From Cavenderia fasciculata (taxonomy: Eukaryota > Evosea > Eumycetozoa > Acytosteliales > Cavenderiaceae): a DNA stretch of 64,000 nt. The notes below the pieces were generated by a model that was given only the letters and a program-made list of their open reading frames with translations, was not told the origin of the DNA and searched no databases. This document shows positions 1-64,000 of this stretch, piece by piece. The DNA is taken from positions 2,604,001 to 2,668,000 of the forward strand of contig NW_004457624.1 of the NCBI RefSeq assembly GCF_000203815.1. Direction: 5' to 3'. How positions within the stretch are numbered: position 1 is the first letter of the stretch; each line of letters starts with the position of its first letter. The translations under genes and the position numbers were made by a program.

Positions 1-949
1 TTTTGAAAATATATAGATTGTTTGTTTGGCTGATGGATCAGTACCAAACTGCTGCTGACCCATACGATCGTACGTATGTTTGTTGTTCAAACCGCCACCC
101 ACCCCCACCTATCTGTCAACCCATACCAATCCATTTTTTGTAGTGGTCAGGGGTGATTGATTGATTGATCCCACTACTACTACAATACAAAGTAGTTGTG
201 TGTGTTTGTTTGTAGGTGTGGGTGCTTGTTTTAATGTATGTAGTTCCATCCATCAATCCACCATTTTTCCTCTTCTACCCACCACCACGTCTTGACCATC
301 ACCATCCTTTTCCATCTATCCATCAAAAATCCATCTCATCGATTGTTCTGTAGTAGTGTATGTTGTATACAAGTTGTACTATTTCTGCTCTACAATACTA
401 ATTGGTAAAACCCACCAATTTGCTCTAACCATCATCCATCCTGTTTTCCAACACACACACTCCTATTACCTCTAAGTATCCAAACACCCACCATCTATCC
501 CCTACTCGTGCATACATCATCGCCCATCTCCAAAGCCAATTTAAAAGTGATACAGATTGATGTATGTTGTATGCAAAGTGAACGCAAACGCTGCTTTGTT
601 CAACAACCACTACTTTCAGATTAGTATCAATTGATGGTTGGTTGGTTGTTATAAACTCTACTTTTCCATTCCTAAACCCCCGCACATATATATATATACA
701 CTCTTTTTCAATCTTTATACATTAATTCATCTAGATCATCGTTCCATTTTCAATGCGAATACCATCCTCCTATTTTTGGATATTCTTTAAAAGAATCATC
801 ATCATTTATTATTCACACTAGATATATATCAAACAATACATATTCAATGATTCAAAAACAATAATATATTTGTATATGAACATATATATATAGAATCAAA
901 TAATTGTATTTTATGGAATATGTTATTATTAATATTTATTAATATTCAA
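1..949. other. Intergenic, no gene seen
   Basis: AT-rich and pyrimidine-rich DNA with short runs such as TATATATA and CCACC. The only open frame (425-685, minus) has no family resemblance and a composition expected by chance. This stretch is downstream of the first CBM49 gene. Confidence 0.6.
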
Positions 950-1810
950 TTAATTGGCAACAGTGAAAATAGGATAATCATGACCAACTTTGATAAATGA
1001 GAATTTATAAGATTGATTTGGACCTAGAGATGGATCAACAGGAGTATATTTACCAGGAGACACAGTATTCATTCTCCACATGGTTGTTGCATCTTTAAGT
1101 TGCATGGTCGATGCCAATACTAGATTGTTTATAATGACACCACCAGTATTTTGAATAGTTGTTTCCCATAGACTATAATAGTTGCTTCCTTCATTCCATG
1201 ATGCTTGGAGTGTAGATGTAGTTGATACTTTGTTGGATGGAGCTGCTGGATTTGGGAATGGTGGTCTTGGAGCATCACCGCATGTTTCAGTACCGATAGA
1301 TCCCCAATTTACATTGGATAGATGAAAGACAAATGATCTAGAGTCGGTGTGACCTACCAATATCTTGTCCTTGCAATAGGTTAGATTGAAACTATATTGT
1401 CCTTGACCTTCGACCAAACTAACTTGAACCGATCCATTACTACGGAAATAGAATGATCCTCTGTCATAGAACAATGAACGTACACCTGTAACGTGGAATG
1501 GTTGCACTAGATCTGCTCCATTGAGACCGTTACAATTGGTAGAGTTACTAAAGACAGCTGGGTAATTCATAGTACCCATGATCATATCTGGGTATTGTTG
1601 ACAACATGATAGAGATCGACCTCTGGCATAGGTAACCAATCCAGATTGATCAACCATCGTCATTTGAATACCGACATACGGTGCACTATTACCAATATAT
1701 TTATTTATAATTTCGGCACATTCTGGTAGATAAGTTGAATTGATTGAATATAGATTTAATAATACTAATATAAGTATTAATATGATTGATGATGTTGATG
1801 ATGATTTCAT
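950..1810 (-). CDS. Secreted CBM49 cellulose-binding domain protein (copy 1)
   Basis: Single-exon gene of 286 aa. Residues 1-25 form a hydrophobic signal peptide (Ser/Thr then Ile/Leu-rich), so the product is secreted or enters the cell wall or matrix. Residues about 26-175 form a Cys-containing domain (CC pair in the LSCCQQYPD motif, several NxS/T sequons) that I do not recognise. Residues about 195-286 look like a CBM49 carbohydrate-binding domain: a conserved SWNEG start, aromatic positions, the block IINNLVLAS followed by MWRMN, and a terminal YKFSFIKVG. CBM49 is known from dictyostelid and plant cellulose-binding proteins, so binding to stalk or spore-coat cellulose is the likely role. 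A close tandem paralogue lies directly upstream (2656-3504). The start is the only Met before the signal peptide. Confidence 0.85.
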   Translation of the reverse strand: MKSSSTSSIILILILVLLNLYSINSTYLPECAEIINKYIGNSAPYVGIQMTMVDQSGLVTYARGRSLSCCQQYPDMIMGTMNYPAVFSNSTNCNGLNGADLVQPFHVTGVRSLFYDRGSFYFRSNGSVQVSLVEGQGQYSFNLTYCKDKILVGHTDSRSFVFHLSNVNWGSIGTETCGDAPRPPFPNPAAPSNKVSTTSTLQASWNEGSNYYSLWETTIQNTGGVIINNLVLASTMQLKDATTMWRMNTVSPGKYTPVDPSLGPNQSYKFSFIKVGHDYPIFTVAN

Positions 1811-2655
1811 TAATTATAATTATTAATTATTTTGAAAAAAAATATTTTTTTTGAAAAGATAGAAATAGAGAATAAAATGGATAGAGAGAATTATAATTTG
1901 TTAAATAAGTGAATATATAAAGCCAAATTTTATTGTGTAATATATATATTTACCATGTTTATGTTTAAAGGTAGTTTGTTCTAACCCTGAACAGTGATGG
2001 TGGTGGTTCAAATTGAATTCCCCCCACCCCTACCTCAATTTTTGTCGTATTCATGTACCCCCATAATGTTTACTACCAGTAAAAAATATCACAACATTCT
2101 CTTCCATTGCAATTATGAATGATCACACAACACAACACTCTCAAACACGCACACAGTCAGCTATATCTATACTTATTTCCCTATATCATGGTTGGTTTTA
2201 AAAATACACGAACTTTTATATCCAAACAAATGAGATTGGAAATTGGGGTAGGAGGATGTATCATTTCCAAATTAATAATATCAATGGGGTAGGAGTTATC
2301 CAATCCATCCATCAATCTCCTTCTTCCAGATATCATCAACAACATCATATATGATGTTGTCATGAACATGTTCAGGTAAACAGGAGATTAGATCAAATAG
2401 ACAATCGATTTAGAATTGTACAAAAATAATCAATCCCTACACCTTGATCTGAATTATTAATTCTTTTTTTTATTTTTAAATCTTTTATCCAAACAAAAAC
2501 TAGTTGATTCAATTAAATACATGTATGTCATCCATATTTATCTTTAATACATAAAAGTCTCAGTCAAATTTGATTAGTGTAAAATTTATTTCTAAATTTA
2601 TTGATATTAATTTTATGTAATATTTGTTTTTTTTGAATAGAAATAACTTTAATAT
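1811..2655. other. Intergenic between the tandem CBM49 genes
   Basis: It holds the promoter of the first CBM49 gene (T/A-rich tracts and TATATATA near 1910-1950) and the 3' flank of the second. A 62-codon minus frame at 2181-2369 has no family features and is not called. Confidence 0.55.
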
Positions 2656-3504
2656 TTAATTGACAACTGTGAAAGTTGGATAATCATGACCAACTTTGAT
2701 AAATGAGAATGTGTAAGATTCATATACACCTAGAGATGGAGTAACTGGGGTGTATTTACCAGGAGACACAGTATTCATTCTCCACATTGTAGTTGCATCT
2801 TTTAGTTGCATCGTCGATGCCAATACTAGATTGTTAATGATAACACCTCCATTATTTTTAATAGTTGTTTCCCATAGACTATATAAGATGTCTCCTTCAT
2901 TCCATGAGGTCTGTAGGGTAGTGGTGATTGATACTTTGGTCGTTGGAGATGTTGGATTTGGGAATGGAGTTCTAGGAGCATCACCACATTTTTCATCACC
3001 AACATCACTCGAATTTACATTGGATAGATGAAAGATAAATGATTTTGAATCAGTGTGACCTACTAGAATCTTGTCCTTGCAATAGGTTAGATTGAAATCA
3101 AATTGTTTTTGTTCAATAGCCAAATTGAGTAGGACCGATCCATCTCTACGGATAACAAATGATTGACTATCATAGAACAATGGACGTACACCTGCAACAT
3201 CGAATGTCTGGACCAGGTCTTCTCCATTGGTTGTACCGACACAGTTGGTAGAGTTACTAAAGATGGCTTTGAAACCGATGGCAGCCATGATCTTGTCTGG
3301 GTATTGTTGACAACAAGAGAGAGATCTTCCTCTTGAAAAAGTGACCGATCCCGATTGATCAACGATTGTTATTTGAATGCCAACATACGGTGAACCAAGT
3401 CCAATATATTTATTAATAATTTCAGCACATTCTGGAAGATATGTTGAATTGATTGAATATAGATTTAAAACTACTAAAGTAATAAATATGATTGATGTTT
3501 TCAT
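2656..3504 (-). CDS. Secreted CBM49 cellulose-binding domain protein (copy 2)
   Basis: Single-exon gene of 282 aa, tandem paralogue of the 950-1810 gene in the same orientation. It has a signal peptide (residues 1-20), the same unrecognised N-terminal domain with the LSCCQQYPD motif and LTYCKDKILVGHTDS block, and a C-terminal CBM49 domain whose IINNLVLAS...MWRMNTVSPGKYTP stretch is identical in both copies. The N-terminal domain has diverged more than the CBM49 domain, suggesting purifying selection on carbohydrate binding or gene conversion across the 3' halves. The likely role is cellulose binding in the extracellular matrix during development. Expression timing cannot be read from the sequence. 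Confidence 0.85.
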   Translation of the reverse strand: MKTSIIFITLVVLNLYSINSTYLPECAEIINKYIGLGSPYVGIQITIVDQSGSVTFSRGRSLSCCQQYPDKIMAAIGFKAIFSNSTNCVGTTNGEDLVQTFDVAGVRPLFYDSQSFVIRRDGSVLLNLAIEQKQFDFNLTYCKDKILVGHTDSKSFIFHLSNVNSSDVGDEKCGDAPRTPFPNPTSPTTKVSITTTLQTSWNEGDILYSLWETTIKNNGGVIINNLVLASTMQLKDATTMWRMNTVSPGKYTPVTPSLGVYESYTFSFIKVGHDYPTFTVVN

Positions 3505-4050
3505 TATTACTATTATTATTATTTAAATAAGAATGGTTCTATTTCTTTACAGAATGCATGCAATATTTATATCCATATCCATTTTTATTTTATTCATTTA
3601 TTGTTTTTTTTGTCTAAATAAATATTGGTGTTTGTATTTCAAACATTCCTACCTTCCAAACCTTGGAACAGCTGTCTAATTCACAATAAAAGGTATTGGA
3701 AGTCCTAAATGTGCGTACCTTTACAAAATATCACAACCCCATCCCAAGAACAATGATCACCACTCACTCACAACCACCAAACTGCAGTTCATCAACATTG
3801 GACATGTCTTTTAAAAACCCGTTGCGGAAAATTAATTGTGTATGATTCCTAAATCAATAAATTTTATGTAGTTTTGTACAGTCCTTTTTCAGTGTAACAT
3901 CATATGTTGTCATTTGTGAATCCAATCAAAAAAATGGGAACTGACCTAATTCACATTCTATATTTAGAATTTTCATAATTAAACAAAATAGATCAATAAC
4001 CAAAAATATATTATTTTAAAATAATAATATCAATAATAATTATTAATAAT

Positions 4051-4088
<38 letters not shown>

Positions 4089-4523
4089 TTTTGATTATTC
4101 TTTCCTCCACTCCAAAAAAGTATACTTTCTTTTAGTTTTGCAACTAGAATTCTTGGCGCCAATTTTTTGAAGTTCAATTTTTAGACCGTTGGCTGTGTGG
4201 TGTACAAAAAAAAAATTCGTTGGGTTTGCTCTCCCTCACCTCCATTCAATTGTTTTCATGGGTGTACTCATTCTCATTAAATCTATATCTAGATAGTAGT
4301 ATTAGTTACTAATAACAATTAGCAGGTCCCCCTCTACACCCACCTTGTGTTTGTTTGCCCGTGTTTTTGTCCCTTTGTCCCTTTGTCCTTTGTCCTTGTT
4401 TTTGTGTTTTTGTTTCTTCTTTACAGCAACCCAACTCATCCTTTAACCAATCAATCAACCTTATAATAATAGAATAATAATAATAATAATAATAATAATT
4501 AGAGAAAGAAAGAGAATCAAACC
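3505..4523. other. Intergenic region with E2F-like palindrome
   Basis: This is the divergent promoter region between CBM49 copy 2 (minus) and the coiled-coil gene (plus). It holds an (AAT)n/(TAA)n microsatellite near 4029-4085 and another at about 4468-4499, plus the palindrome TTGGCGCCAA. No gene is seen. Confidence 0.6.
4153..4162. promoter_or_regulatory. E2F-like palindromic site TTGGCGCCAA
   Basis: A perfect 10-bp palindrome matching the E2F/DP consensus TTSSCGC on both strands, about 360 bp upstream of the coiled-coil gene at 4524. It stands out in AT-rich DNA. The same decamer occurs at 23530-23539. Binding is inference. Confidence 0.4.
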
Positions 4524-5336
4524 ATGTCAACACAATCATTAAAAGAAAATCAAATCAATTCATCAGGTGATGTCATTCAAGCTGGTCTCAAGACGACGAC
4601 GACACGACAACCACTTGGCCCTCTAAAGAATAGCAGTGCTATCAAGCAACAAGCCACTGCTATTCCTCCATCAGTCCAAAACCAACAAAAGGAACAACAG
4701 CTCCAGAAAAGAGTCTTGCAGCTCGAGGCTGAACTGAAACAAGAGAGAGCCTTGCGCGAAAAGCAAGTCTCTGAACTCACCACCCATAACCAATTGTTAG
4801 AGTCGTCTCTTTTATACTATACCCAAGTAGAAAACACGGCCAAGATCAACAACAATCGTGTACGTCAAATCAACAAGCTACACATTGAAAAGAATGAATT
4901 GCTAGAACAAGTTTCAAATCTCAAGCAAAAGATTGATATTTTGGAATCTGATCAAGTCAACAAATTGGATATGACACTTAATAACAAGAGAATTAGAAAG
5001 ATTCATCAATTGAATAATGAAAATGTAAGAAATAGAAAAAGGAAAAGGAAATAATATATATATATATATTTTTCCATCATCCAATTAATTATTCTAATTT
5101 CCATTTATTATTATTATTATTAGAAACAATTGATAGAGGTAGTTCAAATGCAAAAACAAGAATTGGTTAAACTATCCCAACGTGTCAATACCTCCTCTTC
5201 TCCATCTACCTCGACCACCACCATCAGCAATCCTTCACCTTCCAAGATTAATTACAGCAATTTTATCAGTCACCGTTCAATCCCAACAACCTCTGACTAT
5301 GGACTTGGTGATGACCATTTGCCAGGAGAGTGTTAA
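4524..5336 (+). CDS. Coiled-coil protein of unknown function
   Basis: Two exons, 4524-5024 and 5124-5336, joined in phase 0 across a 99-bp intron (GTAAGA...TTATTAG); the predicted protein has 237 aa. Residues about 1-50 are polar and disordered. Residues about 50-150 form a long heptad-type coiled coil rich in Leu, Glu, Lys and Gln, continuing across the splice junction to about residue 185. The tail is Ser/Thr/Pro-rich. The layout recalls small centromere or cytoskeletal coiled-coil proteins, for example the N-terminal coiled coil of shugoshin, but no diagnostic C-terminal basic motif is visible, so no function is assigned. An E2F-like palindrome lies upstream, which would fit cell-cycle control. 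Low-complexity composition limits confidence in homology, not in the gene. Confidence 0.75.
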
Positions 5337-5711
5337 ACCAGCATTCCCCTAGCCACCAACCATACTCTTAACTAACCAGCCAACCAATCAACCAATTCTA
5401 ATCAATCAATCAACCTTTTCCTCTTTACCGTTTGAAAAGATTGTGTACATACAAAAAAGTGAAGTGAATATTTTTCAATATATATATATATATATAAATA
5501 TATTCTAAACATATATTTGTATATGTATAGGTAACTCCCCAACTGTAATAAATTATTTTAATAACTCTTTTTATCATCATCAAACCTTCCACCAAGATTT
5601 TTAATTAATTTTTTTTTTTCAAAGAGTTTGATCAGCGACATGATCAACAAACCATCATCGTAAGAGATACTTATTATCTTGTATATATATAATATAATAG
5701 AATAGAATAGA
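5337..5711. other. Intergenic, no feature beyond AT repeats
   Basis: 3' flank of the coiled-coil gene and promoter of the CX9C gene, with a (TA)n run near 5480-5495. No gene is seen. Confidence 0.6.
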
Positions 5712-6214
5712 ATGGCAGACGAAGATAACTTTACATTCTCTGTAAAGAATATTAAACATTGTGAAGAAAAGTCAAATGAATTCTTTAAATGGTATGTTGA
5801 GGGATAGATAGCTATATATCTGTTTAATGTATGTTTAGATTAGTACTAATAATATTATTTCTCATTTACTATTATAATAGCGCAACTAATAACCAAAAGG
5901 ATATTAATAAGTGTCTTGCACAATTAAATACATTCAAGACTTGTTGTGAAGATGCTGCCAATCTACCAGATGAAGAACACAAGATTCATCCTTTGGTACT
6001 TTCACTTCAATATTACTTCCCAAGAATCTTTACATCTGATTTACCAAGGTAATAACAATTGAATCGAATCGAATCTAAAAGAAAAGCAATCTAGATATTC
6101 ATACTTTTTATTCATTCACAACAATGTAGAGAAAGAACTATCCTTGCAGATACACTTGCCTATATAGCTCCACAAATATTTGATCCAAAGGAAGACGATG
6201 ATGATGAAGATTAA
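5712..6214 (+). CDS. Small twin-CX9C (CHCH-like) protein
   Basis: Three exons: 5712-5791, 5881-6048 and 6130-6214. The introns are 88 and 81 bp and all phases agree; the product has 110 aa. After a short polar N-terminus the protein has Cys17 and Cys27 (C-X9-C), then Cys38 and Cys48 (C-X9-C) with a further Cys49. The two pairs are separated by ten residues. This is the twin-CX9C helix-hairpin typical of mitochondrial intermembrane-space proteins oxidised by the Mia40 relay (COX assembly factors, complex I accessory subunits, CHCHD proteins). Cys27 is itself split by intron 1. The remainder is a helical segment (residues about 55-100) ending in an acidic DDDDED tail. I cannot place it in a particular CX9C family. 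No presequence is seen, which is normal for this class. Confidence 0.75.
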
Positions 6215-6416
6215 ACGACTCGATTGCTATTATAAATTAACAAAAGAATGGATTCTTAAAACAAAACAATGAATGTAAAACAAAACAATACAGAATCTAT
6301 ATACACACATGTATTATTATTATTATCGAAACACTACTAGTAGTTGGATATATTGAAATTTAAATAATAATATATTTATTATTTTAATAACACAATTGAT
6401 AATTGATTGATATTAT

Positions 6417-8392
6417 TTAATATTCAGCTTTACAAACAAGGTTGATACAACCTCTAATACATTCCATTGAAGTCTTTCCATAGGGTACTCTTTCACCGTC
6501 AACGGCGAGAATACCTTCACGGTGTTCGAGTTTACCTGGTTCAAGTACCAATGATTTGACCTTGAAATGCTCAATGAATGGACTGTCTATGTGCTTACCT
6601 GTCTCGGCATCGGTGAGAATAGAGGCCAAGGCAAACTTTGAGATCTTGGGGTTGTGTCTAATGAGAATCATTTCAATGAAACCGTCAGAGTAGTGAGCGA
6701 ATGGTGATGCAATGAAATCAGCCGACAAGTGAGAAACAGTGCTGGCAATGAATCCAATAAATTCACCTTCGATGGTACGCCATTCACTTGGCAATGGTTT
6801 ATCGCTTTGTAAAAGTCCTTCTTCTGTTGGTAACTTTGGTAATGGTACAACAATATCTCTTGTTTCTACTTTACTACCATTGGTTAGAGTAGGTTGAGAA
6901 GATGGAGAAGATGGAGAAGTTGAAGTTAAAGTTGGTTCTTCAATTTGAATTTGTTGATCGCCATTATTTTCTTGTTTAATTGATTCTTCTTGTTGTGGTT
7001 GTTGAGTTTCTACAGTATTATTTGTTGTTGTTGTTGTTGTTGTTGTGGTAGTAGTAGTTGAAGTTGAATCAACTGATATATTATGATTACCATTGGTATT
7101 ACTTAAATTTAAATTATTAATATTGTTATTATTTGATTCATCATGATGACCATTACTGATTTGATTATTTTGATTTTGATTATTATTTCCATTTACAATT
7201 GATTGTTGACTATTTGATAACATATTTTTCATTGTTTCAACACTATCGCTACTCTTGCAAACATCACAAGAGGGAGTACATTTTGGAATCTTTGCCAAAT
7301 CTTGTTTTTGAGTGTCGAGTGCAGGAAGGTAGGATATCTTTCCTTTGTATACACGTAGGTTGAGGATACGTATGGCAGCACCCAACTGTAATCTGAGAGC
7401 ACCCAACGAACGGAATCTTTCCGACTCTATATCGACGTCGCTGACAAGACCCCAGGTGAGTGAGAGAATGGATGCCCATTTATGTTGGTCATCTTGCTTG
7501 ATGACCGACACGTCCAATGGACGCGATCCACCACGCACGCAGGCCAAAGCCGACGACATGGGATCACCCAATCCAAGCGAGCATGCAATGCCATTACCAG
7601 TACCAGCTGGAATCAGAGACAATCTTACCTTTCTGGCTTCTTCCCAATCGTCACGTGCCAACAGACCATTGATAAACTCGTGGAACAAACCGTCACCACT
7701 GACAAATACTATGGTATCGTATTTGTTGAGTTTGAATTTATAACCGATTTGTTTGGCGTGTTCTGGACCCTTGGTAATGGTCTTTTTAACCTTCATCTTG
7801 GAGTCTTTAAACAAGAGTTCGACCTCTTTGAATATAGTCTCTGCAAGACGTTTACCAGACTTGGGGTTGAGGATGACACGCACACTACGGTTCTTTGGAT
7901 GTCCCGATGGCAATGCGTTGAGCAACGAGTCGACTCCGTCAATAAATGACTTGGCAGCGTCGGCATTGCCAAACTGCAACACCAGTGTCTTTCGAGTTCT
8001 AACCTCACGCTTTTCATCACCAGTGTTGACACATGTATGTAATGAGACGCGTGTAGAAACAATACCATCCAATGTAGTACCAGTAATGGCTGAAGAATGG
8101 ATCATCTTGATATATGAAGGTGGAGTTGGTGGACTATTGGTAGCGGTAGCAGAGGTAGATGACTTTTTATCTCTAACAGACATGACCAAAGCCAAAGGAT
8201 AGAGAGCTAGAACAAAATGTTTCTTGTTGCACTCAACCTCTGTCTCTATGATGACAGGTGAAGCTGTCACCTTTTCATAAAACTCTTTGTTTTGTTTGGT
8301 CATTATTTGTTCTTCTTGTGTTATTGTTGTTGCTGTTGTTGGTTCAGTATAGTAATGATAATAATCTGGTGGATGTGATTTTTTCTTTGTAT

Positions 8393-8423
<31 letters not shown>

Positions 8424-8612
8424 ATTGCTGTAATAGTATTTAGGTGATAATAAATTAAATAGATAACTTGTCATAAAAAGAATCAAGTTTGTAATGAATC
8501 GATGAATAGACTGTAATTTTCGGTTTAGATGTTGTTGAACTAGTTCGTCGCCACCGTCGGTAATATAATCTCTTGTTGTTGTTGTTGTTGTAGTTGTATT
8601 TGCTTTGAGCAT
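6417..8612 (-). CDS. Sphingosine kinase (diacylglycerol-kinase catalytic fold)
   Basis: Intronless 731-aa gene. It phosphorylates sphingoid bases to sphingosine-1-phosphate. The N-terminus (1-110) is low complexity (Thr, Gln tracts) with one hydrophobic stretch near 40-56. Residues about 115-235 look like the PH-like region that precedes the catalytic domain in plant and amoebal sphingosine kinases. The catalytic domain starts with VRVILNPKSGK (about 244-254) and contains the signature SGDGLFHE (305-312), then PAGTGNG with ACSLG, the substrate-binding segment with DVSVI, and C-terminal conserved blocks around GEFIGF, ADFIASPF and ILAVDGE. A low-complexity insert of about 150 residues (Asn, Gln, Thr) interrupts the domain near 455-605, as is common in dictyostelids. 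Dictyostelium has two such kinases; which one this matches cannot be told here. Confidence 0.92.
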
Positions 8613-11600
8613 AATGATGTACGTGGAATCTTTTCCTCAAGGTTTGCTGCTGCTAGCAAAACAAACGGACAGACGGAACTTTAAAATTTAATATAATTAA
8701 AAAGGATAGGGGAGAAAGCGCTGTGAACAATAGATATTTTTCAATGGGTTCTTTTTTTCTCTCTCTCTCTTTAATGAATGGAATAAATGAAATGAATAGT
8801 TGGTTTTGATAATAAGATGATAATGATATAATTGTAATGTTATAATATAATATAATAATATAATATATATGTACAAGAAAGATAAATAAAATAAACTATG
8901 AAACTCAAAGTTTTCTCACACACACCCTTTTTGTTGTTGTTGTTGTTGTTGTCAAGAAACATTCATTCATTCATCAACTTCATTCTTTTATTAAAATTAA
9001 AGAGCAGAGGAGAGGTCACAGTCATGTCAGATGCAGACCAAAAATTTATTAAATTAATTTATTTAAAATAAATCTTATGATTTTTTTTACTTTTATTAAC
9101 TGACCTGTTCTCTTGATGAGTATTTGTTGTTTTGGGCAACGACAAACGACAACAAACACAAACTGCTACCAGAGTAGCTATAGTTGTGAACATCAATAAT
9201 AGTAACACAACAACATCTTTTTCTCGTTGTTCTCCTTAATTTCATCTCCATCTTTTAATATCTTGATTTTTAAAAGTGAGCTCATCTTTTCAAATAATTT
9301 TGCACAGCAATAACAATGAGCTCTTGCACTTTATAAAACTCCAAACCCCCGTGATTGATGGGGGTATGAATGACCCGCTCACAATGGAGGCGGACCAAAT
9401 CAATCATTGATTGATTGAACCAACCACCCAACTAGTTATTTATAACCTATCTATTTATTTGTATATATTATATTTATTTATTTCATCTATCTTTCTCTCC
9501 TTCTCTCATTGTCGCGTTGACAGAGGAAGAAGAAGAAGAAGAAGAAGTTCAAACAACAACAACAACAACCACCACCACCAGGTATCTTTAATTAAAGAGT
9601 AGGTAATGAAATTAAAATGGACAAGTTTGGGTAGGCCATAGTCAAAGTTTATCATTTGTAAAAAGTGTTGGATCGATGAATATGTATGGCTTCTTTAAAT
9701 TAGTTTTAGCGTGGAGAGAAGAGAAGAGGGTGAGGTGGGTTGATCGACTGATTGATCAACCACACACACTACACTACTACCCTTCAACTACGATGGATAG
9801 CTATCCAGAAAATATTATTAGAGTGGCGATCAATTTAAATATTGAGCTCAGTCTGCAGTGATCATCAATTTGAACTCTTTCCCCACCACCGCCACCTGTT
9901 CTAATAATAATAATTAAACATCCATCATCATCATCATCATCATCATCAATCCATCTATACATTTTATAGTTGTTATAAATAATAATAATAATTTATTACT
10001 ACACAATAGCAATATTGTCATTGTCAGAATATATATATTTATAAGTATGGGTGTGCAATGAAATAGATAGATTGATAGTGATAGCAATAGTATATATATA
10101 GTAGATGAATAATATACAAACAAGAAGAAGAGGAAATATTTAATTTTTTTCCATCCAATAATAAGAATAATTTAATCATATCTCAGAGAGAGAAGCAAAA
10201 GTAATTATTTTATTGCCGTGTATCAGACAAGACATAGCAATAACAAATAATAATATATATAATATACAAATACAATTCAATCGATGAATGGATGATGACA
10301 ATAGTCATCCGATTTAATTGGTTGGTGGTCTGATTGATTGATCGATTGATTGATTGATGAGATTAATCATTATTAGCAGTGTGTATAGGCACAGATAGAT
10401 AGATAGATAGATAGAGAGAGATAGGTAGATAGTTAACTATTTAGATACAATCACAATCAAATCAAAACTTTAACAGATAGATATTTTATATATATTCTGG
10501 TTGGATGGAAATATCATCTTTGTTAGTCATACCTATCCTATGATGATGTTGATGATGATGATGATGTAACAAACATGGTGGTAGGGGATGGGATAGGGAT
10601 AATTATATGTAACATGTATAATTTAAATTATGTACATCATCATCATCACCAAAATCAAATCACCCATTCTCCTCAATTAAATCACAATAGTACTCATCAT
10701 CATCATCATCATCACCAACAACAACAACACATTATAAATACACACACACACACTACTACAACCACCACCCTCTTCTCCACAATTTTGAAAGGAAAGGAGG
10801 ATGGTTGAGATGGACAGATATGATGTTGAATGTGCCGTTGTATAATTTGAGGAGAAAGAGGAAGAGGAGGATAAAATGGAAATATCAGTGACATACTACT
10901 ACTCTCCTCCTACTCCTACTACCTACTATTATTATTATTATTATTATTACAGTACTAGCGCGTATTTATATATTTATAAATATAAGTGTGAGTGAGTTTA
11001 ATAACAACAAACACATCCAATAATTTCCGTACTTTTTTTTCTCTTTTCCTAATTCATTCGTTACTTGTTCAAAACCTATACCTATTCTTTTTTTATTTCT
11101 TTTTGTTTCTTCCTTGTATGGATGATGGTGTTAAAATAATTAACACTAATATATATAAAGTATATACCACCCAACACCTCTCTCTCTCTATATGTGTGTG
11201 TATTAATAGTAGTAGACAAACACAGCTAGCTCTGACCCAACAAATTAAAGAAAGAAAGAAATAATTTATTATAATTCCAACACATGATATAATATAATTT
11301 ATAAATTCCATAGCATATAATACTTAATATTATTATTATTATTATTATTATTATTATCATCGAGATAGACAATAATTAGCTCATTTATTGGTAGATCAAT
11401 TTGTTGTTTGGTTTTTTTTTTTTTTTTTAAATGTAATTGTCTCCGTTATAAAAACATTTTGATTGGGTGTCAACCGTTTAAAATTTCATCGTGACAAACA
11501 AACCTTTTAATATTCATCACCACCCCAATAACAACAACAACAACCATAAACATTATATTAACAAAAGAGTTTTTTTTAATATTAATTAGACAGACACATA

Positions 11601-11786
11601 TTTAGAACAAAGAAAGTATTGATCGATCATAGTTTGTGTGTTTTTTAATTAACTTTAGGGTAAGCCAGATTCAATTGTTCAACAATCAACAGAAATATGT
11701 ATTAATGGTTAACAATTCAAGTTTATTTAACAGCAACAACAACGAATAATATATAATTTCCTTGGGATTGATTTTTTTGGATTTGA
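8613..11786. other. 3.2-kb intergenic region rich in simple repeats
   Basis: No convincing coding exon. It contains many short tandem repeats: TTG runs (8930-8951), AGA runs (9527-9546), ATC runs (about 9923-9948), GATA/GATT runs (10329-10360, 10393-10415), CAT runs (10630-10715), CA runs, a TTATTA run (11330-11355) and a T18 run (11411-11428). Short open frames here encode only homopolymer-like peptides. It separates the divergently transcribed sphingosine kinase (minus) and UBL-hydrolase-SAM gene (plus), and so must hold both promoters. Confidence 0.55.
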
Positions 11787-14700
11787 TTGATTTTCATGAA
11801 TCAGAGTGAATCAACATCAGCTGGCATTGTACTACAATTGGAGAAGACGACGAATAATAATAGTGGCTGTGAATCTGGCAAACAAGACAAGTGTGATGAT
11901 ATAGAGAGCGAAACGTGTAGTAACAGTAGCAGTAGTAGTAGTAGTAGTAGTTGTGAAAGTGAATTGATTGTTTTATCGAGTGGAAGGATTAAACAGTCAC
12001 AATCAAATCAATCCATTTCATCATCGATATCGACACCTTCACTATCTTCATTGAAGCCATCATCACTTTTGCCTAGCCAAAAGGGTCTCGCGACCAAGCT
12101 CAATATCAACACTCCACCCGACACCCCAACCCACTCGTTTCACGATATTAGCAAGGCAATTAGTGACGGTACCACCGAAGAGGACCTACCCAAACTTAGA
12201 TTGGAAAAAGAGCAAAAGACAACAACCCTACTAACCACAACCACCACGACGACAACCACAACAACCATGACTACACAAGTCATTACAACGACGACAACAA
12301 CAACCACATCATCTTCAGCAGCTGGAGCCAGCTTATCTTTGAACAATAACAATAACAATAATAATAGCATGATTGAAGCTATTCCTGAACAAACCTCTTC
12401 ACCCATTCGATCGCTATCCTCTTCTTGTGGAGACATTCGATCGCCAAAATCATCACACAACAATGTACTACATCATCATCAACAACAAGATATTGGCGGT
12501 GAATTGGGAGATGACGATACAATCGAGGTGGATGGAGCAACTGGGGTTGCAATGATTGGCGACGATGGCGAATCTACTTCATCACTTTCCACTTCTTCAT
12601 TATCAACCTCTTCCAGTTTGACATCTACCTCTTCCAACCATAGTAACAATATTTTAGCATCTTCATCACCTCTACACTATACCAAACATCATCATCACCA
12701 CCATCATCATCAACATAATCATGGTGGTAGTGTATTACAACAATCGACATCGTCTGCTGAAAATAGAACACCAAACAAAAAATTAAACGAGAGTATTGGT
12801 TCGAATTGGAGTAACGATAGTTTGACAATCAACACTAATAGTGCGGGTGGAGGTAGCAGTGGTAACAGTATCAATGGATCTTTGACACCTACATCGACTT
12901 CGTTGACACCCAACCGCGATGTCCGATCTGTATTGTTGCGGGTCAAACTACCAGAGTCACACCCACTTATTACAAAGGTTGCTAGATTCCCATTAAACTT
13001 TACAGTCAAAGAGACATTGGATCGTATTCACGAATTGGTCGTTCTAGAAAACCGTGTCAATCTCATTATTTTATTCAATCGAATGATCCTATCGCACAAC
13101 CAAACACTTTCCAATTATTTTGGTGCCGACGAGGGTATAGTGCAAACCATTGAACTCAAAGAGATTACGAGCATGTCCTCCAATACAACACCGGCACAAC
13201 TTATCAGTAATTTGTCGTCGGGTGGTAATGGAGCAGGAGGAGTACCAAAAGAAAAACCAAAGCTTCTCCATGCATCTTCAGTTCAGAATCTGTTGGCATC
13301 AATGCCCACTAAAAAGAGACATTCTAGTGACAAGGAGAAACTACTCTTTCAACCACCCCTACCATCCTACACTAAAGAACTCGATAAGCTATTTTGGATT
13401 TCAAATGGTGTCACTGGAAGTGGATCAAAATCGATTCCATGTCTATTTCACAAATGGAAATGTAGAGATAGTAAAGTACAGTCGGATCTCACCATCCTCT
13501 ACAGTGGAGGTGATCGAGAAGATCTCGGTCTCATTCGAAAGAATATGCGTATCCTTTCAGACATCCTCCAATGTAATATATTTTGTTACGATTACACTGG
13601 TTTTGGCTTAAATGCCTCTGGTAAACCTACCTTGAAAGAACTATGTAATGATATCTCTATCGTTTTTAATTATTTAACAAATACTTTAAATATATCACCT
13701 TCTTCAATTATTTTGTATGTAAAAAAAGAAAAGAAAAGAAAAAGAGAGTGAATGGAAACAAAATACTTACTTTATATATTTTTAATTCGTTAGAATGGGT
13801 AAATCAATAGGAACAATTTGTAGTATTAAGTTTGCTTCAAGTTTATATCAAAAATCCAAATCTACCTTGTCTTTAACTTCACCAATACATAATAATAACA
13901 CTACATCCTCTTCAACACCAACCTCACCGATTTCTCCATCATCACCCTATTCAACAGTTGCATCATCTACAACACCAATAAGCGAATCCAAACAATCTAG
14001 TCGAAATGGACAACCATTGGGAGGATTGGTAGTCATTGCATCGTTTGGACCAAGTACGTTGGGTGGAAATATAGTCAACATGCTCCTGTCGATAGAGTCA
14101 TTTGACCATCTTAAAAAGGTCGAGCGAATAGCTTGCCCGACGTTGGTTGTCCACGGGGACAGTGACGACATTGTAAATATTAAAAGCGCCAAAAAATTAT
14201 CAAAGCTGTTTCCCAACCTTTTCCGTTACGTTCCGGTCAAGGAGGCAACGCACTGGAACATCGACACCAAGTATCTGGACGACTATGCCGACGACATGAT
14301 CGACTTTGTCAAGCATATTGCACCAGAGCAGTACACGCAAAGACAGGTGGAGTTGCCCTCTTCCTACGCCATGTCACCCAGCAAGGTTGTGGGTGCCTGG
14401 CTCGAACGTCTTCAGCTCCAAGAATACACCAACAACTTTTTACAAGCAGGTTACTTTGAAATGATGTCGATTGCCTCACTAGACAAGTCTATGCTAGAGT
14501 TTTTGGGTGTTGGCGAACAACACATTCCTACATTGCTCGGTGAGATTGAAAAGTTGGTACGCACCATCTTTCCAAGTAGTGCAGCTGCACAACAACAGAC
14601 CATGGTTATCACTGCTCCTATAGGCGCCAACAATATTGACATTGACCTATCTTGTTCAATAGATCTAACCTCAACTTTTAAACTTCACAGTACTGTAACC

Positions 14701-14943
14701 AAGGCATCACGTTCTCGTTCATCAAGTAATAGTAATACAACCATTAATAGTAATATTACCAATAGTAGCAGTACAACCATCATAAATAACAATAACACTA
14801 ATAATATTAATAATAATAACAACAGTAAATATCACAACAATAATAATTGTGAATGTGAATTTGAATGTATATGTAGCAAAGCTAGTATTGAATCTTCAAA
14901 TACTACCAATTCCATCAACACAAAAACTAGTACCTTTGTATAG
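11787..14943 (+). CDS. Ubiquitin-like/F0-type domain + alpha/beta-hydrolase + SAM domain protein
   Basis: Two exons, 11787-13714 and 13794-14943, with a 79-bp intron (GTATGT...TTAG); the protein has 1025 aa. The splice restores the nucleophile-elbow sequence IILMGKSIGT with Ser647, matching the ILYGQSIGT pattern of ABHD17/BEM46-like hydrolases. Residues 1-375 are low complexity (Ser, Thr, Asn, His). Residues about 378-460 resemble a ubiquitin-like or talin-F0-like fold. The hydrolase spans about 530-820: CYDYTGFG strand, Ser647, a 60-residue Ser/Pro insert, the Asp candidate in HGDSDDIV (about 765-768) and His796 in ATHWN. Residues 838-903 form a SAM domain (VGAWLERLQLQEY...FLGVGEQHIPTLL). 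The tail is Asn-rich. The catalytic triad is present, so activity as a lipase or depalmitoylase is possible; substrate unknown. The domain combination is unusual. Confidence 0.85.
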
Positions 14944-15029
14944 TCCTAAATTAAAACTACTTTTAATAAAATATAAATTATTAATCCAATCCAAAAATAT
15001 ATAGAAAGGAATAGATAGTAGTATTATTA

Positions 15030-15941
15030 TTATTCCCAAACATCTTCTTCTTCTTGTTCTTCCTCTGGTTCTTCTTCTTTTGTTTCTTCTGGATCATTAT
15101 TTGTTTTTTGGTGTTTGAATGATCCTTTTTCCAATGTTTCTTCTTTTTCTTTTTCCACTTGTTCTTCTTCATCGTCGTCTCTATTTCTTTTTTTGTTTGG
15201 TGTATCAGAATCAATAGATTCTGTTGTGCTAGTTGTTGATGTTGTCGATGATGTCGATGTATTCTTTTCATTTTCATTTGTTTGTTTCTTATTTACAGTT
15301 TGTTGTTGTTGTGAATCGATTGCATATTTCTTTGTAAATTCTTTTGCAGTTTTAATAAATAATTGGTGATTGTTTCTATATTGTTCAGTCTTTGAATAAA
15401 TATATATTTGTTAGTTTATATTATCACAGAGATGGATGATTAATTTGGTTTATCATACAATTTCTTTCATAAGAGGATCATCTGGATTTGGATGAGCCAT
15501 CAATAAACGAATAGTTGTAAGAGTTGTAGAAAGATTATGGGCAGGTCCCCACGACCCCTGAGGTGGCATCTTTAAGGTATCCAAGCATATTCTTCCTTGA
15601 TCGTCAACATTGGGATGATAGATTCTTGTTACATATTTAATATCAGGAGGTTCAAATGGATATCTAACAATAGAACATTCATTAATCATCATAAAGGAGT
15701 TCAAAGGTTCATTGATTGATTGATTGATTGGTTTATATGTAACCTACCTTGTAGGTAATGTGATAGTTAATTTAAAGATACCATGTTCATAGGGAGTTTC
15801 ATCGGGACCGATAATTGATGCCTCTAAGCTATCTACTCTTTCACCATTGGCATTCCAAACTTGTACACCTGGAGGAGGGTCCTTTTTGAACAAATCCATT
15901 TCATATTTCAGTCTTGTCAATAATTGAGGATTACTACTCAT
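15030..15941 (-). CDS. ube2t: Ubiquitin-conjugating enzyme E2, UBE2T type
   Basis: Three exons on the minus strand: 15748-15941, 15459-15663 and 15030-15389. Both introns splice in phase; the protein has 252 aa. The UBC fold covers residues 1-155. HPN is at 81-83 and the catalytic Cys91 lies in GRICLDTLK. Features pointing to UBE2T rather than a general E2 are PPPGVQVW, YPFEPPDIKY and NPDDPLMKEI, which closely match the vertebrate enzyme. UBE2T works with the FANCL ligase to monoubiquitinate FANCD2/FANCI in interstrand-crosslink repair, so a nuclear repair role is inferred. The C-terminal 95 residues form a Ser/Thr then Glu/Lys-rich tail ending in VWE, longer than the vertebrate tail. The gene is convergent with the hydrolase gene upstream and divergent from INO80C. 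Confidence 0.9.
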
Positions 15942-16121
15942 TCTTCCACTTCTATAATTATCTCTTTTTTTTGAAACTGTTACACTACTAAATTAAATTT
16001 TATGCGACTCTGCTTGAGTCAAGTTCACTGTCACTTTGAAATTAAATTAAATTTAATTAATCTAATTTGTTTGTTTGAAGATAGATATATAGTATAATAT
16101 AGTATTAGTATACTTGTAAAT

Positions 16122-17495
16122 ATGGCATTAACAAGAAGTGGAGCAAGAAGAACAGTCAGTGCAAATTACTCTGATTCAGATGTAACTGATGAGGGATCGT
16201 CTGATGATGGATCAAGATCTAGATCAAGGTCAAGATCAAGATCAAGATCATCGTCGCGGTCGTTATCTAGATCATCATCATCATCATCGTCAAACTCTGA
16301 TTATGAGTCATCTTCATCACCAGACTCAAATACAAGAAGAGGTGGTTCTACAACAACCAAAAAGTCAAGTACTAGTACTACTACTTCAACATCTAAAGCA
16401 AAACCAGCAGCAGCACAGAGCAAAAAGAAACCAGCTGCTTCATCTTCGACACCTCCTCTATCTAAACAATCCTCCTCTAAACAAGCACCATTGGCCAAAC
16501 AAGCACCTATTAAAAAGATTGCGGCTTCCTCAAAGAGTAAACCAACCAAGGCAAGTGCCAAACGAAACATTGAAAATAGTAGTAGTAGTAGTAGCAGTGG
16601 TAGTTCCGATGGATCCGATGTAGATGTTGGAAATGATTCTGCTGAATCACCAGTTAGTAGTTCATCCTATAGTTCATCCAATTCAAATAGTTCACCAACC
16701 AATAATAATAATAACAATAACAACATTGATTCAGAATCATCTGGTGATGAAATGGATGTTGACCAGGATACAGAAACAACAAAGTCTGGTAGTGGTAATA
16801 ATAAAAAGAGATCTAAAAAGACACCACCAACAACTAGTAAACAACCAACACCTAAATCTAAAAAGACATCACCAACTCAAACACCATCACAACAAAGTAA
16901 ATCAAAGAAAGCTGCTACAACTAAAAAAGAGGAGGCGCCACCACCACCTCCACCACCATTACCAGTCAAGACAAAGGCAGGTAGTAAAAAGTCTGCACCA
17001 AATACACCAGCCAATACATCAAATCCTTCGACGCCATCACTTTCAAGTTCATCGTCTGCCAATTCATCGGTACCACCATCAAACACACTACCATTTAAAA
17101 ATCCATCATTTGATATCAATGGAATCGATCCAAAAAAGAAACAAAACTGGAAATCAATTAAACAAATTCTAACCTCTGAAAATTATCAACAATTACCTGC
17201 TAATTTCCCAACTTGTAAATATATCCAACTCTTTAAAAAGAATAATTAATCCATTTAACTGAACTTTCTTTCTTCTTCTTCTTCTTTGTTTGTAGATGTA
17301 AATATTGAAGTACCACCTACTTTATTACCAACAAAAAAATATTGTGACATTACAGGTTATGTTGCACCATACACTGATCCAAAGTCATCGTTACGTTATT
17401 GTAATTCAACCATTTATCAAATCATTCAAAAGTTTCCATTAAATATCCCTCAATCCTATCTATCACTTAGAAAAGGTTATTCAACTTATAGATAG
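16122..17495 (+). CDS. ino80c: INO80 complex subunit Ies6/INO80C (YL1 C-terminal domain)
   Basis: Two exons, 16122-17214 and 17296-17495; intron of 81 bp (GTAAAT...TTTGTAG), product 430 aa. The conserved part is at the C-terminus: NWKSIKQIL (about 342-350), then, after the intron, the YL1_C domain KYCDITGYVAPYTDP ... LRYC ... SYLSLRKG (about 378-426). This order matches Ies6/INO80C, a subunit of the INO80 chromatin remodeller that pairs with Arp5. The first 330 residues are a low-complexity extension: an SR-dipeptide run (about 31-50), Ser-rich, Lys/Ser/Pro and Pro-rich stretches, far longer than in yeast or human. It is divergently transcribed from the UBE2T-type gene with about 180 bp between the starts. 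Confidence 0.9.
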
Positions 17496-17717
17496 ATTGA
17501 GATATATAAGATATAGATAGATGGATAGAAATCACAACGATCAACCAACCACTTTTGTAGATAATATTAAAATAAATAAGTGAGTATTGTAGGTTGATCG
17601 AGATTCAGTGTACTGTATATTACAATAAACCTTTACTTTTAAAATTATTTTGATTACCAGTCTTGATTTATATTACATACATAAAGAGGGTGAGCGGGTG
17701 GGGTGCCTATCTAGAGT
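17496..17717. other. Intergenic, 3' flank of INO80C
   Basis: AT-rich 3' flank with no gene seen. It borders the accessory patch that starts with the hairpin at 17718. Confidence 0.5.
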
Positions 17718-17793
17718 AGGATTGAGCCAAAGGAGTACTGTTAGACAGACTTTAAAATATTACCACTAAAAAGTACACCTTTGGCTCAATCCT
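17718..17793. repeat. Hairpin: 22-bp inverted repeat with 32-nt loop
   Basis: Arms at 17718-17739 and 17772-17793 are reverse complements with a single mismatch; the core AGGATTGAGCCAAAGG pairs perfectly. A transcript would form a 22-bp stem with a 32-nt AT-rich loop. It could be a miRNA-like precursor, a minimal foldback/MITE, or a terminus of the neighbouring decayed hAT element. No target-site duplication is obvious. Confidence 0.7.
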
Positions 17794-17913
17794 ATACGCA
17801 AACTATCCAAATGCGATGGTGTCCTGTATTGAAACCAAATCAGATGACAAGATCAAACATTGGTAGAGCAAGCAGAGAATAATCAGAGAATAACTCGTCG
17901 ATGAAGTGGACGA

Positions 17914-18340
17914 TTACTGACATGAAGGAATATTGATTCTGGCTGGTCCAGAGATCAAAAGAGAGTGAATCCTTGGAGTTTGATTTGTCAAGAATAAACC
18001 TTGAAAAAGACCTTTGAATCTATGGAAGGTCAGCCGTTTCTGTGATGGCACCAGATTTTGGAAATAGACATTCGGCACCTCATTTTTCCCTCGCTCCATA
18101 CGTCTAAAGAAATGTGGTATTTCCCCAATCTATTATCTTTAATGTGTTGCTTAATTTTCTCTTTTGTTTCTTGGAATGTTGTTAGGATATCTTTATGGAC
18201 TGTTTTTGTTGGAGATATTTACCAACACTTTGCTACCACATTCGTTTCTAATTAATCCAACCAATTTTTTGAAACTAGGGTGATTAACAACATTGAAGGG
18301 GATGTTGCAATCGACCACCAGGATTGCAAGATGACCAATA
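17914..18340 (-). pseudogene. Decayed hAT-family transposase fragment
   Basis: Read on the minus strand. About 18196-18335 encodes VVDCNIPFNVVNHPSFKKLV, the conserved start of many hAT/ZBED transposases. In a different frame, about 18070-18212 encodes PTKTVHKDILTTFQETKEKI and then ISLDVWSEG, which corresponds to the conserved D-x-W catalytic region. A further stretch to 17914 is open but not clearly conserved. The frame change, missing zinc finger and missing C-terminal dimerisation domain show this is a dead remnant. It is a plain cut-and-paste DNA transposon; the C-terminus and clear terminal repeats are absent. Confidence 0.6.
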
Positions 18341-18665
18341 TACACAACAACAAGCATTCCAATATATTCAACAACAGTCACTCCAACAACAATCACTCCA
18401 ATACGACCAATATACACAACATACATTCCAATATGATCAATCTACACAACAACAATCGCTCCAATACAACCAATATACACAACAACAATCACAACAACAA
18501 CAATCACTCCAATACAACCAATATACAACAACAGTCACTCCAATACGACCAAACACAACAACATACATTCCAAGATGATCAATCTACACAACAACAATCA
18601 CTCCAATACAACCAATCTACACAACAACAATCACTCCAATATGATCAATCTACACAACAAACGAG
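18330..18665 (+). repeat. Minisatellite of about 30-36 bp units (CAACAACAATCACTCCAATA type)
   Basis: About ten imperfect tandem copies of a unit containing CAACAACAATCACTCCAATA followed by YGACCAATMTACACA-like sequence. All three plus-strand frames stay open over much of it, encoding QQQSLQYDQ, NNNHSNTTNI or similar. Unit lengths vary, so the frame drifts along the array. It overlaps the 5' part of the Tudor-like reading frame and the 5' edge of the hAT remnant. Confidence 0.8.
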
Positions 18666-19338
18666 TGAAACAATTTAATGTTGGTGAGTCTGTGTATTCG
18701 CAATGTGTGAATACTATAGATTGTGGGACGTGGTGGAAGGGAAAAATCACGAGTATCAGAAATGATTATGGTGTGGACATCTTTAGTATTAAATTCGCTG
18801 CTGGTGGCTTTATGCAACCAACACTAGCCAAAGATATTTGTACAACCAAAGAAGAAAAAGAAGAAGAAGAAGAAGAGTTTAACAAGGATGAAGCACTAAA
18901 ATTGGAAATAGAACAACCTGTATTGGTATTTGATAACATTGTAAAAAATACTTTATTGGTTATTTCAAAGGTATTAATTATTATAAAAGCAATGGTGGTA
19001 GAACAATGAGCAATGCAATGGTGTTGCTTGAGGGTATCGGATATATAGATGATGATGATTTAGAACAATTTATCGAAAACGAGACAACAAAATATCAAGA
19101 CACTTACAGAGACATTGTATCAACAACCGTTGAAGAAGTAAAATTATATGCAGAAGAAATGAAAAGAAGAAAGAGTGAAGATATCATCACAACCAAAAAG
19201 AGGAAAGGAAGAATAGGTATTTTACATACCATTTACAATGCGATAGAATGGAGGGAGGGACACGAACAAGATCGAATACAATATGCCCAATTTAAGCACA
19301 TAAAAGTAATAAAAGGAAAAGAACTTTCTTATCTTTAA
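18575..19338 (+). pseudogene. Tudor/agenet-like protein gene with interrupted frame
   Basis: An open frame from 18575 runs from the minisatellite into FNVGESVYSQCV...WWKGKITSIRNDYGVDIFSIKFAAGG...KDI (about 18678-18840), which looks like a Tudor or agenet-type beta-barrel (typical VGxxVxA...WxxGxI...Y.V.F..G pattern). It continues with a Glu-rich run and ends at 19009. The next frame is open from 18937 and reads KYFIGYFKGINYYKSNGG, then a helical, acidic then basic C-terminus ending at 19338. The change of frame near 18940, in an A-rich run, could be decay, an assembly indel or an unrecognised intron; short candidate introns did not give a clean splice. Function unknown; chromatin-mark reading is only a guess from the fold. 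Confidence 0.45.
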
Positions 19339-19824
19339 TCGAATAACTAAAATGGATAAATAAATACTCTTTAATCTAATTACTTATATATATTAATTAA
19401 CAATTTATTTGCATTCTCTAAATTAAAAAAATCTGTGTGTCGTTGACGAAAAAAAATTATAAAAAAAAAAAAAAGATCTTGGAACGACCCCTTTTGAGGT
19501 GAGCCACTCTCAGAATACTATTTATATATGTTAACAAAATGGTTTCAATGCTCAAAGAAAAGATTCCAAACACTTGCCATTTATCAACGTATGGAATTTG
19601 GTTATGGCATGATAATGACTTGTGTGCACCGCCTTATCTATTCCTCATCATTTTTAGTTAATTTAAAAATTATATGTGTTATTAACTTGTATATTAACTT
19701 TTTTCATATTTATTTTATTGTGTCCTAAAAGATTGGCTAGTTAAACCAATCTCTTTGGTCATATGATTTCTCCCCTAGAAAATAGAATAGATTATTTGTT
19801 TCTTTGTTTGTTTGTGTCGATTTT
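19339..19824. other. Intergenic, no gene seen
   Basis: AT-rich sequence with a long A run (about 19460-19475). A 66-codon plus frame at 19528-19728 shows no family features and is not called. Confidence 0.5.
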
Positions 19825-22800
19825 TTAAATGTTAATAATATTTTGTTGTTGTTGTTGTTCTTCTAATTGATTACATCTTTCCAATGCATTTTGATCCATA
19901 TCACCATCCTTTTTAACAATTAAATCAAAACTATTTGATTCATTTTCCATCATTGTTGTTGTTGATATTTGAATTTCTTCAACTTGTTTTTGTAATTCAT
20001 CCAAATTAATAATCGTGGATGTTGATAATGATGATGATTCATTTTCCTTTTCCTTTTCCTCTTCCTTTTCCTTTTCAACTACTACTACTTTTGATTCAAC
20101 CAAATCATTTTCCTTTTGTTGTAATAATTGATTTAATTCAAGTTCAACTTTAATGGCAGCTTCAACCTTTTTTTGAACTTTGGTTGGAGTATTCTTCTTC
20201 AATTTAGAGGAGGAGGAAGTTTTACTTTGTCTTGCCAATTGTTGGTCATGTAGAATTGATATCTTTTTAAATGCAACCACAAACTTTAGGATATTGGTAA
20301 AGAATTCTTTGGAGGTATTGGTACTATCCTCACCAAAGTAGACCAACAACTCTTGGAACTGCTTTTGTACGGCTGTTAGACTGTGTTGCAACTTGATGAT
20401 GGTTTGTAGTCTGTCTTGGTAGAATGGCTGCATGACACGGGTATAATTGTCTAGTTCAGAGGCTGCTGGATGCTCTGCATGGTACTCTAGTTCCTCTTTA
20501 ACCTGTGCCATACGGATAGCCAACGACTCGACATCTTCAACAATAGTCTCTAGTGGTGCACCTCCGGCAGTTGCCTCTAGACTACCAAACTCGGTTGCAA
20601 AATCCATCAACTCTGGTCGATTCTGTCTAACATAGGTTTCGATAAAATCAATGACCGAGTGTTTCTGATCTTTACTCTTGGTCTCTGATAACTTGGCAAG
20701 ACTGTCCATACGGAAACCACGTCCATTCAAGTAGGTACCACGATTGAGTATAGTACCAACATGCAAGATGATTTTGAGTATTTGTACAAGTTTTCCAGAG
20801 TCTTTGAGTTGTTGCAGTGTCGTTGCAATGGCACCAACCGATCTCTCAATATCAACCATTTGAGTGTCAATTTCAGCACGGAATAGATAGGTTTGGATAC
20901 GAGCCTGTAGACGTGTAATATCCATCACCTCGAAAAAGAATCGTTCGGCTGTTCCAAGAGTATTTCGGTCCCCGCTAAAACTACTCAGTGCAATCGACTC
21001 TTCCTCGGTGATTGGAAGCATTGCGTCGAGGGCAATCAACTGCTCAACCGACAACTTGCTCTCATCATACGAGATGATGGCTTCGCGAATAGCAGAAAAC
21101 GATAATTTGAATTGGGACAATAGAATGCAGGCATTGTTGGCACGTCTTAGGTCTAGTAACTGTACTGCGACTGGTTTGGCTGCAGTCGTAGCGGTAGTCG
21201 AGTCAGTGCCAGTGTTGTCCGACTGTCCAATCAGACTCTTTTGAGTCTTTGGTAATGGCGACAATGAGAACCATGACTCTACCAGACTTTGGTCACGTTC
21301 ATTTGACTTGACTGGTGAAAGCGAGTCCCACAATGACTCTTTTAACTTGTCTTTTGGAACAACACTCCAATGCAACTGTCTCATCTTTTTTTCATTGATG
21401 TTTTTTTTGTTGACTCTTAGTAATTTGTTGATTGGTGGAGCTGGTGGTGCTGGTGGAGGTGGTGGAGGTGGTGCTGGTGGTGCAGGTGGCGCAGGTACCA
21501 TCAAAACAGTCTCTTCTGTCGTTGGTGCAGCAGACACAGATACCGGCTGCATATTAACTGGTGGTGTAACAATATAAGATGAAGCAGAAGTTGTAACCTT
21601 TGGAGTAATAGTAGTTGGTTTATCAGCTGCTGATATTCTTGAAATTCTTTCACGAACCTTTGTCACCAACGATGACATTAGATTATTTGGTGGAACTACA
21701 TTCTCCTTGTCATCTTCACCATTATCACTATCACTGTCATCCTCACTATCGACTGTTTCCTCTTTATTCCATTCCCAATTTAAATTAATATTCATTCTAC
21801 TCTTTAATTTGTTTATAGTTGATTCCCTTTTTTGTTTTAATTCTTTTTGTTCCTAAAGTAAACAAATATTAATATTAATATTATTACATCCATCCATCCA
21901 TCCATCTATCTATTTTTGTTTGTTTGTTTGTCATACATTTTTAGATCTTGATTGAAATTTGTTTAAGAATTTAGTTGTTATACTTTCAGATGGTGGAGTT
22001 GGTTGTTTAGAGTGATGGTATTGTTCACGAAGTACTGTAATTCTTTTCCAATCCTTTGGATTCGATGGTTCATTTTGAGCAATAATAGATTGTTCAATTT
22101 GATAATGACTATGAGTTCCTTCAAATCTAAACTATAAATAATGAATAAAAAATAAATAAATTAAATATTATTCTATTTCTTTAATTTAATAGTTATTTTT
22201 TATGCTTACTCTAACTTCACCATTTGGTAATCTTTGTAAAAGTACTGTATCATCATGACTGGCATAGACAGTATTCATAATAAGGTCATTCATACGATAG
22301 AATATTCTACACAATTGTCCATCCTCTTCGATAAATAACATTCCTTGAGTAATCTTTCTCTTGGTAAAATTTTCCAATGCCATTGTAACAATATCTTGTT
22401 GTAAAATACCAGTCTATAGACAGAATAAACCATCAAATTAAATTAGAGGTAATTAATTAATAAATAATAATAAATAATACTTAATAATAATAATTTGTGT
22501 TGTTATTTAGACATACGATTGAATATCTTTTAAATGATTTACATTGAATAATCAATTTGTTGGCAAGTGTTACTTGATCTTCATTTTGACGTAGTAGAGT
22601 AGTATCTTTTTCAGTTAGATATACAAAACCAATATCTAGATTGCCTAGAGAGTGAATATATTTCTTTGATTTGTCTAATTTATGTACAAGGATACCCTCT
22701 TCATTATTAATTGGTCTAACAAATAATACTAAAAATCATATATATATATATATATATGTTGGTTAATAATAATGTATCGTGTATATATGATTATTCATGA

Positions 22801-23376
22801 TGGATTTAACATACGGGCATCTTTAAAAGCATCCATTTCATTTTCATAGTTTGATTTCTTTCTTTTTGTAATATTTGAGAATAATGATGAAAACCATGAT
22901 GATGTTGGTACATCTAAATTATTTGTATCTAATGGATTATTATTATTATTATTGGTGACTGATGTTCCAGTTGTAGTTGCTATTGGTTGTTGAATTACTA
23001 CATCTGTCATCTTTTTTACATTATTATTAGTATTGGTATTGGTATTAGTATTGTTATTATTCTTATTATTATTATTATTATTATTGCTATTTAATATATT
23101 TGTTATATTATTATTTGATCTTAATATTGATAATCTTCTAAGTGGATTACTCGAAACTATTGGAATTGGTGTTGGAGCTGGAGTTGGTGTAGGTGTAGTT
23201 GTTGTTTGTTGTTTTGTATGATTAATGATTAATTGCTTTATACTATAATTTATATTATTTTCATCATCATTTTGATTATTATTATTATCACTAGTACTAT
23301 TGGTCGTTGTTGTCGAAACAGAAGGAGGAGATAGTTGTAAGTCTCCCGGTAACACCATGATGAAATTATCCATCAA
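19825..23376 (-). CDS. Formin (FH1-FH2 actin nucleator) with atypical N-terminus
   Basis: Five exons on the minus strand: 22815-23376, 22517-22728, 22210-22413, 21937-22131 and 19825-21852. All four introns are in phase; the protein has about 1066 aa. Residues 1-185 are low complexity (Asn, Thr, Ser). Residues about 188-370 form a conserved-looking beta-rich region I cannot match to the GBD/FH3 (DID) of diaphanous-type formins. A basic helix and an acidic stretch (EDDSDSD) follow. The short FH1 (about 510-535) is a Pro/Ala-rich profilin-binding tract. The FH2 domain runs about 540-945, from KMRQLHW through the lasso/knob segments to FFTNILKFVVAFKKI. The C-terminus (945-1066) is Glu/Lys-rich and coiled; no clear DAD is visible. 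FH2 nucleates and elongates unbranched actin. Absence of an obvious DID/DAD pair suggests regulation other than Rho relief of autoinhibition. Confidence 0.9.
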
Positions 23377-23734
23377 CTCTCTCTTCTATATGCAATCAAA
23401 GTATAAGAGAGGTGGGCAATGGTGGTATGTATGGTATGGTGAGTGTTGTGGTGAATGTATTCTCTTCAATGACTAGAGAATGATAATGCTGCGATCATCA
23501 TCGCAGGTGGCGATCGCCAACCCCCAAAATTGGCGCCAACATTCTATTTTCTCAACTGTCATCAAATTTAAAAAATTGTGTTTCCCAGAGAACAAGATAC
23601 CTTTTAAAAATCTCTGTTTTCAAGATAATTACCATCTTTAATGAAAGAACTATGAAGGATGGATTATTCATTTATATGTACATATCTATGTATCTATTAC
23701 CAAGTAGTAGTGTTAGTAGTAGTTAGTAATTAAA
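23377..23734. other. Divergent promoter region, formin/FNIP gene
   Basis: 357 bp between two divergent starts. It includes a GC-rich patch (about 23490-23540) with the E2F-like decamer. No gene is seen. Confidence 0.55.
23530..23539. promoter_or_regulatory. E2F-like palindromic site TTGGCGCCAA
   Basis: Same perfect decamer as at 4153-4162. It lies about 155 bp upstream of the formin start and 195 bp upstream of the FNIP gene start. Either gene, or both, could be controlled. Confidence 0.4.
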
Positions 23735-25477
23735 ATGAATACAACATTTTCAAATCAAATATTGTATAATATAATAAGACATGTTGAAGATAATTTAGAC
23801 AAGGTGTGCATGTTGATGACATGTAAAGCATTGTTTGCAATTAGAGATAATGTACAATTTAAAGTGTTTAATGAAGAGTCTGATGATGATTTGGAGAGAC
23901 ACTATCAGAACCAATATGATCATATGGGTGCTGCTATTACAACACCAATGAATATGTTAAAAGGTGCTTATTACAACTCTTCCAAACATGTTATGACCAA
24001 TCCTATAGATACATCGATGAAAACAACAAAACCAACAATTGTTATTTATAATGGAGAAAGATTGGAAATTGGAAAGATACCTTGTACGGTGGAACGTGTC
24101 ATTTTAAATGCTTTGGATAGTGGTACATCTATTTCAAATGGTATTGTTCCTGAAAGTGTAAAGGTTCTGTGTATTGGTGGAAGGTTTAATGGAAAGATAG
24201 AAGGGAATGGAGCGTTGCCAAAGGGATTAAAAAGGTTAGAGTTGAGCAACAGCTTTAATCAATCGTTTGCTGCTAATACTTTGCCAGACACATTGGAATC
24301 ATTGAGACTTGGAGGAGCGTACAATTCAGCGATCTATGTACACCCAAGTCGGTGCACTCTGCCATCACAACTTGTGCACTTGGAGTTTGGTGTGAGTTTT
24401 AATAAACCACTGCCCCCTGGTGCACTCCCTGCAACACTCAAGAGTGTAGTGTTTGGCGATAGATTTGACATGCCATTGTTGGTGGGGTCGCTACCCGCAG
24501 GACTGGAATCACTCACGTTTAAAGACTATTATCGTGCGATTGACAAGGGTGTGCTGCCACCCAACCTCTTGCATTATGAGGGTAGTGGGGTACTCGAGGA
24601 ACGTCTGCCATCATCGCTCGTATCAGTATCGATTGATATGAACCAGTCGACGCTGGGAATTGGTATTCTCCAAGGTCTGACTAAACTAGAGACTCTGTCA
24701 ATTGGCATGTACGTCCCACAGGACCGCCAAACAACCAATCTTATCATCCCACGATGCTGTACATCGCTCACACACCTCTCCATCTCATCGGCTGCCGCGA
24801 CCATTGAGAATGCCATCCCACCGTCGGTCACCTCACTCTCCCTTTTCCTTCGCTACTCTGCCCATCCACCACTCAATGCGACCACAGCCTACTACCTACC
24901 ACCCAACCTCAAATCGATCGACTATACCCAATGCTCGGTCACTGCACCTCCCCATCTACTCGGCCTACCACAATCACTCGAGCAACTCTATCTCCCACGC
25001 GATTACAACCATCCACTCGACCAACTCAACCTTCCAAATCTCACTCACCTCCAAACCAACACCTCTTATCCCATACCCCATTTTCCAAAGTTACAATATC
25101 TCAAGATGAGTCGTCTGCCGCCAGTTGAACAACAACAAATTAGTCTTCCTCCAACTATCCAAGAATTGGAACTATCTCCACTCTACTCTACGCAGGAATA
25201 CATTTATCTTCCAACACCACTTCCAGAATCATGTAAAACACTCACTCTTTGCGACACCAAACTTCGCATTCCACCTGGAACATTCACCAAACACCTATCA
25301 ACCATTAAAATAACCACCGATAAACCATATGGTCTACCTTCAAGTCAACAAATCAATATACGTAGGCTAGACAATGACTATTTAATATTCATGTGGAAAG
25401 GTTCAGTTTGTGGCGGTGGTATCATTCATCAAAATCAATTTGATCAATCTAAAATTCAAGATTTAATAAAGCTTTAA
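23735..25477 (+). CDS. FNIP-repeat protein with F-box-like N-terminus
   Basis: Single-exon gene of 580 aa. The N-terminal 50 residues (NQILYNIIRHVEDN...CMLMTCKALFAIRD) resemble the short F-box-like start common in dictyostelid FNIP proteins. From about residue 120 the sequence has repeated units of about 22 aa with the FN.P...LP..L..L.....F pattern, for example FNKPLPPGALPATLKS. This is the FNIP/IP22 leucine-rich-like repeat that is greatly expanded in Dictyostelids. Such proteins probably act as adaptor scaffolds, perhaps in ubiquitin ligases; no partner can be named. The middle of the gene (about 24340-25000) is much richer in G and C than its flanks. Confidence 0.88.
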   Translation: MNTTFSNQILYNIIRHVEDNLDKVCMLMTCKALFAIRDNVQFKVFNEESDDDLERHYQNQYDHMGAAITTPMNMLKGAYYNSSKHVMTNPIDTSMKTTKPTIVIYNGERLEIGKIPCTVERVILNALDSGTSISNGIVPESVKVLCIGGRFNGKIEGNGALPKGLKRLELSNSFNQSFAANTLPDTLESLRLGGAYNSAIYVHPSRCTLPSQLVHLEFGVSFNKPLPPGALPATLKSVVFGDRFDMPLLVGSLPAGLESLTFKDYYRAIDKGVLPPNLLHYEGSGVLEERLPSSLVSVSIDMNQSTLGIGILQGLTKLETLSIGMYVPQDRQTTNLIIPRCCTSLTHLSISSAAATIENAIPPSVTSLSLFLRYSAHPPLNATTAYYLPPNLKSIDYTQCSVTAPPHLLGLPQSLEQLYLPRDYNHPLDQLNLPNLTHLQTNTSYPIPHFPKLQYLKMSRLPPVEQQQISLPPTIQELELSPLYSTQEYIYLPTPLPESCKTLTLCDTKLRIPPGTFTKHLSTIKITTDKPYGLPSSQQINIRRLDNDYLIFMWKGSVCGGGIIHQNQFDQSKIQDLIKL

Positions 25478-25765
25478 ATTAAAGTAGTAGTTTTTATTAT
25501 TATTTGTTATGCATTTTGGAACGGAAAAAAGAAGAAGATTATTTTAAAACATTTGATTTAATTGTTTAAAAAATGATGGATCTTTTTTTTTTAATTGATT
25601 GGGGGGATAGATAGATATTTTTTTGAAAAGAAATTAATTTTGATTGGAGATTATTATTTTATGTTTTTACTATTATGAAGATATTATAATAGTTTTAAAT
25701 AAGTTGTTAGTTAGGGTTGATATAAATATATTTATAGATTAGGGATTGATTTAGATATTGTATTT

Positions 25766-26227
25766 TTAATTGCTATTCATTGAATTTGATTTAGTTGAAG
25801 CAACGAAAAAGATTAATAGATTGGCAGTGATGATGAATAAAGGCCAAAAGAATAAGAGTACGAGGGAAGCTTTGGACAATCTTCTAATAGATGTAGTTTG
25901 AGAATTGATAAAGAGGTAGACTTGAACTGCCCATGGTACGATTAAAAAGAAACCAAGTGTAAAGAGTAACATTGACAATGGTGTTTCATTCTTTAGATTG
26001 GATCCATCGTCCACGAAATGTACACCCGGTGGTATACTGGAACCATAGGCTTGATATGGATGTTGCTGTTGTTGCTGGTATTGTTGGAGCAATGGTTGCG
26101 ATTCATTTATATTCAAGTCATTTTGTGATGTAGGGATATGAGTTGGATCCTTTTTAATTGATGGTGACCCTCCCGTTGGTGAAATATTATTGGTTGGTGC
26201 CACAATTGCATCTTCTTCTGAATACAT
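25766..26227 (-). CDS. Small two-TM membrane protein, Q-rich N-terminus
   Basis: Single-exon gene of 153 aa. Residues 1-80 are polar, with a LLQQYQQQQQ run and a possible acidic-dileucine sorting motif (ESQPLL). Two hydrophobic segments follow: about 84-107 (LSMLLFTLGFFLIVPWAVQV) and about 122-146 (SLVLLFFWPLFIITANLLIF), joined by a basic loop with RRLSKAS. The GFFL...PW...LSKAS layout is reminiscent of small plant and amoebal two-TM proteins, some called L18a-like, but the resemblance is weak and no function is assigned. Both termini probably face the cytosol. Confidence 0.7.
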   Translation of the reverse strand: MYSEEDAIVAPTNNISPTGGSPSIKKDPTHIPTSQNDLNINESQPLLQQYQQQQQHPYQAYGSSIPPGVHFVDDGSNLKNETPLSMLLFTLGFFLIVPWAVQVYLFINSQTTSIRRLSKASLVLLFFWPLFIITANLLIFFVASTKSNSMNSN

Positions 26228-26254
26228 ATTATTCTTAATTTATTAAATTATTAA

Positions 26255-26286
<32 letters not shown>

Positions 26287-27167
26287 CTGCAGCAGTAACA
26301 AATGTAATGCATTGACCCCTTCGAATGTCTTTTGAGTTGAATAGAAAGGAGGTGGGATGAGGAGAAGGGGAAGAGGGGGTAAATGTGTCTTTATTTTTAT
26401 TTATAATTAATAGTCAAGTCGATTTTAAGGTGGGTTGAGTGTTGTTGGAGGAGGTGGATTGTTTCAAAAGGTTAACCATTCATTCATTCATTCATTCATT
26501 ATATAGTCGGTGGAGGGGCGTAGCGGCAGCAAAGATAAGATATAGAATTCAATGAGTCAAGGCTTTTACAATGGTTGTTGAAAGAGATGGTCCGTCCGGC
26601 ACATGGCAAAGAGTAGCAATTGTGTCACCAAAAGTTCGAGTAATAATACAAGGCAGAAAATCACGTCATTTTACAAAGATGACGGAACCTGTAATGTCCC
26701 GTTTTGAATGGCGACAACTTTTTCCCCAAAAGAGTCAAATATGATAATGTTCATCAGAGAAATTCAACTTCACCAATGACCCGAAATACGTAGTATCTTG
26801 ATTTCCAATGCTATCCCATTGTCTCTCTATGATTTGAGAGAAATAATACCCACCACCTCTATCGAAACCAATCGATAGCGATACACATCATCATTTTTTG
26901 TAATAGCGTGACATAGTGAGTGAGAGTATTTCGATGTTGTTAACAACAGCAGCAACAACAACAACAACAACTTTATAGTTTTGAATTATTCTTATTCTAA
27001 ACTAAACAACAATCTTACTTTTTAATAATGATAATGATTCCTTTGGTGATGAGAAAAAAAGTCATCAAACTTTCATTATTTTTTTGAATTTTCTTCTTTA
27101 AAATCGACTCTGATTATTATCTGTCCCTAACCGTTTAATTTGTCGTGTTATTTAATTATTTATTACT
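26228..27167. other. Divergent intergenic region with a possible 57-codon ORF
   Basis: It separates the two-TM gene (minus) and the VAP gene (plus), with TTA repeats next to 26230-26285 and ATTC repeats near 26479-26500. A less AT-rich segment at about 26500-26760 includes a plus-strand open frame, 26571-26744 (57 codons), without recognisable homology. Confidence 0.5.
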
Positions 27168-28474
27168 ATGTTATCAGCTTCTACTCCAGCTTCTATACAA
27201 GATAGTTTATTACAAAAAGTTATGTTAAAACTTCGACCAAAAGAATTGGTTTATAATCGTATGTAATGCAAAGCAGCTATAGTAGTAGTTGTAGTGTCAT
27301 CTGATGATTATGATGTACCCTCTAACCTCTTGTGTTTTACTCTTTCTTTACCTTACGACTATACCTGTATATAGCACCATTCCAAGGATTGATGACCAAT
27401 ATATTGAAATTACAAAATGTTAGTGATAAGATTCTAGCATACAAAGTAAAGACTACTGCACCAGCTAAATATTGTGTTAGACCAAATACCGGTATCATCC
27501 CACCAGGTGAAACCATAGATGTTCAAAGTATGCAATAACAACAGAATAACAACAGAATAGAATAGAATAGTGATATCTAACTCTTCTACTCTTCATCATA
27601 TATAATATATTATTATAGTTATATTGAATTGTACAAAGGATATGCCATCAATGTCTGTAAAGACTAAAGATAAATTCCAAATTCAAAGTACAGTTGTGAG
27701 TGAAGTCTCTGCTGATCCAAAATTAATTGTAATTATCAAAACATAGATAGATAGATTGGAGCATACAGTCAATTGACTCATTCTTTCATTCTTTCATTCT
27801 TTCTTTTTTTCTAGTGGAGTACAACACCTGTAAATCTAATCATTAAGCAAAGATTAAAAGCTGTTTTTGCTTCTCAACCTGGTGTCGAACAATTACAACA
27901 ATCACAACAACAACAACAAACAAAGATGGAAGATCTATCGGTCATTTCTAATCAATCATTAATGTCAAGTGCTTTGGGTCATAGTGACTCTGAGGATGAA
28001 AAGGATAATTTTGCCGACTTGTCTACTATTACTCCATCACAAACCTCACCAACCGTTGAACAAGGAAAAGAGGATTCTCAAATACGTAAAAGACCAACAA
28101 CAACAACAGCACAATCAAATAATAACAACAATCCATCATCATCATCATCAACTAACCAAGAAAAAGATTCTATCGAAAAGGAAAATGCTTCATTAACAAA
28201 CGAACTTCAAACTCTAAAAGTGGTATGATTTAGAAAACATATTGGGTTATCACTGATAAAGACTAATGATTTTTATTTATTTATTTAGAAACTTGAAACA
28301 ATGGAAAAACAATTACATAGAGGCGGAAATAACAACAACAACAATAATTCTTCACAAACCCAACAACAACAACAACAACGACAAGTTGGAGGTTTCAATT
28401 TTTCATTAATTCAAACTTTGTTGACTGTACTCTTAATCGCTGCAATCTCATTTTATTTTGGTAGACTACTTTAA
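27168..28474 (+). CDS. vap: VAMP-associated protein (VAP), MSP-domain ER tether
   Basis: Five exons: 27168-27258, 27375-27527, 27619-27728, 27815-28222 and 28289-28474. All four introns are in phase; the protein has 315 aa. The major sperm protein domain occupies about 20-140, with the FFAT-binding core VKTTAPAKYCVRPNTGIIPPG. Next come a Gln-rich, acidic linker (including MEDLS), a coiled coil straddling the last intron (about 240-270), and a C-terminal hydrophobic tail anchor (about 292-313). This is the standard VAP layout. VAPs sit in the ER membrane and recruit FFAT-motif lipid-transfer proteins to contact sites. The start is placed at the first ATG giving the conserved lead-in to the MSP fold. 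Confidence 0.92.
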
Positions 28475-28748
28475 AAAGCCAATACAAAATATATAAAATA
28501 GAATAACATTTTAGCTAAAATAGTTGTGGAAGAATATTTATTAAACTGGATAGTGTTTTTTTCACAGAGGATCGAACCAATCAACCTTCTTTTTTTTTTT
28601 TGTGGTAAAGTCAAAATGTGCTGTGTGGAATATATACACCACGAATATTTAATGGAGAAAGATGATTGAATTTTAGGATCAATTGGAATCTCGAGATTAT
28701 TGAAACAACAAATTGGCAAAACATACATTTTTTTTAAGAACAATTATA

Positions 28749-30124
28749 ATGAATTCTTCTTTTTTATTAGTTTTATTATTAATATTAACTATTTTTTCTA
28801 GTTTTTGTTTTGGAGAAGTAGAGGTTTCAGCACATGAATACAATTTACCATGTTTGCCTTTGACAAAATCAATCATTAATCCAAATAATGTTACCAAAGT
28901 TAGACCAAATGATATAAAGGTTGTCATGGCAATTGGAGATTCTCTTACTGCTGGATTTGCCCTTACCTATCATCGATCTGGTGCCGGTGATAGTTATATA
29001 GGAGAATCAAGAGGTAGATCCTTTTCTCTTGGTGGTGATTCAAACATTGCAACCATCCCAAATTTCCTAAAACAAATTGGTGCAGTAAGAAAAGAAAAGA
29101 AAAGAAACCTTTTATTAATTTTGGTTCTAACAATTATTATTTTTAGAATACAATTGGACAATCATATGGAAGAAGTTTACCATTATTACATTTATTTCCA
29201 GAGGCAATGAGAGATTTTTTTAGATCTCCATCTACTCACAAATTAAATGCTGCTGTTAGTCAAGCCAACTTGTATGATGTACAAGAACAAATGCTCTATT
29301 TAAAGAGTTTTGTTGATCAAGTCCAGCCTCCAATTGATATTATTCATGATTGGAAATTAATCAATTATTTTATTGGTGCAAATGATGTATGAAATTAAAA
29401 ACAAAAATTAATAATAATTGATTATTTATTAATTATTTATTATTTTTTTTAGATTTGTGATTCTTGTGATAAATCTAAAAATCAATCAACTATTGCATTT
29501 TGGCAAGATAATTATTTAAATTCATTATCAACAATTCGAGAATATTTTCCAAGAACCATTGTCAATGTTATCCTAGTACCACAACATCTAAGTGATATGA
29601 GTGAAATGGGAAAAGGGGAATTTTGTAGAATTATTCGTGATCATATTATGCAAGAGTGTAAATGTGCAAAGAATTCTGATTTTAATTCATGTATGTAAAA
29701 TAAAAAGAATAGAAAAGTAAAGGTACTAAAATTTTATCCTTTAGTATTAGATACAATGTCGATTGAATATAATAATATTATGAAAAAATCAGTAGATATT
29801 ATAAATAATGATAGTAAATTACATAATATTCAATTTAGAGCCATAATACAACCCTTTTTATCTCAAGCTAGAGTTAAAAGATCTTTTTTAACAGATTTTG
29901 ATTGTTTTCATTTTAGTGAAATTGGTGGTCAAGTTGCTGCAATTGGATTATGGTAAATATCATTTAAATATTAAAGAAACATTTTTAAATTATCTAATAT
30001 AGTCCTATCCTTTTTTTTTTTAAAATTTAGGAATAATATGATGTCAAAAACAAAATTAGTATCAATTTCAGAATTTGATCAACCAATTTGTCCAACAGAT
30101 GATACCTATTTAGTTTATGATTAA
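28749..30124 (+). CDS. Secreted GDSL lipase, phospholipase B1-like
   Basis: Five exons: 28749-29084, 29147-29386, 29453-29690, 29745-29952 and 30031-30124. Introns are 54-78 bp and all in phase; the protein has 371 aa. Residues 1-22 form a signal peptide. The catalytic blocks of the SGNH/GDSL fold are present: block I with Ser65 in AIGDSLTAG, a Gly in the SLGGDSN region, the Asn of FIGANDIC (block III, completed only after splicing), and the Asp-x-x-His pair in DFDCFHFSEIG. Gene length and motif context (WKLINYFIGANDICDSC, CFHFSEIGGQVAA) follow the membrane-associated phospholipase B1 family, which removes both acyl chains from phospholipids. No C-terminal anchor is seen, so a secreted or lysosomal enzyme is inferred. 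Confidence 0.88.
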
Positions 30125-30168
30125 AACTTTTGTATTTTTAAATTTATATATTTTTGTTTTTTTTTTTT

Positions 30169-32454
30169 TTAGACAGTTGAATCATCAAACAATTGACTTA
30201 ACCACATTGATTTATATTTTCCATCAAGTTCCAATAATTGTTGATGAGTACCTCTTTCCAAAACAACACCACCAGATCCTAAAACAATAATTTCATCACT
30301 AATTCAAAAAAAATTAATAAATTATAATGAAACAAAGTTTCTTCTATTTTTTCTTTTTTTTTTTTTTACTTACCAATCAACAACAGTAGATAATCTATGA
30401 GCAATCATAATGGTAGTTCTATTTTTAAATAATTCACGTAGAGCATGCATGATAACTTGTTCAGTTGCAGTATCGAGTGAAGATGTTGCTTCATCATAAA
30501 AGAGGATTGGGGAATCTTTGAGAATGGCTCTTGCAATGGAAACACGTTGTTTTTCACCACCAGATAATTTAAGACCACGTTCACCTACCATGGTTTCATA
30601 ACCTTCTGGCATGGCCATGACAACGTCGTGGATGTTGGCCATTTTGGCAGCCTTTTCGATTTGTTCACGAGTAGCATTTGGATTACCATAGGCAAGATTA
30701 TAGAGGATAGTGTCGTTGAATAGGACAACGTCCTGTGGAACAACACCAATATTTTTACGTAACGAGTCGGTTTCGAGATCTGTGAGTTTTTGACCGTCCA
30801 TAAGAATGGTACCACTGTTGGGATCGTAGAAACGGTACAATAAACGTAATATGGTACTCTTGCCAGACCCACTAGTACCAACCAATGCAATACGTTTACC
30901 TCCTTGCACTTCAAATGAGACATTGTTTAATACAGTCTTGCTTGGGTTGTAACCAAAAGTGATATTATTAAATTCGATGGTTCCATTTTTATATTGGTAT
31001 GGTTTTGCAGTGGGTGTATCTTGGATACGTGGTTTGAGGTTGAGCAAACTAAACATGTGATCCATATCTACCAGAGATTGTTTGATTTCACGATAGACAG
31101 TACCGAGGAAATTGAGTGGTAGTGAAATTTGAAAGAGCAGACCGTTAACAAGTACCATGTCACCGACTGTTAGAGTGCCCGCCGAAATACCATTGGCGGC
31201 CATTACCATGACAGCAGTCATTGCCGAAGAGATGATAAGTGCCTGACCAAAGTTGAGTGCTGACAATGAAGAGGTAGTCTTGAGAGAAGCAACATCATAC
31301 TCTTTAAGGTATCGATGATAACGTTCAACTTCCAACTTTTCAGCATTAAAATATTTAACGGTTTCAAAATTGAGTAAAGAATCCATCATTTTGTTTTGAG
31401 CTTCATTATCCATTGAATTCATTTGTTTACGGAATTTTGTACGCCAAGAAGTTACTTGAAAGGTGAATGCAGTGTAGGCAACCAAAGTTCCCAAGGTGAC
31501 AGCTGAAAACTCCCATCCCAACTGTTGATACATGAGTGCACTAACTAGACCAATTTCCAGTGCAGTTGGGACAACATGAAAGAGCATAGAGTTTAGCAAA
31601 AAGTTGATGGCACGTGATCCACGATCGATGATTCTACTCAACGACCCAGTTTGACGTGACAAATGGAATGTAAGGTCGAGATCGTGAAGATGTTTAAATG
31701 TGGTACATGAAACATCTCTGATGGCACTATGTGCCACCTTTGCAAAGACGGCACTACGAAGTTCTTGAAATCCAGCCGACAATATACGCACTGCACCATA
31801 TCCAACCAACAAACCCAATGGAACGACCAAGTAATCGGGAGATCCAGCATCACTAAAATGATTGACAATATCCTTAAAGATGAATGGTACCTGTACAGTC
31901 AATATCTTGGCACCAACCAACAAACCAACCGACAATATAATACGACCCTTTGATCCCCAATCATCCTTGGGCCACAAGTATTTTCCAACCGTCTTTATCA
32001 TACTAAGAGCAGAGTTTTGTGTCTCTTTGTTATTATCCATTGGGTTTGAACCTGCTCCTCCTCCTTTACCTCCTCCTCCCATCATCATTGGTGGTGGTGC
32101 TACCATACTATAATTTCTTAAAAGAAGACTATTATTTGATGATGATGATGACGACGATTCATTATTCTTGAAATATTTAGTTAATGATGAAGTAGATGTA
32201 GAAGATGTAGTAGTAGTAGAAGTAAATGTTGATTTTAATTTATTTAGTGAAGAAGAAGAAGTAGAATAATATTTACTATTATTGATCAATAAACCACTAC
32301 CTCTAGATACAGAGTGTTGTGTAACATTACTACGAATCTTATTATGATTAATATAATAGTTTCCTATTGTTGTTGTTGATTGTGTAGCAGTTGTTGTAGT
32401 TCTACTAGCTATATTGTTTCCGCTAAACAATAATAATTGTCTAGATGCAAACAT
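30169..32454 (-). CDS. atm1: Mitochondrial ABC half-transporter, ATM1/ABCB7 type
   Basis: Two exons on the minus strand: 30374-32454 and 30169-30298. The junction is in phase and restores VVDCDEIIVL; the product has 736 aa. The N-terminal 150 residues form a Ser/Thr/Arg-rich mitochondrial presequence with a Gly/Met patch. The transmembrane domain (about 160-455) carries conserved ATM1 signatures: LWPKDDW, the FKDIVNHFSD segment and the FETVKYFNAE motif. The ATPase domain has Walker A GTSGSGKS (526-533), signature LSGGEKQ (630-636), Walker B ILFYDE (650-655) and an H-loop His in IAHRLST. ATM1/ABCB7 exports a sulfur or glutathione-containing compound from the matrix for cytosolic iron-sulfur assembly. 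It is convergent with the lipase gene; stop codons are about 45 bp apart. Confidence 0.94.
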
Positions 32455-32726
32455 TGTGATAGATCGATAGATAGATATCTATTCTTTCTCTAAATTAAAA
32501 GAAGTTCACAAATATATATTTGAATGATCAATCGAATGAGCCCCTTTTGTCAGTGCAATGAAAAAAAAAAACTATATTATCGATGAATGAATCAGTGGAT
32601 GGTAATCAACTCGTCATGTACTATAATATATCTAGGAGGGATTAATAATGCTTCCTCCCTCCTTCCTTTCTTTCTTCTATATTCTATTTAATTTTAAATA
32701 ATATTATAATTTTAATGTTGATATAT

Positions 32727-33330
32727 TTATTGTGGTGGGATACTGATTGGTACCTTTCTACCTTCAGTCTTTTCTAAAACCAACTTAAATATTTCATCAC
32801 TATTCTTTCCTTTTGTGTCAATAAAGTGAACTGATCCATCATCTAATTGAAATAATAATTGTTAGAATCATCATCATGTCTGTTCAAGTCTATCTAGTTG
32901 TGTTAACATACTCTTTTTAATTTCTACACCATATTTTTCAGTTGAATACTTCTTTTCTACAAAGGAAACATCGCTATTCCAGAATCTCAATGGTTCCAAG
33001 TATCTATATTTGAATTGTCTATAATAATAGCAAACAAATGTTGTGTAAGTTTATCATTCATCTATGTTTTTGTATAATGTCTGACTCTAGTAGATATCTC
33101 TGTCTCTCTATGTCTCTCTCTCTCTCTTTCTTCTCTATCTCTATTTGTCTATATCTCTCCTCTTCTATGATGAATTACCTTGAACTAGCAGGAGCAGCTC
33201 CATATTTAGAAGTGATAAAAGTGATTTGTTCAGTGTTGAAGAGATATATCTTTTCCATACAATAGGCTTTGTATAAACCTCTCCAATTTGCTGGTTTAGA
33301 TAAACCTAAATGACTATAGAATCTTTGCAT
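32727..33330 (-). CDS. mrps25: Mitochondrial ribosomal protein mS25-like (L51/S25/CI-B8 fold)
   Basis: Three exons on the minus strand: 33179-33330, 32912-33018 and 32727-32842. The protein has 124 aa and both introns are in phase. The order of conserved features follows mS25: a start rich in aromatic and basic residues, an ITFITSKYG strand, a RQFKYRYLEPLRFWNSDVSF segment, then DGSVHFIDTKGKNSDEIFKL. The last corresponds to the SGE..LVDVETKSNKEI segment of animal mS25 and to the thioredoxin-like fold shared with mL43 and NDUFA2. A role in the small mitoribosomal subunit is inferred; mL43 or NDUFA2 are less likely alternatives. The start Met gives an almost immediate domain start, so an upstream exon is possible. 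Confidence 0.7.
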
Positions 33331-33571
33331 CTTCTTAAACTATAGATATATATATATATGTAAATCTGAATGAATGAATAGAAAAGATAGATACTACAAA
33401 CACTAAAACTAATGCTCAATGATCATTGCTCGAAAAAGACGAAACTCTTTAATTTTTCGAAGTTCCTTTCTTCTTTTTTTCAAACACAAAAAACTTAATA
33501 TCGTCAACAAAGATTTAGAGATGAAGAACAGAGTTCTTTTTCAATTTCATTATATACATATACACATTAAA

Positions 33572-34593
33572 ATGTTTAAACAATCAATTAAATCAATTAT
33601 TAACTATCAAGGAAGAGTTGCTACTTGTAACTTGATAAAGTCTACTAGTAGTAGTAGTAGTTTTGGTTACTCAAAGTCATCTTATTCTTCTTCATCTTCA
33701 TCATCATATGTAACATCTGATAAAATGAAAGATAAAGTTTGTTTTGTTACAGGTGGTGCCGCTGGTATTGGTTTGGGTGTTGTTGGTAAGTAGAACCTAA
33801 ATCTAAACAAACAAAACAAAGCAAATAGGTACTTTTACTTATACTTTCTTTTTTTTACTTTTTTTTTGTAGAAAGATTTGTAAAAGAAGGAGCCAAAGTA
33901 GCAATTGTAGATTTAAATGGAGAATTGGCAACCAAAGTATCAAATGAGATTAATCAAAAGTATCCAAACTCTACTATTCCAGTACAAGTTGATATCTCTC
34001 AAGACAAGGATGTTAAACGTGGTATTGAAGATACTGTTGCCAAGTTTGGTGGATTGGATGTTGTAGTGTCAAATGCTGGATTCCAACATATTCAAGCCAT
34101 CGATGAATTGGAATTGGATAATTGGAAGAAAATGTTGGGTGTTCATTTGGATGGTAGTTTTCTTTGTGCAAAGTATGGTATCAAGGAGTTTAAAAAAGAT
34201 ATTAAGCGTGGTGGATCAATCATCTTTATGGGTAGTGTTCATAGCAAGTATGCTTCAGATCTCAAATCACCATACGTCACTGCCAAACATGGTCTTGAAG
34301 GTCTAACTCGTTCAGTGGCTCGTGAAGGTGCAAAGTACAATGTCAAATCAAATCTAATCTGTCCTGGATTTGTTAGAACCGCTCTTGTTGAACGACAAAT
34401 CCCAGAAATCTCCAAAAGACTTTCAATCTCTGAAGAAGATGTCATTAAAACAATCATGCTCAAAGATACCGTCGACGGTGAATTTACAACCGTTCAAGAT
34501 GTTGCCGAAGTTGCCGTATTCTTTGCTTCAATGCCAAATAAATCTTTAACTGGTCAATCTTTAATTGTTAGTCATGGTTGGATTATGGAATAA
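33572..34593 (+). CDS. Short-chain dehydrogenase, 3-hydroxybutyrate dehydrogenase type, mitochondrial
   Basis: Two exons, 33572-33785 and 33872-34593; intron of 86 bp, protein 311 aa. The ATG at 33572 is preferred over an upstream in-frame one because it opens a typical mitochondrial presequence (MFKQSIKSIINYQGR, basic and amphipathic, followed by a Ser-rich linker). The Rossmann fold has TGGAAGIG at 60-67, NAG at 139-141, catalytic Ser193, Tyr206 and Lys210 (YVTAK), and a PGFVRT segment. The C-terminal run LKDTVDGEFTTVQDVAE...SLIVSHGW is characteristic of NAD-dependent (R)-3-hydroxybutyrate dehydrogenase of bacterial type. The enzyme would interconvert 3-hydroxybutyrate and acetoacetate in the matrix. 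Bacterial ancestry is possible but untested. Confidence 0.87.
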
Positions 34594-34698
34594 AAAAGAA
34601 AAGGAAAAATAAACAAATAAAAATGTATATTACAAATAATATTATTCTTTTTTTTTTTATTCTTTTAAATTACAGTTTCAAGATCATTGATTATATTT

Positions 34699-35842
34699 CT
34701 ATCTTGGAAGATCATTTAATGCAACAGCATTAACAGCCTTTACATGACCAGAATAAGTTTTGACAGAATCACCTTGATGTAAATCCCATAGTTTTGCCAA
34801 TTGATCACTTGATCCAGTTACCAAATAGGCAGAATCATTTGAAAATGCACAATCCCATACCCATCTTTGATGTCCTTGTAATGTTTGTACAACATTAAAC
34901 TTTTTAGTATTCCAAATCTTTACTGTATGATCTGCTGATGTTGTTGCAAGTAATCTAAATTAAAACGAATAAGTATGTCAAAATAAAATTATTTATCCAC
35001 TCGTTTACATACTTTGTATCGGGACTAAATAAACATCTTAGAATTGGAGCATTATGAGCATCAATTTTATGAAGCGGATCAAAACGAGATGTATCATCTT
35101 CACCTAATCTCCAAACAAAACATTTTCCTTTGGTATTGGATGCAACCACCATTGATCCATCGGATGAAATTGATAGTGAAGTGATACCAACTTCTCCATC
35201 TGGTACCAATTCTCTACTACAAGTGTTTGATATTAAATCCCATACTCTGATACTACCATTTTGATCACCTGAAATCAATTCTGCTTGATTTGGATGTAAT
35301 ACTACACAATTTACAGGTGCACTACATTCATAATCTCTTTGACATCCTGGTGCTCTATAGAAAATTAAATTAAAGAGAATATTAATAACACAAAGTAGTG
35401 TATTATTATTATATCTTTTCTTACTTTAAATCCCAAATCTTTACAGTTCCATCTTCTGATGAAGTATACATCCATTTACCTTCTTTTTGAAAACCTACAC
35501 TTGATACATTTCCTTTATGACCATCAAAACTAGTGACCGGGTTGTTATTGGTTGAATTTACTTCAAATAGTTTGGTTTGTGGATTACCTGCTGCTGCTAT
35601 ATAATGTTTATCTGATGTTATCTCTAATCTATTTATATGCTAAGAAAATATAAAAGAATGAAGAAATAGAAATAGAAATAGAATGAGTGATGGGAGAGAA
35701 AGAGAGATCATCATCATTTTTCTTTTGTTCTTACGAATTCACCACAATCAATACTTCTATAACAACTACCACTTGGTGGATCCCAAAACTTGATTGTATG
35801 ATCATAACTTGCTGTTGCTAATATAATACTTGATCCTGGCAT
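34699..35842 (-). CDS. lst8: LST8, WD40 subunit of TOR complexes
   Basis: Four exons on the minus strand: 35735-35842, 35425-35639, 35013-35354 and 34699-34954. All three introns are in phase; the protein has 306 aa, the usual LST8 length. Seven WD repeats fill the whole chain, starting with the family-typical [19 protein letters not shown]...YRSID. Other LST8-specific segments are [44 protein letters not shown] and the final LWDLHQGD...[18 protein letters not shown]8 binds the kinase domain of TOR and is part of TORC1 and TORC2; in Dictyostelium, TORC2 supports chemotaxis and cAMP relay. No truncation is apparent. Confidence 0.94.
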
Positions 35843-35947
35843 TCTATCTATCTCTCTTTAAAAGATACAAGTAAAAATTAAAGTAATTTAACATTCACTC
35901 ATCACACATTTGATTTTTTTTTTTTAAAATACATTTTATTTCTTTTT

Positions 35948-38497
35948 TTAATTTAATTTTTTAAAAAAGTTTAAACAATCATAATTTAATAGATTAGAGA
36001 AATCTTGGTATTTAAATTTACCAAATTTTAATAATAATCTAATCATTGATATATTTGAATGAGTTGCTGCCATCAATACAGCAGATACAACTAGTATATT
36101 ATCTTGACCAAGTGACTTTAATTTTTTTTGTATTGCATCAATCACTGAATAAATATTCTTGTCTGCACATTTTGAAACGATAGATGATAGGATTTGTTTG
36201 TATTGATGAGGATTTGGTTTCTTGTCAACTATATAGGGCGACACTAGGTAGAGCGCAGTTTGGACATGATAGTATTTTTGAAGTTCAGTGTATGGACGAA
36301 TAACCAATTCATCAGGTATTTTAATGAATCCACTTTCCTTGTAAAATTCTAATAGAGATATATTACCTTGTGAAATGGTTTCAAGGAACCATATCTTGTT
36401 TGATTGTTCTGTTTTAATGTATGGATTTTGTATACTGTCATCCTGATCATACCCATTGTCCAAATTCCATTTGATAACCAATTTAAATAGTTTGGTGTAT
36501 CCTCTAGTGAGCAGTTTATATGGGTCGGGAACGACCATTTTTGGACAATGATTATGAATCATTTCAATTAAACCGACTTGGTCATACCTAATAGCAAGTT
36601 GAATTAAATCTAATGAAGGTATTGGATTTGGTGTATAAAATATTTGTTGACCATTTGATTGATCCAATACACCAAGTATATAATCCAAAGTATGATAATG
36701 ACCAGCATGAACTGCATCTTCTAAATACTTTCTACCATTTGACAATTGAATCAATTCTCTTTTTAAAATTAAAGGATATCTATCCTCTATTAAATATTTA
36801 ATCATATCCAATTGATTGTATTGAATTGCTTTTAATACCAAATTTGCTATCATTTCTTGATTTAATTCTGTAAAGTTTGATGATTCATCATCAAAATAAC
36901 CAAATATTAATTCCAAACATTTAAATGAACCAGATATAATACATGCTTGTAATAATTGAAATTTTTCATTGATTGAAATATTACAAAGTTTATGATGATG
37001 ATGAATGAATAAAAATGATAAAATATGATTATGACTTTCAAAACAAGCATTTTTAATTGATCTAATACTAATCAATTGATCTTTTGGATAAAATCTTAAA
37101 AGATATTGTAATGATTCCAAATGACCAATTTCACAACATCTTTCCAAATCATCAATCGTTACTACTACTTTGATGTCTTCTATTAAATATTTTAATATAT
37201 CCAAATGACCAATAGATTGTTTTAAAAGATGTTCCATTTCAATATAAACTTTTGAATCATTTATACTCAACATCCATTTTAATATTTCCAATTGATTATA
37301 TGTACAAGCCAATTCTACATAGGATTGAATTGGATACTTGTACATTTGTTTTAAAATTTCCAAATGACCATTTACAATTAAAATATGACTTGATATATCA
37401 TATCCCATTATTTTAAATGGTGGTAAATGAGATGATGGGGATAAAATACGATTTAAATAAAATTGAATCATATCATTATGATTTGATTCAATGGCAGCAG
37501 ATAATACGTTATCTTGAATAGTTTCTATATGAAATTCATTAAATAAATATTGAATCATTTCAAAGTGACCATTTCTAGATGCCAATATTAAAGCTTCATT
37601 TACCCATTTACCACTTGTTTTTGCCATTCTATCAGGCCAATCCAATAGAATTTTAAATAATTCCATTTGATTATTACCTGCTGTATGAGTCAATGCAATC
37701 TCTGTAAATAGACATCTTGATCTCTTGTTATCATTTTTAAATCTATTTAATATATAATAAACAATATTCCAATGACCATTTATAGTTGCATTGTCAATTG
37801 AATTTGTTGTAAAATCTAAAGTATTATTAAATTGTTCATCAAAATACATTAATATTTCCAAATGTCCACAAGATGATAAATTATCATATGTTTTATTTGT
37901 AAATTTACTCTAAACAAAAGAAATTGAAATAGAAATAGAGTTAATAAAACTATATAATTATATATATTATTTTATATTTTCTTCTTTGCTTACCAAAGTA
38001 TTTGAATTATTTGATTTTAATAATAATTTAATTAAATTGAAATTACCAAATTGTGAAGCATTGTCGATTGAACGAGTAGTAAAAGGTACACCTTTGACAA
38101 GTAGGTACTGTACAAGACTGATATTTTGACTATCTACAGCACAATCCAAAGCCATATGTTCATTTTTGAATGCAGATTCATAGTAACAATAGATTGCATC
38201 AAATGTATCCAATTTAAAGGTTACAGATCGATGATACCGGTGTGGTGAACAAATAGCAATGATTGTATCCAATGTTGGCCATTCTTTTTGTAATGATTTC
38301 AATGCTCTATTATTATTATCTTTGTTTTTAAAAAGGTCATGAATTAAATCACCTGTATCATTGTTTACTATCCATTCCAATGATGGTAGATCATTAAATT
38401 TAAATGATTTTAATCTTTTCAATTTATGAATCTTTTCAATTTCATATCCAATCTGTTTTAATATTACTTTATTTCTAAATACTTTATATATAGACAT
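35948..38497 (-). CDS. Ankyrin-repeat protein, dictyostelid type
   Basis: Two exons on the minus strand, 37994-38497 and 35948-37909, joined in phase 0 across an 84-bp intron; the protein has 821 aa. The N-terminal VFRNKVILKQIGYEIEKIH is the start seen in many Dictyostelium ankyrin-repeat families, followed by about 20 degenerate ankyrin-like units of the type A...GHLEILKYLIE or NQLDMIKYLIED. Bulky hydrophobic residues at repeat ends are well kept, but TPLH motifs are weak, as usual in this family. These proteins are highly duplicated in dictyostelids and none of the features point to a specific partner. AT-rich and Ile/Asn/Lys-rich codon use fits recently expanded family members. Confidence 0.85.
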
Positions 38498-38910
38498 TCT
38501 TTAAGTAAGTAAGTAGTAAATGAAATGAATAGAGGTATGTCTATCTTTGAACTGAGTAGATTAAAGTAGGTAACGTTTTTTTTTTGTTTTGAATTTTTTT
38601 GTTTTTTTTTTTTTTTCATCCCAAGCTGCAAAAGAGTGATGTGATGGTGTGCTCAGATTTCAGTGAGGCGCCTACATTATTTGATTAGCGTGCGACTAGT
38701 GTATGTGTTTTAATATTAAAAGCAAAGAACATCATCATCTGCGAGTAAAAAGAGAGATAGAGAAAAGAGACAGAGAGAAAAAGCGAATAACAGAGAGAGA
38801 TAGATAGAATATTTGCAATGAACGAAAAGAATCAAAATGGTCATAACACTAACTATTCCTTTCTATACAACATTTTAACATTCTATCTAGTCTAACAAAG
38901 AGCGTAGAAA
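38498..38910. other. Divergent promoter region, ankyrin/cytochrome c1
   Basis: 412 bp with T-runs at about 38577-38617 and AGAGA repeats near 38750-38800. No gene is seen. It serves the minus-strand ankyrin gene and the plus-strand cytochrome c1 gene. Confidence 0.55.
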
Positions 38911-39911
38911 ATGTTCAATCATTTAAGAAATAATGTATGTCACGATAGTAGATAAGATACAGCAGTAGTAGTTAGTTAGTTAGTTATTTAGTTTGGTTGG
39001 TGACAGATCTGATCATCATTCATTTTTTAGTGTTGTGTGAAAAAAAAATATACTACATAACTGCACAATGATCATTCATCATCATCATCAACTTTCTAAT
39101 TTTTGATTTACTTTTTTTACTCTAGGCACTAAAATATATTGGAGGAGTTGGAATAAGTGTTGCAGGAGTATCATCAGCAGCAGTTTACCTTTCTGATGAT
39201 TTTGCACAACCACCCGAGTATCCATGGAACCATCGTTTCCCATGGCAAGCATTTGATCACGCTTCGATTCGTCGTGGTCATCAAGTATACACTCAAGTTT
39301 GTTCGACCTGTCACTCTCTTGACCTCGTGTCGTACCGTCACTTGATTGACGTTGCCTACACTGCACAAGAGATGAAGAATTTGACTGCCGAACTCACAGT
39401 CATGGACGGCCCAGACAGCGAGGGTGATATGTTTGAGAGAAAGGGAACCATCACTGATTTCCATCCCAAGCCATACCCCAACGCCAACGCTGCCAGATAT
39501 TCCAACAATGGTGCTTTGCCACCCGATTTGTCGTTGGTCGTCAAGGCTCGTACTCACCACGAAGATTACATCTTTGCCTTGTTGACTGGTTACTCTGACC
39601 CACCAGCTGGTGTCAAGGTTGTCGGTGGTCAACACTTTAACCCATACTTTCCCGGTACCAAGATTGCCATGGCCCCACCACTCGCTGAAGGCGCCCTCGA
39701 ATACGATGACGGCACTGAAGCCTCGGTCTCTCAAATGGCCAAGGACGTAGGCACCTTCCTCGCCTGGGCTTCCGAACCAGAACACGACGATCGTAAGAAA
39801 CTCGGTATCAAGATCATCCTCGGTCTCTCTATCATTGCTCTCCCAATGTTTTACTGGAAGCGTTTGAAATGGAGTACTATCAAGACTCGTAAAATTGCTT
39901 TCAAAGATTAA
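38911..39911 (+). CDS. cyt1: Cytochrome c1, complex III haem subunit
   Basis: Two exons: 38911-38934 (only eight codons) and 39126-39911, with a 191-bp intron; the protein has 269 aa. Exon 1 is supported because it adds a start Met and a basic, amphipathic lead (MFNHLRNN) to a hydrophobic sorting segment (about 11-30). The mature domain begins near FAQPPEYPW. Haem c is attached by CSTCH (67-71); the Met ligand is probably Met190 in KIAMAPPL. Conserved blocks include [20 protein letters not shown] and NPYFPG. A C-terminal TM helix (about 234-250) anchors it in the inner membrane. The presequence is short for a cytochrome c1. Codon use is strongly C-ending (GCC, AAC, CTC), a sign of high expression. 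Confidence 0.95.
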
Positions 39912-40015
39912 AAAAACAAATTGGAAAGTACAATTAATCGAATCTTTTATAATAATAATAATAATCAATACAATACAATACAAATACACTTTTTAATATA
40001 TTATATAATTTATAA

Positions 40016-40710
40016 TTATTTATTTTCTGCTGCTGCTTTGGTCTTTTTAATTAATTTCATTTTCTCTAATAAATTCTTTTGATCACGGAAAATGTTGGTA
40101 GTAGTTTTTTTACAAGCATTTCCAAAGTTGAAATGTTCTTCTTTGTTGTTGAAACGTGTCTTGCTCAAAGCAATAGCTTCTTGGACACCTTGTTTATATG
40201 ATACATATTCTGGATGTTTATCAAACATTGGTAAATTCTTTTCCAATTGTTCAATCACTTGATCACGCTTGTTCTCACTATCTTTTATCAATTTTTCTGT
40301 TGCTGCCTTGTCTTGATCATTGGTCAATGTAAGGAGTCTTTCTTGATTTCTATAAATTGATTCAACTGGTGCTAATATTGATGTCTAAAAATAAATATAA
40401 TATAAATAAATAAATAGAGAGAGAGATATGTAGATAGATTCATACAAGTGATTTTTTAATGTTATCAAGTTCTTTACGTAATAATTCAATTGATTTATAT
40501 TCTTCTCCATAATCTTCTTGTACTGTATTTTCCTAGATTTATAAATCATCATAGATATATATATATATATGGTTAGTAGATCATTGACTTTTTTTTTGTT
40601 CTATATCTCTCTCTTACAATAATTGGTTGTTCCATCCAATTAACATTTTCTGATTCTAACCCTGGTGGTAAACATTTACCTCCTCCTAAAAATACTGGTT
40701 GATCTGCCAT
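40016..40710 (-). CDS. Small helical coiled-coil protein, unknown
   Basis: Three exons on the minus strand: 40618-40710, 40446-40532 and 40016-40384. Introns of 85 and 61 bp are in phase; the protein has 182 aa. The N-terminal MADQPVFLGGGKCLPPGLE is followed by an amphipathic, Lys/Glu-rich helical protein (about 30-182) without signal peptide or TM segment. The layout suggests a subunit of a small cytosolic complex, but I recognise no family and assign no function. It is convergent with cytochrome c1 (stops about 100 bp apart). The last gene before the inverted-repeat region. Confidence 0.7.
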
Positions 40711-40842
40711 CTCTCTCTTTATAATGTATATTAATGTGCTTGTTGGTGTTTATTGATTGAATGGGTATTGGTGATCTTTGGTTCGGTTTATTTTTTCATC
40801 ATCACCATCAATTTTTTTTTGTTTGGTACGTACAACATCAGC

Positions 40843-42444
40843 TGTATGATGATCATATGATTCTCCCATAAACCTAAATATTAATCATATTTGACAGCAC
40901 ATCAAGCAAGAATAAGACAATACAATAATGTCGGGAAAGGTTGCGTGGTCCTATTTTCCAATTGCCTATGGGAGACGTCAAAACAGGTGAATAATGACGT
41001 CTTTAGAAGTTGAGTGGAACAACCGATCATACAAAATGTGCCTATCATTAGATCCTAGTCAACAACGAAATCCTTCGAACGTTGGAAATCGTGGTTGTGT
41101 AAAGAAAATGGTACTGAGCCAGGCTGGATTCACAGAGCAGCTAAAACATTTCGCTGGGATTGGAACGGTAGAATACACATTAAGATCGGCCACAAGACGA
41201 CTAGAGAAACAGTTAGACCCTGTCTTTTTTTATGCATGTTTTAAAGGACGCGGAGGAGGAGGCGAGGGGGTTTGGGAAGCCCCGGGAAAAAGCACGCAGC
41301 CAACAACACAACGATCTGTTAAATACCTAGGTGCTTGCGTGATTGTGCTTGCTTGGTTGGTTGCAGAAATGATTGATTGTTGGATGGTTGTTGGATGATT
41401 GTTGGTTGGATGGATGGATGGTTGTTGGTTGTTGGATGGATTGTTGGCTGGTTGGATGGATGGTTAATTGTTGGATGGATGATTGTTGGGTGGATGATTG
41501 TTGGATGGTTGGATTGCTAAAGCTAGCATAGAAATGGTCATTAAAAAATTGAATTATTTGGTTGCTGGTTGACTTGTTGATTGTTTGATTGTTGGTGGTT
41601 GTACCCTGTCAGCCGATTCGTGTATCGTGTCAACTGATTTGCGTCCTTGCCGTGGCACCACTTGAATTGTTTGTGTAATAATGTAATAATTACGACCGTC
41701 TTTGATTATATTTCTATATATTGATTATACTGTGAGTCCGAGAAAGGTGAAGATGTGGAGAAGTAAGTCTCTTTACAACCCAAACACATATGGCACCGAA
41801 AGGATTAATTGTCCAATTGGCCTGGCGACAACACAATACTCTTGTCTGTGTTGGAGATGGAGTTTAAAAAATATCAGTGATCGATCTGGGTTTGACACCC
41901 TAGATTGGGCGTTGGAGGACCAGACCACATAGAGTTGTGCATTTGATGTCCTAGAGTTGTGCAAGTACAATGTGAAATTGAATGCTCGCGACTGCTTGAT
42001 CTTTTAAAAGATATCAAAGTTTCATCCTAGTCCCAATGATTGGCAAGAGATGACAAGTTTGAAAGAAGGTATATGCAATATCAATTATTCTTTAAAAAAA
42101 AAAAATTAAATTAATTCATTAAGGATTAATAAAGTACAATATAGATAGATTTATACATACCAAAGTCAACCTTGAAAGGCAAATGTAAGAGCTCTGTATT
42201 GTACGGAAGATGAAAGAGAGGGAGGGGTACGGTGATTGATTTATCGTGATGTCGCTCTTTTACACATTAGGTATAAAGCACTAGGAAATCAATACCATTT
42301 GGTAGAGATTGGGATTGTTCAAGCTGCTGAAATTGTTGCCCATTCTGTAACATTAATCTAAAATAAATAATAAATTTGGTTCGTATGATTAAAATAATTA
42401 CTATTATTATATATATATATATATTCATACCAAACAAAAAATAG
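40843..42444 (+). repeat. Left arm of a large inverted repeat
   Basis: About 1.6 kb that matches, in reverse complement, 43345-44808. Outer edge: GATGATCATATG...CCCATAAAC, then TTTGACAGCACATCAA; inner edge: TATTCATACCAAACAAAAAA. Most of the length is alignable by eye with scattered substitutions and several small indels; this arm has an extra stretch of about 30 bp near 41910-41940 and a longer GGATGG/TTGTTGG run. Open frames at 40994-41398 and about 41705-41932 have counterparts in the other arm, yet resemble no family I know. No terminal target duplication was identified. Confidence 0.9.
41370..41520 (+). repeat. GGATGGTTGTTGG-type minisatellite
   Basis: Irregular tandem array of TTGTTGGATGG and GGATGGATGG units inside the left arm. 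The right arm has a much shorter version (about 44240-44330), so the array has expanded or contracted since the arms were made. Confidence 0.8.
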
Positions 42445-42449
42445 AAAAA

Positions 42450-42590
42450 TAGAGGAGGAGGAAGAGGAGGTTGGGAAGCCCCGGAAAAAAGCACCCAACC
42501 AACATAATATTTTAAATACCGATGCTTGCATGGTTGATTGTAGAAATGATTGATTGTTGGATGATTGCTTGATTGTTGGTTGCTGGTGCT
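42450..42590 (+). repeat. Third, partial copy of the arm sequence in the spacer
   Basis: Contains GAGGAGG...TTGGGAAGCCCCGG, then AAAAGCAC and GAAATGATTGATTGTTGGAT, in the same order and orientation as left-arm positions of about 41251-41390. It starts within a few bases of the inner end of the left arm, and is more diverged from either arm than the arms are from each other. Confidence 0.75.
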
Positions 42591-42881
42591 GTTTCGTCCA
42601 TCAAAACGATCATCTGACAACCAACGGTATGGATTAAATACAGTTGGTTCTTTCCAATACTTTTCATCGTTGCATACACCAAGAGGTTCATGATCCTTTG
42701 GAATGATGTATTTATCCTTTACACATATATCTTCAGTGGCTCTCCGTGGTAGAGAAAGGGCATCAACTGGTCGAATACAGAGTGTCTCTTTCATACAAGC
42801 GTTAAAGAATGGTATACATTTCATAGGGTAGCGATGTTGTTTCAAGGTGACAGTGTCCGTTTGGCGCAAACCATTGGTCAA
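42591..42881 (-). pseudogene. Cytochrome P450 gene fragment
   Basis: On the minus strand, an open frame of about 97 codons carries P450 features: FNACMKETLCIRPV (the K-helix region), SLPRRATEDICVKDKYIIPKD (beta-sheet 1 segment) and DEKYWKEPTVFNPYRWLSDDRF (the PERF/W region). The K-helix E-x-x-R has Cys instead of Arg. Between IIPKD and the DEKYW segment about 10 residues seem lost, and the haem-binding Cys loop and the whole N-terminal half are missing. The remaining open frame to 42267 is read-through into repeat DNA. It is a dead fragment caught in the spacer of the inverted repeat. Confidence 0.75.
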
Positions 42882-43344
42882 TCGAAAGAGTTATTGAAGA
42901 TCTTCACTCTTTTTGATCTCTGTTAAAAACAAATCAACTAATAATGATGATCCTATATAATAATGATAAAAATAGGGTTTTTTGTTAAAGCTGTTACCCT
43001 TTTGGCTCTGCAAGAAAGAAATAAATTATTATTAATTAAAATTTTTTAGTTTTGATCATGGTTGCTACACTTGTCTCACTAGAGATCAGATAATAACACT
43101 CTAGTTTTATATATATATATTTATGTTGATTGATATATATATATAGCCTAGCTCTCACAATTGTTGCAGGAAATCAACAATTCGGTTTGCAGCGAGAGTA
43201 GGAGTTGTTTAAACTTTAAAGAGATGTATGCATGGCACTATAAATAATACAGAGTATCTAATCTAATCTCTATATTATTATAATTATATTTGTTAAATTT
43301 GCAAATACTTGGATGATCATTTCACTCCTCCTCCAAACGATGGT

Positions 43345-44808
43345 CTATTTTTTTGTTTGGTATGAATATATATATAGTAATTATTTTAATAATCATACTA
43401 ACCAAATTTATTATTTATTTTAGATTAATGTTACAGAATGGGCAACACATTTCAACAGCTTGAACAATCCCAATATCTACTATAGTCAATGCAAATTGAC
43501 CTAGTGGCATTGATTTCCTAGTGCTTTATACCTAATGTGTAAAAGAGCGACATCACGATAAATCAATCACCGTACCCCTCCCTCTCTTTCATCTTCCGTA
43601 CAATACAGAGCTCTTACATTTGCCTTTCAAGGTTGACTTTGGTATGTATAAATCTATCTATATTGTACTTTATTAATCCTTAATGAATTAATTTAATTTT
43701 TTTTTTTTAAAGAATAATTGATATTGCATATACCTTCTTTCAAACTTGTCATCTCTTGCCAATCATTGTGACTAGGAGGAAACTTTGATATCTTTTAAAA
43801 GATCAAGCAGTCGCTGGTATCCAATTTCACATTGTACTTGCACAACTCTAGGACATCAAATGCCCAATCTAGGGTGTCAAACCCAGATCGATCACTGATA
43901 TTTTTTAAACTCCAGCTCCAACACAGATAAGAGTATTGTGTTGTCGCCAGGCCAATTGGACAATTAATCCTTTCGGTGCCATATGTGTTTGGGTTGTAAA
44001 GAGACTTACTTCTCCACATCTTCACCTTTCTCGGACTCACAGTATAATCAAAGACGGTCGTAATTATTACACAAACAATGCATGTGGTGCCACGGCAAGG
44101 AAACAAATCAGTTGACAGGACACACGAATCATCTGACAGGGTACAACCACCAACAATCAAACAATCAACAAGTCAACCAGCAACCAAATAATTCAATTTT
44201 TTAATGACCATTTCTATGCTAGCTTTAGCAATCCAACCAACCAGCAACCAGTCAACAATCAATCATTTCTACAACCCCCAACAATCAAGCAACCATTCAA
44301 CAATCAACCATCCATCCAACCAAGCAAGCACTTAGGTATTTAACAGATTGTTGTGTTGTTGGTTGCGTGCTTTTTCCCGGGGCTTCCCAAACCCCCTCCA
44401 CCGGCGTCCTTTAAAACATGCAAAAAAAGACAGGGTCTAACTGTTTCTCTAGTCGTCTTGTGGCCGATCTTAATGTGTATTCTACCGTTCCAATCCCAGC
44501 GAAATGTTTTAGCTGCTCTGTGAATCCAGCCTGGCTCAGTACCATTTTCTTTACACAACCACGATTTCCAACGTTCGAAGGATTTCGTTGTTGACTAGGA
44601 TCTAATGATAGGCACATTTTGTATGATCGGTTGTTCCGCTCAACTTCTAAGGACGTCATTATTCACCTGTTTTGACGTCTCCCGTAGGCTTGGACAAGAG
44701 GACCACGCAACTTTTCCCGACATTATTGTGTTGTCTTATTCTTGATTGATGTGCTGTCAAATATGATCGATTTCCGAGTTTATGGGAATAGCATATGATC
44801 ATCTACAC
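43345..44808 (-). repeat. Right arm of the large inverted repeat
   Basis: Reverse-complement partner of 40843-42444, about 1.46 kb. It carries minus-strand frames corresponding to those in the left arm (44411-44659 and 43795-44160). The latter continues longer here than on the left and ends in LDTSDCLIF. The arms are separated by about 900 bp. Confidence 0.9.
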
Positions 44809-45546
44809 AACATGTAAATAATAATAGTACATGAGAACTTCAACAAAAATTAATCGTCAGATGATGAAAAACAAATATGATCATCAAAGGTTCAGAGACC
44901 AAAAAGGTAAGGTCAGAAGTCAAAGTTTGTCAAAGTCCATCAAAGTTTAAATTTCCATCGTCTATACTAATTTAAATAAATAAAAGATTAAAGATTTATT
45001 ATTATTCTTGTTCAAAAAATAAATCTATCAATCTATTATGATTATAGCAATAATAATTATTATTATTATTTTTTTAAATTTAATTAATTTTTTTTAATCA
45101 CCGAAGAGACACACACGAAATAGTAGTCAACTGAATTCATGTTTGTTCGATACAAATATTAATTATCTACTTTTGCAAGATAGATGATATGTAAGCTCGA
45201 CCATCATCCCAATCCGCACACTCAACGAGATATGAAGTGTCGAACTTGACAAACAGATGATGTGATGAGATCACACAAAAGTCAAGCTATAGGTAAATGA
45301 AATGTCGCGACACGTCTATTCATTTATTAATAATAATGTGTCGTTGTCCGTTTACCGATACAACACTATCGTTGACGATAGTCATTCAGTCGCCCACTGG
45401 TGATCTTGCACCTTGCCCGGGTCGTCTGTTTGACTTTGACTTGACGGTCTTTTATCTTTATCTTCTTTGGAAAAAAGAACAACTATAAATAATAATCTAT
45501 CAACTTGTAATTTATTCACCAACAAATACAATAACAACAATTAAAA
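44809..45546. other. Intergenic, no gene seen
   Basis: AT-rich, with TTATTA and T-runs near 44996-45095. A somewhat more GC-rich stretch at about 45180-45470 holds only short frames. Promoter of the GNAT-like gene at its right end. Confidence 0.55.
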
Positions 45547-46500
45547 ATGAATTCAATCAATAACAATAATAATAATAATAGATTTATATTAAGAGAATTT
45601 TCAGAGGAAAAAGATTTAAATGCCATTTCATCCATTCCAAGACTACCAATATCCTACAATTACAATGCATCGGAAGGAATGTCACATCCAATCGATTTCA
45701 CAATCCGTCCAACTCTAACCAAGAATCACAAGATTATCGTTGCTGAAGATAGACACGAACATCAAGCTGTTGGAGCCTATGCATGCAACATCAAAGATGT
45801 GATTGTATGTGGTGAAAAAAAGACATTGTACAATATGTTTGATATCAATGTCGATCCAAAATACCGTGGTCACTCCATCTCTAATATGTTTTTCAGAGAT
45901 ATTCATAGTGCCGTCAAACAAGACGACCGATCAACCATCCTCGTTGCATCGACATCAAAGAATAATGCCCCCATCAAAAAGGCAACTGGAAACATTGAAA
46001 TGACTCCACAATATGATCAATGTCAAATGGCTTGGAAGGTATCCAATCCAGTCAAAGTTTATTCTTTACCATCCAATTGTTCACAAGTCAGATTTATGAA
46101 AGTGATTGAGAATCAAGATATAAAAATTAGATGGGATAATGCATTTCAACAATACAACTTTATTCCAACCAATTTCTCTGATATTCTTGTAGACAATCAA
46201 AAATATCATGAATCAACCTATATTGCAACGATGCAATGTAATGGTCAATTGTATGAAGCATCAATATCGATTTGGAATCAAGATTTAATCTTTACACTCA
46301 AAAATCGTCAACAACAAACACAAAAACATCGTCAACTCTATTGTTGTTATGCATTGGGAGAGGATCAAGAAATGAGTAATCATCTATTTAGATATTTATT
46401 GCAACGTGTACATAATGAATTGTATTCAAAAGGAATCGATTATGTATTTGCAGGATTCTCAATGACCGATCCAATCAAACAACACTTTCCTTGTTACTAA
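45547..46500 (+). CDS. GNAT-fold N-acetyltransferase-like protein
   Basis: Single-exon gene of 317 aa. After an Asn run, residues about 12-150 form a GNAT-like domain: FILREFSEEKDL (beta 1 and helix 1), a central strand, and MFDINVDPKYRGHSISNMFF (about 97-116), in which the V-x-P-x-x-R-G-x-x loop is the acetyl-CoA pyrophosphate-binding motif A. A second half (about 180-317) has a similar strand/helix order (YCCYALGEDQEMSNHLFRYLL...GIDYVFAGFSM) and may be a degenerate second GNAT domain, as in some two-domain acetyltransferases. The substrate is unknown. It follows the inverted-repeat region. Confidence 0.72.
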   Translation: MNSINNNNNNNRFILREFSEEKDLNAISSIPRLPISYNYNASEGMSHPIDFTIRPTLTKNHKIIVAEDRHEHQAVGAYACNIKDVIVCGEKKTLYNMFDINVDPKYRGHSISNMFFRDIHSAVKQDDRSTILVASTSKNNAPIKKATGNIEMTPQYDQCQMAWKVSNPVKVYSLPSNCSQVRFMKVIENQDIKIRWDNAFQQYNFIPTNFSDILVDNQKYHESTYIATMQCNGQLYEASISIWNQDLIFTLKNRQQQTQKHRQLYCCYALGEDQEMSNHLFRYLLQRVHNELYSKGIDYVFAGFSMTDPIKQHFPCY

Positions 46501-46594
46501 AAAATAAGATGAGAGTAACTGTTGTTCAATTCAGGAGCTACTTGTACATTATATTTATTTCTTATTTGTACATTAATCAATCTATTCTTTAATC

Positions 46595-47114
46595 ATGTCA
46601 CAAGAATTGATCGAATTATTAAAAGAGAAACATGGGTTTGATGATAACAACCATAATATTAAATATATAATAGAAAATGATATCTATCCCAATGACGTTA
46701 GAGAAAAAAATGATATGGAGCTTCATGACAATGGTAATGGTTTTACCAAAGCTGTTTGTTCAACTTTAAAGTATGATTATCTTGTTCAAAAAAAACATCT
46801 CTCTATATCTGATCAAATATCAAAGGCGATATCTGATCAAATATCAAAGGGGATATCTGATCAAATATCAAAGGCGATATCCGATCAAATTCAACAACAA
46901 ATAGACGAACAATTTGACAAATATTTTGACCAAGAATTAGAACAAGGTAAATATAAAAGAAAAAAAACATTCAAACTATGTAGTATTAATACCAAAACTT
47001 TTCAAACTATTTTGTTAAAAAGTTAATTATACTAGTGATGTTGATGATGATGATGATGATGACATTCAAGACACCAAGACCAAAAAAATAAGATCAAAAC
47101 ACCAGAGAAATTAA
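46595..47114 (+). CDS. Small protein with eight-residue tandem repeats
   Basis: Two exons, 46595-46946 and 47023-47114; 76-bp intron (GTAAAT...AAAAG), phase 1, protein 147 aa. The N-terminal part starts SQELIELLKEKHGFDD. Residues about 69-100 contain four near-identical copies of an eight-residue unit (ISDQISKA), encoded by a 24-bp tandem repeat at about 46802-46893, predicted to form an amphipathic helix or coiled coil. It continues QQQIDEQFDKYFDQELEQ, then after the intron an Asp run and a basic tail (KTKKIRSKHQRN) that could be a nuclear localisation signal. No family is recognised. The second exon rests on splice-site and phase agreement only. Confidence 0.6.
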
Positions 47115-47227
47115 AAAAGAAAAATTATTATTTTAATAATTATTACATTTTAATAGATTTGATCAAAAAGGAACAAAAAGTATAATCTTTTCATCCATAA
47201 TGATAATTATGTTTTTATTTATATTTA

Positions 47228-48503
47228 TTAAAATAATAAAGATAATAAACAAAGTAATAATGAAATAAAAATAGAAGATTCAAGAGTAAAAGCAAAAGAT
47301 ACTTCATCACTCTTTGAATCACTTGAATTTGGAACAACAGTCTTGGTTGAACATAATGGACCTTCCCAACCTTGATCACATGAACATCCCAAAGTTGCAT
47401 TTCGACAGATACCATTGCCAGAGCAAAAACCAGTGGCAGTGTTGTTGGTTACACAAGAGGTAAAGTTGAAAAAGGCTTCATCTTCATATCCATCGAAATT
47501 TGCATTATAGACAGCGATTTCAAAGTAATGGATACTTCCTTCAAAATCATCCACATACAAAGTTGTATTTTCCCATCTTTCAACAAGGATTAATAAATCA
47601 TTTTCAATGATTCCATGATCAATTCCAAAATCAATCAAATCACTTGTATTACCATAAATATAAGTCCATGTTAATTCAATTGAACCATTTTTAATAATGG
47701 TTGCTGAAATATTTCTAACAAGTGGTTCTAAAAAATAGGAAATAGAAAAAGGTATTAAATTAAAAATTCATCTAAATATACTAGTTTTTGATTGTTTCTT
47801 TTTGTTTTGTTTTTTTTTTGTTTTTCCTTACGTTTATAAGTTTGAAAAGTAAATGTTTTTGAGTCACTGGAATCTGGATCAGAAAAAGCTTTCAATTCAA
47901 TTGAATGAGTTGATAAAACAGTTTCGGGTGTCAAATCAACCTCACAATAATTATCAGCCGTAGTGTCTTGACACATACTTGTACCATTTACAGAGATCTC
48001 ATAGTATGCGGCATCCTTTCCACCAGTTGATTCCCATTCGACTGTAAAATAGTTATTGAGCGTTTGAACACCTTGATAACTTGTAATGACAATCTGGGAA
48101 GCAGTTGTAAAGCTACCAGTCGATGTATTTGTTACTCCATTTCCATTGACACCAACCACTTTAGTTTCATAATAGGAATTTGATAATAATTCCTCGATAA
48201 AACAAGAGGTATTCGGTGTATTGTCACAAAATATAGTATTATTTACATAATATGTAAAGTTTGTTTGAAGATCACCTCCAACTATACCATCAGCTGAAAT
48301 TGATACTTGAAATGATCCAATCTCTGAAAATGATGTTGTAAATGTAAATACTATATTGTAAAATAAAAATAAAAAATATTAATAATCAAGTCAAAGATCT
48401 CTTTTTATTATTATTATGTTTGATACAAACCTGGTGTTTGAGCATTAATACTCAAAGATAATACAAATAATGTAATCAATAAAATTAAATTTTTACTTAT
48501 CAT
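47228..48503 (-). CDS. Secreted/surface protein with FN3-like and EGF-like domains
   Basis: Three exons on the minus strand: 48431-48503, 47832-48350 and 47228-47727. The introns are in phase (first donor GTTTGT); the protein has 363 aa. Signal peptide at 1-21. Two or three beta-sandwich domains of fibronectin-III type (about 25-110, 110-200, 200-290) carry numerous NxS/T sequons. Residues about 295-325 form an EGF-like module (CVTNNTATGFCSGNGICRN then GCSCDQGWEGPLC) with six cysteines in the usual order. The last 20 residues are hydrophobic and end the protein, typical of a GPI-anchor signal or short TM anchor. An adhesion or cell-surface recognition role is inferred, as for tiger-type and related dictyostelid proteins. 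Confidence 0.8.
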
Positions 48504-48976
48504 TTCTTCTTATGTTGTTTGAATAAACAGAGAAGGTGACACAGAGTTTAAGACTAATCGTGATGAAAAAACAAAAAAAAACAATTAGAAAATATCTTAA
48601 AATAGGGTTGGAGCTGATGGACCAAGCCATCAAACCCACTCGCCTGGTGACTCTACACTTGTTTTCTTTGAATGAATCTTTTTTTTTAGATATATATTTT
48701 TGAAAAATCTTTATTAAATAATAATTAATACAAGAATGTGTTTATAGTAATCATATAATAAAAATAGGTACAAAATAATACACAACACTTAAAAAAACAA
48801 ATACTAATAATGAGTGTTTAAAAGATCTATTTTTTAAAATCTATTACATAGATTTTTATAATTCATACACCTTACCAAACCATACTTTATCGAATTACAT
48901 AAACCTTACGACTCCTATGCCAAATCATATTTATCAATCAACCTCAATAAAATTTTATTTGTTTAATATTAGAAAA
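48504..48976. other. Divergent promoter region
   Basis: 473 bp between the EGF-like gene (minus) and the strictosidine-synthase-like gene (plus), AT-rich with a GC-richer patch at 48603-48660. No gene is seen. Confidence 0.55.
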
Positions 48977-50511
48977 ATGAAGGGATTAGTAAACTATATC
49001 ATTTTGGGAATAGCTATTTGTTTGGGTACACTTTTACTTTTACCCCCCACTTGGCATGTTTGGTGCCAACCAAGCGATAGACTTGGATTTTATAGCCTCC
49101 CATCCTCTACCTTTAAATGATGATATTTATCCTCCCAATAATCAACTAGACAAAATTGATTATATAAATTTGGGTAAAAAAAAAAATAAAAAAATAGGGA
49201 GAGAGACACAATACTTGTGGAGATAGAACTTTTTTAATATTTTTTTTTTTTTAAATATTAGGAATATACAAAGAACCAGAATCAATTGCAATAAACAAAC
49301 AAGGAGATATATACTTTTCATTGAAAACTGGTGAAATTAGATTTATCAAACAAAGAGATATTAGTACTACTACAAGTACTCCATCACCATCGCACTCTGT
49401 AGTAGTGGTTGGTAGACCACTTGGTATATCATTTGATCAAAATGAAAATCTATTGATTGCAGATCCTGTCAAGGGTTTACTAAGATTAAACAAAAATACA
49501 AATTTATTGGAAATTCTAACTGGTCAATTTAATGGTACTCAAAAATTAACTTTTGTAAATGTATGAAAGAGAGAGAGAGAGATCTAAAGTTAGATAGAGA
49601 GAATAATTGAATTATATAATATATTTTAGGATGTAGTATGTGCAAAAGATGGAATGATATATTTTAGTGATAGTACAACATTGGGACCAATTTTAGATAG
49701 ATCGGGTGATTGGAATACATATATTCCATCAATTTATACTTGTCTAAGTGGTCTACCAGCTGGAAAATTCTTATCCTATAATCCAAAAACAAAAGAAACA
49801 AAAGTATTAATAGAAAAGATTGCCTTTTCAAATGGAGTAACAATGGATCAAGATGGAAACAGTGTTTTTATTTGTGAAACTGCAAATTTAAGAGTTTTAA
49901 GATATTGGATTAATGGTGTTAATGGTAAAAAGAAGATATATTATTAAATATTTAATATTTTAATTAATTTCTATTTTTTTTTGTACAGCTGGAAAATCAC
50001 AAATTTTTATTGATAATTTACCAGGATACCCAGATGGAATTAGAATGGGTGATGATGGTAAATTATATATCGCCATCTTTGGAGCGAGAACAAAGTTTGT
50101 TGATTTCATTTCTCCTCACCCAATGATTAAAAGATTGGGAGCGAGACTTTTCTTTTTATTCCCAAAACCCCATGGTATTCCAATGGTTGTAATTGCTGAT
50201 CCCAAGGTAAATAAATTTAAATGAATGATCGACGAGGTGTAGTTACTAACATTTAGTCTGCTTGTAGTCTGGTGATATTCTAGGGTCATTACAAGGTAGT
50301 CAATCCAAACTAAAAGTAATCACAAATGTAGTTGAAAAGGATGGATTTTTGTATTTTGGTTGTATGAATTGATATCGATCATGTCTCTCTCTGAATAGCA
50401 ATAGTAAAACTAATTTATCTCTCTTTTTCTCTCTCCTACATATGACTTTTAATAGGTATGGGTAATGTAATCGGGTTGAGATCAACTACACCAACAGCTG
50501 CTGATTTATAG
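48977..50511 (+). CDS. Strictosidine synthase-like/APMAP-type six-bladed propeller, membrane anchored
   Basis: Gene of about six exons: 48977-49169, 49261-49561, 49630-49925, 49989-50204, 50267-50362 and 50458-50511. The N-terminal exon gives a TM anchor (LVNYIILGIAICLGTLLLLPP). Beyond that the protein matches the strictosidine synthase-like family: YKEPESIAINKQGDIYFS, RPLGISFDQNENLLIAD, DGMIYFSDST, GKFLSYNPKTKETKVLIEKIAFSNGV and LPGYPDGIRMGDDGKLYI. The signature FSNGV and the PGYPDGI segment are well conserved. Family members are ER or plasma membrane hydrolase-like proteins such as APMAP; the reaction here is unknown. Exon 1 is not continuous: the frame that carries the anchor and the frame that continues (IASHPLPLNDD...) differ by one base around a run of six C near 49043, suggesting an indel there. 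Confidence 0.72.
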
Positions 50512-50784
50512 TCGGCTATTATGCACTCGCGTAAAAGTCTAGAGGATAGGTGAAATGGTGTGTTGAGAATGTTTGATGAACCTACGAGATATCTAAATAA
50601 ATAATAAATACTGCTTTGTATGATCAACTCTATTGATTAATCAAAGGTAGTTCCAAAAAAGGTAACCAAAGATCGAATGACGATTTTTTATTTTTTATTT
50701 TTTTCTTTTGCTGAGCATTTAACACGAGTTGATGATCATTCATTCTTTCATTGTGTCACCCACAAAGTAATATTTAATATAATA

Positions 50785-52072
50785 ATGTTCAAATCAGCAT
50801 CATCCCTCTTGGTCAAGTCTGGTAAAGATCTTAAACATATCTTACACATTACAACATACAAACAACACAGAATAATTGATTGAAAAGAGAGAGAGCGAAA
50901 AAAAAAACAATAGTGATCACTTTATCATATTTTTAGTTTAGTGCAGCAAAGAAGAAATTTCCTTTTTATTCACATTAAAGAAGATCTTTCAACTAGTTGA
51001 ACAAAAAAATTGAACCTTTATAATTGTTATATTAATTAAATTAAAATTACTATTTAATTTTACCTTTTTAGGAGTAAGAAACTACAGTACCACCAAAGCA
51101 CCATTAAGAGTTGCCATTACTGGTGCCTCTGGTCAAATTGGATACCAACTTCTCTTTAGAATTGCTAGTGGTGAAATGTTGGGCAAGGACCAACCAATCA
51201 TTCTCCAATGTTTGGAATTACCACAAGCCTTGAACGCCTTGAAGGGTGTTTCTATGGAGCTCGACGATTGTGCCTTCCCATTGTTAAAGGGAATCGTCCA
51301 AACCGACGACCCAAACCGTGCCTTTGCCGGTGCTGATTACGCCCTCCTCGTTGGTGCCAAGCCACGTAGCAAGGGTATGGAACGTGGTCAACTCTTGGAA
51401 GCCAACGCTCAAATCTTTTCCGCTCAAGGCAAGGCCCTCAACAACAACGCCAACCGTGACACCCTCCGTGTCCTCGTCGTCGGTAACCCAGCCAACACCA
51501 ACGCCCTCATTGCCGCCCGTAACGCCCCCAACATTGATCCAAAGCGTTTCACCGCCATGACCCGTCTCGATCACAACCGTGGTCTCGCCCAACTCGCCGA
51601 CAAGACTGGTTGCGGTGTCACTGACATTCAAAAGTTCTGTATCTGGGGTAACCACTCTGCCACTCAATACCCAGACATTACCCACACCACCATCAAGGGT
51701 AGCCCAATCAAAAACTATGTCGACGATGCCGTCTGGGTCAAGGACAACTTTATCCCAACCGTTCAACAACGTGGTGCCGCCATCATCAACGCCCGTGGTG
51801 CCTCTTCTGCTGCCTCTGCTGCCTCTGCTGCCATCGATCACATGCGTGACTGGACCTTTGGTACCAACGGCCAATGGCAAAGCATGGGTGTCTACTCTGA
51901 CGGTTCATACGGTGCCGACAAGGGTCTCTACTTTTCATTCCCAGTCATCTGCAAGAATGGCAACTATGAAATCGTCCAAGGTCTCCAATTGGATGCTTTC
52001 TCCAAGGATAGATTCGATGTTACCCGTAAGGAACTCTTATCTGAAATGGATGCCATTAAGCACCTCCTCTAA
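50785..52072 (+). CDS. Malate dehydrogenase with mitochondrial presequence
   Basis: Two exons, 50785-50821 and 51072-52072, with a 250-bp intron; the protein has 345 aa. Exon 1 adds [13 protein letters not shown] and exon 2 begins [10 protein letters not shown], together a typical cleavable matrix-targeting sequence. The enzyme body is of the cytosolic/plastid MDH subgroup ([13 protein letters not shown] dinucleotide motif at about 29-41, [33 protein letters not shown], and catalytic His207 in [11 protein letters not shown]). It reduces oxaloacetate with NADH. A subgroup more often cytosolic carries a mitochondrial presequence here; use of the in-frame downstream Met (51176) would remove part of the NAD fold, so dual targeting by that start is unlikely. 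Codons are strongly C-ending. Confidence 0.93.
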
Positions 52073-52111
52073 AAACAATTATAAAATAATAAATGTAAAT
52101 GATCACTTTTA

Positions 52112-53950
52112 TTAAATAATATTTGGACCGTTATTGTAAATAATACATTGATCAATTCTAATTAAAACTGAAACTGTATCAACAACCATACTTAGTATTT
52201 GTTGTTTTGCTAGAAATAATTCAATGATTCCATTTTCCATCATATCTTGACATTCTCCATTTGTTAAGTTAATTGATTGATGAATATTATTATTATTATT
52301 ATTTTGTTGAAGATGAAGAGATTTAACTTTTGATAATAAATCAATTGGATCATAACCAGCATTTTTAATTAATAAAGTTGGTATAATTAATAATGCTTCA
52401 CCAAACATTTGTAATATTTTTTTAATTTTGAAATTTTTGGTCTCTCTGCTCTTTTCCATTAAATATTTCCATAATTCAATTTCACTTGCTCCTCCTCCAC
52501 TAATTATATTTGGATTATCCATTGCTAATAAACTAATTGATATTAAATCATTTAATGACTTTAAAAAATAAATTAATACTTGTTTTTTACTCTCTCTTTT
52601 TTCTTTTGTTTTTTTTTACCCTAAAAATTTCATCAATTGTATAAATTGAAGGACCTTTTAAAATAAATGTACAAGTTGATGAGGATTTGTTTTCAATTTG
52701 AATAAAGTATTGGGAGTTTTTCTCCAAAACCTCTTTACAACTATCAATTGGAACAAGATAATGATCTCTTGATTCAATGACCAAAGAATTTAAAATGATT
52801 GCACCAGTTGATAATTGTAATTGATTCATATCTTGTTTTGAAACCAATGTTACAATATTTATACCATAGCTATATAATTGTGATAGACATGCTGTTGATA
52901 CTCTTTTACTTGAAAATAATACAATTCCTTTCAATTCAACTCCATCACCATAAATCTTTTTAATATTTCCAATCAATATATTTGATTGTTCAATTTCAAT
53001 TTGTTTTCTTTCTTTTTCAATATTCATTCTTTCCTAATAAAAATATATAAATAAATTAATATTAACTCTTTTGTTGTTTTGTTTTACTTTCTCACAAAGC
53101 TTACAATAAAAGATAATTTTGATAAATCAATAAATTTAAAAGATGAATGATTTGAAGAGGTAATATTTGAAGATTGATCAGTATAACCAAGATCAAAATC
53201 CAAAAGTAGTATACGAGCGTTAGAAGAGATGACTTTTGTCATTTTTGGTAGAGCAAATCTACCTTGAATGAATGAACCATGAACCAATGTTGAATCTGAT
53301 ATAGATCCTCCAAGTATCTTTGTATAATGTACATTTGATAGATTTTCATGATGTGTTCCTTTTTGTTGTCCATTCTTTTGTTTGATAATATCAATTGCTT
53401 TTAAATAGAGATTTGTAAATCCATCAGAATAGTTTGATAAAACTTTTGATGATATACAAGTCTTTGCAACTTGTTGTATAAACGTAGTTTGTTTTTCTAT
53501 TGGTACGTGTACAGATATCTTGGTCAAAGCTTCTTTACAATAGGTCAAAGCTAATCTATACCCACCAATGATTTCATTTGGATGTAAATGATGTTGATTT
53601 AATAATACATCTGCTTGATATAATAATCTACATGCCAATATTACACCAGATGTTGTACCATCTCCTACTTTTACCTAAAAAATGATAAAGAAGGTTAGAT
53701 AAACTAGAAAGAGATAGATTATATTATTACATACATCAATTGAACAAGCCAATTGTTTCATAATTAAAGCATAAGGATTACTTATTGGTAGATTTGATAG
53801 AATGGTAGCACCATCATTTGTAATGATAGTTTCTTTTAACTGTTCATTAGTAATGACCTTGTCTAATCCTTTTGGTCCAACAGATGTTGAAAGTATCTTT
53901 TCCAATGCATAAATTGAACTAAAGTTTACAGATCTCTTATTAATATTCAT
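52112..53950 (-). CDS. Divergent group II chaperonin subunit (CCT/MKKS-like)
   Basis: Four exons on the minus strand: 53735-53950, 53105-53674, 52620-53033 and 52112-52558. All three introns are in phase; the protein has 548 aa, the usual CCT size. Motifs present: GPKG (25-28), NDGAT (45-49), GDGTTS (76-81), the equatorial Asp in the FRSLNDL segment (Asp404), and GGGASEIEL (421-429). The N-terminal half (IIGGYRLA, ISSKVLSNYSDGF) is closest to CCT-alpha, while the apical domain and the helix leading to Asp404 are heavily diverged. True CCT subunits are normally very conserved, so this may be an MKKS/BBS-type chaperonin-like protein or a fast-evolving CCT paralogue. ATP-binding residues appear intact. 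Confidence 0.8.
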
Positions 53951-54035
53951 CTAATCAAAGAGAAATGAAAATGAATTTTAAATTGTAAATGAATTGTGAT
54001 TCCTTTTGGCTTTTTATTGTTTTTGAAATGTATTT

Positions 54036-57000
54036 TTAATCAGTAAAAGAAAATACATCTTTCCCATTTGGATTTGATAATGGTTTTGTAACTCTTGGTC
54101 TACCTCTTGAAATCTTTCCTCTTAATGGTAATTGTATGGTGGCAGGTGTTGGAGCAGTTGTAGTAGAAGGATTGGTATTTGCACTGGTTGGACTATAAAC
54201 TGGTGGAGGTGGAGATGTTGGATCATTTGATGAAACCATAGTACTGGTAGTATTGATTGTTGATGGTGTTGTTAAAATTGGAGGTGGTGGTGAAGTTGGA
54301 TTGGAAATCATACTAATAGTTGGAACAATTGTATCTGCTGTTGTAATTATAGTATTGGTAATGGGAATGGGATTGAAATTATTGATATTATTAATATTGT
54401 TGGTTGAAATTTGAGTTAATTGATTTGATTCATGTAATAAACTTTGAGTAAATGATGGTGATCTATCACCCATTTCAGTTGATGAAAAATCAGATAATAT
54501 TGCTCTTCTTGTTTGTTCCTCACCCATTTTTGATTCTCTAGTTGATAAATCCTTTTCTCTTCTTTCCAAACCATTCTTTCTTTGTTCCAATTCCTCGGAT
54601 ATTGTTTGTACCACCTTATCTCTTTCAACAAATTCCATTTTAAATTGATTATAAACTTCTTCCAACTTTTCATATTGATTTGTTTTTTCCTATATAAAAA
54701 AAAGAATTATTATTTATGTCTTTTTTTTTTCCTCTTTTTTTACTTTACAGTAATCATTTTAGATTTTAATTCTCTATCTTTTGTTGAAGTTTCCAAATCA
54801 GATTCAAGTTTTGCAATTTTTGCCAATAGAGATTGTATTTTGTGATCCTTGTCACACATTTTGGTCAATAAAAGTGTTTGATCCTCTACCAATTGTCCCT
54901 TTTCATTTGAAATCTTTTTGTTTTCTTCAAATTGATTTCCTACTTCCTTTTCCAAATAAGATACTCTTGATGATAATGATTGAATTGATTCATTCAATTC
55001 AGTGTTGGTTTCAACCAATTGTTTTTCCTTTTCTTGTAAATCTTGATAATTATCTTTAATCACCAATAAATCGTTATTATCATTTTCAATAATCTCTATT
55101 CTTTTCTTTTTTCATTTAATTCTTTTTCAATTCTATAGAATAAATAAAAAAGTAAGTAAAGGATGATAAAATAAATGTATAAATGGTTTACTTCTTCTTC
55201 TTACAAATTAAAATTATTAATTAATTTTAAAATTTCTTGTTGATTAGATTCTGTTGTTTGTTGTAATTTAATTTCAATTTCAGATAAATGTTTGTTTGAT
55301 CCAGAAAGAGATTGTTCAGTATTTGTCAAATCTTTACAAAGTCTTGAGATTTCACCATCCTTTTCTCCAAGAACTGATTTTAAATTCAAGATTTCTTCAG
55401 ACATTGACATGTTGTGTTCATTCAATTGTGCATTCTTTGTTTTAAATTTATCAATCTCTCCCATTTTAATATTATAATCTTCTTGTAATGTTGATTTCTT
55501 TTTCATTAATGATTTTATATCACTTTCCAATGTATTATATTCTAATTTATGTTTTACTAAAAAAAAGAATAAAAAAAAATTAATCAATAATAAATAGAAT
55601 TATTAATATAGTTGACATACATAATTTATCATTAAATTCTTTTGTTTCACTTTCCATTAATAATTGCATAGCTTCAATTTCATCTTTTGATGTTTCTTCT
55701 TTTTCTTTATCTAGATAGAAATAAAATAATTAATAAAACTATAATTTGTAATCTATCTCTCTTTTCTACTTACAAGATTGAATTGATTTCTTTTGTAATA
55801 TTAAATCTTGTTGTAAACTTTCTGTAAGATTATTAATGGTATGAACATATTCTGTTATTTCTTGATAGTTTTTTTCAACCTTTTCAATCATTTGAACCAA
55901 TTCTACCTTTTTCTTTTGGGCATCATCAATATATTCAGAGGTGGATTTGGAAAGAATCTTGGTTGATCTTTGATCAAATTGAATAGAATTGAATTGAGTT
56001 TCTATATCATCGAATTTGATTTGTAATAAATGACGTTCATCTTGAATATTCTTGATCATTTCCTCTTTGGCATTGACATCCAACTCTAATGATTTAATTT
56101 GTTGTTCAAATATTTCATTTAATTGTATACTCTTTTGATAATTATCTTCAATATCATCTATATAAATAAAAGAAAGAGAGTTAATTTCAATATTGATATT
56201 AAATTTAAACTATTAGTTTCTTACCAAATATTCTTAAAAGATTTGTAAATGATTTTTGAGGATAATCTACATCAGAATCAGTTGTAGTGTTGTTGGCTTG
56301 TGAAGATAAATAATCACCTTCAGATTCATAAGATAAATCAATGGAATTGATAGTTGAAGGTGTACCAATACTCTGTTGTTGTTGTTGTGCAGCAATAGAT
56401 TGTTTGATATTTGGAGTTGGTGGTGCTGAAGGTGAAGCAGAAGATTGACCAGACGTGGTAGAATGATGATCAAATATAGGTCTAATCAATGATGGCTTTG
56501 ATTGAATTTGAGTTGGTTGTTGTTGAACCAATATTGGTGATGGAGGTTGTTGTCTAGAGACATTCACATTGTTGTTTGTATTGTTGTTTGATGACGACAA
56601 TGATGAAGCATAAAACCCAGTATTTAAATCCTTTTGAAATGAAGTTTCATCAAATATTTGAGAAAATTTGTTTGATTGTCTATTTGTATTATTTTGTTGT
56701 TGTTGGATTGGTTGTTTAATAGGTGAATTTTTTTTATTGTTTTGTTGTAACAAGTTGGATGAAGAAGAAGTATTATTAACATTATTATTATTATTGGTTC
56801 TATTTTCAAGAAAATTAAATAAATTAGTTGGTTTATTAATGGTTGGCTTTTCAGATGTTGTAGAAGAAGAAATATTAGAAGTCTTTTGATTAAATGAATT
56901 ATTATTTTGATGTTGCAATGAAAAGTCTGGTGATATTTTTGATGGTAGATTTGGTTTTAAATGTAAATCATTAAGTGATAAGTTAATATTACTATTACTA

Positions 57001-57089
57001 TTATTATTTTTCTGTTGTTGTTGATCATTATTATGTTTGGGAGCAAAATTCATAAAAAAAGGGAATAAATTGTTATTCTGTTTGTCCAT
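54036..57089 (-). CDS. Long coiled-coil protein, unknown
   Basis: About six exons on the minus strand: 56225-57089, 55774-56157, 55621-55710, 55205-55556, 54749-55100 and 54036-54689; about 898 aa. Residues 1-280 are disordered (Asn, Gln, Ser, Thr). Residues about 290-745 form an almost unbroken coiled coil. The tail is Pro/Thr/Ser-rich and ends with a conserved-looking RGKISRGRPRVTKPLSNP segment (AT-hook-like GRPR) and GKDVFSFTD. The AT-hook-like motif hints at DNA or chromatin association; no family is recognised. At about 55100-55125 the acceptor is ambiguous: the sequence just upstream also looks coding but in another frame, so the exon start there is provisional. Confidence 0.7.
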
Positions 57090-57301
57090 TCCTATCTCTA
57101 TGTATTTTTCACTAAAATCATATTCATAACTTATGATTCAAAACACACAAAAGGGTAGGTCTGATGGTTTGACTATCTTTTTTATATTCCAATAAACTAA
57201 TTAATTAATTTTACCTAGAATAATAAAAATATAAAACTAATGATCCATCATCATCAGGTTGGTATATAAATTAGGTGTTTTTTATTTTATTATGTCGAGT
57301 T

Positions 57302-57539
57302 TTATTTTGTGTGAGCTCCATTTACAAATACAGGTATACTTGAGACCATGCCATTTCCATTATTATTATTATTATTATTATCTTGTTGTTTGTTAAATTG
57401 TTGTTGTTGTTGTGATTGATAGGGAGATGTTACTTCGTTACTATTGTTATTGTTATTGTTATTATTATTATTGTGAAATATTGGTGATGTAGTTTGTTGA
57501 TCTTTAAAAAAGGTTAGATTAGTATTGCCTATATTACTA

Positions 57540-57574
<35 letters not shown>

Positions 57575-60500
57575 GTATTGTTGTTGTTGTTGTTGTTGTA
57601 TACTCTCATTATTATTATTATTTATCATCCCATTATGATTATTATTATTATTATTATTTTCATGATTATTATTATTATTTTCAAAAGTATTATTACTGTA
57701 TTGTGGTGGTTGCTGTGTTATTTGTTGTGTTGATTGTGTTGGTTGTAAATGTTGTAAATTCATAGCCATTGGAGGAGGTGGCGAAGTGATTGTAGTTAGG
57801 GTCGGAGTACTTGGCATTGCGCTGCTGGATGATTGGGGTGATGGCGAGGCAGCAATGACCGGAGTAGTATTGTTTGGTGATATTTTTGGTTGTTGCATTG
57901 GAGGTGGTGATTGGAGTTGAAGTTGTTGTGGTGGGGCTTGGAATTGTTGGTGAACCAATATAGGCATTGCCGGTGGTGGCGATGTTAGAATAGGTGTTCC
58001 ATTTGGAGATCTCATTTGTTGCATTCCTCCAATTGGTGATTGCATTGTATTTTGTTGTTGTTGTTGTTGTTGCAACTGTTGTTGTTGTTGTTGTTGTTGT
58101 TGCTGTTGTTGAGCTTGTTGTTGGGCGTGTAACTGAGCTTGTTGCTGTTGTTGTTGTTGTTGTTGTTGGAAATGTTGTAAATGTATTTTAAATACACCTA
58201 CTTCATTTTGAATCAATCGATCAAGGATACAAAAATCCTCCTTGTAAAGATTGTCCTCTTTTAATTGATTCTCTGATATTTTATAAATGTTCTTGAATAG
58301 TCTATCTACAGTATTAAAAGTTTCTATTTTTAATTTTTTACATTTCTCTTCAGAAACTAAATAAATAAATAAATAGTACAAACATTAATATTATAAATTA
58401 TTATTATTGATTATTACTAATACATACCGATTGATGATTCAAGTTCTGAAAATATTTGAAAACAACTTAATCTCTTTTTTAAATCCTCGATTGATTGAAA
58501 TGGAGTTTTGTAATCTGGTTCAGTTGCCAACTTTCTTTCAACCATTGCTTCATTAAACTTTTTCTTGAATGCCTCTAGTTCACTCTTTCTCTTCTTGTCA
58601 CTCTTTCGTTTTTTCTTCTTTTCACTCTCTTCTGATGCTTGTTGAGCTGCTTGTTGAGCTTGTGCTTGTGCCTGTGCTTGCGCTTGTGCTTGAGCCTGTG
58701 CCTGTGCCTGTGCTTGTTGTTGAGCTTGTTGTTGAGCTTGTGCCTGTGCCTGTGCTTGTTGTTGTTGTTGTTGTTGTTGTGCCTGTTGTTGTGCTTGTAA
58801 TTGTAATTGTTGCTGTTGTTGTTGTTGATGGAATTGTTGTGCATGTAATTGTTGCTGTTGTTGTTGAGCTTGTTGCTGTTGTGCTTGTAATTGTTGTAAT
58901 TGTTGTTGTTGATGTAATTGTTGTTGAATAAGTAATTGTTGTTGTTGTTGAGTCAATTGAGCTCCTTGGGCAGTCATCAAAGGTACAGATTGTAAAGGTG
59001 TTCCAACATTATTACCATTACTATTGGGAAGTTGTTGAATCGGATAAGGTTTGGGTTGATATTGAGAGGTGGCAGTCGTAGCAGTAGAAACAGATGTTTG
59101 TGGATTAGTTTGAAATGTCATTGGTTGTTGTTGTTGATTGGTGGAAGCTGTCACCGGTGAAGATATTTGTTGTTGTTGTTGTTGATTCGTTCCTTGGGTC
59201 AGAGATGTTGGCAATGGTAGTGATGTTGGTGCCTGTGTAATTGTGTTTGGTTGTTGTTGTTGTTGTTTAAAAATCTGCTGTTGTTGTTGTTGATGTTGTT
59301 GTTGTTGCGCTTGTTGTTGCTGTTGTTGAGCTATCAAACTATACAAATGCATTTGACTTGGTGTGGTACCATATTGTTGAGGATAGGCTGAAAATTGATT
59401 GGGATTGAGTGACGCTGGGATTTGGGTCGGTTGGTATAATTGGAGTTGTGGAGGCAGTGTTTGTGCACCTGGCATTTGGTATTGAGGGGGTTGCGCAGTC
59501 ATCCGTTGCTGTGTTAGCTGTGCCTGTTGTTGTTGAGCCTGTTGTAATTGTAATTGCAATTTCTGTTGTTGATTCAATTGAGCCTGTTGATTCAATTGTG
59601 CTTGTTGATTCAATTGTGCCTGTTGTTGTTGTTGTTGTTGCTGTTGTTGTAAATGTTGTTGTTGAAATTGTGGCATGCTTGCAACAAGCTGTGGTATAGT
59701 ATGTACGGGAGAAATACCGGCTGGCTGAGGCTGAGCGGTTGGCTGCTGTTGTTGTTGTTGCTGGGGTAGAGGAAGAGGTGGGGGAGGTTGAGTGATAGTT
59801 TGAGGTGGCTTATTTACAACGGATTGTTGAGCTTGTTGCTGAGGCGTTTGTGGCTGTTGGATGGGTGTGTTTGGCTGTTGCAGCTGCGGTGTAGTTGGGG
59901 TTTGCGGATTATTTAAAAAGGGTGTCGAGTAGGCCTGAGGTGGTTGTGGGGTTTGAGGCTGTTGCTGACTCGGAGTATATACTTGAGCTGGTGATACGTG
60001 CGGCATCGGTGTCGAAGGACTAGTATGTTGTGGTCCAATCATAGGAGAGTGCATATTTTGATTTGGTGTATTTATAGATTGTTGTTGTTGTTGATGATTT
60101 ATGCCCGGCGATGGGTTTGGTGAAATGTGATGTTGTGGTGGAGGTGATACCATGTTTTGATGAGGATGATATGGTGATCCTTGAATTGCCACTGATCCCA
60201 TTTGTTGTTGAGAATTATTATAATATTGTTGTTGTTGAGGTTGAGGTTGTTGTTGCTGCTGCTGCTGAGCAATTGGTGATGAAGTCTAAATAGTTTAAAA
60301 AAAAAAAAAAAGATAAATGGTTAGCTACTTCTAAACTTTAGAATACACTCGATAGTGATATATCTATCAATCCATAACTTACATGATATTGTTGTTGCTG
60401 TTGTGGTTGTTGTTGTTGTTGTTGTTGTAGAGATTGATCATCTTTTGGACCATCCATTGAATTACTTCTATTTGATATGTTATTGTTATTACCATTGTTT

Positions 60501-60712
60501 GTATATGCGTTGTTGTTATTAAACTCATACTCCACGTCTGCAAAGTTGTTATTGTTTATATCCATTTCGTCTAGATTATCTTCTTTTTTACCGACGGTAA
60601 AGTTATGATGTTGTTGTAGTTGTTGTTGATATTGTGCACTATTGTATCCTGTTTCACTTGAACCATTGGTGTTGTTGTTATTTTGTTGTGATAGGTGATT
60701 TTGATCCATCAT
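57302..60712 (-). CDS. GLTSCR1-domain Q-rich protein, ncBAF (SWI/SNF) subunit homologue
   Basis: Three exons on the minus strand: 60383-60712, 58428-60285 and 57302-58356. The introns are in phase; the protein has 1080 aa. Most of it is Gln-, Asn- and Pro-rich low complexity with long Q runs and QA runs, typical of dictyostelid transcription factors. Between the two low-complexity halves lies a basic helix (KKKKRKSDKKRK, about 655-670) and a GLTSCR1-like domain (about 690-790): EPDYKTPFQSIEDLKKRLSC...IFSELESSI, then EKCKKLKIE...FKNIYK...NLYKEDFCILDRLIQNE. In mammals, GLTSCR1/GLTSCR1L (BICRA/BICRAL) define the non-canonical BAF chromatin remodelling complex through this domain, and yeast has no clear equivalent. 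A nuclear scaffold role is inferred. Confidence 0.82.
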
Positions 60713-62532
60713 ATGACCAACTAATGGTATAATGTGAATATGTATGTATGTATGTAGATGTTGTAGATAGGTAATGATACTACTTGATTGAAGAGGTTAA
60801 CGATCGTAATACTACTACCTGTATTGTATTACTTTATATTTGGCTGTCTCCTTTCCTCTCTCCTTCTCTCTCTCTTGATACTCTACTCTACTCTATTTGT
60901 TATTAAACATCAAAATGACCTATGATAGTATCTTTACCATGACCTCGTGGGAATGTGTGAAATGAATAATAGGATGGGAATGGAATGGAATGATCGATCG
61001 ACGATCTAATCTATCAATGAATCAAGTACTATAAGTAAAGCAGCCGAGTTCACTCTGTAAAGACCAATTTAATTTAATTTAATTTAATATAGTGTAATCT
61101 AATTACATTGTTACAGTATATAATAATACATATGGGGTAGTAATAAATAAAAAGTTAATAATCATTTAATCATTCATCATAATATAAAGAAAGAGAAAGA
61201 GAAAGAAGGGTAGAGTGGATGATGGTGATGGATGGATGATAGGAACAAACAAACAAACAAAATAAATATAATATAATATAATATAATATAATATAATATA
61301 ATATAATGTGAACGACGAACCTTGTGGTGGTGGAGCCTGTGCAGTTGGTTGGTTGGTTGGTTTGGTTGGTTGTGTTGTGCTGTCAGCAGAGTGTAGGGTA
61401 TCTAATAAGTTTACTCTTTTCTTTTTTTTTTTTTATTATTATTATTATTAATAGCAGCTTGAAAAAGCTCATTAATAAACAACATCACCTCATCCAACTC
61501 CTCCCTCACAATTATTTTTTTTTAATTTTTTTAAATTTTTTTGAACCTTACCTCATAATCACAAATCATAGTTATAGGTTTACAGTAGTTTAAAAGATAC
61601 AAACGACGACGATGATGATGATCATAGTATTAGAACTGAAACGAAACGACAATAATTAATTAAACTAATCCTCTTCCTGTTGATGACGAGAATCAATGCT
61701 AACAAGAGAGAACGGGATCGATCGCATTCAATACAAATTAGGGTAGCTCGCACAAGCTGCCACCCCCCACCCAGTGAGAATTGTTTTTTTTTTTTTTCAA
61801 AACACAAATTTACAAACGTAGTCATTACATTATTCTTGGTTTGTTGTGATCCCCATCCCCTTCCTCTACGGTCACCCCCTCCTCCCCAACACCCATCATT
61901 CATCATCAATCGATCCCACTCATAATTATAATTGGATTGTTTCATACCAACAACCATTTCAATCCCGATGTTACTATGTGATTTTTTTAAATTTAATCAA
62001 CTGCAACAATTTAAATATTAGAAATAATATATATATTTATTTATTGTTTTCTAAAAAGAAGAAGAAGAATACTTCTTTACACAACCGACGATGATATATA
62101 AATACTCCTTAAGATATGTAAAATAGTTTCTAAGTGGTCTGAATTACCAAAAACTGGAATTAGCTGTGCACTCTCAGAAGTGTTGTCCGTTTGATTGTTC
62201 GATTTTTGTGTCATTGTTGTTTCAAAGTCCCAAACCCAACAATAATACAAATTGTTTTCAAAGATCAAACACTTATCATAACAATACAATAAATAATAAA
62301 CACAGGTCAAGTTGTTTATTTTAATCTTAGTAATAATAATAATAAGTAATAACGCACACTCAACAACCCCCAACCCTATTAATTAATTAATTAATCAAGA
62401 GTTCAACGAACGAGGGTCACAGTCAACAACTCCCTCCTTTAACAACAAATTATCCGTTGGATCAATCAATCTATTTATTTATTTATTTATTTAATTATTT
62501 ACCTTTATATAAAGAAAACAATCATTATCATC
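60713..62532. other. 1.8-kb intergenic region with simple repeats
   Basis: It lies between the GLTSCR1-domain gene (minus) and a GNAT-like gene (plus). It contains the AATAT array at 61263-61307, GAAAGA repeats near 61186-61206, GGTT repeats near 61338-61372 and T-runs. A 98-codon minus frame at 62077-62373 includes a plausible-looking 45-residue end (MTQKSNNQTDNTSESAQLIP) but lacks supporting features and is not called. Confidence 0.55.
61263..61307. repeat. AATATAATAT tandem array
   Basis: About nine copies of a 5-bp AATAT unit in the intergenic region. Confidence 0.85.
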
Positions 62533-63664
62533 ATGAGTTTATTATCATCATCATCATCAATATCATCAAATGAAGAGGAGGTGATTGAATTGTATCAAAT
62601 CAAAGATAGTAGTATTTTATTGCCACATGTCGATCGATTCAAACAATCGGTTCGAATCAAAGGAATCATTACCAACAAGGAGGGTCTCAACTATATTGCA
62701 TTTGTCGATATCGAGGCATCACCAACCATCATGCTTTTCATCGATATTGTTCGTGGTCAACTCAGTATCTTTACCAATGACATTGTACGATTCAAGCGAT
62801 ATGTAAACAGTGTCGACTGGAAGAAGGGTTTCTTATCCAACCCAAAATATCAAATTGACATGGATCCAACTACCTATCCATATCAAAAGGATGGTCTAGT
62901 TGATCATTTATTACCTTCATCGTAAGTCAAAACAAAACATATATCATCACTCTCTCAACTAACACATTATTTATTTGTTACAATGCCACACCATTGAATA
63001 GAAGATATTTGGCATTTGCGTCATTGGGATTAGAAGAAAATGATATATTGGAAGATGTACTACGAAGACAAGGTTTAAAGATTGAACCAAGTCCAGAAAT
63101 ATTTGATTTGTTAATGTTGCCAATCGAAAGTAAACAAGATAAAATTGAAGATTTAAAACAATATTTAGAAGGTGGTGAATCACCAATTACATTTGATGAA
63201 GCTGATGTTGTTGGTATGAAACAAAATGAAGAAGATGTTGGAACAAGAAAGAAACAAATGATAAGTATATATATTAATACTTCTCTTTTTACCTTTTTTT
63301 TTTTTTAGATAATAATTGGACATATAGATCAACAAAGAGTTTAGCATTTATGAGATGGACAACAAAACATTCAATAACCTCTTGTGTTAGAGGAGGTAAA
63401 GAAAATGAAATCATATCTTGGGCCATTCAATATACCGATGGATCTGTTGGATCATTGTTTACACTTCCCAAACATCGTGGTAATTCATATGCAATGCGAG
63501 TCGTTGCCGATATCTTAATCAAATGTCTAAGCAAACCATATCTTCTTGTACCGTTTATCTATATCAATACCGAAAATCAACCTTCACAAAATCTTTTCCG
63601 TAATCTTGGTTTTAGACCAATCACTCTGACAAGATGGTTAACTGCAAGTAATTCACCAAATTAA
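62533..63664 (+). CDS. GNAT-fold acyltransferase-like protein (C-terminal FR47-type domain)
   Basis: Three exons: 62533-62921, 63002-63264 and 63309-63664. Introns of 80 and 44 bp are in phase; the protein has 335 aa. The N-terminal half (about 20-130) includes SSILLPHVDRFKQSVRIKGII and resembles the GLYAT-type N-terminal domain. The C-terminal domain (about 225-325) has the strand EIISWAIQYTDGSVGSLFTL, followed by PKHRGNSYAMRVVADIL, in which HRGNSYA is the acetyl-CoA pyrophosphate loop of GNAT/FR47 proteins, and the final NTENQPSQNLFRNLGFRP, the family hallmark NxxSxxLxxxLGF. The overall plan fits glycine N-acyltransferase-like enzymes; substrate unknown. The 44-bp second intron is unusually short but has standard GT/AG ends. 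Confidence 0.82.
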
Positions 63665-63711
63665 CCAAAATAAACCAATAAAGTAATATACATATTTATA
63701 CCATAAAGAAC

Positions 63712-63713
63712 GA

Positions 63714-63744
<31 letters not shown>
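63712..63744. repeat. (GATT)n microsatellite
   Basis: Eight tandem GATT copies just downstream of the GNAT-like gene; similar GATT runs occur elsewhere in the window (for example 10329-10360). Confidence 0.9.
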
Positions 63745-63747
<3 letters not shown>

Positions 63748-63831
63748 ATTTGATGTATAAGTGTTTTGTTGTTGATTTATTACTATAGTTATTATTGCTG
63801 TTATTGTTATTACTATTATTATTGTTGTTGT

Positions 63832-63926
63832 TTATTCTACATTAAGATCGTATCTAGCTGGGTTAACTTGCCACTGTTTTGGTGGTATGTTTCTTTGCCA
63901 CTTTGAGCCACCTGGGGCATCACATG
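63832..63926 (-). CDS. 3'-terminal exon of a gene continuing beyond the window
   Basis: On the minus strand an AG acceptor (TTTTAG) at about 63927 is followed by an open frame CDAPGGSKWQRNIPPKQWQV... ending NPARYDLNVE and a stop at 63832. The peptide is rich in Trp, Pro and Gln, which is not expected by chance. Only the last 30 or so residues are seen; I do not recognise the family. The upstream part would lie at or beyond 64000. Confidence 0.5.
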
Positions 63927-64000
63927 CTAAAAGGGTAATAAACATAAAGAGTGATTAGATGAGAGAGTCTTTTGATTCAAATACACCAAAATGAAACATT

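Follow-up and report, generated by a model that had tools for sequence, protein, structure and literature searches.

Two facing SRP RNA genes in a 4-kb inverted repeat of Cavenderia fasciculata

Introduction

In the genome of the group 1 dictyostelid Cavenderia (Dictyostelium) fasciculata, two long stretches of DNA match each other in reverse complement around a shorter spacer. Is such a structure a mobile element, a source of hairpin RNA, a pair of protein genes or a plain duplication? We consider it very probable, from the sequence comparisons reported here, that the repeat is a local inverted duplication of a signal recognition particle (SRP, 7SL) RNA locus, partly homogenised by conversion. 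It looks like an ordinary pair of housekeeping RNA genes and not like a transposon or a new protein gene. An apparent mystery element would in this way become annotation, locating two SRP RNA genes that seem to be the only ones in the genome; the locus, otherwise ordinary, would also serve as a small test case in which inverted copies of an essential RNA gene convert each other.

Geometry of the inverted repeat

A sequence-only reading of the window (the whole 64,000-nucleotide stretch analysed here, with a G+C content of 32.8%) had described a four-kilobase inverted repeat with 1.5-kb arms and a 0.9-kb spacer, and self-alignment confirmed this description. The parts of the repeat are as follows:

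40848..42445, + strand, left arm of the inverted repeat (self-alignment and arm-to-arm alignment)
43344..44803, - strand, right arm, whose minus-strand reading matches the left arm
42446-43343, spacer between the arms, 898 nt
41346..41515, no strand, TTGG/TTGA-rich low-complexity tract, which holds all 37 arm matches elsewhere in the genome

The self-alignment pairs 40843-41431 with 44807-44229 (89%) and 41425-42445 with 44327-43344 (87%, gaps counted), and no other inverted matches at E below 1e-20 were found when the 64-kb window was compared with itself. Aligned arm to arm, the two copies are 94.7% identical over 1438 columns, with 76 substitutions and 12 internal indels. When the TTGG-rich tract at 41346-41515 is excluded, 52 substitutions are left in 1344 columns (96.1% identity).

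Elsewhere in the window, the self-comparison revealed a direct duplication of about 850 nt (950-1791 and 2656-3497, 82% identity). GC skew is strong at 56001-60000 (+0.38 and +0.39 in 2-kb steps); its absolute value does not exceed 0.21 anywhere else in the window.

SRP RNA genes at the outer ends of the arms

The outer ends of the repeat carry two SRP RNA genes, one per arm, which face each other and end in runs of T about 3.2 kb apart:

40930..41228, + strand, SRP (7SL) RNA gene, left copy (RF00017 positions 1-299 of 299, 95.2 bits)
44425..44721, - strand, SRP (7SL) RNA gene, right copy (RF00017 positions 1-299 of 299, 89.8 bits)
41225..41231, + strand, seven T in a row where the left copy ends, probably a polymerase III terminator
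44422..44428, - strand, seven T in a row where the right copy ends, probably a polymerase III terminator

Like eukaryotic SRP (7SL) RNA genes in general, both arms give a match that covers the whole of Rfam model RF00017 and exceeds its gathering score of 70 bits; unlike them, the genes form two facing copies within a 1.5-kb inverted repeat. The match spans 5' hairpins that we take to be of the Alu type and a stretch around CCAGG...AGCAG that presumably belongs to the S domain. A search of the 31.0-Mb genome (21 contigs) with RF00017, in which 26 of 102 first-look candidates were scored, yielded two matches, both in this repeat. The fold of the left copy is modestly better than that of its shuffles (z of -1.83, with 10 of 200 shuffles equally good or better). 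A B-box-like pattern was found in neither gene. Both genes are probably transcribed by RNA polymerase III, and the facing pair would supply the cell's SRP RNA.

No description of this SRP RNA gene pair was found in the literature searched, which was mostly open-access and covered by its best-ranked matches. In the accessible part of PMC6161686, the SRP RNAs of D. discoideum are mentioned solely in a small-RNA tally.

Open frames and further RNA candidates in the arms

The same reading had noted open frames that are kept in both copies and match nothing recognised, which holds in part. The frames at the outer ends fall in the noncoding SRP RNA gene. The 121-aa frame LKNISDRSGFDTLDWAF of the right arm is inner-arm sequence, for which the genome search found the two arms and no other match; it has no Pfam match and is broken in the left arm by four stops (one TGA, one TAG and two TAA). 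Three of the 41 stop-to-stop frames of at least 45 aa in the repeat were scanned against Pfam, namely two arm frames and a P450 frame in the spacer. A protein-coding reading of the arms was rejected, the two arm frames remaining unmatched even at an E threshold of 1. Of the 12 internal indels between the arms, those of 18, 30 and 9 nt are divisible by three, and the other nine (2, 2, 7, 65, 8, 19, 20, 1 and 1 nt) are not.

Nor is a further RNA gene claimed for the inner arm. The fold scan used 150-nt windows on both strands, from 40930 in steps of 60 and with 60 shuffles each. About 50 windows were tested, and z fell below -2 at 41410-41559 minus (-2.11), 42070-42219 plus (-2.77) and 42130-42279 plus (-3.33); the last two lie in the difference-free inner stretch, for which the advantage over shuffles was not clear in a second analysis, refolding of 42150-42275 plus giving a z of -1.58. 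All other Rfam matches within the repeat lie below their own gathering scores.

The upstream element of the SRP RNA genes

Each SRP RNA gene is preceded at the same distance by the upstream element known from dictyostelid small-RNA genes as DUSE:

40864..40871, + strand, DUSE TCCCATAA of the left SRP RNA gene, at -66, exact WCCCATAA
44780..44787, - strand, DUSE TCCCATAA of the right SRP RNA gene, at -66, exact WCCCATAA

According to PMC3188802, the DUSE of D. discoideum and D. purpureum reads [AT]CCCA[AT]AA and lies about 63 bp upstream. In PMC7919456, 73 of 126 Class I RNA candidates are described as having a DUSE-like motif about 60 nt upstream, in every dictyostelid searched there, and a three-C form of the element is given for groups 1 and 4. 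Both SRP RNA copies carry [AT]CCCA[AT]AA about 60 nt upstream. They resemble the dictyostelid DUSE small-RNA genes (Class I RNAs and snRNAs), as these are presented in PMC3188802 and PMC7919456, in having the element at about -60 to -66 and in occurring as nearby pairs.

Exact WCCCATAA occurs four times on the two strands of the window, two of these being the SRP elements. The background was eight occurrences per 185,462 strand positions in ten stretches including the window, and the SRP elements account for two of the eight. The models for SRP, U1, U2, U4, U5 and U6 found 21 loci in the genome, among them matches below the Rfam cut-off (every U1, one U6 and one U4). Nine of the 21 have the exact element within 200 nt upstream and 12 do not:

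SRP: element in 2 of 2, at -66
U2: element in 2 of 7, at -61
U1: element in 2 of 5, at -63
U6: element in 1 of 2, at -66
U5: element in 2 of 2, at -92 from the model start
U4: exact element in 0 of 3; by eye, 8-mers one mismatch off (TCCCATGA twice, ATCCATAA once)

The U1, U2, U5 and U6 matches together have the exact element in seven of 16 cases. In the repeat itself, the left arm has its outer limit 16 nt ahead of the promoter-like element, and comparison of the arms shows a weak footprint of the DUSE (P about 0.07).

A separate observation concerns the snRNA genes. Eight U1 and U2 matches lack the exact DUSE (five U2 and three U1, the latter scoring under the Rfam cut-off), and TATAAATA stands upstream of every one of them; judged by eye, it lies at about -34 in U1 and between about -61 and -65 in U2. 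The distribution is as if the genome had two classes of snRNA-gene promoter.

Patchy identity between the arms

Differences between the arms are unevenly spread. The substitutions per aligned column, from the outer end inward, and the longest substitution-free run are:

upstream, 12/82
RNA 5' (Alu-domain) part, 6/88, with a 2-nt indel in addition
rest of the RNA, 0/209
just downstream of the RNA, 6/101
TTGG tract, 24/94
successive segments inward of the TTGG tract, 8/178, 8/284, 1/262 and 11/140
42034..42293, no strand, longest substitution-free run, 260 columns, probably a recent conversion tract

The shuffle mean for the longest run in the 1344 columns was 112.5, and 3 of 5000 shuffles reached 260 (substitutions counted, indels left out). 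The observed run includes a run of 12 A that is equal in length in both arms. Identity between the arms is patchy, with long difference-free tracts that extend to sequence of no known function, as expected of arm-to-arm conversion. We infer gene conversion between the arms as the simplest explanation of this pattern, although the difference-free stretch could be the product of an undiscovered function instead. The SRP RNA locus would have been duplicated locally in inverted orientation, and the arms would have been kept partly alike by conversion between them.

Divergence in the Alu domain is no less than in the surrounding arm, and for this reason one SRP RNA copy may be decaying. Read in this way, the locus would consist of one working gene and one decaying copy, conversion would not be continuing, and the difference-free stretches would be due to chance or selection. 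The six differences and the indel in the 5' part point in this direction. However, both copies match the model end to end above the gathering score, with the element at equal distance, and the other 209 RNA columns are free of substitutions, and we regard a decaying copy as unlikely, though as an alternative of some weight. Rather improbable, in our estimation, is a stronger form of the conversion reading, in which selection keeps the inverted arrangement as a conversion device and the facing arms continually correct both SRP RNA genes. If this were true, the same arrangement would be expected in related dictyostelids, even with changed intergenic sequence.

Long inverted repeats with facing paralogous genes have been described in Caenorhabditis (Zhao et al., 2007; PMC1803023), and gene conversion is put forward, in the part of that paper available, as one mechanism that maintains them. 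The repeat described here resembles them, as they appear in that part, in having convergent homologous genes together with intergenic sequence in long arms. It differs from them in that the genes are RNA genes, in the lineage, and in an arm identity below the 99.7% given there for one locus.

The geometry would also suit a long hairpin RNA locus processed by RNA interference, since read-through of either gene would give a self-complementary RNA. Yet a T run ends each RNA gene ahead of the inner arm, and the outer arms are explained by a housekeeping RNA gene; from these features a hairpin locus appears very improbable.

The spacer and the search for transposon features

The spacer contains two recognisable stretches:

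42584..42975, - strand, decayed cytochrome P450 fragment in two pieces (PF00067, profile 319-394 of 462)
42452..42586, + strand, part of the sequence that immediately follows the SRP RNA gene, present here as a third, diverged copy in direct orientation

Both P450 pieces match a P450 gene about 60 kb away (contig C21, 2706480-2706985), with 85% for the larger and 78% for the smaller piece. About 116 nt of the related gene are absent between the two pieces, and at the matching place this gene has a 241-aa open frame without stops. The spacer piece stops short of what we take to be the heme-binding region and reads ETLC where the relative has ETLR, presumably part of a conserved motif. Judged by these comparisons, the P450 sequence of the spacer is a decayed fragment. 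Apart from these two pieces, the repeat and the P450 neighbourhood share one weak 32-nt match, and an 84-nt AT-rich match to that neighbourhood lies outside the repeat. Neither the P450 neighbourhood nor C21:2674-2683 kb has an Rfam match above gathering score. The diverged direct copy at 42452-42586 suggests that more than one local copying event took place at the locus.

Long inverted arms flanking a spacer with a gene fragment are also what a foldback or long-TIR transposon that had captured SRP RNA and P450 sequence would present, and a foldback transposon was among the options of the sequence-only reading. Its option of an inverted duplication fits the data; the foldback transposon found no support in the genome search or in the ends of the repeat. 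With 40843-42400 as query, the genome gave 41 places: three in arms, one in the partial copy of the spacer and 37 in the TTGG-rich query positions 512-672. The inner arm (41520-42400) matched the two arms alone. Dispersed arm copies outside the TTGG tract were not found within the sensitivity of this search; it passes over simple repeats and very frequent words and scores the top candidates only, and the absence of other copies is therefore not proven. The longest direct match between the 40-nt stretches at both ends is 7 nt (ACAACAT), a length reached or exceeded in 12% of 2000 control pairs, and the three scanned frames have no transposase match. Taken together, we consider a transposon highly unlikely. 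An assembly artefact is no more credible, since the similarity stops at either outer end and the arms, set apart by 76 substitutions and 12 internal indels, are not a single locus assembled twice.

Other small-RNA gene pairs in the genome

A local duplication of the SRP RNA locus would have company in this genome, in which snRNA genes also occur as nearby pairs on the same contig:

U1: C7, 32 kb apart; C1, 3.3 kb apart
U2: C12, 14 kb apart; C3, 8.4 kb apart
U4: C21, 1.9 kb apart
U5: C7, 16 kb apart
U6: C12, 3.2 kb apart (second match weak)

Three of the seven pairs (one U1, one U5 and one U6) are direct and the other four inverted. Matches without a nearby partner are U2 on C1 and C5, a third U1 (C1), a third U2 (C3) and U4 on C3. 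Close pairs of snRNA genes are also frequent in D. discoideum, according to the accessible text of PMC7919456. The main stretch shared within the seven snRNA pairs measures 102-552 nt at 93-100% identity, whereas the SRP pair shares about 1.5 kb; the SRP pair thus belongs to a wider set, in which the length of its arms is unusual.

The two U6 matches lie at C12:1211512-1211619 and C12:1214667-1214764. The second, about 3 kb from the first, scores 32.7 bits, below the cut-off, and has no exact DUSE upstream. It is identical to the first over 102 nt, starting about 34 nt inside, and differs in its 5' part; it may be a truncated copy.
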